From a virus: a stretch of DNA of 44,168 nucleotides. Shown here in pieces: positions 1 through 44,168 of this stretch. Each line of letters starts with the position of its first letter. Positions within the stretch are counted from its first letter, which is position 1. A program made the translations under genes and the position numbers. The notes under the pieces are model-generated. The model worked only from the letters and a program-made list of their open reading frames with translations, did no database searches and was not told the DNA's origin. Where the stretch lies: the IMG/VR virus record IMGVR_UViG_3300043395_002808, positions 1 through 44,168 of that record, one strand, 5' to 3'.

Positions 1-114
1 GCGCTGTTGGGTGAGGTGATCGCGCGCGGCGGTGAGCTGATCATTGAGCTCATCGCTTGGCGTGTCTTTGAGGCGCTCCGCGAAGGTGCGCGGGGGGGTG
101 GGGTTGTGGCTCAT
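1..114 (-). CDS. Truncated gene, N-terminal 38 codons only
   Basis: The reading frame starts with ATG at 114-112 and runs off the left edge without a stop. Translation begins MSHNPTPPRTFAERLKDTPS and continues as a polar, charged, probably helical segment. A good ribosome binding site (CAGGAGCC) lies inside the end of the methyltransferase gene, whose TAA stop is one base upstream of the ATG, so the two are co-transcribed. No family can be recognised from 38 residues. It belongs to the minus-strand block that starts at the primase. Confidence 0.6.
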   Translation of the reverse strand, partial: MSHNPTPPRTFAERLKDTPSDELNDQLTAARDHLTQQR

Positions 115-115
115 G

Positions 116-1651
116 TTAGGGCTCCTGTGTGCCTGTGTCTGTGTCGAATAGGCTAAGCTGTTCATCTGCGGGTGAGGGGGGCGCGGGTGAGGGGGGCGCG
201 GGTGTGTGGTGAGCGATACGGGCGCGGGCGATGTTCATATACTCAGCCTCTCGCTCTATCCCCACAAAGCGCGCGCCCTCCAACACCGCCGCGCACCCCG
301 TTGAGCCGCTCCCCATAAAGGGATCAATAACGCTCGCGCCGGGCGGGGTGATGAGGCGCACTAGATAGCGCATTAGATCGAGCGGCTTAACGGTTGGGTG
401 GGTGTTGGCGCGGGGGGTCGCGCCGCTTGTGCCGGCGTAAGGGTTATCTCTTAGGCGTCCGTCTCGCGGGTCTATCATAATCAGCCCCACCGATCCCTCA
501 GCGCGCCCTGTGAGCTCTGTATTTGTCTTAGTCGCGTGTCCCTCTAGCCCCGCCTCGCGCTCAGCGCGTGAGGCCTTAGCGGTGTAAAAGAAGCGCGATG
601 CGCCGGGGGCCTGCGCGTCGAGCACCTCAGCGGCGCCCTCGTCTAAGAGCACATTAGCGGGCCACCTGCCGGCGGCGTCGCCTGTGCGGGTGTCTCCTGC
701 CTCCTCGCCCTCGCTCCATGCAACACGGCACCCCCCTATATTGAGCCCCCCGCACCCGTGCTCTAGCGTGTTCTGTACCACGGTGCCGGCTAGGGGCTTC
801 CGCGCTAGTATAATCGGCTCGTAAGCTGGCTTTAGGGCGGTGCCCCACCCTTCCCATTTTTGCGCCTCCTTGCGTACGGGGGCGCCGTATATCGTGTGCG
901 TGGCTTCTTTGTACTCGCCCTCCCAGTGTGTATCTATACGCTGTTTCATCACGGTGCCTAGCACCTCGCGCAAGCTGACCCGCTCTCTGTTACCTAGTAA
1001 TACATCAACAATATGATCGGGCACCTGCTCGGGGGTGAGCTTGAGTACATTGAGAAGCGCGGCGACTTGGAGGAGGGCGGGGATTGCGGGTTGGCTCTTG
1101 TCACTTGTCCAATGCCCCGCCATTTGCGTATTAGTGGCGGCGTCTATGTCCTTGTTTGTAATACCTGCGGCGTCTCGTGCTTCTCGTATCCATTTTGTGA
1201 CCTCGTACACCTTTGAGCGCGGGGGGGGCGCCTGCGTCCAATCCAAGTTTTTGGCGATGTTGTGGCTCTTTGGAAATCCCGAGCCATAGAGCCATTGTAG
1301 GGTGTCGCGTATCTCAAAGCCTGCGAGGCGGAGGGCTAGGCTCATGAGGTCTTGTGTGCGTGAGCCTGCGAATATGAGGGCGTGCGCGCCGGGCTTGAGT
1401 ACTCTGTAGAGCTCGCGCCACATATCGGGGCCGGGTGTCCAAGCGTCCCACGCCTTACCCATGAAGCCGCGCCCCTCGGGGCTGTACTCCTCGCCGCGAG
1501 TCCACGCCGCTAAACATTCCGCGACGCGGGCGGGGCTCATGTCGCCTAGCCCGTAAGGCGGATCGCTTACGGCGGCCTCTATGCTATCGGGTGCTAGGGT
1601 CTTGAGCACCTCTTTACAGTCACCGTGTAAGAGTAGGGGGCTTTGGCTCAT
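116..1651 (-). CDS. Phage DNA methyltransferase (N6-A/N4-C type) with inserted HTH-like segment
   Basis: Adenine or N4-cytosine DNA methyltransferase, 511 aa, probably modifying phage DNA against host restriction. The catalytic motif DPPYG is at residues 30-34 and the AdoMet-binding motif DPFMGSGSTG is at 443-452. That order (IV before I) is the beta class. Between them, at about residues 150-205, lies a stretch that resembles a small helix-turn-helix (VTKWIREARDAAGITNKDID, then a conserved-looking GHWTS). This reads as an inserted specificity or DNA-binding segment in the target-recognition region. The C-terminus is a PAPPSPAPPSP tail. The start ATG overlaps the upstream stop as TAATG, with AGGAG upstream. 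Target sequence and presence of a partner nuclease cannot be judged; no restriction gene is nearby. Confidence 0.9.
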   Translation of the reverse strand: MSQSPLLLHGDCKEVLKTLAPDSIEAAVSDPPYGLGDMSPARVAECLAAWTRGEEYSPEGRGFMGKAWDAWTPGPDMWRELYRVLKPGAHALIFAGSRTQDLMSLALRLAGFEIRDTLQWLYGSGFPKSHNIAKNLDWTQAPPPRSKVYEVTKWIREARDAAGITNKDIDAATNTQMAGHWTSDKSQPAIPALLQVAALLNVLKLTPEQVPDHIVDVLLGNRERVSLREVLGTVMKQRIDTHWEGEYKEATHTIYGAPVRKEAQKWEGWGTALKPAYEPIILARKPLAGTVVQNTLEHGCGGLNIGGCRVAWSEGEEAGDTRTGDAAGRWPANVLLDEGAAEVLDAQAPGASRFFYTAKASRAEREAGLEGHATKTNTELTGRAEGSVGLIMIDPRDGRLRDNPYAGTSGATPRANTHPTVKPLDLMRYLVRLITPPGASVIDPFMGSGSTGCAAVLEGARFVGIEREAEYMNIARARIAHHTPAPPSPAPPSPADEQLSLFDTDTGTQEP

Positions 1652-1956
1652 TAAGGCTCCTGCTCGACGCTGAGGGGCGCGGGGTGAGGTGTGTTGAGGC
1701 TGAGGGCGGCGGCGTATGCGGCGGCGGCGATGTTAGATTGTGTGAGGGCGCGGGCGCGGTGTGGGTGGTCGATAGGCGTAGCGTTATAGAGCACTTGGGC
1801 GGTGATGGCGTGTCTATGAGCGCGGGCGAGTGCGCGCTTTACGCCGGCGGGGTTGTTGGCGCGGTGTGCCTTGAGGGCGTCGCGCTGAGCTGTGCGGGCG
1901 AGGCGTGCGGCGCGGGCGATGAGCTCCGCGAAGGGAAAAGGGGCGGGGCGTGTCAT
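1651..1956 (-). CDS. Small Ala/Arg-rich protein of unknown function
   Basis: A 101-aa basic, alanine- and arginine-rich protein, likely all helical (FAELIARAARLARTAQRD near the N-terminus). I recognise no family. It is translationally coupled on both sides: its ATG overlaps the stop of the double-HTH gene as ATGA, and its TAA overlaps the methyltransferase ATG. Coupling between a DNA-binding protein and a methyltransferase suggests a role in DNA modification or regulation, but this is only contextual. Confidence 0.65.
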   Translation of the reverse strand: MTRPAPFPFAELIARAARLARTAQRDALKAHRANNPAGVKRALARAHRHAITAQVLYNATPIDHPHRARALTQSNIAAAAYAAALSLNTPHPAPLSVEQEP

Positions 1957-2426
1957 TGTGCTTGTGGGGCCTTCTTGGTGGGGGTGGGGGTGGTGGTGGT
2001 CTTGGCGGCCCGCTTCTCCGCGCGCTTTTTAGCTTTTCGGGCGCGGTTTCGGGCGGCGCTTTGGGCGCGTATCTCCTCATAGGTCAATGCGCGGGTGCGT
2101 CCGTGTCGGCGCTGATCACGCCCCTTTATATCGGCTGTGTAGCGCGACACCCACGGGCGGAGGCGGCCCATCTTTTCGGCTATCTCTGAACAGCTAAGCC
2201 CCGCGCGCTTGAGGGCGCGCGCTTCTTTGATCTCCGGTGGCGTTTCGGGCTGATCGTAGCGTGGGTGTGAGTGTGAGGTGATAACCACGGGGGTTCCTAG
2301 CTCTAGCTCGCCGATAAATGCGAGGTCTGAGCGTACCGTGTCTAAGTTGCGCCCCACCTCTAGCGCGATTGCGCTTAGGCTCTCGCCCGCCCGCCATAGT
2401 GCGCGGATTTTATCGTTGTAGAACAT
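1953..2426 (-). CDS. Double helix-turn-helix DNA-binding protein
   Basis: A 157-aa protein with two similar HTH units. The first is at residues 6-38 (IRALWRAGESLSAIALEVGR...), the second at 68-100 (IKEARALKRAGLSCSEIAEK...). They are joined by a short linker and followed by a very basic Lys/Arg/Ala tail at about 102-157. The units look like the resolvase/GcrA-like 'wake up, search, bind' HTH, and their similarity suggests internal duplication. It could be a transcription regulator, or less likely a small terminase subunit. No large terminase follows it within the window. The gene starts one base after the ThyX stop, so it is in the same operon. Confidence 0.75.
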   Translation of the reverse strand: MFYNDKIRALWRAGESLSAIALEVGRNLDTVRSDLAFIGELELGTPVVITSHSHPRYDQPETPPEIKEARALKRAGLSCSEIAEKMGRLRPWVSRYTADIKGRDQRRHGRTRALTYEEIRAQSAARNRARKAKKRAEKRAAKTTTTPTPTKKAPQAQ

Positions 2427-2427
2427 T

Positions 2428-3180
2428 TTAGAGCCCGGCGGCGGTGAGCGTGGAGGGGAAATAAGGGTTAAGCGCTTGGCACATCGCGCGGGCTACCTCT
2501 GCGGTTTCGGGCTGTGTGTGCTTGTCTGTGCGTAGCTTGATCATCTTGATGAGGTTTAAGAGGTTGCCGCTGAGCCAAAAGCTAGTAAGGGTGGCGACGG
2601 GTAAGACGGCGCGGGCTACCTCGCGCGCTACGCCCTCCGCGATGAGGTCTTGATAAAGTGCGAGGGTGGCGGCGTGGTGCGCCTCGATGCGGGCGGATAG
2701 ATTAGCGGCGGTTTCCTCATCGCGTATAGCCTGCCCTGTGGAGCATTGCCTAGCGCTTGGGTGCTGTGCGCGGAGGTCGCCGGGCGCGGGTGTCCATATC
2801 ATGAGCCCCTCGCTAGTATAACGGCGGCTGATCTCGTTAAATGAGAGCGTGCGGTGTCTCATAATCTGACGCGCGACGAATAAGGGGCAAGTGATCCTAA
2901 AGCTGGCTCCGGCGTGCTCTAGGGTGGAGGTGTGGCCGTGCTCGATAAGGTAGGCTAGAAGGCGCTGATCGCGCGTGTTCTCGCGCTGAGCGCGGGGTGT
3001 GTAGAGGAGGGGCGCCCCCTCTGCGCGGGGGGCGGGGTGGTCGAGGTGCGGGGGTGTGTCGCCCTCGCCGCCGTTGAAGCTGACGCGCGCGGCGTCAACG
3101 GGGATCATATCCGCGCCCCATGTCTGAAGGAGCTCTACGCGCGAGGCGGCGCGGGTGAGGTGGTCGGTGTAGTCGTTCAT
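2428..3180 (-). CDS. thyX: Flavin-dependent thymidylate synthase ThyX
   Basis: Converts dUMP to dTMP using FAD, NADPH and methylene-tetrahydrofolate. The diagnostic ThyX motif RHRxxSxNExSxRY is present without mismatch (RHRTLSFNEISRRY, residues 108-121). The C-terminal LRTDKHTQPETAEVARAM segment carries the arginine expected to contact the nucleotide. Length, 250 aa, is normal for the family. It overlaps the upstream 66-aa gene by a few bases and is followed after one base by the double-HTH gene. Together with the class II ribonucleotide reductase at the other end of the window, it gives the phage an independent dTTP supply. Confidence 0.96.
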   Translation of the reverse strand: MNDYTDHLTRAASRVELLQTWGADMIPVDAARVSFNGGEGDTPPHLDHPAPRAEGAPLLYTPRAQRENTRDQRLLAYLIEHGHTSTLEHAGASFRITCPLFVARQIMRHRTLSFNEISRRYTSEGLMIWTPAPGDLRAQHPSARQCSTGQAIRDEETAANLSARIEAHHAATLALYQDLIAEGVAREVARAVLPVATLTSFWLSGNLLNLIKMIKLRTDKHTQPETAEVARAMCQALNPYFPSTLTAAGL

Positions 3181-3377
3181 GTGTTGGGCTCTGTGGTGGG
3201 TGTGGTGGTGGTGGTGGAGGCGCGGCGGCGCTCTTGTGCTTCTGCCGCCTCGCGGAGCGCTAAGGCGATTTCATCGAGGAGCTCAGCGGCGGCGGTGCGC
3301 GCGTGGTGGTCGTTGGGGTCAAGCGCGTCTATGAGGTACACCTTAAGGCGCGCGGTGAGGTCGGGGGCTGTGCTCAT
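3177..3377 (-). CDS. Small acidic helical protein, unknown function
   Basis: A 66-aa protein starting MSTAPDLTARLKVYLIDALD. It is helical, with a Thr-rich tail (TTTTTPTTEPNT). The open frame also has an upstream GTG at 3392, inside the end of the primase gene. The ATG at 3377, five bases after the primase TAA, is the more economical start. Its end overlaps the ThyX start. It resembles the short phage proteins commonly found between replication genes; no family is recognised. Confidence 0.6.
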   Translation of the reverse strand: MSTAPDLTARLKVYLIDALDPNDHHARTAAAELLDEIALALREAAEAQERRRASTTTTTPTTEPNT

Positions 3378-3382
3378 TGTGA

Positions 3383-6043
3383 TTATTTCCACATCGGGGC
3401 GGGCTTGTCGGTGGTGTCTTTGCGCTTGAGGTTGTAGCGGCGCTCTGTGCTGATCCCGCCGGGGGTTGTTATAGCTATTGTTTTCTGAGTCACCCCCGGC
3501 AAGGCGCGGAGGTGTGAGCCGAAGGTCTTAAGCGCGGTCTTTTTAGCGTGCTCTAGCCCTTGATCATCGGCCCACCGTTGGAACGCTCGCCAAAGCGTCT
3601 CCGCTGTCTCGCCGTCCTTGTGGTCGGTCACAGTCTCTAGCATCTCTGCGAGGTAGCCGGCGGTGGCGTCTGTGTCTGCGCGCCATGCGCCGCGCCATGC
3701 GTTAATACGGTCGGCGTGTGCAAAGCGGCGCCCGCGCGTGATGTAGCCGCGCGCGCATTCGAGGGCCCACGGTACGATTAAATCAAACTCAGCGCGGAGG
3801 GCGCTGATGAGCTGAGGGTCGCGTGTCTCTGCGGTAAATACGGTGCAAAACTCCACGGGCACAAGGCGGCGCCATAGACCGTGCGAGCGGTCGCGTGAGG
3901 CGGGGAGCTTGTTAGCGGCGAATATATGCGCGGCGCGGGGCGTGAAGCTGAACGGGTCTTGATGCTTGCGCTCTACTTCTATTGTATCACCGCTGATGAT
4001 CGCCTTAAGGGTGTCCGCCGCTAGTAGGTCGCTTTCGGGCATCTCACTTACCACATTTACGGCGGCGCCGAATAGCTGGGCGCGGCTAAAGCGCTCGCTC
4101 ATCTGTTGGGGGGGGAGGTGCGCGGTTTGCTCTGCGCCGAATAGGTCGGCGACAAGCGATGTTAAAACGCTCTTCCCGTTGCTCCCTTGTCCATGCACCA
4201 CAAGCGCGACGGCCTCAACGGTGCATTGCCCTAAGAGCGCGAGCCCGAGCCATTCGCCGATTGTGGTTATTTTAGCCTCGACCTCATCGCGGATTGTGGC
4301 GGGCGTCTCGCCTAGCGCCTCCTCCGGCTCACGGGCGAGGCTCGCGGCGAGGTAGCGCCCCGTGAACACGGGCGGGCGCTTGGGCGCCGTGCCCTCGTCG
4401 CCGTCTGTGCTCCAAAAGCGCGCTACTTGAGGGGGCACGCTATAGGGGAGGGCGTGAATAGCGAGGTGGTCGGGGCGCGCGGGCTCGATGCTGAGCCCCT
4501 CCGGCGTAGCCTTCACAAACTGACTGCCGAGCACTATCCCGCGCGGGGCGGTATCAAATACGCTCTCGCCGTGCTCTCCGCCCTGCGCGCCGCATAGGGG
4601 GGCGAGCATCTTAACGGCGGCGTCCACGCGCGCGGAGCTCACGCTATACTCTTTAGCGCCGCTCGCTGTGGTGATCACGGCGCCGCGCGCCCCCATCGCC
4701 ACGCGCTTAAGGGCGCGGGGGCCGTAATACTTCCACACCCCCGCCGAGGCCTCAAAGCGCCTTAGCCCGTTGCCGTGCCATAGGGGCGCGAGGGGGTCGG
4801 CGGCGGTGGGTGTGTGGAAACTCTCAACGATAGCCTCCGCTAGCTCTAGGTCGTCGCCCTGCGTGAACACGCGCCGGAGGGGGGCGAGCTCGTTAAAGCC
4901 TTCAATCCGGGCGGGCTCGGGTAGCGCCTCGTCTGCGCGGGGCTCTGTGTCAAGCGCGGGGGCGGCTTCTGCGTACTCCTGCAAAGTGCGCTCAAACCAC
5001 GCGGGGCCCTCTTTGGTCATGCGGCGCCCGTCCATAATGTGACGGTCAAGCGCCTCTAGAATATCGCGCCTTAGCCCCTCATGGCCGATCATCTGACACA
5101 CGGCGAAAAAAGCTGAGCGGGTGAGCTGATAGGCGGCGGGGTTGTCTAGGGCGCTGAGGTCTTGGGGTACATAGGTTTTAGTTTTAGGGGCGCGCTTAGC
5201 GCCGTTCTGCCCTTCACCGGCGCCTCCCTGTCGGGGCCCCTTACGGTCGGCGCCGTTTGGGCTGTTGGGCGTGCGCGCGCCCGCGCTTGAGCCTGCGGCG
5301 TGAGCGTGAGCGGTGAGGCGCTTAGTCCATAGCGCGGCGAGCTTCTCGATGAGCTCGCGGGGGGCGTCTGTGGGGCTCACCCATAGTTGCACCTCTGAGG
5401 GGTCTAGCGCCTGCCCGCGCTTGTAGATGAGGGGGGCGGCGTAGCCTCGCCCTAGATCGGTACATTTAGCATCTACATCTACCTCTAGCCCCTGCTCTGC
5501 GAGGGGCGCCTTAACTCGCTCGCTCATCTGTGCCATGAGCTCGCGTAGCGCGGCGGTGTGTGTGTCCGGCGCGATCCCCTCCGCGTAGATGAGGCCCGCG
5601 CGGGCGCCTCTCGCGGTGCGATACAAAAAGAAGCCGGGTAAGCGCTTGAAGGGCTCTAGCGCTTGGGCGAGGGCGTCGAGGGTGGCGGCGGGTGAGCGGG
5701 GCGCTTTGGCTTTGTGCGTGGCCTCGTCGTCGAGGTCAATAAACAGCCCGCTCGCGGTGAGCTCGCCTAGCTCGCGGCTGAGCACCTCAGCGGGGGCGCC
5801 CTTGTGGGGGCGGCTGAAATAGGCGCCGGCGCTGTGGAGCGGGTACAGCCACACCTCAACGGCGGGCCCCTCTGTGCGATAGTCGGCGCTGAGTAGCTCG
5901 CGCAAGGGTGCGCGGCGGTAAATGTCGGCGAGGGGGGCGGGGTTCTCGCCGGGTATCCAAGCGGGGGCGGGGCTGTAGCTGTCGCGCTGTGCGTTGTAGC
6001 CTACGCGCATCGCGGCGCCGCATAAGGGGCGGGGGGTGCTCAT
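3383..6043 (-). CDS. Primase-helicase: AEP-like primase with D5-type SF3 helicase
   Basis: An 886-aa replication initiator/primase that should lay down primers and unwind the fork. The N-terminal part looks like an archaeo-eukaryotic (PrimPol) primase, with the acidic metal-binding stretch LFIDLDDEA near residue 100 and a later YRTARGARAGLIY strand pair. A Pro/Gly/Asn-rich linker lies at about residues 245-285. The C-terminal half is a D5-like superfamily 3 helicase: Walker A GQGSNGKS at 618-625, a following NVVSEMPESDL Walker-B-like segment, then ISGDTIEVERKHQDPFSF and the HIFAANKLP/LWRRLVPVEF sensor region typical of the phage D5 family. It is first in the minus-strand block, 52 bases from a promoter candidate, with AAGG ahead of the ATG. 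Confidence 0.9.
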   Translation of the reverse strand: MSTPRPLCGAAMRVGYNAQRDSYSPAPAWIPGENPAPLADIYRRAPLRELLSADYRTEGPAVEVWLYPLHSAGAYFSRPHKGAPAEVLSRELGELTASGLFIDLDDEATHKAKAPRSPAATLDALAQALEPFKRLPGFFLYRTARGARAGLIYAEGIAPDTHTAALRELMAQMSERVKAPLAEQGLEVDVDAKCTDLGRGYAAPLIYKRGQALDPSEVQLWVSPTDAPRELIEKLAALWTKRLTAHAHAAGSSAGARTPNSPNGADRKGPRQGGAGEGQNGAKRAPKTKTYVPQDLSALDNPAAYQLTRSAFFAVCQMIGHEGLRRDILEALDRHIMDGRRMTKEGPAWFERTLQEYAEAAPALDTEPRADEALPEPARIEGFNELAPLRRVFTQGDDLELAEAIVESFHTPTAADPLAPLWHGNGLRRFEASAGVWKYYGPRALKRVAMGARGAVITTASGAKEYSVSSARVDAAVKMLAPLCGAQGGEHGESVFDTAPRGIVLGSQFVKATPEGLSIEPARPDHLAIHALPYSVPPQVARFWSTDGDEGTAPKRPPVFTGRYLAASLAREPEEALGETPATIRDEVEAKITTIGEWLGLALLGQCTVEAVALVVHGQGSNGKSVLTSLVADLFGAEQTAHLPPQQMSERFSRAQLFGAAVNVVSEMPESDLLAADTLKAIISGDTIEVERKHQDPFSFTPRAAHIFAANKLPASRDRSHGLWRRLVPVEFCTVFTAETRDPQLISALRAEFDLIVPWALECARGYITRGRRFAHADRINAWRGAWRADTDATAGYLAEMLETVTDHKDGETAETLWRAFQRWADDQGLEHAKKTALKTFGSHLRALPGVTQKTIAITTPGGISTERRYNLKRKDTTDKPAPMWK

Positions 6044-6212
6044 GTGTGCCTTGTGTGTGGGGGGGTGTGGGGTGTGGGTGTGGTCAAGGGGTAAGCTATA
6101 GCGCGCGCTGTGTCTATGTGCAAGTATAGATTTTTTTACTTGCCAACACCTAGCGGGGCGGCTAATGTGTTCTCTCGTCTATCCTCAGCCTTAACACACA
6201 AGGGGGCGCTCT
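6044..6212. promoter_or_regulatory. Divergent control region with AT-rich inverted repeat
   Basis: This 169-bp gap separates the two divergent replication blocks. It contains an inverted repeat, GCAAGTA (6120-6126), 10-bp T-rich spacer, TACTTGC (6137-6143), standing out from very GC-rich flanks. Outward from each arm there is a promoter-like pair with 17-bp spacing. Plus strand: TTGCCA at 6140-6145 and TAATGT at 6163-6168. Minus strand: TTGCAC at 6123-6118 and TATAGC at 6100-6095. The arms therefore overlap both -35 boxes, which would let one dimeric protein control both directions. The -10 matches are only moderate. A role as replication origin is also possible. Confidence 0.5.
6120..6143. 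repeat. Inverted repeat GCAAGTA-N10-TACTTGC
   Basis: Perfect 7-bp arms, 6120-6126 and 6137-6143, are separated by TAGATTTTTT. The centre-to-centre distance of 17 bp suits a dimeric repressor or activator. As RNA it could also form a weak hairpin, but there is no T-run after it on either strand that would make it a normal terminator. Confidence 0.6.
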
Positions 6213-6506
6213 GTGTCTGCCGCTTCAAATAATCATGGTCTGTATCTGCCCGGCCTCAGCGGAGGGCCCGCACAAGCGGGGCGCCCTGCTAAGGTGCGGC
6301 GCGTGCTCTTGTCTGCGCTCATGCGCGAGGTCGAGCGCCTTAAGGCGGTCGAGGGGTCAAGCGCGGCGGCTGAGGTGATCAGCGACCTACTCGCCGGTTA
6401 TCTTGCGACGCTCCCGCCCTCGTATGTGGGCGAGCCTACGGGCGAGGAGGAGGAGGCGCCCGCCCCTTCCCCCTCCAAGCGCGGGCGCGGTGGCGCCGGT
6501 GCATGA
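6213..6506 (+). CDS. Small protein leading the plus-strand replication block
   Basis: A 97-aa protein with GTG start at 6213 and an AAGGGGG ribosome binding site at 6200-6206. The N-terminal third is Gly/Pro rich. The middle (VRRVLLSALMREVERLKAVE) is a basic amphipathic helix, followed by a second helix and a Glu/Pro/Arg tail. I do not recognise a family. Its position as first gene next to the putative operator makes a regulator or replication accessory plausible. It overlaps the start of the nuclease gene. Confidence 0.6.
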   Translation: MSAASNNHGLYLPGLSGGPAQAGRPAKVRRVLLSALMREVERLKAVEGSSAAAEVISDLLAGYLATLPPSYVGEPTGEEEEAPAPSPSKRGRGGAGA

Positions 6507-8307
6507 TCTTTACTTTGAGCGCCCCGCGCGCCGTGTGTGGGCTTCTACTTCTCCCTCACAGCTAAGCGCCTTTAAGCTGTGCCGGCGCCGGTGGTGGCGT
6601 GAGTCCGTGAACGGCGAGCGCACCCCGAGCGGGCCCGCCGCTGAGCGTGGCTCAGCTATTCATGCGGAGCTAGAGGCCTATCTAGGCGAGGGTGTCGCGC
6701 CGGTCGATGGTGTCGCGCGCTCGATGTTGCGCGCCCTGCCTGCGCCGGGCTCGATCCCTCGCGCTCAAATAGAGGTTGATTTTAGCTTTACGCCGGAGGG
6801 GTGGCCTGTGCCTGTGCGCGGGCGTGTTGATCTCGTAGAGCTCGCGGAGGGTGGAGGGCGCGCGCGCATAACGGATCATAAAACGGTGTCTAGCCTCTCC
6901 GCCTCTCAAAAGGGCGAGTATGAGCTCCGCGCTGACCCCCAAGCGCTCCTCTATTCCCTCGCCGCTTTTGAGGGCGCGTTAGGTGATCTAGGGCCGCTCG
7001 GCGAGCCCCTCACATTCCGCCTCTTGTACGGTGAGACTACAGCCCCCTATCGGGTGGCTATGTCATCTCTCTCTTGGTCGCGCGCTGAGCTTGTCGAGGG
7101 CGTCGCCGCTCTAGGTGAGCTAGCGCGTGATCAATATGCGTTGTCAACCTCGCCCGCGTGGGGTGAGGTTGAGCCTAACTATTCCGCTTGTGATCGCTTC
7201 GGCGGTTGCCCCTTTTTCTCGGATTGCCGCGCGGCGGTGTCCGCTCCTGTTGTCGAGGTTCAAGGCCTTATGAGCTCTGCTAATCCTTCCTCTTTCCTCG
7301 CGTCGCTCGCGGCGCGTAAAGCCTCCACCCCTGCGCCCACCCCCGCGCCCCTCACCCCCGCGCCTCGCGCTGAGCGCTCCACCTCTGAGCCCCCCGTTGT
7401 GTCGCCGTGGGTTGATGATGATGAGGCGGCGCTTGAGCGCTTCGGGCGCTCTCCGTGGGAGTCTGACGGCGAGGCCTACGCGGGGCTTAATCCGCCCGAC
7501 GGGCTCGCTGACGGTGAGGAGGTCGAGGGGCCCGCGCCTAAGCGCGCGCGCGTCACGGTCAACGGAAAAGCGTTGAGCGCTCTTAAGGCTGATGAGGCGC
7601 GCGCCGCTGTGGCTGAGCGCTTGGCGGGTTTGAGCGCGGAGCTCCGCGCCGCGTTTGATGCGCGTGATCCGGGGGGTGATACTCTCGCCGCTAATCGTGA
7701 GCGCTTACAGCTCATCGCTGATCTAGGGGCGGGTGTCATTCTGCCCTCTGATGAGGCGCCCGCGCCGGTGGTAGATGATGTGGATAACCTTAGCTTTGAT
7801 GATCTGCTTTCGGGGTGGGGCTCTGCGCCCGCGCCCGCGCCCGTGCCTGTGGTGGTGGCGCCTGTTGCGCCTGTTGCACCTCTCGCCCCACCCACGCCCC
7901 CCGCGCCTGTTGCGCCGGCGCCCGTTAAGGCTACGCCCGCGCCTGTTGCGCCTCCTGCGCCGGTGGCGCCTCCCGCGCCGGTGGTGGCGCCCTCTGCGTC
8001 TGTGCCTGCGCCTGCGCCTGTGTCCGTGGGCGCGCGCCTGCTCTTGGTGGATTGTCACGCTGTGGGCGCGGTCGAGGCGGAGGCGGCCCTAGCGCCGCTC
8101 ATCGCTGAGCTCTCGCGCGCTCACGGGTGCTATCTGCCGGCGATGGATTACGCTAAGGGGTGGGCTATCTTGGGGTTTGCTATTGCTGAGCGCGGGTGGT
8201 CGGTGTTCGGTGGCGCCTCTGTGGTGCGTATTGATAGCGCCTCGCTAGTGTGGCGCCATGCGTCCTTCGCGCTGATCCCCCTTGCTGATTTGGTGGTTCG
8301 CGGTTAA
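6499..8307 (+). CDS. RecB/Cas4-like PD-(D/E)XK nuclease with Fe-S cysteines and extra C-terminal domain
   Basis: About 602 aa from the GTG at 6499, which overlaps the previous stop by 8 bases. An earlier in-frame ATG at 6403 lies inside that gene and gives an unlikely Arg-rich leader. The nuclease core is residues 15-245: His55 (GSAIHAE), Asp111 (GRVDLVE), Asp126-His127-Lys128 (ITDHK) and Gln148 (DPQALLY). Cysteines at 28, 231, 237 and 243 match the Cas4/AddB type of 4Fe-4S cluster holding the N- and C-terminal ends together. A long Pro/Ala/Val linker (about 450-510) leads to a ~90-aa C-terminal domain that I cannot assign. Likely role: DNA end processing or recombination beside the polymerase. 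Confidence 0.85.
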   Translation: MHDLYFERPARRVWASTSPSQLSAFKLCRRRWWRESVNGERTPSGPAAERGSAIHAELEAYLGEGVAPVDGVARSMLRALPAPGSIPRAQIEVDFSFTPEGWPVPVRGRVDLVELAEGGGRARITDHKTVSSLSASQKGEYELRADPQALLYSLAAFEGALGDLGPLGEPLTFRLLYGETTAPYRVAMSSLSWSRAELVEGVAALGELARDQYALSTSPAWGEVEPNYSACDRFGGCPFFSDCRAAVSAPVVEVQGLMSSANPSSFLASLAARKASTPAPTPAPLTPAPRAERSTSEPPVVSPWVDDDEAALERFGRSPWESDGEAYAGLNPPDGLADGEEVEGPAPKRARVTVNGKALSALKADEARAAVAERLAGLSAELRAAFDARDPGGDTLAANRERLQLIADLGAGVILPSDEAPAPVVDDVDNLSFDDLLSGWGSAPAPAPVPVVVAPVAPVAPLAPPTPPAPVAPAPVKATPAPVAPPAPVAPPAPVVAPSASVPAPAPVSVGARLLLVDCHAVGAVEAEAALAPLIAELSRAHGCYLPAMDYAKGWAILGFAIAERGWSVFGGASVVRIDSASLVWRHASFALIPLADLVVRG

Positions 8308-8411
8308 ATCCTCACACGCGCGGGCGCTGTTCGCGTGTTATCTCTGCGCGCCCTTGTGGCGCTTCTCTCACCTCGCCCCTCTGCGGGCTGTGTCTTTAGG
8401 AGTCTTTGAAT

Positions 8412-8897
8412 ATGAGTACTTGGAATAATCAGAATAACGGCGGCGGGTGGGGCTCTGTGCCCTCTGCGCCTATCGGCGGCTCTCCGTGGGATAACTTTGA
8501 GTCTATCGAGCCCGCGAGCGCGCGTAACGGCTACATTCCCGCCGGTCTTGAGGGCGTGCTTGAGGTCATTGATCTCAAGGTCGTAAGCTCTAAGAAAAAC
8601 AATAACCGCCCCGTGTTCATCGCCTCCTTTAAGGCTGTCGCCGTGCCCGGTGTGGAGGTTGGCGTGTGTTGGGATTGGGTCGCTAAGGCTGATGAGCGCC
8701 CCTATCTGATCAATATCAAGGCGCTGATCTGCGCGCTCAATCCGGAGGGCGATCCGCGCTCTTTCGGGCGTGAGGTGATGGACGCGCTGACGGGGCCGGA
8801 TCAGCCGGCGCGCGGTCTGTCTGTGCGATTCCGCTCTGAGTCCATTGAGACTAAGCGCGGCTCTAGCTTCACTAAAATCCATTGGTTCCCCGCGTAA
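8412..8897 (+). CDS. Probable ssDNA-binding protein (DUF669-like)
   Basis: 161 aa from the ATG at 8412, preceded by AGGAG at 8398-8402. A TTG six bases upstream is too close to that site to be the start. The protein opens with an Asn/Gly/Trp-rich flexible segment (STWNNQNNGGGWGS). It then has a beta-rich domain (GVLEVIDLKVVSSKKNNNRP, VFIASFKAVAVPGVEVGVCW) and an aromatic ending, KIHWFPA. This shape and its place between a recombination nuclease and DNA polymerase fit the phage OB-fold/DUF669 type of single-strand binding proteins. The assignment rests on pattern and context. Confidence 0.6.
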   Translation: MSTWNNQNNGGGWGSVPSAPIGGSPWDNFESIEPASARNGYIPAGLEGVLEVIDLKVVSSKKNNNRPVFIASFKAVAVPGVEVGVCWDWVAKADERPYLINIKALICALNPEGDPRSFGREVMDALTGPDQPARGLSVRFRSESIETKRGSSFTKIHWFPA

Positions 8898-8967
8898 GGC
8901 GCCCCTAGCCTCGCTGAGCCTCTAACTCATCACCCTATAAGCGCCTCTGTGCGCGACGGTGGAAAAC

Positions 8968-10884
8968 ATGATTAACTTTGTCCTCGATTGTGAGACTGAA
9001 CTTATAGCGCCGGGGCGGTGTGCGCCGCGCGTGGCGTGTGTGTCCGTGGTGGAGGGTGACGGGGCGCCGGAGCTCCTCACGGCGGCGGAGGCGGTTGAGC
9101 GCCTGCACCTATGGGCTAATAATCCCCTCGCGGGGTGGCTCGTTGGCCATAATATCGCTTTTGATCTTGCGTGTCTGTGTCGCTCTGCGCCGGGGCTCGC
9201 CGCGTGTGTGTGGTCGCTCTATGATGCGGGCCAAGTGTGGGATACGGGGATAAATGAGCGCCTACGCGCTCTCGCGCTTGGGTGGGAAAAGCACCCCGGC
9301 GTTGGGCGCCCTATCGTGTCCGGCGGGGTGTCTCTTGCATCTCTCGCCCTCGCGCTTGTGGGTGTGGATATAGGCGCGTCTAAGAGCTCTGCTGATAGCG
9401 TGCGCTATCAATACGGGCGCTTAGTGGGTGTGCCCTTCGCTGAGTGGAGCGATGAGGCGCGGCGCTATGCGCTCGATGATGCGCGGGTGACTGCGCTTGT
9501 GTGGGCTAAACAGTATGATGATCTGCGCCACGCGGTTAAGAATGTCGGCGTTGAAATAGATGAGCGCGCTACTGTGCGCTCGGGCGGGGCTGTTGTCCTG
9601 CGCTCTTATGCGTCATTCTCGCTTCAATGCGCGGCTGATTTCGCGTTGTTCCATCTGCGGGCGTGGGGGCTCCGTACATCGCCCGAGAGCGTCGAGGCGT
9701 GGCGCGTTGATCTTGAGCGGCGTAAGCGTGAGCTCACGGCGCGGCCCCTCGCGGCGGGGCTGATCCGTGATAATGGGTCTAAAAACGCTAAGGCTATCGC
9801 GGCGGCGGTTGAGCTCTGTTACGGGGTCGCGGCGTGTCCACGCACAGAAAAGGGCGCCCCCTCTACGGCGGGGGAGGTGCTCATATCGAGCGGTGACGCG
9901 ACGCTAAAAGACCTCGGCGCCCTCGCTGAAATAGATAAGCTCTTAGGCACCTTCGGGCCTGTGCTTGAGGGCGCCGCGCGCGGTGTCCTTAATCCCCGGT
10001 GGAATGTGCTAGTAAGGTCGGGTCGCACTTCGTGTACTGATCCTAACCTTCAACAACTGCCCCGCGAGGGTGGCGTTAGAGAGTGCTTTAGGCCGCGCGC
10101 GGGGGCGGTCTATATAGGTGCGGACTACTCAACGGCTGAGCTCGTAGCGCTCGCGCAAGTCTGCCTAGATATGGGCCTATCATCTAAAATGGCTGAGGCG
10201 ATCAATAGCGGGCGCGACCTCCACCTAGCCCTAGCGGCGGATTTGGCTAAGTGCTCGTATGATGAGGCTGTAGCGCGGCGCAAGGCGGGCGACGCTGAGA
10301 TTAAGCGCCTACGCGGGCTCGCCAAAGTGCCTAACTTTGGGCTACCGGGCGGGCTCGGCGTTGAGGGGTTGGTAGGGTTCGCTCAAAACTCCTACGGCGT
10401 CACGCTGAGCCAAAGTGAGGCGGAGGCGCTCCGCGCGGCGTGGTTTAGCGCGTGGCCCGAAATGAAGGGTTATTTTTCGGAGGTGATGCGCGCCGTTGAT
10501 AGGGGGTATGTGATCCAACACCGCACACGGCGCCGGCGCGGGGCTGTGGGGTTTACTGATGGGGCGAATACATACTTTCAAGGGCTCGTGGCTGACGGCG
10601 CAAAAACGGCTCTTATTGAGGTTGTTAAAGGGTGTTGGCTAGATAGCTCATCGCCCCTCTACGGCGCGCGCCCTGTGGCCTTTGTCCATGATGAGATCAT
10701 TTGTGAGTGTCCGGAGGAGCGCGCCCCGGAGGCGGCGGAGGAGCTGGCGCGCGTCATGGTCGCCGCGATGCGTCCCTTTACTCCCGCCGTGTCAATGTCG
10801 GCGGATCCGTGGGCCTCGCGCGTGTGGCGCAAGGGTCTTGAGGGCGAGCGCGACGCTAACGGGCGTTTGGTAATCCTTGACTGA
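8968..10884 (+). CDS. polA: Family A DNA polymerase with 3'-5' exonuclease
   Basis: 638 aa from the ATG at 8968, which has GGTGG just upstream; a GTG at 8959 is the alternative. The N-terminal proofreading exonuclease shows ExoI Asp7/Glu9 (VLDCET), ExoII (LVGHNIAFD, near 60-68) and ExoIII (RYALDDARVT, near 167-175). The polymerase part has RSGRTSCTDPNLQQLP, motif A GADYSTAEL with Asp386, motif B AKVPNFGLPGGLG with Lys453, and motif C FVHDEI (His574-Glu576). In motif B the Tyr that follows Lys by eight positions in E. coli Pol I is Gly461. To my recollection PGG here is common in phage polymerases. There is no 5'-3' exonuclease domain. It is the replicative phage polymerase and the last protein gene of the plus-strand block. 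Confidence 0.95.
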   Translation: MINFVLDCETELIAPGRCAPRVACVSVVEGDGAPELLTAAEAVERLHLWANNPLAGWLVGHNIAFDLACLCRSAPGLAACVWSLYDAGQVWDTGINERLRALALGWEKHPGVGRPIVSGGVSLASLALALVGVDIGASKSSADSVRYQYGRLVGVPFAEWSDEARRYALDDARVTALVWAKQYDDLRHAVKNVGVEIDERATVRSGGAVVLRSYASFSLQCAADFALFHLRAWGLRTSPESVEAWRVDLERRKRELTARPLAAGLIRDNGSKNAKAIAAAVELCYGVAACPRTEKGAPSTAGEVLISSGDATLKDLGALAEIDKLLGTFGPVLEGAARGVLNPRWNVLVRSGRTSCTDPNLQQLPREGGVRECFRPRAGAVYIGADYSTAELVALAQVCLDMGLSSKMAEAINSGRDLHLALAADLAKCSYDEAVARRKAGDAEIKRLRGLAKVPNFGLPGGLGVEGLVGFAQNSYGVTLSQSEAEALRAAWFSAWPEMKGYFSEVMRAVDRGYVIQHRTRRRRGAVGFTDGANTYFQGLVADGAKTALIEVVKGCWLDSSSPLYGARPVAFVHDEIICECPEERAPEAAEELARVMVAAMRPFTPAVSMSADPWASRVWRKGLEGERDANGRLVILD

Positions 10885-10915
10885 GGGGCGCGGGGGCGTT
10901 AGGTTGGGGGCGTGA

Positions 10916-10998
10916 GGCGAGGTGGCGTAAAGGTAGCCGCGCCGGGTTTAGGTTCCGGTGCCCGTTAGGGCGTGCGGGTTCAAGTCCCGCTCTCGCTA
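10916..10998 (+). tRNA. tRNA-Leu, anticodon UAG
   Basis: An 83-nt type II tRNA folds by hand as follows. Acceptor: GGCGAGG/TCTCGCT, with two G-U pairs. D arm: GCG-TAAAGGTAGC-CGC. Anticodon stem and loop: CCGGG-TTTAGGT-TCCGG, anticodon TAG at 10949-10951. Long variable arm: GCCC-GTTA-GGGC. T arm: GCGGG-TTCAAGT-CCCGC. Discriminator A at 10998; no CCA is encoded. The long variable arm and A73 fit leucine. It reads CTA and possibly other CTN codons, and CTA is used freely in the late genes (for example scaffold codon 6 and the first two Leu codons of the sheath). It lies 31 bases after the polymerase gene and just before the convergent hairpin. Confidence 0.93.
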
Positions 10999-11000
10999 TT

Positions 11001-11064
11001 CCGCCCGTTAGGGCTCGCGCCGCTCTTAGCGCGACAACTTGAGCGGCGCGAGCTCTGCGGGCGG
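11001..11064. terminator. Large two-part hairpin at the convergence of the plus and minus blocks
   Basis: CCGCCCG (11001-11007) pairs with CGGGCGG (11058-11064). GCTCGCGCCGCTC (11013-11025) pairs with GAGCGGCGCGAGC (11041-11053). These make 20 perfect pairs with a 5/4-nt internal loop and a 15-nt apical loop. The loop contains the stop codon (11026-11028) of the minus-strand gene, and the right half of the stem is its last coding codons. It lacks a T-run, so it is not a textbook intrinsic terminator. Symmetry and position suggest a bidirectional block to transcription or an RNA-stabilising 3' end. Confidence 0.6.
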
Positions 11065-11292
11065 TGTCTTATCCTCGCAAAGCTCCGCGCGGGGGATCGG
11101 TTCATGTTCTGCGGCGGCGTGTCTATGTAGGCGCTCTAGGCGGCGCTCTAGGCGGTGTGCTGTGTCAAGGGTGCGCGTGATGTGTGTAGGCGCGGGGGTG
11201 AGGCTCACGGGTGGCGCCGGTGGGGGCGGGGTGAGCTCAAGCGCGATCAAGGCGCTACCGGTAAGTAAAATAAGGGTCTGTGTGGTGTTCAT
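11026..11292 (-). CDS. Small protein with N-terminal hydrophobic segment, possible spanin-like lysis protein
   Basis: 88 aa. The N-terminus (TLILLTGSALIALEL) is a short membrane or signal-anchor segment. It is followed by a Pro-rich stretch (TPPPPAPPVSLTPAPT) and then a charged helix (RLERRLERLHRHAAAEHE). There is no lipobox cysteine. It is last in the late operon, overlapping the coiled-coil membrane protein upstream (ATGA). Position and shape suggest a lysis accessory such as a u-spanin or Rz-like protein, but nothing diagnostic is visible. Its 3' end forms half of a large hairpin. Confidence 0.5.
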   Translation of the reverse strand: MNTTQTLILLTGSALIALELTPPPPAPPVSLTPAPTHITRTLDTAHRLERRLERLHRHAAAEHEPIPRAELCEDKTPPAELAPLKLSR

Positions 11293-11555
11293 GGTTGGGC
11301 CCGCTTGTCTAGGTCGCGTAAGATAAACTTAGCCGTTGTGTCGAGCGCCTCAAGGGTTTTCTGTACTTGGCTGAGGTCGCCGTTAAGGCGCGCTTGCTCT
11401 GCCTCTAGGTGCTTTAGCCGTATCTCGATCTCTGCGCGGTTAGCGGCGAGGTTGAGCGCCCACACACTAGCGGGGATTGCAAGCGCGGCGAGCGCCTTTA
11501 GGGCGAGGTCGGTTAGGGCGTTGAGCGTAGCGGTGCGGGGCTCATCGTGGCTCAT
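11289..11555 (-). CDS. Membrane protein with coiled coil, putative lysis accessory
   Basis: 88 aa. One hydrophobic helix lies at about 17-38 (LALKALAALAIPASVWALNL). A heptad-rich charged helix follows at about 40-80 (EIEIRLKHLEAEQARLNGDL, then QVQKTLEALD). The arrangement is like the XhlA type of phage lysis accessory, with the order of membrane and coiled-coil parts reversed. The gene overlaps the holin-like gene upstream by 14 bases and the small gene downstream by 4, so the three form a coupled cassette. Confidence 0.5.
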   Translation of the reverse strand: MSHDEPRTATLNALTDLALKALAALAIPASVWALNLAANRAEIEIRLKHLEAEQARLNGDLSQVQKTLEALDTTAKFILRDLDKRAQP

Positions 11556-11862
11556 CTTTGCGCCCCCCTGCGCCTCGTAGCCGCGCCTTTACTTGAGCGA
11601 TGATCAGCGCGTTAAGCGCCCCCGCCGCCATTCCAAGCGCCCCCCCTGTGAGCGCTCCGCCGGTGCCGTCTAGCGCGGGGTGTACCGCGAGCCCCACGCC
11701 CCCGCCCACCACTAGCGCGGCGACGCGCACAGCTAGGGCGTATCTAGGCCCCTTTTCGGGGTAGCCTTTGATAAGTAGAGCGGGCTTTAAGGCCTCCACT
11801 ACACCCCACGCTATAACGGCGCTGAGAGCCCCTGTTTTGAGGTCGTTTGGGTCTATGTTCAT
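11542..11862 (-). CDS. Putative holin, three predicted membrane helices
   Basis: 106 aa with three hydrophobic stretches at about 12-32, 41-64 and 68-90; the second and third are Gly/Ala rich (LVVGGGVGLAV, GGALTGGALGMAAGA). A basic tail ends RLRGAGGRKDEPR. This is the usual layout of a three-helix holin, with the C-terminus presumably cytoplasmic. It lies just after the last tail gene and before two more small membrane proteins, a classic lysis position. No endolysin is found next to it. Confidence 0.6.
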   Translation of the reverse strand: MNIDPNDLKTGALSAVIAWGVVEALKPALLIKGYPEKGPRYALAVRVAALVVGGGVGLAVHPALDGTGGALTGGALGMAAGALNALIIAQVKARLRGAGGRKDEPR

Positions 11863-11880
11863 CTCTATGCGATCCTCCCG

Positions 11881-12720
11881 CTAAAAGGGGCTAGTGCTGT
11901 CTGTGTCGTTGAGGCTCATGATTAGCCTCACGCCGGCGGCTAGTAGCCGATCTAAGAGCGCTTGTGTGGTGCTGTCCACGCCCGCGCCCGGATAGTATAG
12001 CGGAAAAGGGCCTAGAGTTTGGTCGCCTAGTGAGGGGGTCGCGGGGTCGCCGTCGAATAGGTCGAGCACCTGTAGCCCGTAAGGCTCGCCGCTCGCCGTC
12101 TCGGTGGGGTCGTCGCCCTCGTGGTAGTAAGACGGGGGAATATCTGAGCGGGGCGCCTCTGTGTCGAGCACAAGCGCGGCGGGGTTGTCCACTAACGGCG
12201 CGCGCGTATCGCCCGGCGCGGCTGTAGGCTCGCTCGCTCGCCACGGTACAAGCGAGGCGCGCCCCGTAAGTGCTACGCTGAGCTCTGCGGGGGGCGTGGT
12301 GTGGTGGAGGGTGCGCGCTCGCTCTAGTGTGGCCTCGCCTGTGGTGGCGCTCTGTACTAGATAAAGCGCGGCGGGTTCTCCCTCCGCCTCCCATATAAGC
12401 CACCGTTGAGCCCACCCTGCCTCAATGTCGGGGTGCGTGATGAGCGCGGCGCTTGTGTCTGCGCTGAGCTCTGCGCCCTCAAGGCTGATCTCATAAGGGC
12501 GGTACAGCTCGCGGAGGGTGGCGAGGGTCGCGGGGTAGGTGCCGCGCGCGCTGTAGAGGGTCGCGCGGAGTACGGCGCGTATAATGGCGTCCTGTCCCCG
12601 CGCAAAGCGGGGCAAGGGTAGCCCGTAGAGGTCGCTGAGGCTCGCGAGGTCTGCGCCGCTCGCTGTGGGGGTTAGGGTGGCGGCGCGCGCCTCGCTCATG
12701 CGGTTAGGCGGGGTAAGCAT
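11881..12720 (-). CDS. Tail/baseplate-distal protein, gp48-like N-terminus
   Basis: 279 aa. I take the ATG at 12720 rather than 12699 because GGAGG lies 9 bases before it. The N-terminal part (SGADLASLSDLYGLPLPRF, then QDAIIRAVLRATLYSARGTY) resembles phage baseplate proteins that follow baseplate J. The remainder is Pro/Thr/Asp rich without recognisable motifs and probably extended or beta. It is the last structural gene before the holin-like gene. It could be a baseplate wedge, fibre attachment or fibre tip protein. Confidence 0.5.
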   Translation of the reverse strand: MLTPPNRMSEARAATLTPTASGADLASLSDLYGLPLPRFARGQDAIIRAVLRATLYSARGTYPATLATLRELYRPYEISLEGAELSADTSAALITHPDIEAGWAQRWLIWEAEGEPAALYLVQSATTGEATLERARTLHHTTPPAELSVALTGRASLVPWRASEPTAAPGDTRAPLVDNPAALVLDTEAPRSDIPPSYYHEGDDPTETASGEPYGLQVLDLFDGDPATPSLGDQTLGPFPLYYPGAGVDSTTQALLDRLLAAGVRLIMSLNDTDSTSPF

Positions 12721-13504
12721 GAGCTAAAACCTCCGCGCCCGTGCTGAGGGGCGCCGCTAGGGGTGGAGTGATATTAAGCTCTCGCGCCGTTGTCACCGTG
12801 TAAGCGTAAAGGGCGCCGTTGATCCATGCGCGCCCCGCCGCCTCAAAACCTAGCGTTGTCTCTACCTCGATCACCTCAGCGCCGCGCTCATAGCTCGCGC
12901 TTGTGATTGTCGCGGGCGCTGTGCCTAGCCCTCCTATCACTAGCGCGGCGGCGTCAATGAGCCCCTCAAGCGTGCCCGGTGCGGGTGGGGTGGTGGTGGC
13001 GGTGTCTAGTGGGCGGTCGCTGAGAGCGCGCGCCCCGGTGGCGTAAAGCGCGGGGAATAGGCGCGCGAGCGCGTAGCGGGGGCGGAGGCGCGCGGCGGGC
13101 TCGATAGTGAGCGCCCCCGCTAGGTCTAGCCTTTGGGTGTAGCCCGCGCCGTAGTAGAGGCTGAGGGTGTAGGTGCCGGCGGGGGCGCGTGGGCTAAAGG
13201 CCGTTAAGCGGTCGCGGATCGGGTAGAGGTCGGCGCCCTGCCCTGCGAGCCCGCTATAAAAAAACACCTGCTCACCGGTGTCCGTGCGGGTAATCGAGGC
13301 GCGATAGGGCGCGAGCTCAAGGGGGATTAGCCCGCCTAGCTCAAGGGGCGCGCCGCCGAGATGTGGGAGTGTGCCGGCGCTGAGTAAAAGCACAGTGAGG
13401 GCGCCGTAGGGGTCGCCGTAGCCCTCCTCTAGTAGCGGGGTTAAAGGCTCGGGGTCGCCGAAACCTAGCCCCCCCGCCTCGGGGTCACCGTAGCCTTGTA
13501 GCAT
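12704..13504 (-). CDS. Tail-associated protein with N-terminal G(Y/F)GDP repeats
   Basis: 266 aa. Three copies of G-(Y/F)-G-D-P occur at residues 4-8, 14-18 and 28-32, two reading GYGDP and one GFGDP. A beta-rich domain follows (ASITRTDTGEQVFFYSG, TYTLSLYYGAGYT), then a helix-rich section (LRPRYALARLFPALYATGAR), then a domain ending in TGAEVLAHAYPA. No family is recognised. It sits between the collagen-like fibre gene and the gp48-like gene, so it is probably a fibre or baseplate component. Confidence 0.5.
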   Translation of the reverse strand: MLQGYGDPEAGGLGFGDPEPLTPLLEEGYGDPYGALTVLLLSAGTLPHLGGAPLELGGLIPLELAPYRASITRTDTGEQVFFYSGLAGQGADLYPIRDRLTAFSPRAPAGTYTLSLYYGAGYTQRLDLAGALTIEPAARLRPRYALARLFPALYATGARALSDRPLDTATTTPPAPGTLEGLIDAAALVIGGLGTAPATITSASYERGAEVIEVETTLGFEAAGRAWINGALYAYTVTTARELNITPPLAAPLSTGAEVLAHAYPA

Positions 13505-14610
13505 TAGCCTACCTCACCGATGAGCTCAAGGGTCACACCGTTCATCGCGCCCGCGCTTGTGGCGCCGATAAGCACGCCGAATAGCTGACCGGCGGGCACG
13601 GTCTGATTAACCGTTTTGCTCTCATGTAGTGAGCTGTTGGGGGTCGCCCCCTGCGTGAGTCCTAGTGAGGTAATAATAGAGGCGGCGCCCGCGTTGCCTG
13701 CGCTCGCCCTAAAGGCGGAGGCGCTGATAGTGGCGGGGTAAACGGTCATGCTATTTGTAGCGGCGCCTCCATCAATCGCGCTCGCTGTTAGGTGTGTAAT
13801 GTAGAAGTCATTAACAGCTAAGAACGGCCCGAGCGCCCATATTAGTTTAGTAGGGTTCACCCCTGCGCTTACGGTGCCGCCGTCGTATGTGTGCCATATT
13901 GTCTGAGAGTATGCGCCGCGTGTTGCGCCTGCGGGGCCTGTCGCGCCTGTCGCGCCCGTTGCGCCTGTCGCGCCCGTTGCGCCTGTCGCACCTGCGGGGC
14001 CTGTTGCGCCTGTGGGGCCTGCGGGGCCTGTAGCGCCGTCTGCGCCGTCTGCGCCGTCTGCTCCCTTCACCACGCCCGCGTTGAGCGTGGTGCCGTCGCT
14101 GAGCTCTAGTATTAGCTCGCCGCCGCCGTTTACGCTCGCGGTTTCAATCGTGGTTCCCGAGGTGTCGAGGGTGTCTAGCACCTGCGCGATCTGATCAAGG
14201 GCGCTCCACCACCCACGCGCGCCGATAGCGGGGCGGGTGAGCTCGCGCGCGACGCTCTCTAGGTGGAGGGTCGCTACGGCTGAGGCGGGCGCTAGGCGCG
14301 GGTCGCTCTCGCTCGTTTCGCCGGTCGCGGTGTTGGTGGCGACTAAGAACACCCGCACATCACCCCATACATCATTAACACCGTTTAAGAGCGTGTTTTG
14401 GGCGGTGGGGGTGGCTAGGGTGGCGGTCTGCCCCTCGCGTAGCGTTAAGACGCTCCACGCAAAGCTAAAAGAGGCGCTAGGGTTGGCGCTGTCAACGGCG
14501 CCGCCGTAGAGCTGTAGGCCGCTCAGCGGTAGGGCGCCCGCGCTCTCGGTGCGGTCGCGCGGGGTGGAGGTGATCGGCGATGGGTTAAAACTAGCGTAAG
14601 CGGTGATCAT
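13504..14610 (-). CDS. Tail fibre protein with collagen-like Gly-X-Y stalk
   Basis: 368 aa. An N-terminal beta domain (about 1-130) is followed by a helical stretch and short beta strands. A run of about 16 Gly-X-Y triplets follows at roughly residues 181-231, rich in GAT, GPA and GAD. The C-terminal ~135-aa domain (ITHLTASAIDGG ... GVTLELIGEVG) looks like a beta-sandwich head. Trimeric collagen-like stalks with globular heads are well known in phage fibres and would place this protein at the host contact point. The DNA under the stalk is repetitive (gcgcctgtcgcgcccgttgc), so copy number of the triplets may vary between relatives. Confidence 0.75.
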   Translation of the reverse strand: MITAYASFNPSPITSTPRDRTESAGALPLSGLQLYGGAVDSANPSASFSFAWSVLTLREGQTATLATPTAQNTLLNGVNDVWGDVRVFLVATNTATGETSESDPRLAPASAVATLHLESVARELTRPAIGARGWWSALDQIAQVLDTLDTSGTTIETASVNGGGELILELSDGTTLNAGVVKGADGADGADGATGPAGPTGATGPAGATGATGATGATGATGATGPAGATRGAYSQTIWHTYDGGTVSAGVNPTKLIWALGPFLAVNDFYITHLTASAIDGGAATNSMTVYPATISASAFRASAGNAGAASIITSLGLTQGATPNSSLHESKTVNQTVPAGQLFGVLIGATSAGAMNGVTLELIGEVG

Positions 14611-14612
14611 GT

Positions 14613-16136
14613 TTAGATGCTCGCGCGGTTGGTAAGGCGGAGGTTAAAGGCTATATGTAAAATAATGTCCCCGTCGCCGTTAGGTGTGGGGCCGTCGCTG
14701 TTCTCGCCAAAGCGGAGCGCATAAGCTAGCGCCAAATCCGCGACCGGCGAGCCTCCATAGGTGGTTGAGTATTCAAAATCAGCTACGCGCGCGTAGTCGT
14801 TTAGGCGTGTGTCGAGGTCGTCGCTATAGTCGAGGGTGCTATTACGCACTAAGCGCGAATATGAAAACATACGCGGCGAATAGCTCGCGGAGGTCATACC
14901 GTCGCGGGGGTCATCGTGGCTAATCGGCGTGATCCTCTCGCCCACTACAAAAGCGCTATTAAGCGCGGTGCTGAGTGCGAAGGTGATAACGGGGCGGCTA
15001 AACAGGTTGATCGCCTCTGTAGAGCTGGCGAAGGCGGCGCCGTTAAATGCGCCTGTGCCGCTGATGTGTGTGCGGTCAAAGCTGAGCCCCACGCCGAGCC
15101 CGCTAACGCCGTCGGGGTGGCTCGTTCTAAAGGCGGTTTCAAGTGATGCCTGTTGAGTGCCCGTGTTGTAGATCATGCGGGCGTGTAAAAGTAGGGTGTA
15201 CTCGTCTGTAGCGCCCTGTGTGTCGAGCTCTAGCGCTGTGGTGCGTGTGTTTAGGGCGCTGATCCGTCCGTTGTGGTCGTCGAGCTCCGCCGCCGCGCCG
15301 TCGAGGGAGTAGCGGGGGGTGCCTCTCCATGTGTCCGCCGTGGCGGGTGTGGTGGTGTCCTCGCTCCCCTTGTGTAAGAGCCTGTAGAGCTGAGCGCGGA
15401 GGCTCGCTAGGTGCTCTATGAGGCCGTATGAGCGCCCGCTGTGAAAAGCTAGCGTAGTCATGCGGTCATTCATCGCTAGGCGTGCGGCGGTGTCGAGCCC
15501 CTCAAGTGATGAGACGCGCGTGTCTGCGGCGCTAAGTGCATGATAAAAAGTACCGTAGGCGATCACCCCGCCGGTGACGGTGTAGGTGAAAAGCGCTACC
15601 CACACGCTCTCACCGCTGTTAGCGGGTGATGATGAGCCTTTAACGGCGCGGAGCTCTACGCGCTCGCGCTCGCGGGTGGCAATAGTGGCGCTTACCTCAG
15701 CGTTAAGGCTCACGCTCCACTTACGCCGCGCGTCGGGGTCGGTGGTGATAAGCACATAGCGCGCCCATACCGTGTAAAGCTGTGCGTTATCGCGTAGCCC
15801 GCTAATGTCTAGGGGGTGGTTAGGGTGGTCGGTGTCGGCGCTGTTAAAACGCACTATGCGCGCTTCCGGTGCGGCGGTTTGTCCTCCGCTGAGCGCCGCC
15901 CCGCCCTGTGTGAGCTCTAAGTAGCTAAAGGTGCTCAGCGTAAGGGTGCCTAGCGTGTGATCGTAGGTTGGGATCGGTAGGCTGAGGAGGCCGCCGCGCC
16001 CGCGCGGGGTATCCGTTGCGGCGCCTCCAAGCTCAGCGCCCACGGCGCGGCGCATATGCTCATAAGTGAGCCCCTGTAGTGCTAGGGTGTCGATGAGCTC
16101 CGCCCGCTCTAAGGGCTCTAGGCGTACTTTATCCAT
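14613..16136 (-). CDS. Large tail fibre or fibre-connector protein
   Basis: 507 aa. The N-terminus (MDKVRLEPLERAELIDTLAL) precedes a beta-rich domain with YTVWARYVLITTDPDARRKW. A middle helical zone with coiled-coil character follows (DDHNGRISALNTRTTALELD). The C-terminal domain of about 180 residues ends IAFNLRLTNRASI. It lies directly downstream of baseplate J with 2 bases between, the usual position for the fibre or its adaptor. No specific fibre family is recognised. Confidence 0.6.
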   Translation of the reverse strand: MDKVRLEPLERAELIDTLALQGLTYEHMRRAVGAELGGAATDTPRGRGGLLSLPIPTYDHTLGTLTLSTFSYLELTQGGAALSGGQTAAPEARIVRFNSADTDHPNHPLDISGLRDNAQLYTVWARYVLITTDPDARRKWSVSLNAEVSATIATRERERVELRAVKGSSSPANSGESVWVALFTYTVTGGVIAYGTFYHALSAADTRVSSLEGLDTAARLAMNDRMTTLAFHSGRSYGLIEHLASLRAQLYRLLHKGSEDTTTPATADTWRGTPRYSLDGAAAELDDHNGRISALNTRTTALELDTQGATDEYTLLLHARMIYNTGTQQASLETAFRTSHPDGVSGLGVGLSFDRTHISGTGAFNGAAFASSTEAINLFSRPVITFALSTALNSAFVVGERITPISHDDPRDGMTSASYSPRMFSYSRLVRNSTLDYSDDLDTRLNDYARVADFEYSTTYGGSPVADLALAYALRFGENSDGPTPNGDGDIILHIAFNLRLTNRASI

Positions 16137-16138
16137 TT

Positions 16139-17536
16139 TTAAGTCTCCTCTGAGGTGGGTACTAGGGTTAAGCGCCCTATACGGATCACCTTATCTGCGG
16201 GCGGGTAAATATCGTTTAGGGCGATAGGCGTTGAGGTGCCGCCTGTGCCCTGCACATATGCGCGCACATTCGCCACACCCTCTAAGCTCATCGCCTCCGC
16301 TATGATCTGCGCCACATAGAGCGGGGCGCCGATGTCTAGGCTGTAGGTGAGCTCGATAAGCGCGGCGTTTAGCGCGGTGCTGATCGCTTCCAAGTCGGCG
16401 CCCTCTTTGGGGAGTAGCGTTAGGTCAAAGCTCAGCGTAAACGGTGCGGCGGGTAAGACTCTAACGCGGGTGCCTGCGGCGCGGGCGCCGGGTACTAGTG
16501 AGGGGTTCGCGGGGTCGCCCTCGATCTCGCGTTGAAGTTCTGCGATGAGCCCCGTATAGACCGTGTAAGCGCTGAGGCGCCATTGTTCGCCCGCGCTGAT
16601 AGCGTCTGCGGCGAGGTAGATAACGCCGCGCTCAGCGATAGCGCGGTAAGTGTCGGGCGCTAGGTCTTGCCACACCCCGCCCCTGTAAACTTGCGGGGTT
16701 GGGGGGCTGACTGCGGGGGCGTCAAAGTAAAGCGCCCTTAGCCCTCCGGGGCCCGCTGTCTCTGTGTACTGCGCGCCCGCTTGGGTGCGGGCGGCTAGCT
16801 GTCCCGTGCCGTCGTCTATGTAGAGCTCCGCATAGCCCGGCGCGGTGTCGGGCTCGTATAGGTCGGCTAGAATGATCCGCCCCGCCGTGCTTGCTAGTGC
16901 TAGGGCGAGGTAGCGCATAGCGGCGGGCTGTGAGCGGGCTAGGCTCTGTAGATAAAGCTGAGCCCTACGCTTTAGCGCCTCGTCGCCCTCCTCGTCGAGC
17001 CCTCCGCCGAAGGCTGAGAGGTTAGATACGGTGACTACATAGGCGGGGGCGCTCTCGATGGTGTCTAGGGTGCTCGCGCGGATATTGCCCGCGCGCCCTG
17101 CATCGAGCGCCTCAACGGTCACGCTAACGCTCAAGGCGCCTGCGGCGATTGTGGCGGGGGCGATGCTCTGAAATACGCGCTCGGGCGCGGTGCTTACGCT
17201 GAAGGTAGCGCCCGCCTCAAGTGTGCGGGGGTTGGTGTCGGGGCGCACTATTAAGAGCGCCTGCCCGCTCGCGCGCGTTGCCGTGTGGCGGCTGATCGTG
17301 CTCAGCGGTAGCTCTAAAAGGCGCGCGTCTAGCTCCGCGCCGGTCGCGTTGCGAAAATCAAAAGCGTCTCTCACGCGCGCTATCTGTTGCTCCACGCTCG
17401 CCGCGAGGGCGCCTATAGCTTGGCTGAGCGTATCAATAACGCTTCCCTGTGCGGTGTCGCTTAGGTCGCTCCGGGCGATGATCGCGCCGAGCGCGAGGCG
17501 TGCGAGCTCGTCGCGGGTTCTTGGTGTAAAGCTCAT
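16139..17536 (-). CDS. Baseplate J-like protein (Mu gp47 / P2 J family)
   Basis: 465 aa, baseplate wedge component. Typical features are the N-terminal region with DTAQGSVIDTLSQAIGAL and FDFRNATGAELDARLLEL, then strands with NPRTLEAGATFSVST and DAGRAGNIRASTLDTI, and the GGLDEEGDEALKRRAQLYLQS segment that marks the J family. Length and gene order (hub, spike, J, fibre) agree. It overlaps the upstream LysM-containing gene by four bases. Confidence 0.9.
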   Translation of the reverse strand: MSFTPRTRDELARLALGAIIARSDLSDTAQGSVIDTLSQAIGALAASVEQQIARVRDAFDFRNATGAELDARLLELPLSTISRHTATRASGQALLIVRPDTNPRTLEAGATFSVSTAPERVFQSIAPATIAAGALSVSVTVEALDAGRAGNIRASTLDTIESAPAYVVTVSNLSAFGGGLDEEGDEALKRRAQLYLQSLARSQPAAMRYLALALASTAGRIILADLYEPDTAPGYAELYIDDGTGQLAARTQAGAQYTETAGPGGLRALYFDAPAVSPPTPQVYRGGVWQDLAPDTYRAIAERGVIYLAADAISAGEQWRLSAYTVYTGLIAELQREIEGDPANPSLVPGARAAGTRVRVLPAAPFTLSFDLTLLPKEGADLEAISTALNAALIELTYSLDIGAPLYVAQIIAEAMSLEGVANVRAYVQGTGGTSTPIALNDIYPPADKVIRIGRLTLVPTSEET

Positions 17537-19155
17537 CTAGGGGCCTCTATGCTTGTTTGTAGAAAAGCGCCGGCGGTGGTGCGCGCCTCTATGTGTAGCG
17601 TGATAGTGTCGCCGCTGTCGCGCGCCTCGATGAGTAGCGCCCGCTCTATGCGTCTATCCTGCTCTATCTGCTCGCGGGCGAGCGCTCCCACTAGCCCCGC
17701 GCCGGTCGCTGTTAGGCGTGTACCTGTGAGCGTGGGGAGTCCATAGCCGGGCGCCCACGCTAGCTCTAGCGCCGTGGTCTTGAGCCTCAGCCCTAGAGCC
17801 TGCTCTATGTTGGCGGCGCCGCTCACGGTGGCGAGGTCTGCGCCGCTTAAAATGAGCTCGCCGCGCTCATCTAGTCTTAAGTCTGTACCGAAGGCGTCGC
17901 GCTCCCTTGCGGGGGCGGGGGCGGCGCTCTCGCTCAAGGGGATTAGCACTAAATCACCCGCGCGAGCGGGGCGCCCGCTCCCTAGCGTCTCCGCGTCTAT
18001 CCACCCGTTGAGCTCCGCTATCTGCTCCCAAAGCGCCGCGCTCCCTAACACCCGCGCCGCGAGGTGCTCTAGCGTCTCGCCTAGCCTTAAAGGGTAGGGG
18101 ATCGAGGCGCTAGCGCTTGGCGCGGTTGAGGGCGTTTCGGTGGCTGTGAGCGGGGGCGCTGTGTAGGTGTCTAAATCCACCCGCTGAGGGATCACGGCGC
18201 TCATAGCCTCTAGCTGAGTCTGCGCTTCATCGGCGCCTAGTAGCGCGGCTGTGAGCGCCTCCCACGCGGCGCCGGTCGCTGAGGGGAAACGCTCTAAATC
18301 ATATGATAGGCGCGTCACATCTCGGCGCACCTCACCCGCCGCGAAGGCCGCGCGCCTCATGAGGTCGCGGGGTAGCGCGGCGAGGCTACTTACGCCCGCG
18401 AGCGTCTCACCTAGCGCGGCGGTCACATTCCTCAGCGCGTCGAAGGGCCCGAGCGTGAGGCGGGCTAGGCTGTTTACGCCATTAACGGCGGCGGAGGCTA
18501 CCGCGACGGCGGCGGCGGCTGTGTTTACCGCCCCGGTGATCGTCTCTAGCGCCTCGATGTAGCCCGCAAAAGCGCCCGCTTGCACGGTGAGCGCCTCATC
18601 GTAAGCCTCTAGGCTCAGCGTCCACGCGCGGCCGAAATGGTTTAGCTGTGCGTCGCGGTCAATCCTTAGTCCCATCACCTCAACGGCGTAGTTAGCGCCC
18701 TCGTCTATTGCTCTAAAAATGAGCTGATGCTTATCTGTAATCTGTGAGCTCGCGTAGCCTATTGATGAGATATTTTGAGGCCCATCGCTCGCCGCGTCTG
18801 TTAGATAGCCTTCAATAAAGGCCTTAAACTCTGCGAGTAAAACGGGCCCCGGCTGAGATGTAATGAGGCCCTCGCGCGTGTGTCCTGTGCGGGCGTCATA
18901 TCCGCTCGATCCGCTGAGGGTGATCTGCCTGCGCTTCTGTGGCGCCATTTCACGCAAAACCCCGCCGAGCGTGTAGGTGATGAGGTGCGGCGCGTCGGCC
19001 TGCTCGCTGTAGGCCTGCGGGGGTAGAGGTAGCGCTACAGCCGCTTTAAGTATTCCGTTTACGCGGTGCTCTAACAGGTAGCGCATATTAAGGCGCGCGA
19101 GGTCGGCTATGATCCCCGGTGGCGCTATTCCCGGCGGCGGGCTCGCGGTGTTCAT
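17533..19155 (-). CDS. Baseplate protein: LysM-like module fused to gp25-like wedge domain
   Basis: 540 aa, with three parts. Residues 1-180 form a beta-rich baseplate domain containing the conserved-looking IRFSG-type segments (QITLSGSSGYDART, NHFGRAWTLSLEAYDEAL). A long Ala-rich helical region of about 180-310 follows. A LysM-like module is at about 349-407 (PLRLGETLEHLAARVLG, LWEQIAELNGW, AGDLVLIPL). The C-terminal ~130 residues (FGTDLRLDERGELILSGADL, IEQALGLRLKTTALELAWAP) look like the gp25/GpW baseplate wedge family. In most contractile phages the LysM hub-binding protein and gp25 are separate genes. The fold assignments are from motif recognition only. Confidence 0.7.
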   Translation of the reverse strand: MNTASPPPGIAPPGIIADLARLNMRYLLEHRVNGILKAAVALPLPPQAYSEQADAPHLITYTLGGVLREMAPQKRRQITLSGSSGYDARTGHTREGLITSQPGPVLLAEFKAFIEGYLTDAASDGPQNISSIGYASSQITDKHQLIFRAIDEGANYAVEVMGLRIDRDAQLNHFGRAWTLSLEAYDEALTVQAGAFAGYIEALETITGAVNTAAAAVAVASAAVNGVNSLARLTLGPFDALRNVTAALGETLAGVSSLAALPRDLMRRAAFAAGEVRRDVTRLSYDLERFPSATGAAWEALTAALLGADEAQTQLEAMSAVIPQRVDLDTYTAPPLTATETPSTAPSASASIPYPLRLGETLEHLAARVLGSAALWEQIAELNGWIDAETLGSGRPARAGDLVLIPLSESAAPAPARERDAFGTDLRLDERGELILSGADLATVSGAANIEQALGLRLKTTALELAWAPGYGLPTLTGTRLTATGAGLVGALAREQIEQDRRIERALLIEARDSGDTITLHIEARTTAGAFLQTSIEAPR

Positions 19156-19156
19156 G

Positions 19157-19831
19157 CTATCTCTCCACCTTTAGAAGCTCGCTTGCTATTGTAGCATTAG
19201 GGGGGGGCGCGAGGGTAGGGGATAGGGGGGGAATAGCTAAGGCGGCCGCCTGTAGCGCGGCGGGTACGGCGGCGGCGTTAGGGGCGTTAGCACAAGCTAG
19301 GCGGAGGGCCTCCACGGCGGCGGCGAGCGTGTTAATAGCGCTTTGGTACTGCGCGAGGGTGTCTAGCGTTGGCTCAGCTACCGCCCCGCTCTGTGCGGGC
19401 GTGGCTCCATCGCTCACCTCTAGGCGCCCCTGTACTCTTAAAAGGGGCTCAGCGTAAAGCGCCGCCTCTCCCGCGATGATGCGCGCCCCCGCGCTCTTGA
19501 GCGCTGTATGATCGAGGGCGAGGGCGTCGGGGGGGTACTCGCCCGCCGCGCTGAGCGTTACCTGTGCGGCGCGGTCTGTGGCGACGCTAAAAGAGCCTAT
19601 GATGAGCGGGGCGTTTGTGGGGGTGGTGAGGGTGAGCACATCGGCGCCCTCCGGGGGGATCGCGGCAAGCTCGTTAGGTGCGCCGCCTAGCCCTAAAATC
19701 TCTGCGTCCGTGTAGAGGCGCCCGCCCCTGTCGATGAGGTCGGCGTAGGGCGCGCCCTCTATCACCCGGCGAGTGACTACGCGCATGAGCCCTAGTACGG
19801 GCGCTCTAGCGGGTGGGCCTTTGCGGATCAT
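19157..19831 (-). CDS. Putative baseplate assembly/spike-type protein (gpV-like)
   Basis: 224 aa. Following a basic N-terminus (RKGPPARAPVLGLMRVVTRR), a segment GADVLTLTTPTNAPLIIGSF recalls the OB-fold of gpV/spike proteins, where a value-strand is followed by 'P-ILG'. A beta segment and then a helical Ala-rich C-terminal half follow. The gene lies between the hub-like and LysM/gp25-like genes, the normal place for the spike or its chaperone. No His-x-His iron-binding tip is seen, so a tip protein may be encoded elsewhere. Confidence 0.5.
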   Translation of the reverse strand: MIRKGPPARAPVLGLMRVVTRRVIEGAPYADLIDRGGRLYTDAEILGLGGAPNELAAIPPEGADVLTLTTPTNAPLIIGSFSVATDRAAQVTLSAAGEYPPDALALDHTALKSAGARIIAGEAALYAEPLLRVQGRLEVSDGATPAQSGAVAEPTLDTLAQYQSAINTLAAAVEALRLACANAPNAAAVPAALQAAALAIPPLSPTLAPPPNATIASELLKVER

Positions 19832-21210
19832 TCAAAAAATCCTCGCGTAAAGCTCAGCGTAGAGCGGCGCGAGATTAGCCCACCCTCGCTGATGCTGATT
19901 GTATGCGTCGCGCTCTCAATATAGGCGTATAGCGTGCGGGTGCGCGCGTGGTCGCCTATAGGCGTTTTAATCCATATTCCCGCCGCTAGCTGAGGCTGAT
20001 AGCGTGCGCTTATATCGCCGCTCATGTAGCGCTCTTGGTGGCGGGTTATTTGGTCGGTTATATCGACTATATATTGAGAGTGAGCGCTATAGGTGCCCTC
20101 AGTCTTGCCGGGGGGAAAATAGGGCCATTGAGCGCGGTAGAGCCTCAGCCCCGCGCGCTCAATGTCGAGGGGGTCGAGGCGGGGCGATGCGATGAGCCCG
20201 AAGCTATCCACCCCGCGCGAGGCGGTTAGCGGTGAGCTGATATAAGCGCCGTTTATGCGGTCGGCGTCCGTCTGTGCCGCCCTCAAGCTGATTACACCGT
20301 CGATGAAGGAGGCGCGGGCGCGCGGGTGGGCGGGCGCCTCTGTTGCACCTATAGCCGCGCCGCTCTCAAGTGCGCCCTCTGTAAAGGGTCTAAAGCGGTG
20401 GATTAGTACGGGGCGCGCGCCTAGCGCGAGGCTCAGCGGGTCGCTCGCTGATGTGTCGGGCTCTAAGCTCAAAAAGAGCTCCGTGATTGTGGGGTCGGGG
20501 TCGAATATCGAGGTTAAGAGAGTCCACGGTGAGCCGGCGGGGGCGGCGGCGGCTGAGACTGCATTAACGGCGGCGCCCGTGATCCCTCGCGCGTCTAGTT
20601 GGCGGCGTGGTGCTTCTAGCGCGGTGGTCGGCTCATCGTAAGCCACACCCACAAGCGCGAGCGACGCCCCCCCCGCGAGGGTGAGGGGTGTTCTGTAGGG
20701 GATTGCAAGGGCGGCGAATAGGCGGGCGAAGGCGGCGCCGATATAAGGCCCGCTAAACGGCGCGGCGATGAGCTGACGCATAAGCGGCGCCCATTCATTG
20801 AGCTTGTAGATGTGCCCCGGCGGTGCGCCCACGGCGCGCGCGCTGAGCGCTATTGCGGCCTCGCTCATGTAGTGGATAAAAGAGCCCGCCGTGAGGGTGA
20901 GCGCATCGAGGCGCCTTAGTCCCTCTAGTCCCGCGCTACTGTCGGCGCTTAGGGTGTAGCTCGCGCCTGTAAGGGGGCCTGCGAATACTGCACGCTCTAG
21001 ACCGCCCACCTCCTCTAAAATGACTAGCCACCCGTCGAGGCTCAAAGCGCCCTCGCCCTGTGGGGCGATCTGCTCTAAGAGCGCAAAAGGCGCGGCTAGT
21101 GTCACCGTGGCGCTCATGTAAGGCGCGCGCGTGGTCGCCGTCCATGTGGCGGAGGTGGTATAGGTCGTTAAATCGCGCCGCTCTGTGTCGGTGTAGAGCT
21201 CTACTTTCAA
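19828..21210 (-). CDS. Tail hub protein (gpD/gp27-like)
   Basis: 460 aa, mostly beta, starting directly after the tape measure gene. The opening (MKVELYTDTERRDLTTYTTS) and WLVILEEVGGLERAVFAGPL resemble hub domains that form the ring at the tail tip. Later segments are TDADRINGAYISSPLTASRG and TRTLYAYIESATHTISISEG. Its position after the tape measure and before the spike/baseplate genes is that of P2 D or T4 gp27. The assignment is by order and general look. Confidence 0.6.
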   Translation of the reverse strand: MKVELYTDTERRDLTTYTTSATWTATTRAPYMSATVTLAAPFALLEQIAPQGEGALSLDGWLVILEEVGGLERAVFAGPLTGASYTLSADSSAGLEGLRRLDALTLTAGSFIHYMSEAAIALSARAVGAPPGHIYKLNEWAPLMRQLIAAPFSGPYIGAAFARLFAALAIPYRTPLTLAGGASLALVGVAYDEPTTALEAPRRQLDARGITGAAVNAVSAAAAPAGSPWTLLTSIFDPDPTITELFLSLEPDTSASDPLSLALGARPVLIHRFRPFTEGALESGAAIGATEAPAHPRARASFIDGVISLRAAQTDADRINGAYISSPLTASRGVDSFGLIASPRLDPLDIERAGLRLYRAQWPYFPPGKTEGTYSAHSQYIVDITDQITRHQERYMSGDISARYQPQLAAGIWIKTPIGDHARTRTLYAYIESATHTISISEGGLISRRSTLSFTRGFFE

Positions 21211-22808
21211 GGGGTGTACCTCGCTATTTTATCGAGGGCGGCGGCCACACCTGCGGCTAGCGCGGTGATCTTGTCGCTAGCGTCGGTAAACTTGAGCATG
21301 GCGCTTTTAATGTCTGCGCTAATCTGCGTGAGCTCCACTAAGAGCGGTTCATTAGCTCGCGCTTGGTTGATGAGCGTTTGATCTGCCCTTGCTTGTGCGG
21401 CGCTCACAGTAAGGCCCGCCTCCACTTGCGCGCGCGTCTGTCTTGCGCCTAGCCCTAGCGCGTCGGCGCCTGTGTAGGCTGATAGACCGTTAGCTAGCCT
21501 TTGAGCCTCGCCCGCGCCTATTCCGGGGATCGAGGCGAGCCCGAGCGCGGCGCCCTCGCCGCCTAGCTGACTCTTTAATATCTCCTGCACCCTGCGCGGG
21601 TCTGCTTGTATCTGCTCCATGATTTGGAGCGCCTCTAGGGGGCTCTCCGCTTTGCTAAAGGCCTCCGCCTGTATCGCCGCGTCCACGAGCCCGCCAAACT
21701 GCCCCGCAAACCCCGCGCGCGCGCCCGCCGCCGCCCCGCCTAGCGCTTGGGTGATCTGTAGCGGTCTTAGCCCTGTTCGACCTGTAGCCGCGCTCACGGC
21801 GCGCACAGTCGCCGCTAGCCCCTGTCCCGTGGTGGTGATGCCTTGCCCCGCGAGGTTGTCTATAGCGCCCTGCATACCCGCTAAAAAGCGGTTGACCCCT
21901 GCGCCGCGAAGGTCTAGCCCCTGCTCTGCTAGGTTCCTCATCTGAAAAGCGAGCTCATAAGAGGCGCGGGCGCTCTGCTCTCCTTGTGGCCCTGTTCCCG
22001 CTTGGCTAATCGCGCCCGCTAGTGAGCTGATCATTTGCGGGCTGAGCCCTTGCTTCTGCGCTGTGGCGAGGTCGCCTAGCGTTGCCTCTAGGTCGCCGAA
22101 GGTTTGAGCGAGCCCGAAGGCGGAGGCGCTTGAGCCCATGAGCTGGCGGGCCTCGCTCGCTCCAAAACCTAGAGAGGCAATAGAGGCGGCGGCGCGTGTT
22201 GCGGCGCCCTGTGTGCTTTGGCCGTTCATGTCCACGGCGCCCGCTATTGTCGCCTCTAGCCCCTCTAGCCCGCTCGCTTGCCCTGCGAGCGCCTCGCGCG
22301 CCTGTAGAGAGGCGCCCTTTATCCCTAGATAGGCGCTGAGTACGCTACTACCGATAGCCCATGAGGGTAAGTTTGCGGCGACTGTGCCAAGCTGAGATAC
22401 TACCCCGCCCGCGCTCTGTGTCATAAATGCTTGAGCGGCGTTGAATAGGTTAGCACCCGCGCCGGCGGCGTTCTGCCCGCCCTCTCTGAATAGGGCGCCC
22501 GCTGAGGGTGCGGGGGCGCCGGGCGCGGGGGCGCCGGGCACGGGGGCGCCGGGTGCCGCGCCGGGGTTGTAAGCGGGTGAGCTCGGTTGCATATGGCGGG
22601 GCAAAAAGCGCCCGCGCTCATCGCGGAGGAGGGGGGCGCCGGGTGCCGGAGCGGGGGCGGGAGCGGGGGCGCCGGGCGCGGGTGGCCCCCCTACGGGGAT
22701 ATTAGCCGCTTGGCGCGCGAGCTGTTCGAGGTGGCGCTTGAGCGTTTCAATATCCTTGATCGCGCCCGCCTCATCGAGGTTGATCTTGATTGTGACCTCT
22801 GAGCTCAT
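21207..22808 (-). CDS. Tail tape measure protein
   Basis: 533 aa. A short N-terminal helix (INLDEAGAIKDIETLKRHLE) precedes a flexible Pro/Gly/Ala linker (about 39-100) made of repeated PGAPAPAPAPG-type units. A long Ala/Gly/Gln-rich helical body with few charged residues follows. The C-terminal region is coiled. A tape measure sets tail length. By the usual rule of about 1.5 angstrom per residue, 533 aa implies a tail near 80 nm, short for this group. It directly follows the tail chaperone pair, as expected. No lytic transglycosylase or peptidase domain is seen in it. Confidence 0.85.
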   Translation of the reverse strand: MSSEVTIKINLDEAGAIKDIETLKRHLEQLARQAANIPVGGPPAPGAPAPAPAPAPGAPLLRDERGRFLPRHMQPSSPAYNPGAAPGAPVPGAPAPGAPAPSAGALFREGGQNAAGAGANLFNAAQAFMTQSAGGVVSQLGTVAANLPSWAIGSSVLSAYLGIKGASLQAREALAGQASGLEGLEATIAGAVDMNGQSTQGAATRAAASIASLGFGASEARQLMGSSASAFGLAQTFGDLEATLGDLATAQKQGLSPQMISSLAGAISQAGTGPQGEQSARASYELAFQMRNLAEQGLDLRGAGVNRFLAGMQGAIDNLAGQGITTTGQGLAATVRAVSAATGRTGLRPLQITQALGGAAAGARAGFAGQFGGLVDAAIQAEAFSKAESPLEALQIMEQIQADPRRVQEILKSQLGGEGAALGLASIPGIGAGEAQRLANGLSAYTGADALGLGARQTRAQVEAGLTVSAAQARADQTLINQARANEPLLVELTQISADIKSAMLKFTDASDKITALAAGVAAALDKIARYTP

Positions 22809-23092
22809 TTGTACCTCGCGCGCTCTTGTTCATCTATCCAAGCGACACCCGTTAGGGCGGGCTGATTGGCTTTTATCTTAGCACATTCCGCCGGTTGAGC
22901 CGCGTTAAATGCCTCCTCGCTCAGCTCCATTAGTCCGCGCTCAATAACGCTAGCGGGGTGAGCGTTAGGGCGCGTGGGGTCGAGAGGGCAAGGTTCAAAG
23001 AGCGGGTAGAGTGAGGCGCTTAATCTCCACGCGGGGCTCTTTCGCTGTATCTGCGCCCGCCTCCATGTGTCCGCGAAAAAATGCGCGCTCAT
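22805..23092 (-). CDS. Tail assembly chaperone, downstream frame (GT-type extension)
   Basis: An open frame overlapping the upstream chaperone gene by 98 bases in the +1 frame. If reached by frameshifting at the T6 run, it adds 89 residues to give a ~212-aa product. It also has its own ATG at 23092 with a strong AGGAGG at 23107-23102, nine bases before it, so independent translation as a 95-aa protein cannot be excluded. The frame is closed upstream by TGA at 23101-23099. It ends overlapping the tape measure ATG. Paired overlapping genes before the tape measure are the hallmark of lambda G/GT and Mu gp41 chaperones. Confidence 0.75.
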   Translation of the reverse strand: MSAHFFADTWRRAQIQRKSPAWRLSASLYPLFEPCPLDPTRPNAHPASVIERGLMELSEEAFNAAQPAECAKIKANQPALTGVAWIDEQERARYK

Positions 23093-23444
23093 GGGCGCTC
23101 ACCTCCTCGAAAAGCGCGAATAAAAGGGGGTCATAGAGTCCCGCCCATTCGCTCAGCCACGCGGGCGCGTCTGTGAGGCTGTAGGCTAGCGTTGCGGTGG
23201 CCCATATGCGGAGCTGAGCGGCGGTGGGTAGGTCGTCAAAGCGCGAGGGCGCGGCGAGCTCCGCCGCGAGGCGGTCGCGCGCAATCTTGGCGCTCATGTC
23301 CATTACGCGCGCGGTGACGGTGGCGCGGCGCACCTGCCCGCCTAGCTCTGTTTCAATGTTCAACACCCGCTCTAAGCCTGTGGGGGGCTCTGAGGCGGGC
23401 GCTGTGGTGGCGGGCGCTTTGTGTGTCTTGAGGTGCTCAAACAT
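22995..23444 (-). CDS. Tail assembly chaperone, upstream frame (G-type)
   Basis: 149 aa, starting at ATG 23444 after AAGGAG. It is helical and Ala/Glu rich, with a central ARVMDMSAKIARDRLAAEL helix and LYDPLLFALFEEVSAHERAF near the slip site. These proteins coat the tape measure during tail assembly and are not usually in the virion. It lies between the tube and tape measure genes, which supports the call. Its last ~26 codons lie downstream of the T6 run and are replaced in the predicted frameshifted form. Confidence 0.8.
   Translation of the reverse strand: MFEHLKTHKAPATTAPASEPPTGLERVLNIETELGGQVRRATVTARVMDMSAKIARDRLAAELAAPSRFDDLPTAAQLRIWATATLAYSLTDAPAWLSEWAGLYDPLLFALFEEVSAHERAFFRGHMEAGADTAKEPRVEIKRLTLPAL
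23073..23081 (-). other. Candidate programmed frameshift site TTT-TTT-CGC
   Basis: In the zero frame the codons are GCA TTT TTT CGC. A +1 slip of tRNA-Phe from TTT to TTC, or a -2 slip back along the six T residues, would enter the downstream chaperone frame. The site lies just after the TGA that closes that frame upstream and well before the zero-frame stop at 22995-22997. TTT followed by a CGN codon is the arrangement used for +1 shifting in influenza PA-X; Mu-type chaperones are known for -2 shifts. Confidence 0.55.
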
Positions 23445-23500
23445 CGGGTGCTCCTTGTGGGGGGCCCTCAGTCTAAGCGCCTCGCGCGCGTGTGTCTAGC

Positions 23501-23929
23501 TTAGGCGCCGGGGTAGATGATCCGGCGCACATCAAAGCTAAGGTTTTCGCTAAATAGGCTCTGAGCGTCCACCCTAAAAGAGCGCGTTGAGGGCTTACAG
23601 CCCTGTAGCGTCAAAAGCGTCTCGCCGGTGGTGTCATCAATCACGGCGAAGTCTAGCGCGGGCGTGGCTAAAACCGTCGCCGTGTCGCCCTGCGTCCACA
23701 CGCCGAGCCCCTCTAGCGGGGTGCGCTGAATACGCATCGCGGCCACGCTCATATTAACGGAGCGCCTAACGGGCGTAATCTCCTGTGAGTCAATATCACC
23801 GATAACATCGACGCGCTGATTTTGGATTGTCTCCGTTACATCAACGCCCGTGGCCCACCCCACCTCTTGACCGGTGGCGGCGAGGTAAACCTTACAGCTT
23901 GCGCCGCTAATAGCTCTATATGCAGGCAT
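23501..23929 (-). CDS. Tail tube protein
   Basis: 142 aa, right size for the tube of a contractile tail. It contains GASCKVYLAATGQEVGWATG at the N-terminus, a GVDVTETIQNQRVDVIGDID strand-loop, and the RRSVNMSVAAMRI segment typical of tube proteins. It directly follows the sheath gene with AAGGAG before the ATG. The sheath-tube-chaperone-tape order is the standard one. Confidence 0.9.
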   Translation of the reverse strand: MPAYRAISGASCKVYLAATGQEVGWATGVDVTETIQNQRVDVIGDIDSQEITPVRRSVNMSVAAMRIQRTPLEGLGVWTQGDTATVLATPALDFAVIDDTTGETLLTLQGCKPSTRSFRVDAQSLFSENLSFDVRRIIYPGA

Positions 23930-23942
23930 TTTTTAGGCTCCT

Positions 23943-25589
23943 TTAGGCGCTGATGCGCTGAGCTATCGCGGTGATAGCGATAAAGTTAAGGGGCTCGACC
24001 GGCGCCACTTGATAAGAGATCGCTACTTGATCGCCTAAGTCCTCAAGCGTGACGCCTTGATAGGCCTTAATGCGCCCGTCGCGCACCTGCGCCGCGAGGC
24101 GCGCGTTAACGCGGCTCTCGATGAGGCTCATCTGTGACGCCTTAGTAGGGCGTCCGATTTGGTCGGCTAGAGCTGTGCGGAGGTCGCGCACAGAAAAAAG
24201 CACGCTCTCATACGCGCTAATCTCGGTGTAAACGGGGTTATTATCCTCAAGCCATGAGGTAAGGCTACGCTCAACGCGGGGCCCTATTTGGTCGCGGCTG
24301 ATCACACATAGCCCCGCCCTCAGCGCCTGCTCAATGTCGGCGTGCGTGTCCCACACTTGCGCCGTTGAGAGGATCGCGGGGCGCTTACGGGTGAGGGGCT
24401 CGCCTACATCTGAGCCCGCCTGCATGGCGGCGAGGATTAGCGCTGTATAACGGGCGTCGAGTGCTGTGATGCGCCCGCGCGGGTCGTACACGGTGACGCT
24501 CTGAGCGGCTAGCGCGATCCCCGGATTATTGAGGGCGGCGGCGAGGGTGCGCGCGGAGGTTAGAGTAGTGGTCGAAGGGATCGCGGCGTATGCTTGGCGC
24601 TCGTAGCCTGCGAGGGCGGAGGCGGTGAGGTGCGCGGGGAGTAGTGCATGAGCGGCGCTGTCCGTGCTGAACATACACACAAGTTGCACGCTCTGAGCCT
24701 CGATAGCCTCAAGCGCGGCGCTCCACCCTAGAGCGCTTCCCTGCGCGCCGCCGGTGGCGTACTGCGTCGAGGTGCTAAGGGTGCCCGCGCCGCTCGTTGT
24801 GTCTTGGCTCGCGGTCACTAGGCGCGAGGCGGTGAGGGCGGCGGTGAGGGCGCGCCCCGGCGCCTTATAGGTGAGCGTCGCGCCGTTTGAGACTGAGGTT
24901 AGCTTGTAGTCGAGCTCTGCGAGGGTGATTAGCCCCGGCTCGATGAGCTCCGCGCTAATATCCTCTAGGCCGTTGAGGATCGCCACGGCGGCGCGGAGGT
25001 CGGGCGCCTCGCTCTCGGTGATAGTGGCGAGGATCACCCCGCCGCTAGCCTCAAGCGTAATCACGCCCTCCTCAACGGTGAGCGCGAGGCTCCCGCCGGT
25101 GTTGTTGGTGAGCGTGAATAGGGCGTTGGAGGTCGCGCTAAAGCTCTCGCTGAGCCCCCCGCGATTAAGCGCTAGGCTAAGGCTATCGCCGCTCACGGTG
25201 AGGGCGGCGCTTAGGCGGTTCCCGCGCGGGCCATACACCTTTGAGGTGAGGATCACGGGCCCAAAGTCCACGCTAGCGGCGGTGCAAGCCTCGCGGGCGT
25301 TGATCATGATGAGCGCGGAGGCGCCACGGTTGGCGAGGGGGTCGTTTGAGGGGTTGAAGCTGAGCGCGGCGAGCTGTGCTAGGTCGGCGTCGCTTGTGTC
25401 ATAAGAGCTCATCGCGCGCCGTGAGGTAAACTCTACGGGCGTTGCGGTGGGAAATGTGGGAAAATCGCCCACTAGCGCAAGCCGCCCGCTATCGGGGGCC
25501 CCGCCGCTTAGGGCGCTCGCGTCAATGCGCGCATAGATACCGGGGCGCGCGGTCGCGGGGAGCCCGGTTAGCGTTAGGGTGCTCGGCAT
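23943..25589 (-). CDS. Tail sheath protein
   Basis: 548 aa, contractile sheath subunit. The C-terminal domain is characteristic: SLTSWLEDNNPVYTEISAYE, LRTALADQIGRPTKASQM, IESRVNARLAAQVRDGRIKA and a final strand VAISYQVAPVEPLNFIAIT. The N-terminal domain begins GLPATARPGIYARID. Ribosome binding site is AGGAG. A promoter-like ATAACA-17-TATAAT lies 35 bp before the ATG, which would suit separate high expression. This gene establishes that the phage has a contractile tail. Confidence 0.93.
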   Translation of the reverse strand: MPSTLTLTGLPATARPGIYARIDASALSGGAPDSGRLALVGDFPTFPTATPVEFTSRRAMSSYDTSDADLAQLAALSFNPSNDPLANRGASALIMINAREACTAASVDFGPVILTSKVYGPRGNRLSAALTVSGDSLSLALNRGGLSESFSATSNALFTLTNNTGGSLALTVEEGVITLEASGGVILATITESEAPDLRAAVAILNGLEDISAELIEPGLITLAELDYKLTSVSNGATLTYKAPGRALTAALTASRLVTASQDTTSGAGTLSTSTQYATGGAQGSALGWSAALEAIEAQSVQLVCMFSTDSAAHALLPAHLTASALAGYERQAYAAIPSTTTLTSARTLAAALNNPGIALAAQSVTVYDPRGRITALDARYTALILAAMQAGSDVGEPLTRKRPAILSTAQVWDTHADIEQALRAGLCVISRDQIGPRVERSLTSWLEDNNPVYTEISAYESVLFSVRDLRTALADQIGRPTKASQMSLIESRVNARLAAQVRDGRIKAYQGVTLEDLGDQVAISYQVAPVEPLNFIAITAIAQRISA

Positions 25590-25623
25590 AGCGTTTTACT
25601 CCTGCCTTGTAGGTGTCCTGTGC

Positions 25624-25652
25624 ATTATAGCCTAAAGCGCGCCGCTTGTTAT
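25624..25652 (-). promoter_or_regulatory. Candidate sigma70-like promoter before the sheath gene
   Basis: On the minus strand ATAACA (25652-25647), 17 bp, and a perfect TATAAT (25629-25624) lie across the end of the tail-terminator gene and the 42-bp gap before the sheath. It is one of very few exact TATAAT hexamers I noticed in this GC-rich window. The -35 matches at 4 of 6 positions. No experimental evidence. Confidence 0.35.
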
Positions 25653-26243
25653 AGGTTGTACGCGCCCGTTAGGTGTGACCCCTAAAGTAAGGGGCCCTAG
25701 CGTGCTATCCCACGCGCCGAGCCGTGTAGCGCCCTCCATGAGCCGCCCGCGTAGCTCTAGCCGGCGCACATACACGCCGAGCTCCTCCGCGCTGAGCGTC
25801 TCATGTGGCGCTAGCTCGCTCATTGTGCCGGTTTCGATGTAAATATAGCCGTTGCGTAAAAAGTCGGCGCGGGCCTGCTGTAGCGCCTTTAAGACGGTCT
25901 GCGCTAGAGCGTCGGCCTCATCGGCTCCGCGCGCGAGTATTTCAAGCGTCGCGCTCTGCTCGCTTATGAGGCTCTCGCCGCCGTTCCAAGTGCCGCCTAG
26001 TGGGCGATCTGTCACGCGGCGGGCGGTGAGCTGTGCGATTACACAAGGGGGCTTGGCTAGCCCTGCCTGTGCGTAGGGGCGGAGGTCGGGCGCTTGGGCG
26101 CTCAGCTCTGTGTAAAGCGCGTCTAGGTGCGCGCTGTTGCTCGCCGTGTCGCTGAATAGCGCGACCCACGCCGCTTTATTCGCGGGTGTAAAGTAGTAGG
26201 CTAGCGCGGGCTGTAGGGCGCTGAGCGCGTGATGATGTATCAT
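25632..26243 (-). CDS. Putative tail terminator / tail completion protein
   Basis: 203 aa. Features are LIEQSATLEI-type strands (ISEQSATLEILARGADEADA) and a long helix (LAQTVLKALQQARADFLRNG), then YVRRLELRGRLMEG. The combination of size, alpha-beta pattern and position between the gp10-like neck gene and the sheath fits a tail terminator, which caps the tail tube. It overlaps the upstream neck gene by 4 bases. Confidence 0.55.
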   Translation of the reverse strand: MIHHHALSALQPALAYYFTPANKAAWVALFSDTASNSAHLDALYTELSAQAPDLRPYAQAGLAKPPCVIAQLTARRVTDRPLGGTWNGGESLISEQSATLEILARGADEADALAQTVLKALQQARADFLRNGYIYIETGTMSELAPHETLSAEELGVYVRRLELRGRLMEGATRLGAWDSTLGPLTLGVTPNGRVQPITSGAL

Positions 26244-26944
26244 AAGCCCGCCGCCTGTACTAGCTGAGGGATTTGAGCGGCGACGCGCGCCGCGAGGTTA
26301 GCGGCGGGGCGTCCGGGGTGTTGCCAAGCGTCCGCGCGCTTTGTGCTGACGGTGCGCCATGCGGCGTAAGTGGTGTTTGTGCCGGGTGCGCCTGCGGCGG
26401 TTGTGGTTGTCGCCTCTAGCCTTACCATACCGCTAAGCGCGGGGGAGGTGCTCCTAATCCCTAGCTTATTGATGAAGTGCGCTGAGGGGTTGGAGTAGCG
26501 CCCGCCGATAAGTAGGCGCCCGCCCGTGGCGCTCATCGAGGGGGCAAGCTGGCGCGCGGCGGTCTGCGCTCCTCGCCCGCCGTACTCTTTAATGTCCGCC
26601 GCCGTGCGTCTAAACATGATGTACCTGTAAGGCTCACCCTTACGCGGCCCGCTCTTTACATAGCGGATCGGCGAGGCGCCGGGGCGCTGTGTGCGGAGTA
26701 GATAGGCCCGCATATCATGCGCCGCTACGCCCTCCTCGATCATGAGTGGCACTATCCCGCTAAGGGATATGATTACATGATTAGCGCTAACCTCGCGTAT
26801 CTGTACCGCGCGCTTGTAGAGCGCTAGAGTGCTCTTGAGCCCGTAAGCCTGCGCCTCTGCCTTCCACGCCGCCGCGACTACTTCAGCGATGCGATAGGCG
26901 CGCGCTAGTCGGCTCGCTTGATCAATCCCTGTGCTAAGTGTCAT
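26240..26944 (-). CDS. HK97 gp10-like neck/head-closure protein
   Basis: 234 aa. The C-terminal AAWRTVSTKRADAWQHPGRP pattern (RTVS ... W-HPG) is typical of the HK97-gp10-like/neck protein family that links head and tail. The centre has GIVPLMIEEGVAAHDMRAYL and RYVKSGPRKGEPYRYIMFR. It lies between the connector proteins and tail terminator, with four-base overlaps on both sides. Confidence 0.75.
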   Translation of the reverse strand: MTLSTGIDQASRLARAYRIAEVVAAAWKAEAQAYGLKSTLALYKRAVQIREVSANHVIISLSGIVPLMIEEGVAAHDMRAYLLRTQRPGASPIRYVKSGPRKGEPYRYIMFRRTAADIKEYGGRGAQTAARQLAPSMSATGGRLLIGGRYSNPSAHFINKLGIRSTSPALSGMVRLEATTTTAAGAPGTNTTYAAWRTVSTKRADAWQHPGRPAANLAARVAAQIPQLVQAAGL

Positions 26945-27759
26945 AGCCCGCCCCCTTCACGCGGGGCGCCGTACTGCTCTAGCCGCGCCTCTGCGTAGAT
27001 CGGTAGTGAGATATGAAAAGGCGCCGGCGCCTTAAATGCGCGGTAGGCGTCGCGTATAGCGTGCGGTTGCCCCTGCACGATATAAGCGGGTTGCGTGTAA
27101 TACTCCACGGCTACGCGCGCGCCTGTGGGGGGTGCGTCGGGCGCTGTCCATGTGATCACCCCGCTAGCGGCGCTAAAATCCACGCCCTCTACATATGCGC
27201 GCCCCCCGGTCACAGTCCCGCTAAGGGCGGCGCTCCTCGCATACCTCACGCCGAAGGTGACGGCGCCCCCCGCGAGGTCGTGTGTTCTCTGCGATATCGG
27301 GTAGGTGAGCGTATCGGTGGAGCCCGCCCCGCGCGTGATAACCTCGCGATAGGTTAACTCTGCGTCTAGCACAGTGAAACGGTCGCCCATAGCGGGCAAG
27401 TGTTCGGGCAATAATGAGAGCCCTATGAGCCCCTCTGCAAACTCTGAGCCCCCCACCGCGCTAAAGCGCTCATCTGTGCGGCGCGCGCCGGTCACTAGCG
27501 CTCTAATCTCTTGGCCGCTGTGGTAGAGGTAGCCGCGCCCGTTGCAAGCGTCGCAGTCGGGGCGGTTTCGGCGTGTCGGTGCGCTCGTGCTGAGGGTCGC
27601 TTGAAATCCGCTAGCCGTGGCGGGGGCGTTGCACGGGCACAAGCTAGAGAGCTCCCACCTCACGCGGAGCCCTTGACTAAAAATGAGCTTTCTAAACTCA
27701 TCGGGCCTAAAGTCGGCGCGGGGGATTAGCTTTGGAGGTTGGCGTGAAGGTAAAAGCAC
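26941..27759 (-). CDS. Head-tail connector-type protein with zinc-finger cysteines
   Basis: 272 aa. Cysteines at 41, 43, 69 and 72 (SSLCPCN ... CDACNGRGYLYH) form a likely zinc-binding site of the rubredoxin/DnaJ-like kind. The remainder is mostly beta (GGRAYVEGVDFSAASGVITW, ARVAVEYYTQPAYIV), with HAIRDAYRAF near the end. It lies between two connector genes, so a structural role at the neck is likely. Confidence 0.6.
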   Translation of the reverse strand: MLLPSRQPPKLIPRADFRPDEFRKLIFSQGLRVRWELSSLCPCNAPATASGFQATLSTSAPTRRNRPDCDACNGRGYLYHSGQEIRALVTGARRTDERFSAVGGSEFAEGLIGLSLLPEHLPAMGDRFTVLDAELTYREVITRGAGSTDTLTYPISQRTHDLAGGAVTFGVRYARSAALSGTVTGGRAYVEGVDFSAASGVITWTAPDAPPTGARVAVEYYTQPAYIVQGQPHAIRDAYRAFKAPAPFHISLPIYAEARLEQYGAPREGGGL

Positions 27760-27769
27760 AGGCGCCCCC

Positions 27770-28726
27770 TTACAGCGCGGCCATTTGGAGCGCGCGGTAA
27801 GTAGCCCTTAGCGTTTTCATGAGGCTCTTTAGCTCTTTTTCAAACTGAATAAGGCGCGCGCCGTAGCCCGCGTTAGTCGCGCTCGCTGTGGTGCTGATGC
27901 TTTGGCTGAGCCCGTCGATGCTTTGGCTCTGTTGTGCGATACCCGCGCCCGCGATGAGGTCGCCTGCGATATTGAGGGCGAGGCTCGCGCCCTGTAGCCC
28001 TATAGCGCGTACTATCGGCGCGGGTAGGGTGTCCACAGTCCATGATACAGTTAAAGGCGCGGCGGTGTTGATCCCTGTGCGGGTAAGCGTGATGCTGTTA
28101 TAGCCCTTAGCGCTCACCGTGGCGCCGGTGCTCGCGCTCGCGCTGTAAATGTCCTGTAGGCTCACCCCTAGCGGCGCCTCGACGCTGAGCGCTCCGGCGG
28201 GGATTGTCGCGGAGCCCGTATATAGGGGGAAACCTGCGCGATAAGTGATTTCAAAGTAGGCGGGGATATAAGGGTCAACACCCGTTAACCCTCCAAAGCC
28301 TAAAATGATCGGTTGGCCGCCGCTGATTACATAGCTCGCCGCGCCGTCTGTGGTGGGGATAATGTGTATCTGTCCCGCCATAGGTTCGGGGATTGTCGCC
28401 CATGTAGAGGGGAGGATCGCGCGCGAGGTTGAGCGCCCATATAGAACGGCGAGCTCCTCAACGCTCAATAGCGGGCGGTGCCGGGTGCGGATAGGGTACC
28501 ACCCCGCGCTTAGCCCCGGCTCTCGGTCTTGGCGCTCGCGGATCGTCTGAGGGGCGAGGGTTAGCCCTAGCTCGTCACCTATCGCGCGCTCAGCCTGCGC
28601 GAGAGCGTCTGTAAAAACAGCCTCGGGGTAAGGCGTGCCGTCGTCTAGTGTGAGATCAACGCCTAGTAGAAAAGTAGATTTAAGCCATGCGGCGTTATAG
28701 CCGCGCGCCTCTAGCGCTGAGCTCAT
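27770..28726 (-). CDS. Head-tail adaptor/connector protein
   Basis: 318 aa. The N-terminal part (PEAVFTDALAQAERAIGDEL) is helical and resembles gp6-type adaptors. A beta-rich insertion (residues about 90-240) follows. The C-terminal segment with LAGAGIAQQSQSIDGLSQSI, then TNAGYGARLIQFEKELKSLM, is typical for phage adaptor proteins lying just after the capsid gene. Likely a ring component below the portal. Confidence 0.65.
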   Translation of the reverse strand: MSSALEARGYNAAWLKSTFLLGVDLTLDDGTPYPEAVFTDALAQAERAIGDELGLTLAPQTIRERQDREPGLSAGWYPIRTRHRPLLSVEELAVLYGRSTSRAILPSTWATIPEPMAGQIHIIPTTDGAASYVISGGQPIILGFGGLTGVDPYIPAYFEITYRAGFPLYTGSATIPAGALSVEAPLGVSLQDIYSASASTGATVSAKGYNSITLTRTGINTAAPLTVSWTVDTLPAPIVRAIGLQGASLALNIAGDLIAGAGIAQQSQSIDGLSQSISTTASATNAGYGARLIQFEKELKSLMKTLRATYRALQMAAL

Positions 28727-28729
28727 AAT

Positions 28730-29008
28730 CTAGCCCTTTCTAGGCCGCCCGCGTCGCTTTACCGGCGCGGGGGTGGGGGATTGTTCGCCCTCTAGGGTCG
28801 CGGGGGCGGCGGGCGCCTCTGCTTCCTCTAGGGGCGATAGCGCGGGGGCGGCGGGCGCCTCCGCTAAAAGTGTCCACGCGCTAGAGCGGGTGAGGTGCTC
28901 AATCTGTGCGGGCGTGAGGTCGGGGGTGGTGATAATGTAGCCTTCAACGGCGACGGGCGCCCCGGCGATACTCAACACACCCTCTTTAAAACCTCTACTG
29001 CGCCACAT
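28730..29008 (-). CDS. Small head-region protein ending in an AT-hook-like motif
   Basis: 92 aa. It begins MWRSRGFKEGVLSIAGAPVA and has a middle Ala/Pro/Glu-rich linker. The ending, KRRGRPRKG at 84-92, contains the AT-hook core RGRP. Position between capsid and adaptor genes is often that of a head-completion or decoration protein. The basic tail could contact packaged DNA. There is no recognised family for the rest. Confidence 0.6.
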   Translation of the reverse strand: MWRSRGFKEGVLSIAGAPVAVEGYIITTPDLTPAQIEHLTRSSAWTLLAEAPAAPALSPLEEAEAPAAPATLEGEQSPTPAPVKRRGRPRKG

Positions 29009-29036
29009 CTAGCACCTCTTTAAGCTCAGCTACCGC

Positions 29037-30440
29037 TTAGGCGGAGGGGAGGCCCTGCGCGGGGTTCACGCCGGCGTTCTTGATCACCCACATCTTAGAG
29101 GGGAGCATGACGGCGGGGGCGCCAAACATCATCAACAGGAAGGGGTAAGAGCTGTTAATCTGCGCGAGGGGGCGGCGGATTAGGCTCAACATCTGATAGT
29201 AAGCCATGTGATCCGCGCCGCTGTTGATGAGCAGGATAGGCGAGGCGCCGGGGAGGTCGGCGTTGTGGTCAACCACCACAGTAGTAGCGCCGCCGTTGGC
29301 CACCTCGCGGACGAGGAGCGCGCCGTTGGCGTTGGCCGCGTCGGGGGCGCTTCTGTAAATGCGGTAGTGGCTCACGGTCGCGCTAGAGTCGCTCTGGGCG
29401 ATAGTAAAGCTCACGCTCTCACCGGCGGCGACGCTCACGGCGGCGGTGTCCACGGCGACGCCCACACCGGCGGGGCCCACGGGCACCACGCGATAGCGAT
29501 AGGCGCCTTCATCGGCCGCCACAAACTGAGAGGCGGCGTTAGAGGCGGCGGCGGGCGCTACGCTGATCGTAGGCGTCACCACGGAGCCGTCAAACACACC
29601 CGACACACCGGCGGCGGGGGCAATGCGGTCGTGACGCTCAAGGAACGGGCACGCTACGACGGGGATCATACCGTAAGGGGCGCTAATGGTGATGCTGTTC
29701 GAGCCGAAGCCTAGCATACCGTTAGAGAAGTTAACTTGATCATGGCGCCCAAAGGTCACAGTCTGCTTAATGAGCTCGCTGAGCACGCGGGGCGTAACTA
29801 GGATATGGGAGGCCATACCATAGAAGGGCGCTGAGTAGAGGGCGCCTAGCACCTCCTGCAAGTAATCGGGGGTCACGGCCTTTCCGCGAAGGTCGGCCAC
29901 ATTGCCCGCGTCCTTGATCTGCTTAATGATACCGTCCCACGCGAGGGGGTTGACGGAGCTGTCGCCGTAGAAAAGCTCCTTCTCGACGCGGCGCAACAGC
30001 GCCTCCGTGCCGCGCGTCGTCTCAAGCGCGAGGGCGTCGGTTGAGGGCCCGCTGAGGCTCACGAATGAGGCAACATCGGTGATCTCACGGCGCTCCGCGA
30101 GATACTTAATCTGCACGGCGACCTTCTGATAGGTGGCGCGGTTGAGCGCGCCAATACCGCCCTCAGCGATAAACGGGGAGTGCTCAGCGCCGTGGCTCAG
30201 CACGCGGTTATACTCAACCACCGTGTTCATAGCGGCGACCTTGTTAAGCATAGGCCACAGCTTGAGATCGCTCATCGAGGAGGTCGCCACGCTCAGCGTT
30301 TGGCTCAACTGCTGAGGGATAAGGGGCGAGAGGTTGTTAGCGGTCTGAGAGCCGCCGGCGGGGACTAGGGGCGTCTGATAGCCCACGGTGCCCTTGTTGA
30401 GATCGGCCATAAGCGCGGCGAGGTTCTGAGAGGTGATCAT
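29037..30440 (-). CDS. Major capsid protein with inserted Ig/FN3-like domain
   Basis: 467 aa, HK97-type shell protein by position after protease and scaffold and by segments such as LKLWPMLNKVAAMNTVVEYN, RREITDVASFVSLSGPSTDA and GRHDQVNFSNGMLGFGSNSI. The C-terminal QMLSLIRRPLAQINSSYPFL resumes after an insertion at about residues 285-397 that looks like an Ig/FN3 sandwich (AYRYRVVPVGPAGVGVAVDT, SATVSHYRIYRSAP). Such insertions are displayed on capsid surfaces in other phages. The N-terminal residues 20-49 resemble the protease C-terminus. AAGGAG precedes the ATG. Confidence 0.85.
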   Translation of the reverse strand: MITSQNLAALMADLNKGTVGYQTPLVPAGGSQTANNLSPLIPQQLSQTLSVATSSMSDLKLWPMLNKVAAMNTVVEYNRVLSHGAEHSPFIAEGGIGALNRATYQKVAVQIKYLAERREITDVASFVSLSGPSTDALALETTRGTEALLRRVEKELFYGDSSVNPLAWDGIIKQIKDAGNVADLRGKAVTPDYLQEVLGALYSAPFYGMASHILVTPRVLSELIKQTVTFGRHDQVNFSNGMLGFGSNSITISAPYGMIPVVACPFLERHDRIAPAAGVSGVFDGSVVTPTISVAPAAASNAASQFVAADEGAYRYRVVPVGPAGVGVAVDTAAVSVAAGESVSFTIAQSDSSATVSHYRIYRSAPDAANANGALLVREVANGGATTVVVDHNADLPGASPILLINSGADHMAYYQMLSLIRRPLAQINSSYPFLLMMFGAPAVMLPSKMWVIKNAGVNPAQGLPSA

Positions 30441-30452
30441 CTGCGGGGCTCC

Positions 30453-31025
30453 TTAAAAAAAGCGGCTCTTGATGTCGAGGGGGTCGGCGCCGCTCTCTAG
30501 GAGGGCGGCGGCGTGCATAAGCTGAGCGGCGCGGTTAGCGTCGGTGGTGGTAGCGGTGGCGAGAGCCTTAATGAGCTCATCGCGCGCGTCAACGGCGGCG
30601 CCCTTCACCTCGCCGGGGGCGGGGATAAAGTCCACGCTCTTAGCGATAGGGGCGAGCTGTGCGGGGCGAGCGTCGCGGAGGCTCTTGAGGTCTGCCTTGA
30701 GCCCCTTGATGAGCTCTAGGGCGCCGGCGAGGCCCTTAGCAAGCGCGGCGTTCTGTGCGCGTTGCTCGGTCAACATGGCGTCAAGCGCGGGCGCGAGGCT
30801 CTCGGCTAGGCTGAGCTCTGCGCTCTCAACGGCCTTCTGCAAGCGCTCAGCCTGCGCGGCCTCTGCCTGCGCCTGCGCGTTAGCCACATCGGCGAGGGCC
30901 TCTAGGCTCTTGTTGAGCGTGTCGGCGGCGCGGTTGTCCGCTAGGGTGGCGTCGGCGCGGGCCTCAGCCTCAGCGGGGGCCACGCCCGCCGCCTTCATCA
31001 TCTCGATTAGATCGTCTCGGCGCAT
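30453..31025 (-). CDS. Capsid scaffolding protein
   Basis: 190 aa, almost wholly helical, rich in Ala, Glu, Leu and Lys with heptad patterns (EAAQAERLQKAVESAELSLA, KGLAGALELIKGLKADLKSL). The C-terminal helix ends DPLDIKSRFF, a likely capsid-binding tail. It overlaps the protease gene by 19 bases and precedes the capsid gene by 12, the classic protease-scaffold-capsid order. Confidence 0.8.
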   Translation of the reverse strand: MRRDDLIEMMKAAGVAPAEAEARADATLADNRAADTLNKSLEALADVANAQAQAEAAQAERLQKAVESAELSLAESLAPALDAMLTEQRAQNAALAKGLAGALELIKGLKADLKSLRDARPAQLAPIAKSVDFIPAPGEVKGAAVDARDELIKALATATTTDANRAAQLMHAAALLESGADPLDIKSRFF

Positions 31026-31735
31026 AGTCGCCTAGCCTCCATCATCTGTTGAGCCGCCTTTGTGATCTCGGCGAGGGGGGCGGCGGGGTAGTTGGCGTAA
31101 AGCGTCCTTATTGTATCAGCTAAAACGCTATCGTAAAAATCATTATTTTTTTGAGAGGGCCCCGCCGCGTTAGCTATTTGGGGGTTGAGCTGTTGTGGCA
31201 CTAGGGCGCTAAGGCTCTCGCCGTTAGCGGGGGCGCTTGGCGTTTGGTAGCCTATGAGGCTCTTGAGTAGCTCTAGCGTGGTGTCTGCGTTGATCGGGTT
31301 GTGTGTGATAGCGCAGTTAAGCACGCGCGCCTTGAGTATGCGCTTGGGGTTCTTAGGGTCGCGCTCGATCACCTGTCCCTCAATGCTAAAGCCTAAGCGC
31401 CGCCCGCCGCCCGCCTTCTGTAAGCTCCGCGCGGTGTCATAGACCTCTTTAGCCTTTGGGCGGTCGAGGAGTAGCACGCCCTCTAGGTGCGTCTCGCGCC
31501 CGCGCGTCTCGACGCTGAGCGGGTAGCCTAGCACATTTTCAACGCCGGGCTTGTGGTCGAGGTTAAGCCACCCTTTACGGAGGAAATAACTAAAATCTAG
31601 CCCGTTCTGCGCGATTGTCTCGCCCTGTAAGTCAACGCTCTCAGTAGAGATCACGCCCCTAATCAAAGCGGTTGGGCGCTCCTCATCGGGCGCGGCGTCG
31701 CTCTTAAAAATGTCTATCGAGCCTGTTAACTTCAT
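31007..31735 (-). CDS. Prohead maturation protease (HK97/XkdF-like serine protease)
   Basis: 242 aa. Conserved elements are the N-terminal RGVISTESVDLQGETI, His61 in NLDHKPG, Ser117 in RRLGFSIEG and His145 in CAITHNPIN, consistent with the serine/histidine prohead proteases (U35/XkdF type). It would cleave the scaffold and itself during head maturation. Beyond the domain the tail at 162-190 carries GYQTP ... LVPQQL, which resembles the capsid N-terminus. It overlaps the MuF-like gene and scaffold gene by a few bases. Confidence 0.85.
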   Translation of the reverse strand: MKLTGSIDIFKSDAAPDEERPTALIRGVISTESVDLQGETIAQNGLDFSYFLRKGWLNLDHKPGVENVLGYPLSVETRGRETHLEGVLLLDRPKAKEVYDTARSLQKAGGGRRLGFSIEGQVIERDPKNPKRILKARVLNCAITHNPINADTTLELLKSLIGYQTPSAPANGESLSALVPQQLNPQIANAAGPSQKNNDFYDSVLADTIRTLYANYPAAPLAEITKAAQQMMEARRLCAETI

Positions 31736-32781
31736 GGCGCCTCCTTGTCGGCGATTATGCGCCCGTCGCGCGTCACAGTCTGCCCCGGTCTTACGGTGAT
31801 TGTATCACACCTACATCTAGGGTGAGGCGGGTAAACAGTCGCGCGGTAGTCTGCGCGGCGCCGCCCCACATTCACGCCGTTTGATATGAGCTCGCCGGGG
31901 GTGAATAGGCGCGGGGTTTGGTCGGGGTTGAGAAATAGCGCCCGGCAAGTCTTACAGGCGCCCGTTTCGGGTATGCGTGCGATCTTGGCGCCCTCGCCGC
32001 CCGTGTAGAGCGCGTGGTAAAGCTGGCCCTCATTGTGCGCCGCCTGTAGCTCTGTCTCCGCGATGCGCTGAAAATCGCGCGCTAGGTCGCCCGTGCGTTG
32101 GCGTATGCGCCCCGCTACATCTGCGGCGGTGTCATGTGTCAATACGGCGGCGCCTACCTCCGCGCGGATCACCTCAAGCGCCGCCGCGCGCTTGGCGGGG
32201 TCGGGTGTGTTGAGTAGCTGTGGGCCATTCCATCGCTCATAAAAGCGCGCGCTCATCTCATCTGCAAAGTCCACCCCGAGCCCTCGAATATAGCCGCCCG
32301 CGTTGCGATACGCCTCTAGCAGTCCTGCGCGCTCGCTTTGGCTGATCCATTTGGGGATCGCTTGGGGCGGTGGTAGAGGGCCGGGGTTAGGCGGTACGGG
32401 TCGCTCTACCTTGAATAGAGGCGCTGTGGCGTCTATGCGCTGAGGTGCCGCTTCCTCGCGCGCGCTGATCGAGGGGCTTAGCCTATCTACCCATTCCCTT
32501 AGCGTGGCGTAGCGCATCTTAGCCCGCTCTGCCTCGCTCGCGTTAAAGTAGGGGGCGCCCGCGAGCCTTATAAATAGGATAGGGTCTAGGGGCTGATCTG
32601 CGCGCCGGCGGCCGTCTGCGTTGTAAATAGCGGCGGGGTCTAGGTGCCCCTGCTCGATGAGCTCCGCGATCCGCTCGTCTGTGAGCCCGCTAGCGCGAGG
32701 CCCTAAGAGCTCCACTATGAGCCCCTCATATCGCGCCTGTATGAGCTCACGCGCCCTCAGCTCAGCCTCTACTAGCCTCAT
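31732..32781 (-). CDS. MuF/SPP1 gp7-like minor head protein
   Basis: 349 aa. The C-terminal domain is the MuF-like module: ETELQAAHNEGQLYHALYTG, the CxxC in GACKTCRALFLN, then TPGELISNGVNVGRRRADYR, and the ending PPHPRCRCDTITV. Such proteins bind near the portal and may be ejected with DNA. The N-terminal half is helical (AELRARELIQARYEGLIVEL). It is coupled with the 90-aa gene upstream and the protease downstream. Confidence 0.85.
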   Translation of the reverse strand: MRLVEAELRARELIQARYEGLIVELLGPRASGLTDERIAELIEQGHLDPAAIYNADGRRRADQPLDPILFIRLAGAPYFNASEAERAKMRYATLREWVDRLSPSISAREEAAPQRIDATAPLFKVERPVPPNPGPLPPPQAIPKWISQSERAGLLEAYRNAGGYIRGLGVDFADEMSARFYERWNGPQLLNTPDPAKRAAALEVIRAEVGAAVLTHDTAADVAGRIRQRTGDLARDFQRIAETELQAAHNEGQLYHALYTGGEGAKIARIPETGACKTCRALFLNPDQTPRLFTPGELISNGVNVGRRRADYRATVYPPHPRCRCDTITVRPGQTVTRDGRIIADKEAP

Positions 32782-33050
32782 TTTCTAAACACCCTCAAAA
32801 CAGCCTTAGCGAGCGCGTCGCCTGTGGCGGGCTCAATCGCCGTGTGCTTGAAGCCTGTCTTAGTAAGCCATGCTCTAAACTGCTCGACGGTGTAGCGGGT
32901 GCGGTCGGCCCTTAGCGCCTGTATCTCTGCGCGTCCGTCGGCGGTGATGCCGTAAATAGCGCTGATACCGGGCGCGATCTCGCCGCGTCTAAAGCTCTTA
33001 TAGCCTGCGGGGTCTGCTTGCCTTGCGGCGTGTTCGTTGGGGTATGGCAC
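32778..33050 (-). CDS. Small phage protein with PYPNEHAAR domain
   Basis: 90 aa. The beginning, MPYPNEHAARQADPAGYKSF, followed by a basic RRGEI segment, matches to my recollection a short domain often seen in phage head proteins, sometimes fused to proteases or polyvalent proteins. The middle GISAIYGITADGRAEIQALR is beta and the end (AWLTKTGFKHTAIEPATG) mixed. Function unknown. It lies between the first module-bearing protein and the MuF-like gene. Confidence 0.65.
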   Translation of the reverse strand: MPYPNEHAARQADPAGYKSFRRGEIAPGISAIYGITADGRAEIQALRADRTRYTVEQFRAWLTKTGFKHTAIEPATGDALAKAVLRVFRK

Positions 33051-33053
33051 GGG

Positions 33054-35489
33054 CTAGCCCTCTGCATCGACTGAGCGATACGCCCCGCGCGCGTCGGCGG
33101 GGAGGTTGTGTCTTTCGGCGAGCTGAGCGCCTAGCTTGTCCGCCGCTTCGTTATAGTCTAGCGGAGGTGCGGCGAAAAAATCCTCTACTTCGGGGGCCTC
33201 TGTCATTGAGATAAACTCATCTATAGAGTCCTCTAGCGCGGTGGGCGTGGGGTTGAGCACAAATAGTTTTAAAAAGCTGTTAGCGAGGGGGTCGGCGCTC
33301 ACGCGGTTAATCATGCTCCGAATATCACGCGCCGCCGCGAGGCTCTCGCCGCGTTGCTCGCCAAAGTCAAATGTACTCTGACCGAATAACATCTCTCTAA
33401 TGTTCGCGTCGCGCTTCTCGGGGCTCTGCCGCGCTTTGATTATGTCTTTATTGAGCGCGTAGTTATAAACGGCGATAGCGTCGGCTAGGCTCTTGCGCGT
33501 CTGATCGCTGAGCCCCTGCGCGGCTAGCTTGCCTACGGCTACGGTGAGGTTTTCGTAGGTGCTAAAATCGAGGCTCGCTAGTAGCGCCTCGTCACGGAGG
33601 ATATAGCCTATTAGCGTTTGCATAATCAGCTCTCGCCCGTTGGCGTTTAGCGTGCCGTCGTCGCGGATATATTCAACGGCGTTTTGATCGGTGATGATCT
33701 TATCGCGCCTTAGCGCCGTTAAAAAGTCCGTGAGCGCGTTGCTCGGTTTGGTTAAAAAGCGGTTTATTGAGTAGTCCGGCGGGACGCGCGCGAGGGTCGC
33801 TTTAAGTGTTCTGAGCGTCTCTTGACTGAGCTGTGAGGCAAGCGCGCGCCCCTTTATGCGCCCCTCCATACCTTGCATCTTGGTAGCGTTCGCCGCGCGC
33901 ACTATCTGGGCTAGTGTGCGTGCGTCATCGGCGGGTGGGTCATATACGCGCACTAACATTGGCGCTTTAAGGGCGTCCACATCAGCGGGGCTAAAGCCAA
34001 AAGCGGCCGCCTCCTCGCGTAGCTTGTCTTTGTAGGCCTGCGCGTGGTCGGGGCGGTTAGCGTAAACTAGCTGGAGTGTCATAGTGCGGCTGTTCCCGCC
34101 TAACACTACACCCTCGGGGGTGATGATGGGTGCGCCGTTGGTGGCGTCGGGGTTGGTGTTGATCATAAAGTCGGGGTTAAAGCCGCTCACATTCCTCAAA
34201 ACCTTGAGCTGTTCGCCGCGCTCTTGATGATATGCGCGCTCCTGTATCCCTTCGGGGTAGTCTTGGCGCGGTGAGAAGCTGAGCGGGTCGTGTGAGGGGA
34301 TCGCGTCGCCCGCCTCGATGAGCACATAGCGCGCGCGCTGTCGCTCGCTCTTACCCGGTAGCCCCGGCAGGATAATATCCATCTCTCGCCCCTCGCGCTT
34401 TGGCTCTGTCTGTGAGCCTAAGAGCGCGATTACGCGCGGATCGAGGGCTAGGGCGGGGTTGCCCTTAACTAGCTCGCTCAACTGCTCTAGGAGGGCGTTA
34501 ACCTTCGCCGCGTCTTTGCGTGCGGGCTCGCGCTCCTCGCTCCTGTCAATGTCCTCATAGGTCGGCGTTGGTAGCTCGCCCGCGTTGGCCTGCGCGTAGT
34601 CGTCAAAAATAAACTCATACTGCCCGCTTAATAGCGTGAGGCTCCACGCGGTTTGATCTGCCCGCCGAGCCGCCGCCGGCCCCGGCGTGTAAACGGTCGC
34701 GCCGTTGGCGGTGATCGTCTCGCGTAGCCGCCCCTCTGCTAGCGCCTGCTCTAGCGCCTCCCTCATCTCATCGCTCGCGCGTCCCCTCGCCGTGCGGCGC
34801 CTTGAGCCGTCTATGTCCTGCTCGACCTTTGAGCCCTTAATGAGCTCCGCCGTGAGCGTGTCCACGCGCGGCGCACCTGTAAACACTTGATCTTGATCAC
34901 GGCGCTCATAGAGGGCCGCCGCCTTTACCGTGTCGCCCTCTGCTAGCGCTCTGCTGAGGTCTGCGCGGAGGGCTGAGCGGGCGCCCGCGCCTAGCGCCTT
35001 GTCGGTTGCGCTGTAGTCGCCGCCCTCGCTCTCCGGCATCGTCTCAAAGTTATTCGGGCGCTCGCGCTTGGGTGCAGGTGCTGAGGGCGCTGAGGGGGCG
35101 GGCTCGTCCTCGATCCCCGCCGCGCGCTTAGCCTCTCTTAGCTTCTCCGCCGCGCGCTGTGCCTGCTTCTCTGCCTGCTTCACTTGGCGCTCAAGCGCGG
35201 GCGCGTGGTGGGCGCGTAGTAGCGCCGCGAGCTCGTCGCGTGTCATCTCTACACTAGCGCCGCTCTCGTCGTGTTCAACGGTCAAGCGCTCACCGTCTAG
35301 CGCCTTGATGTGAAAATGTCCCTCCTGCCCGTTGTGCGTGAGCCTAAAGGCCGCCCCCGCCTTCATGTGCTCCTTTAGCGCCACGCCCCCGCCGTGTTGC
35401 TCTCTGTAAAAGTAGGTGTAGCCCCCGCCCGCCTTCGGTACTCGCTTGATATATTTGTGCTGTCTCGCTTTGATCAAGTCGCTGAACAT
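33054..35489 (-). CDS. Tag-module protein A: shared N-terminal module plus ddrB-ParB-like polyvalent domain
   Basis: 811 aa. Residues 1-91 are the shared module (MFSDLIKARQHKYIKRVPKA ... GHFHIKALDGERLTVEHDES ... EMTRDELAALL). A basic helix follows (AEKQAQRAAEKLREAKRAAG), then an unknown segment. At about 385-515 there is a ddrB-ParB-like domain (YVLIEAGDAIPSHDPLSF, YPEGIQERAYH, PDFMINTNPDATNGAPIITP, VVLGGNSRTMTLQL). A long helical C-terminal half follows. ddrB-ParB domains are known from the 'polyvalent proteins' that phages and conjugative elements send into the host with DNA. A virion-borne, injected protein acting on host or phage DNA is therefore likely. It follows the 102-aa gene by one base. 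Confidence 0.8.
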   Translation of the reverse strand: MFSDLIKARQHKYIKRVPKAGGGYTYFYREQHGGGVALKEHMKAGAAFRLTHNGQEGHFHIKALDGERLTVEHDESGASVEMTRDELAALLRAHHAPALERQVKQAEKQAQRAAEKLREAKRAAGIEDEPAPSAPSAPAPKRERPNNFETMPESEGGDYSATDKALGAGARSALRADLSRALAEGDTVKAAALYERRDQDQVFTGAPRVDTLTAELIKGSKVEQDIDGSRRRTARGRASDEMREALEQALAEGRLRETITANGATVYTPGPAAARRADQTAWSLTLLSGQYEFIFDDYAQANAGELPTPTYEDIDRSEEREPARKDAAKVNALLEQLSELVKGNPALALDPRVIALLGSQTEPKREGREMDIILPGLPGKSERQRARYVLIEAGDAIPSHDPLSFSPRQDYPEGIQERAYHQERGEQLKVLRNVSGFNPDFMINTNPDATNGAPIITPEGVVLGGNSRTMTLQLVYANRPDHAQAYKDKLREEAAAFGFSPADVDALKAPMLVRVYDPPADDARTLAQIVRAANATKMQGMEGRIKGRALASQLSQETLRTLKATLARVPPDYSINRFLTKPSNALTDFLTALRRDKIITDQNAVEYIRDDGTLNANGRELIMQTLIGYILRDEALLASLDFSTYENLTVAVGKLAAQGLSDQTRKSLADAIAVYNYALNKDIIKARQSPEKRDANIREMLFGQSTFDFGEQRGESLAAARDIRSMINRVSADPLANSFLKLFVLNPTPTALEDSIDEFISMTEAPEVEDFFAAPPLDYNEAADKLGAQLAERHNLPADARGAYRSVDAEG

Positions 35490-35493
35490 CTTA
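35217..35493 (-). repeat. Module copy A (direct repeat, coding)
   Basis: First 91 codons of protein A plus the preceding TAAG. Nearly identical at DNA level to 37221-37497 and 38704-38980; by eye, most of the roughly 275 bases match, with scattered third-position changes. The repeat includes the stop codon of the upstream gene (TAAGATG). Confidence 0.85.
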
Positions 35494-35799
35494 ATACACC
35501 GTCTCCGGGTCGTCGGTTGGGGTAAAGGGTGCTAGGTCAATCGGCGGGCTGATTGTGTATGTGAGCCCCGTGTAAAAAGCGCTCATGTACTGCGCGCTGT
35601 TCGTGTAGCTCATGCTGTTAGTGAGCTCTGCGGGCCCGATATAGTAGCCGGGGCGGTGCTCAAGCGTCTCCTTGTACGCCGCGATTAGTAGCGCGTCCCC
35701 CTCGTAGGTGGCGTGAGTATCCTCTAGGGGGCTATTCGTCCATGTGAGCATAATACGCGCGCGGCGCCCCATGTATCTAAGCTCTAGCGTGTGCTTCAT
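35491..35799 (-). CDS. Small beta-rich protein between two tag-module genes
   Basis: 102 aa, starting MKHTLELRYMGRRARIMLTW and ending in an acidic tail, TPTDDPETVY. Tyr/Thr-rich; no family recognised. Its ATG overlaps the end of gene B (ATGA), and its stop is fused to the start of gene A (TAAGATG). It lacks the module. It might be a chaperone, inhibitor or partner of the protease-bearing protein B or of protein A, but this is guesswork from position. Confidence 0.55.
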   Translation of the reverse strand: MKHTLELRYMGRRARIMLTWTNSPLEDTHATYEGDALLIAAYKETLEHRPGYYIGPAELTNSMSYTNSAQYMSAFYTGLTYTISPPIDLAPFTPTDDPETVY

Positions 35800-37493
35800 G
35801 GTTGCGTGTAGCCCTTCAATATAGCGTAGGTGAGTAGATAGTGATGCGGATCAGCGGCGGCGAATAATGCTATATCCCACGCTTGACGCTTCGCGTCTGT
35901 CGTCGTGAAAAAGTTTTCTACACCCATGCTTACCATTTCGCTCTGTCCGTCATCGTATAGTTTGCCTATGTAGTTGTCCGTGTATTGATCCTCAAAATAA
36001 AGCTCTTTCCCTTTGTACTGTTTATACGCCCCTTGATTGATGCGTGTAAGGTGGGTCAATGTTACAGCGCGCTCTATCCCCTCGTATGCCTGCCCGCGCC
36101 GCTCTAGCGTGTGGGCTAGTTCATGCGCGGCTACTTTATTGTTTGTTCTTGTCGTTAAATATATCGTGGCGCCTTTACATTGCTCGCGGAAACCCTTTTT
36201 AGGTCTTGAGATATGGATAAATGTTGTCTGATCGTCTTGTGCGCGTGCGGGGTATGCTCTGCCTAGTATGTCCTCAATGTGCGCGAGCTCTCCTACAAGA
36301 TCAAACTGTTTAACGCTTACTTCTGTTTTATAGGATTGTTGGTGCCTCGCGTGTAGCACATCGGCGGGGTATAGTGTTTTATATAGAAAATCGGCGTTGG
36401 CCGCGCTTACTTCCTTTAAGAGCGCGAGGCTTGCCGCGTTTATGTACTGTCTTATGTTTTCCTGCCGTTCTGCGTGTGTCACTTCGGGGTATAGTCGCTC
36501 TGCCTCGGCCCTCACGGGTATTTCTGCCTGTTTTAGCGCCGTGTCAGCCTCCCGGGCCTTTTGACGCGCTTGATCTACTCGCGTCTCATATTCCGCGATC
36601 CGTATATTGAGCTGTGCTCTATCCCCTCGTATGTCTGCGTACGACTCTCTATTATTCGCTTCTTTTAGCACCTTCCGATATGCGGCTTCTGCTTCGTCAA
36701 ATGCGCGCCTCTCGTTCTGCGTATGCTCTTGAATATACTTAAATCGCGCCTCGTCGGCTATAATAGGGTCGGGGTTTGCGGCTAATGCCTCTATCTTAGC
36801 CTGTTTGTAAACCTCAATAGCCGATAAAACGGCGGCGTTCTCCTGTGCCGCGCGCTCTAGCGCTTTGTTGTAGCTTTCGCAATATGCGGCGGTGTCGCCC
36901 GTCGTTAGCTCCTGTAATCTAGCCGTAAACATTACATCCGGGTTTGTGCTTGTGCGGCCTCTGCTCTTTGAAAAGCTGGCAAGCGCGGCGGCTACCTTCT
37001 CGGGGGTCACGCGCGCCTTTTCGAGCACCTCGCGCGCTAGCTTGTTCTCCGTGGCGGCGCTCTTAATGTCCTCTCCCACCTTCAAGCGCGCCTCCGCCTC
37101 TGCGGCTAGCCTCTCTGCGCGCTTGTTGCCTATGTAGTCGGGCGTCTCTCGCTTGAGCTTCTCTGCTCGCGCGCGCTTCTTGTCCGCGTCTGCCTGTAGC
37201 GCTTGGCGGTGCTGTCTCGTGAGAAGGGCCGCGAGCTCGTCGCGTGTCATCTCCACGCGGGCGCCGCTCTCGTCATGCTCAACGGTCAAGCGCTCACCGT
37301 CTAGCGCCTTGATGTGAAAATGGCCCTCCTGTCCGTTGTGCGTGAGCCTAAAGGCCGCCCCCTCCTTCATGTGCTCCTTTAGCGCCACGCCCCCGCCGTG
37401 TTGCTCCCTGTAAAAGTAGGTGTAGCCCCCGCCCGCCTTCGGTACTCGCTTAATATATTTATGCTGTCTCGCTTTGATCAAATCGCTGAACAT
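35796..37493 (-). CDS. Tag-module protein B: shared module, coiled coil and HELAH zinc metallopeptidase
   Basis: 565 aa. Residues 1-141 are the extended module shared with protein C (through ERLAAEAEARLKVGE). Residues about 150-350 are long charged helices. The C-terminal domain has the zincin helix HELAH (457-461, in NKVAAHELAHTLERRG) and a downstream SEMVSMGVENFF with Glu519 or Glu526 as possible third ligand. Metallopeptidase domains of this type occur in other phage head proteins. The body of this gene is visibly richer in A+T than its neighbours, while the module is not. Likely packaged in the head and ejected, cleaving a virion or host protein. Confidence 0.8.
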   Translation of the reverse strand: MFSDLIKARQHKYIKRVPKAGGGYTYFYREQHGGGVALKEHMKEGAAFRLTHNGQEGHFHIKALDGERLTVEHDESGARVEMTRDELAALLTRQHRQALQADADKKRARAEKLKRETPDYIGNKRAERLAAEAEARLKVGEDIKSAATENKLAREVLEKARVTPEKVAAALASFSKSRGRTSTNPDVMFTARLQELTTGDTAAYCESYNKALERAAQENAAVLSAIEVYKQAKIEALAANPDPIIADEARFKYIQEHTQNERRAFDEAEAAYRKVLKEANNRESYADIRGDRAQLNIRIAEYETRVDQARQKAREADTALKQAEIPVRAEAERLYPEVTHAERQENIRQYINAASLALLKEVSAANADFLYKTLYPADVLHARHQQSYKTEVSVKQFDLVGELAHIEDILGRAYPARAQDDQTTFIHISRPKKGFREQCKGATIYLTTRTNNKVAAHELAHTLERRGQAYEGIERAVTLTHLTRINQGAYKQYKGKELYFEDQYTDNYIGKLYDDGQSEMVSMGVENFFTTTDAKRQAWDIALFAAADPHHYLLTYAILKGYTQP

Positions 37494-37536
37494 CTTAACG
37501 CACCTCCCCGGCGCTCATGCGCTCGATTGTGTCTAG
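37071..37536 (-). repeat. Module copy B (extended direct repeat across a gene junction)
   Basis: Covers the first 141 codons of protein B, the preceding stop, and the final ~13 codons of protein C (LDTIERMSA plus variable residues). Matches 38554-39019 over its whole length. The duplicated unit spans the end of one gene and the beginning of the next. Confidence 0.8.
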
Positions 37537-38976
37537 TAGTGGTTTAAGTATTTCAAGGTCTTTTGTAATGAGCCACCGGGCGGTCTTGCGCTCCTCGTAT
37601 TGTCTTAAGGGTGTTCTAAAATGTGTGTCTCTCGTAAACTTCTGTTCTGAGCGTAAAACCTTAGTCCATGTTTTAAAGGAGTTGATCGCGCGTAGCGTGC
37701 GTGGGTCGATCTCTATCTTTCTAAGTATGGCGTTATCTAGTTCTGAGATCGTCACCGCGAGCTCATCTAATAGCTCTGCGTCTGCCTCTGTGGCTTCTGC
37801 GGGGCGGGGATGTTTGGGGTCATCGTAAATGTTCGCCATACTTAAAGCGCTCTTTACGCGGTTCGCCATAGACTGAGGTTTTTTTGTAAAATCTGCGTTT
37901 AACGCGGGGTGCATTTTATATTTTAGAGGTTTGATCTTTTGCTCTGTCCCCCGCGCCGCGCGCCGCTGATATTGAGCGGCTGAGGCGCCTGTTAGCGTGG
38001 GGGTTGATAGGTCGGGGTCTGTGCCTTCCGGGGTGTAGTCGGGCGGGGTTGTGTGGGCTGTAGCGGGTTTTTCTTTATCTTGTAATGTCTCGGCGACGGC
38101 TCTTTTAGCGTGCTCTTGTGCGTCTTTTAGGTGTCTAAACCTCTTCTCTTTGTCGGCGTAATACATATTTAAGAGCGGTAGCTTAACAGCGTACTCATAC
38201 ACCTCCCACGGTTGGTCTGTGCCGTCGCGCCCGTAGGCGTACTCAATCTCTCCCACTACAAAACCGTCAACTATGATCGCGTCGCTCTTGTTGTGGTGCG
38301 ATGTGGCGCCCGTCTTATATGTCACTAACTGAACAGCGGGCGCCTCTTTTGCTTTTTCTTTTTCGAGTATATCGACTACTTGATTAAGCCTTGTTAGCTC
38401 CGCTGTCTCTGCCTCTGTGGGCGGCGTCCCCTCTCGCGTGAGGTTCTCCATTATGCGCTTTTTTAGCTCGCTGAGTGCTTGGCGGGCTTGGTTGAGCGTG
38501 AAGGGTTGAGGTGTGGCGGGCTTCTGCGGGGGTGTGGGGTTGGCGGTGCGCTCCTCTCCCACTTTCAAGCGGGCCTCAGCCTCTGCGGCTAGCCTCTCGG
38601 CGCGCTTGTTGCCTATGTAGTCGGGCGTCTCTCGCTTGAGCTTCTCTACTCGCGCTCGCTTCTTGTCCGCGTCTGCCTGTAGCGCTTGGCGGTGTTGTCT
38701 AGTGAGAAGGGCGGCGAGCTCATCGCGTGTCATCTCTACACTAGCGCCGCTCTCGTCATGCTCAACGGTCAAGCGCTCCCCGTCTAGCGCCTTGATATGA
38801 AAATGTCCCTCCTGCCCGTTGTGCGTGAGCCTAAAGGCCGCCCCCGCCTTCATGTGCTCCTTTAGCGCCACGCCCCCGCCGTGTTGCTCTCTGTAAAAGT
38901 AGGTGTAGCCCCCGCCCGCCTTCGGTACTCGCTTGATATATTTGTGCTGTCTCGCCTTGATCAAGTCGCTGAACAT
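37495..38976 (-). CDS. Tag-module protein C: shared module plus unrecognised body
   Basis: 493 aa from the ATG at 38976, the position equivalent to the starts of A and B. An ATG 15 bases upstream overlaps the previous gene and is less likely. Residues 1-141 are the extended module. The body has a helix (QARQALSELKKRIMENLTRE), a mixed domain with QLVTYKTGATSHHNKSDAII and VVGEIEYAYGRDGTDQPWEV, a linker rich in Pro/Thr, and a C-terminal helical domain ending LLDTIERMSAGEVR. I recognise no catalytic motif. The body DNA is A+T-richer than average here. The C-terminal DTIERMSA repeats that of the 385-aa protein upstream. Confidence 0.7.
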   Translation of the reverse strand: MFSDLIKARQHKYIKRVPKAGGGYTYFYREQHGGGVALKEHMKAGAAFRLTHNGQEGHFHIKALDGERLTVEHDESGASVEMTRDELAALLTRQHRQALQADADKKRARVEKLKRETPDYIGNKRAERLAAEAEARLKVGEERTANPTPPQKPATPQPFTLNQARQALSELKKRIMENLTREGTPPTEAETAELTRLNQVVDILEKEKAKEAPAVQLVTYKTGATSHHNKSDAIIVDGFVVGEIEYAYGRDGTDQPWEVYEYAVKLPLLNMYYADKEKRFRHLKDAQEHAKRAVAETLQDKEKPATAHTTPPDYTPEGTDPDLSTPTLTGASAAQYQRRAARGTEQKIKPLKYKMHPALNADFTKKPQSMANRVKSALSMANIYDDPKHPRPAEATEADAELLDELAVTISELDNAILRKIEIDPRTLRAINSFKTWTKVLRSEQKFTRDTHFRTPLRQYEERKTARWLITKDLEILKPLLDTIERMSAGEVR

Positions 38977-39019
38977 CTTAACGCCCCTCATCTGCGCTCA
39001 TGCGCTCGATAGTGTCTAG
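38554..39019 (-). repeat. Module copy C (extended direct repeat across a gene junction)
   Basis: First 141 codons of protein C plus the last ~14 codons of the upstream 385-aa gene (LDTIERMSADEGR). Paired with 37071-37536. The region coding DTIERMSA and the stop-start junction GTTAAGATG are conserved, with short divergence just before the stop. Confidence 0.8.
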
Positions 39020-40135
39020 TGTGCGCTCCACCCACGCGCGCCCCGGATCGCCGCCCCATAAGAGCCACGCTATAGCGCCGGCGCTCGGCCCGCCGTCGGG
39101 GTGTGTGCCGCGTGCGTTCTTGGCGTGGCGGCTAAAAAAGCCCCTCATCATTTTAAGGGTGTCTAGGGTGAGCTCGTCGCGGTGTGAGAGGTTAACGGCG
39201 CGTTGCACCCCCGAGCCTATCCCCTGCTCCCCCGCCTCTTGTGTGCTGAGCCCGCCGCGCTTGTACTTGCGGCGGAGCTCTAGCCCTCTGCGCGCCGCGC
39301 GGGCTACCGATTCGGGGGGGCGTGTGAGCCCCGGAGGTAGTCCTGCCTTACTGATCGCGTCTGCGTCCGCCTCGCGCGCTAGGTCTGCGTCGGCTGTGGT
39401 GCGCGTCTTGCCGCCTGTTAAAAAGCTATATACGCGCGCGATAGCCCATTGCTCAGCGGTGGCGCCGGGGCGGTGCCCGCTTGTCGCCCACGCCTTGAGC
39501 CCTCGATCATATACCCGCCGCAGGATAGCGCGACGCACCCCGCCCACCTCCGCCGCCGCTCTTAAAAAGGCCTCCTTGCCGGGGCCCTTCTGCTCCTCGC
39601 GCACCTTTTCAGCTAGCGCCGTGCGTGTGTACTTTGAGGGGCGCGTGGGTGTCTCATCGCCGGGTAAGTCCTCATACAGCGCCCGCCCCGTGATCCCCTC
39701 GTCTTGTCGCCGCTCTATCACGCGCTCTCGCGCCGCGCGCGTCTCTGCGTCTAGCCCTGTGAAGTATTTAGCGGGGTGCTCTCGCCCGTCGCCGTCGGTG
39801 TCCACGCCCTTTTTAACGGGGGCGGGCGCCGCCTCTAAAAGCATATCGGCGAGCTCATCGGCGAGGCTCTCGGCGCGGCGCGTATAGCGGCGCGTCATGT
39901 CCTCAGCGAGCTCTCTTACTAGCTCCACCTCTCCCCCCCGCCCTCGCGCTTTGAGTATCTCAATAACGGGGATAACGGGCGCGTAGGGCTCCATCTCAAC
40001 GGCGCCCCGCACCTCACCCGCTGATATTCCGCGCACCCGCTTTGCTCGTTGTGCGAATAGCTGGCGGGCGACCTCCCACAAGGTTAAAGGGTCGCTGAGG
40101 GCGGCGCGCGGGCCGTTTATGTCTATGCTGTACAT
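38978..40135 (-). CDS. Phage head-associated protein with DUF5824-like and IAWLLWGG segments
   Basis: 385 aa. The middle (SKYTRTALAEKVREEQKGPG, then DRGLKAWATSGHRPGATAEQ and WAIARVYSFLTGG) resembles the DUF5824-type domain. Near the C-terminus, MMRGFFSRHAKNAR followed by GAIAWLLWGGDPGRAW matches a short segment frequent in phage head and protease-linked proteins. Upstream, HPAKYFTGLDAETRAARERV is another recurring phage motif. Function unknown; probably a virion protein. It ends in RTLDTIERMSADEGR, shared with protein C. Twelve bases separate it from the helicase gene. Confidence 0.65.
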   Translation of the reverse strand: MYSIDINGPRAALSDPLTLWEVARQLFAQRAKRVRGISAGEVRGAVEMEPYAPVIPVIEILKARGRGGEVELVRELAEDMTRRYTRRAESLADELADMLLEAAPAPVKKGVDTDGDGREHPAKYFTGLDAETRAARERVIERRQDEGITGRALYEDLPGDETPTRPSKYTRTALAEKVREEQKGPGKEAFLRAAAEVGGVRRAILRRVYDRGLKAWATSGHRPGATAEQWAIARVYSFLTGGKTRTTADADLAREADADAISKAGLPPGLTRPPESVARAARRGLELRRKYKRGGLSTQEAGEQGIGSGVQRAVNLSHRDELTLDTLKMMRGFFSRHAKNARGTHPDGGPSAGAIAWLLWGGDPGRAWVERTLDTIERMSADEGR

Positions 40136-40147
40136 AGCCCGCCCCCT

Positions 40148-42124
40148 TTAACGGTTGAGCGCTTTGAGGTCTAAGAGCTCCGCGATCATAGCATAATCAT
40201 AGCTCCCGCGCTCAAATAAGGCGCGCTGAGCTCTGCGTTTGCGGGGGTCGGCGCTTGTCTCGATGATCCGGGCGTCTGCGTCGGTTAGAGCGCCTGTGAG
40301 CGCCGCCGCCCTCATGATCTTAGCTGTGAGCGCGGCGTTCTTAGCCTCCTCTAGCGGTGTGCTTGAGGGTCTTAACACGGTGACGGCGCGGCGCTGTCCC
40401 TGTCGATATACGCGCGCCGTACTTTGCGCGAGCGTGTCGGGGCTCCACGGTGTTGAGAGGTGCGCTACATAGTCGGCGCGCTCTTGTAGGTTGGCGCCCG
40501 TCTCTAGGGCGCGCGTCTGCCCGCACACCACACGCGCGGCGCCCGTGTTCAAGCGCCCTTCTATCTCCGCTCTCTGTTTGGCGCTTGTCTCGCCTGTGTA
40601 GAGGTCGATGAGCTCACCCGCGAGCCCTCGCCTTATGAGCGCCGCCCGCGCGTGGCTGAGCCCCTCTGTGTACTCACAAAAGATCACGGCGCCCGCCGTG
40701 GGGTCGGCGCTTAGGTGCGCCGCTACTTGGTCGGCGATAAGCGCTAGCTTAGGGCTCTCGTAGTGCGGGGCGAGGCGCGCGAATGTGGGGGAAAAGAGCG
40801 CGGGGCTGATCCCTAGCTGTTCAATCCGCACCCCTAGCGCTTGAGCGTTGGCTGTCGCCCCCTCTGCGGCGATCTGTGCGAGGTGTCCACGCTCACCCCT
40901 CAAAGCGGCCTCATACTCTGCGGGCGCCTCCTCGCGCTCGATCTGTGCATGAGCGAGCGCCCTTAAAATGCGCCGCTGTATCTCATCGAGCTCTAGGCGG
41001 GGGGCGAGGTCGCGCCGGGGTGGTAGGTCTAGGCGGGCGTCGGGGTCGGTCGCCGTTCTCACAAAAAGCACACCCTTAAGGCGCTCGTAGAGCTCGCCGA
41101 GCCTATCCGCCCTCAGCGCCCCCGCCGTGTAGCTCGCGCCCTCTGTAGAACTCCAAGCGTCATATACTCGGTATGTGTACCTGTCGCAAAACTCTTGATA
41201 ACCGCCAAGCGCCCCCGGCGCTATGCGATCCACCACTAAATAAAAGTCCTCTACCCTGTTAGGCGCGGGGGTGCCTGTGAGCCCTAACACACGCGCCGCC
41301 CGCTCCGCGAGGGCCTCGAAGGCGCGCGCTATTTGGCCGTCCTGCGCCTTAGCCTTATGCGCCTCATCGAGTATCAATAGGGCGGGCTGTGTGCTGAGTA
41401 TCTTTGCAAAATAAGCGTAATCTAGCGCTAGTGTCTGATGTGTGATCACTAATAGCTCAAGCTCTCCGTTATAGAGCCGCGTATAGGCGCTCTCTCGCTT
41501 TTCGGGCGTCGCTCCCGTCAACACCTGCGAGGGGCGCGCGCTCATCTTGAGGTGCTTTGTCCATGCGTTATGCGCGCTCTTAGGCGCGGCGATGATCACG
41601 CGCCGCACCCCCCCACGGTTTAAAAGCTCTTGAGCGGTGTAGAGCGCTATAAGGGTTTTCCCTAGCCCCATCTCAAGCGCTAAGAGTGCGCGCGGGTGAG
41701 CGAGGCTAAAGGCTATCGCTCGCGCTTGGTATAGGTGCGGGGTGTAAGGGCTATCGAGCCCGGCGGGGGTGTCGGCGTAAGTGTCCACCCACACGGGGCG
41801 CGCGCTTAGTGGTTGGCGCTCATGATCGAGGTAGCCCGCGCTAAAGGCCTCGCGCTCTGCGTCCGTCCACGCCGCCCAAATATCCGTTAAGCGCGTCGCA
41901 AGTCGCGCTAGGCGCTCCTCCTCTGAGGCGCTCAGCCTTGCCCCGTGCCCCGCCCTCTGTAAGAGCTCTAGGGCGCTCGCGCGGGTGTGCGCGTAGCCTA
42001 GCGCCCTAAGCACCCCGAGCCCGTCTAGGTGGTCTTGTGCATCTGCGCGCCTCATCGCCTCGAAGGCTAGCGCCGTCCATAGTGGCGGGCGGTCTATCGT
42101 GGGGGCGGGGCGCGCGGCGCTCAT
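40148..42124 (-). CDS. SNF2-type SF2 helicase/ATPase
   Basis: 658 aa. The ATPase motifs are clear: Walker A ALEMGLGKTLIALYTA (near residue 150), DEAH box in LLILDEAHKAK (near 250), motif III VLGLTGTPAPN, and motif VI STARVYRQGQRRAVTVLR (near 575). An N-terminal ~110-aa helical region precedes the ATPase core. Phage SNF2 proteins are thought to remodel protein-DNA complexes during replication, recombination or transcription. The ATG overlaps the RNR stop as TAATG. That it lies at the head of a structural operon rather than with the replication genes is unusual. Confidence 0.92.
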   Translation of the reverse strand: MSAARPAPTIDRPPLWTALAFEAMRRADAQDHLDGLGVLRALGYAHTRASALELLQRAGHGARLSASEEERLARLATRLTDIWAAWTDAEREAFSAGYLDHERQPLSARPVWVDTYADTPAGLDSPYTPHLYQARAIAFSLAHPRALLALEMGLGKTLIALYTAQELLNRGGVRRVIIAAPKSAHNAWTKHLKMSARPSQVLTGATPEKRESAYTRLYNGELELLVITHQTLALDYAYFAKILSTQPALLILDEAHKAKAQDGQIARAFEALAERAARVLGLTGTPAPNRVEDFYLVVDRIAPGALGGYQEFCDRYTYRVYDAWSSTEGASYTAGALRADRLGELYERLKGVLFVRTATDPDARLDLPPRRDLAPRLELDEIQRRILRALAHAQIEREEAPAEYEAALRGERGHLAQIAAEGATANAQALGVRIEQLGISPALFSPTFARLAPHYESPKLALIADQVAAHLSADPTAGAVIFCEYTEGLSHARAALIRRGLAGELIDLYTGETSAKQRAEIEGRLNTGAARVVCGQTRALETGANLQERADYVAHLSTPWSPDTLAQSTARVYRQGQRRAVTVLRPSSTPLEEAKNAALTAKIMRAAALTGALTDADARIIETSADPRKRRAQRALFERGSYDYAMIAELLDLKALNR

Positions 42125-44130
42125 TATTTCAGCTCACACATACCGCCGGCGCAAGCGTCCACGGCTAGAGGCGCGGTGGTGTCCTCGCCCTCTAGCTGTG
42201 CTTCATAGTCCACCGGCTGAGCGGTGCGCTTGATGAGCTCCCAAAGCGCGCGCGCCTCGATCATCGCCGCCCGCCGCTCTGCTGTGGGGTTCATCGCGTC
42301 TATCTCCTCGTCTGTGTAGATCGCTTGAAAAGGCGCCTGCGGATAATCGTAATCACCGCTCGCGCCTAAGAGGCTCACCCCTCTATAGCTGGCGCGGTGC
42401 TCCCACAAGTCCGCCTCAACGGCCTCCCACTCGTCGGGCTGTACGCTGACCGTAAGGCTCACATTGTGACAAGCGCCCACTAGCCGTTGAGGGCGGGCGG
42501 TGCCGGGCTTCACCCATGCGCTCAGCGCTACGCGGGCGCGGGCGAGTAGATCAAGCGCTGTGAGCTCGTCGCGCGTGGTGCCCTCCCCCTCACACGCAAA
42601 AATAGCCGCGTAATCGCTCCCCCAAGCGCTTTTTTCTACGGCTAGGGGGTTGGTAGCGCGGTATGCTTGAAAAACGCTCTCACGCTCGCTTGCCTGCACG
42701 CGGCGGAGGTAGCGCCGCGCGTGTGCGGGGTGGATACCGCTTGATGTGCCTAGAACTAAGCTAGCCGTGCCCTCCGGCTTTACGCAAGTCACCCGCGACG
42801 CTTGGCGCGTGCCTATCCTCGCCGCCGTGTCTGCGTTCTCATGTACAGCCGCCCGCGCCGCCGCCTCTAGCGTCTCCGCGTCTAGGGTGAGGTCGGGCCG
42901 CGCCGCCATACCACACAAGCTCACCCCTAACAGCGCCTCGCGCTCGATGATCGCGCGCGAGGTCGCCCCTAAATATCCCGTGTCCGTGTAGCTCGCTTGA
43001 TAGGTGCCTAAGCGCGAGGCGAGGCGGGCGAGCTCCGCGAGGTGCGCCGCGTCACGCGCCGCCGCTACATTCACCGTTGAGAGGTTGCAAGCGCTCCACC
43101 CGCTCTCAAATCGGTAGCCCTGCGCCTCCCACTCAGCGCGCCGCGCGGGGTCGAGGAGCTCGACGGTGTAGCGCTCGATCTGCTCGCCGTGGTGCTTGAT
43201 GTGCGTGGGACACATGAGGATCTCAACGCATGGGTTAACGGCCCATTCCGTCGAGTCGAGATACACTAGCCCCGGCTCGCCGTAGGTGCGCGCCGCTCTA
43301 AATAGCTCGCTGTACCGCTCGCGGGGCGTGTCGGGGGTGATGACGGCGCTGATGTTCGCCCGCGCTCTGTGGGGGTGCGTTATGTACCACTCCGGCGCCG
43401 TCTTGGCGTTGATCATCTCCTCATCGTCTGCGTCAAAAATGGCTATCGTCGCGCTCCGCCGCGTGCCCGCTGTGCGGGTGCAGTCGGCTAGATACATTGT
43501 GCAGTCAAAAGCCTCGATAGGGCGCAAGCGCCGCCCCTCCGCGCCCCTCAAAACCTGCTCAATCCCCTCAAGCGCGAGGCGCAAGGGCTCGGGCCCCGGC
43601 GCGGTGCCGCCTACGCTCAGCGGCGAGCCTGCGGGGCGCACCTCGCTAAAGTCGAATAGAGGGCGCGGCGCCCCGCTCATGTAGGCGCTGATAAGCGCGT
43701 GTGTAGCGTCCGCCCACCCCTCTATTGAGTCGGCTACGGTGTAGGGCGCGGAGCTCATCGGGGCGCTGATCGGTGGTAGCTTGTCCGTGTGGTGCCTCTG
43801 CACGCTAAAGCCTACGCCCGAGCCCGCTAAGAGAAGCCACAGCGCCTCAGCGAAAAAACGCGGGCGGTCGCAATAGCTCGATGTGCAGTTGTAGAGCCTC
43901 ATATTTTTTCGGGTCACGCCTGCGCCCGCAAACTGTAAACCTCGCATAGATGGGAGTATCTCACGCCGCTCAAGCGCCCCCTCTACCTCGTCAATCTGTG
44001 CCGCTTCATGTGGAAATCGTGATCGGTGCATTTGTGCGGTTCGCTTTACCGCCTCGCTCCAAGTCTCACGGCGCCCCGCCTCCGCGTTATAGCGCGCGTA
44101 CTTACTTTTAAAAACATACTCCGCCAACAT
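42124..44130 (-). CDS. nrdJ: Adenosylcobalamin-dependent (class II) ribonucleotide reductase, monomeric type
   Basis: 668 aa. Reduces ribonucleotides (by analogy with RTPR, triphosphates) using B12. The N-terminal redox cysteine is Cys82 in RLYNCTSSYC, followed by LAGSGVGFSVQRHHTDKLP. The radical site NPCVEI is at 299-304 (Asn299, Cys301, Glu303). The C-terminal redox pair is Cys660/Cys665 in CAGGMCELK, with the same four-residue spacing as in the Lactobacillus enzyme. Length and motifs fit the monomeric RTPR family seen in cyanophages and other phages. The start ATG has AGAGAG upstream. First complete gene of the large minus-strand block in this window. Confidence 0.93.
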   Translation of the reverse strand: MLAEYVFKSKYARYNAEAGRRETWSEAVKRTAQMHRSRFPHEAAQIDEVEGALERREILPSMRGLQFAGAGVTRKNMRLYNCTSSYCDRPRFFAEALWLLLAGSGVGFSVQRHHTDKLPPISAPMSSAPYTVADSIEGWADATHALISAYMSGAPRPLFDFSEVRPAGSPLSVGGTAPGPEPLRLALEGIEQVLRGAEGRRLRPIEAFDCTMYLADCTRTAGTRRSATIAIFDADDEEMINAKTAPEWYITHPHRARANISAVITPDTPRERYSELFRAARTYGEPGLVYLDSTEWAVNPCVEILMCPTHIKHHGEQIERYTVELLDPARRAEWEAQGYRFESGWSACNLSTVNVAAARDAAHLAELARLASRLGTYQASYTDTGYLGATSRAIIEREALLGVSLCGMAARPDLTLDAETLEAAARAAVHENADTAARIGTRQASRVTCVKPEGTASLVLGTSSGIHPAHARRYLRRVQASERESVFQAYRATNPLAVEKSAWGSDYAAIFACEGEGTTRDELTALDLLARARVALSAWVKPGTARPQRLVGACHNVSLTVSVQPDEWEAVEADLWEHRASYRGVSLLGASGDYDYPQAPFQAIYTDEEIDAMNPTAERRAAMIEARALWELIKRTAQPVDYEAQLEGEDTTAPLAVDACAGGMCELK

Positions 44131-44168
44131 GATCTAGCTCTCTCGCGTGTGTGGGTGCGCGCGCCTCT

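Follow-up and report, generated by a model that had tools for sequence, protein, structure and literature searches.

A common N-terminal module on unrelated phage proteins and its possible role as a head-loading address

Why should a phage place nearly the same N-terminal sequence in front of proteins that otherwise have nothing in common? To our knowledge, the choice of proteins that phages pack into the head and inject is well understood only in a handful of systems (T4, P1, N4 and phiKZ-like phages). The question is raised by three genes of the virus record IMGVR_UViG_3300043395_002808, whose full 44,168 nucleotides are referred to here as the window and in which all features of the locus described below lie on the minus strand. 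A preliminary description had reported that the encoded proteins A (811 aa; 33054–35489), B (565 aa; 35796–37493) and C (498 aa; 37495–38991 if started at an upstream ATG, or up to 38976 if started at the ATG of the module) begin alike. This was confirmed: the modules of A (residues 1–91; 35217–35489) and C (38704–38976) are identical in protein sequence, that of B (37221–37493) differs at two residues (A44E and S79R), and the resemblance of B and C extends, as first noted, to about residue 141. The genes are neighbors with a common module but not strictly consecutive, as a 102-aa ORF (35491–35799) separates B from A. A 90-aa ORF (32778–33050) follows A and is found at the same position in the related contigs L002 and L003, and a DUF5824 gene (38978–40135; PF19141, E 6.3e-23) is located upstream of the module genes as their constant left neighbor.

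Behind the module the proteins are unrelated, as had been proposed. In A, a linker containing the octapeptide NNFETMPE (35031–35054) precedes a ddrB-ParB body (residues 381–516; Pfam PF18763, E 2.6e-16), and orthologs of this protein occur in L002, L003, L004, L012 and other contigs. B and C have their linker in common, and neither body gave a significant match in Pfam or NCBIfam. That of B appears zincin-like, with a HELAH motif (residues 457–461; 36111–36125) which, together with a downstream glutamate, is conserved in contig L090 in this comparison of two sequences; matches to PHROGs were weak, including that to PHROG 20397, and an AlphaFold2 model built from two sequences only reached a pLDDT of 34. 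The 102-aa ORF accompanies this body, being 74% identical to an ORF of L090 (5165–5473) that likewise lies directly 3' of the B-like gene. For the body of C, no relatives were found in viral contigs, and the protein has no recognized polyvalent domain.

The protein sequence of the module is under selection, because the DNA differences between its copies are almost all silent: the codons of A and C show 10 synonymous and 0 replacement differences, and those of A and B, and likewise of B and C, 13 and 2. The module opens with a hydrophobic leader, short and terminated by Phi-x-K-[A/G], which is followed by a predicted basic β-hairpin (HKYxxRxPxxGGGYxYYYxE) and a predicted small barrel with a closing helix. 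Conservation covers the full ~91 residues, with key residues kept in 45 sequences that are mostly 35–60% identical to the first, and is lower in the leader than in hairpin and barrel. The earlier characterization of the module as basic holds for the first ~40 residues (8 K/R versus 3 D/E), but the full 91 residues are near neutral. According to a structural model of moderate confidence (pLDDT 65; best Foldseek E 0.04), the second half is predicted to resemble a small SH3/Tudor-like barrel, which would also suit binding of DNA or of peptides, and faint profile matches to KOW/RimP-SH3 were obtained. The concern raised beforehand that the module might be a known catalytic or DNA-binding domain found no support, as no significant match was detected in Pfam (including the LPD models), PHROGs, NCBIfam or PDB. 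Searches by tblastn against GenBank phages and against plasmids also gave no match, and a profile search of 84,980 prokaryote genomes yielded no confirmed copy.

Among viral contigs, 37 from IMG/VR encode the module, in a total of 60 non-redundant proteins and with one to three such proteins per phage. When bodies were clustered by themselves, with the module left out of the profile, at least ten clusters were obtained, and the module is thus not confined to one type of body. The preliminary description had also emphasized the adjacent MuF, protease and scaffold genes. These are present in the window, and MuF, protease, scaffold or head-protein genes lie within 8 kb of the module in 31 of the 37 contigs, where the scaffold counts may duplicate those of the protease, as a fused protein in L004 makes the scaffold profile match the protease too; a DUF5824 gene is near in 26. 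PF18763 also occurs in the module protein of L084 and an SNF2/helicase domain in that of L013. Proteins with this module accordingly resemble polyvalent proteins both in known domains (A, L084 and L013) and in being encoded with virion genes, and they resemble carriers of capsid-targeting sequences in the N-terminal position of the module on unrelated cargo. Exceptions are L015, L023 and L035, in which the module is internal (at residues 451, 231 and 1169, respectively), and the hairpin alone recurs within very large proteins. Such internal modules do not fit a simple N-terminal signal, unless the proteins are processed there.

The module repeats are the longest in the window and far above chance: 473 bp at 93.7% identity between B (37069–37541) and C (38552–39023), 277 bp at 96.8% between A and C, and about 295 bp at 93.2% between A and B. 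The B/C unit comprises the tail of the preceding gene, the module and the linker. It extends into the 3' end of the upstream DUF5824 gene (~13 codons): the tail of that gene, LDTIERMSADEGR, recurs as the end of C, LDTIERMSAGEVR, so that the final 13 codons of C are a copy of it. In the near-identical relative L003 the neighbors are the same, but A is the only one of the three genes, and B and C are therefore extra cassettes. In L005, another insertion behind the module has left the ddrB body without one.

On these sequence comparisons, the module tracks the phage lineage rather than the body. Modules on unrelated bodies are 67.9% identical within a phage and 45.6% across phages, a difference reached in 0 of 2000 permutations in a test that ignores kinship between contigs, and homologous cargo in different phages bears different modules. 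In L034 and L052, 188 aa of cargo are 88% identical while the modules share 30% and the protease and head protein about 50%. Similarly, B and its counterpart in L090 are 74% identical in body residues 151–232, as in the accompanying ORF, against 43% in the module and 40% in MuF. Separate values for the scaffold were set aside in these comparisons, since its profile also hits the protease through the fused protein of L004. In four phages, an SNF2 helicase of ~650 aa that lacks the module is encoded together with a paralog of ~1200 aa that bears it, the two being 35–40% identical; the module on these tagged paralogs is less similar to other modules of the same phage (36–59% identity). In L013, the tagged helicase gave a match to phrog_10089, which is DarB-like.

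Next to A lie the genes of a MuF-like minor head protein (31732–32781; phrog_115, E 4.2e-10), a head maturation protease (31007–31735; phrog_1028, E 4.6e-46), a probable scaffold (30453–31025) and the major head protein (29037–30440; phrog_752, E 8.1e-64). The scaffold is assigned by position and by its fusion to the protease in L004, and it gave no convincing family match. The stretch at 116–1651, considered as a portal gene, was rejected since its sequence looks like that of a methyltransferase. It had been suggested that the prohead protease cuts after the module. Instead, the conserved candidate site is located at the N-terminal edge (LIK/A at residues 5–8 of A, 35466–35477; the slash marks the putative cut), and Phi-x-K-[AGS] is present there in 45 of 45 module sequences; the module would therefore stay on its cargo. 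The same motif is strongly enriched, in a K-specific manner, in the protease (6 found versus 0.8 expected) and the probable scaffold (7 versus 0.9), and the major head protein has a single conserved site (LNK/G, residues 14–17) that is present in 19 of 21 homologs. For comparison, cleavage of the head protein of HK97 takes place between K103 and S104 (PMC10275583), at a K/S site.

A further recurring element is the octapeptide DNFETMPE, which is found in the linkers of cargo proteins and of which that in A is a variant. A role as a DNA recombination anchor is ruled out by 41 distinct codings among 75 copies. As T4-type prohead-protease sites end in E, the terminal M-P-E could point to such a site, but this is not favored, as the octapeptide is missing from the head protein, protease and scaffold of the window.

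On balance, the module probably serves as an N-terminal address by which exchangeable polyvalent cargo is loaded into the head. In favor of such an address are the almost exclusively silent differences, the ten or more body clusters, the head genes in most contigs, the tracking of lineage, the tagging of one of two helicase paralogs in four phages, the conserved Phi-x-K-[AGS] site, the lack of a match to known catalytic or DNA-binding families and the precedent of P1. Points against it are the internal modules, the lower similarity of the modules on tagged helicases to others of their phage, the barrel that would also suit DNA or peptide binding, and the absence of module and octapeptide from the P1 proteins. 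The conserved candidate protease site does not lie behind the module, as originally envisaged for the cleavage. Packaging into the virion, the binding partner, cleavage and ejection are all inferred from sequence. Late in infection, the phage would make several effector (polyvalent) proteins, each with the ~90-residue module of its own lineage, which may recruit the protein into the prohead via a partner that differs by lineage, such as scaffold, head protein, protease or portal. Cutting at Phi-x-K/[AGS], the prohead protease would probably remove the leader but not the module, and the trimmed cargo would then be ejected with the DNA. With the address separate from the effector, recombination could place new bodies behind a copy of the module already present in the phage, as may have given rise to B and C; this would also account for homologous cargo in other phages bearing the modules of those phages.

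Other readings of the module have to be weighed. It is somewhat unlikely that only the leader of 7–20 residues ending in Phi-x-K-[AGS] directs the protein into the capsid, in the manner of the signals on T4 internal proteins and P1 DarB, and that the remainder is a companion domain for ejection or stability; this is a narrower form of the address and overlaps with it. The leader does sit at the extreme N terminus, its end site is common to head protein and protease, and the DarB signal needs more than 9 residues but no more than 30 (PMC9024508). However, the leader is the less conserved part of a module maintained over its full length, and hundreds of residues precede some modules. An unlikely explanation is that the module is a working DNA-, RNA- or peptide-binding domain of polyvalent proteins, active inside the infected cell or on the DNA in the head and common because of a common target, packaging possibly relying on another signal. 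The predicted barrel with its faint KOW/RimP-SH3 matches, the basic first ~40 residues, the internal copies and the recurrence of the hairpin in very large proteins would fit such a domain. Against this, no binding family matched significantly, the N-terminal position and the head-site-like leader are almost constant, and a partner specific to each phage accounts more readily for the tracking of lineage than does a target in the host or DNA that all have in common.

It is highly improbable that the repeated 5' ends are homology anchors for gene swapping and the encoded module is a functionless by-product, even though the repeated DNA reaches into the preceding DUF5824 gene, comparison with L003 makes B and C look like insertions, and the insertion in L005 strips a body of its module. 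The nearly exclusively silent differences largely refute this, and anchoring by DNA identity would not preserve key residues between phages in sequences mostly 35–60% identical to the first.

Returning to the head-loading address, we tentatively put forward, as somewhat short of an even chance, that it represents a new phage-lineage-specific domain of ~90 residues, mainly in uncultured phages, which loads interchangeable effectors and is retained by them once the leader is trimmed at Phi-x-K/[AGS], along with DNFETMPE as a second, general signal marking joints between cargo domains. If true, the injected effectors of a phage, including many without known domains, could be listed from sequence alone, and the module would offer a modular tag for protein-delivery studies and a means of tracking cargo swaps between phages.

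Addresses for head loading are as such already known from T4 and P1 DarB; the module described here is larger and common to several cargos. The T4 signal is about 10–20 residues long, and gp21 cuts after Glu. The capsid targeting sequence of T4 internal proteins and Alt resembles the address proposed here in its N-terminal position on unrelated cargo; it is short and cut by the prohead protease, whereas the present module of ~90 residues is predicted to fold and carries a predicted cut after Lys at its N-terminal edge. In P1, both DdrB and DarB belong to the proteins of the head, a reporter enters the capsid when fused to the 30 N-terminal residues of DarB, and the authors found no consensus among the P1 proteins (PMC9024508). 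The P1 Dar system (DarB, DdrB, DarA, Hdf, Ulx and DdrA) comprises anti-restriction or polyvalent proteins of a contractile-tailed phage that are packaged into the head, as is proposed for the proteins described here, and the ddrB-ParB domain of A is named after P1 DdrB. In contrast to the one module on several cargo proteins of a single phage, the P1 proteins have no common module. Neither the module (N-terminal 110 residues inspected) nor the octapeptide was found in DarB, DdrB, DarA, Hdf or Ulx, and the link to P1 is therefore one of analogy. Polyvalent proteins with LPD domains, in the parts of Iyer et al. 2017 (PMC5512222) considered here, are large multidomain effectors with ddrB-ParB, SNF2 and metallopeptidase domains encoded beside head genes, comparable to the module proteins, in which the metallopeptidase of B is putative; these parts describe no common loading address, and the present module matches no Pfam model, LPD included. 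Finally, MuF polymorphic toxins (PMC5576092) combine, much as is proposed here, a constant N-terminal trafficking part with a variable C-terminal effector on phage head proteins, while in the present case MuF is encoded by a separate neighboring gene and a small module of another kind forms the constant part.

By its tail sheath (Pfam match to PF04984), the window, a virus record of 44,168 bases, can be assigned to a contractile-tailed phage. Among its head genes are those for the major head protein (phrog_752), the head maturation protease (phrog_1028) and a MuF-like protein (phrog_115). Protease and scaffold occupy two overlapping ORFs; in the viral contig L004 (11326-12588) a single 420-aa ORF comprises both. 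Three minus-strand proteins, A (33054-35489), B (35796-37493) and C (37495-38976/38991), share their first 91 residues, an agreement which between B and C extends to about residue 141. Beyond this N-terminal module the bodies are unrelated to one another: that of A is ddrB-ParB (PF18763), that of B carries HELAH and that of C is unknown. The DNA copies of the module are 93-97% identical, and the codon differences are almost all silent (10/10 between A and C; 13 silent and 2 replacement differences each for A/B and B/C), showing that selection acts on the protein.

Profile searches of viral contigs identified 33 loci with the module, and the fetched DNA raised the total to 86 module ORFs, 60 of them non-redundant, in 37 contigs, with one to three module genes per phage. 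Single linkage sorts the bodies of these 60 proteins into ten clusters; ddrB bodies account for 22, and SNF2 helicases, the B body and large mosaic proteins are also found. A homologue of MuF, protease, scaffold or head protein lies within 8 kb in 31/37 contigs, a count bounded by the DNA fetched. Searches of GenBank phages, plasmids and prokaryote genomes recovered no copy of the module, and it has no match among the families of Pfam, PHROGs, NCBIfam and PDB.

Modules on unrelated bodies share a mean identity of 67.9% within a contig and 45.6% across contigs, a within-contig value matched by 0/2000 label shuffles, which ignore kinship between contigs; the single closest module resides in the same contig in only 19/33 cases. 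These comparisons indicate that the module goes with the phage and not with the body. Two cargo exchanges are clear. Between contigs L034 and L052 a 188-aa cargo piece is 88% identical, while the modules share 30% and the head genes about 50%. Similarly, window B and a B-like protein of L090 share 74% identity over residues 151-232 and 58% over 396-565, but only 23% over 233-395; the 102-aa ORFs downstream (35491-35799 in the window) are 74% identical, the modules 43% and the MuF proteins 40%. Cargo is transferred, and the putative address remains with the head.

L003, a near-identical relative, matches the window in gene order here (DUF5824 gene, A, 90-aa ORF, MuF) except that B and C are absent. 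In the window the repeat unit takes in the last part of the DUF5824 gene, and that gene's tail LDTIERMSADEGR reappears as the C-terminal end of protein C. Together these features make B and C look like cassettes inserted behind copies of the resident module. The outcome is different in L005 (7314-10144), where the module is joined to a body of 299 aa and the ddrB body forms a separate downstream ORF without it. Contigs 28388_002866, 17951_000038, 25133_000666 (with its near-twin 08050_000079) and 21958_000317 encode both an untagged SNF2 helicase of about 650 aa in the gene cluster and a paralogue of about 1200 aa (35-40% identity) starting with the module, as would be expected if one copy acts in the producing cell and the other is delivered.

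An AlphaFold2 model of the module (45 sequences, pLDDT 65) predicts a hairpin, a four-strand barrel and a helix, with Tudor/SH3-like barrels as top Foldseek matches (E 0.04 or weaker), a fold that would suit a docking domain or a binding domain alike. In five contigs (L041, L068, L069, L074, L085), very large proteins contain the basic hairpin (KYIRRVP...YRYYY) but lack the barrel; a Phi-x-K-[AG] usually precedes the hairpin.

All 45 module rows carry Phi-x-K-[AGS] close to the N terminus (LIKA, residues 5-8, in the window). The head protein has one conserved copy near its N terminus (LNK/GTVGYQTP, 19/21), and protease and scaffold contain several; in the window the scaffold has 7 and the protease 6, against 0.9 and 0.8 in shuffled sequences, an enrichment that holds for K and is absent for R, E or D. 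In HK97, the head protein is cleaved at K103/S104 (PMC10275583). We infer that the prohead protease would cut these sites between K and [AGS], removing a short leader from the module proteins and leaving the module on its cargo. A segment, K-[GS]-..GYQTP...L(V/I)PQQL, is common to the N-terminal part of the head protein (29037-30440, residues 14-45) and the C-terminal region of the protease (31007-31735, residues 156-185), and also occurs in L004, L009, L011, L024 and others; it is possibly a common protease site or a lattice-binding segment.

Linkers of large phage proteins hold a near-invariant octapeptide, (D/N)NF(E/D)TMPE, located in A at 35031-35054 (residues 146-153). With close variants it occurs in 84 distinct contexts across the fetched contigs, at 1-5 copies per protein (L019, L035, L048, L061, L079 and others), including large proteins without the module; the separate ddrB ORF of L005, which starts MGEALLKG, lacks it. 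Its 75 copies use 41 distinct codings, so that conservation lies at the protein level, and 113 homology-block ends fall near it versus 46 expected, partly biased as the motif itself aligns. Our literature search found no mention of it; either a docking motif or a domain-joint signal is possible. A second linker phrase, PREQLTETA(R/Q), recurs before or near several DNFETMPE copies (L028, L033, L011, L024, L076). An 892-aa protein with NNFETMPE and a zincin-like HEYAH motif is encoded on L086, a short contig of an archaeal (Diapherotrites) MAG (MWBV01000042.1) that is possibly a misbinned virus.

Polyvalent proteins bearing ddrB-ParB, SNF2 and metallopeptidase domains have been described before (PMC5512222). 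The P1 head contains DdrB, DarB and other Dar proteins, and the first 30 residues of DarB are enough to load a reporter (PMC9024508). The new element relative to P1, whose Dar proteins showed no consensus in that study (PMC9024508), is that several putative head-cargo proteins here carry one common, recognisable candidate address, with cargo apparently exchanged behind it.
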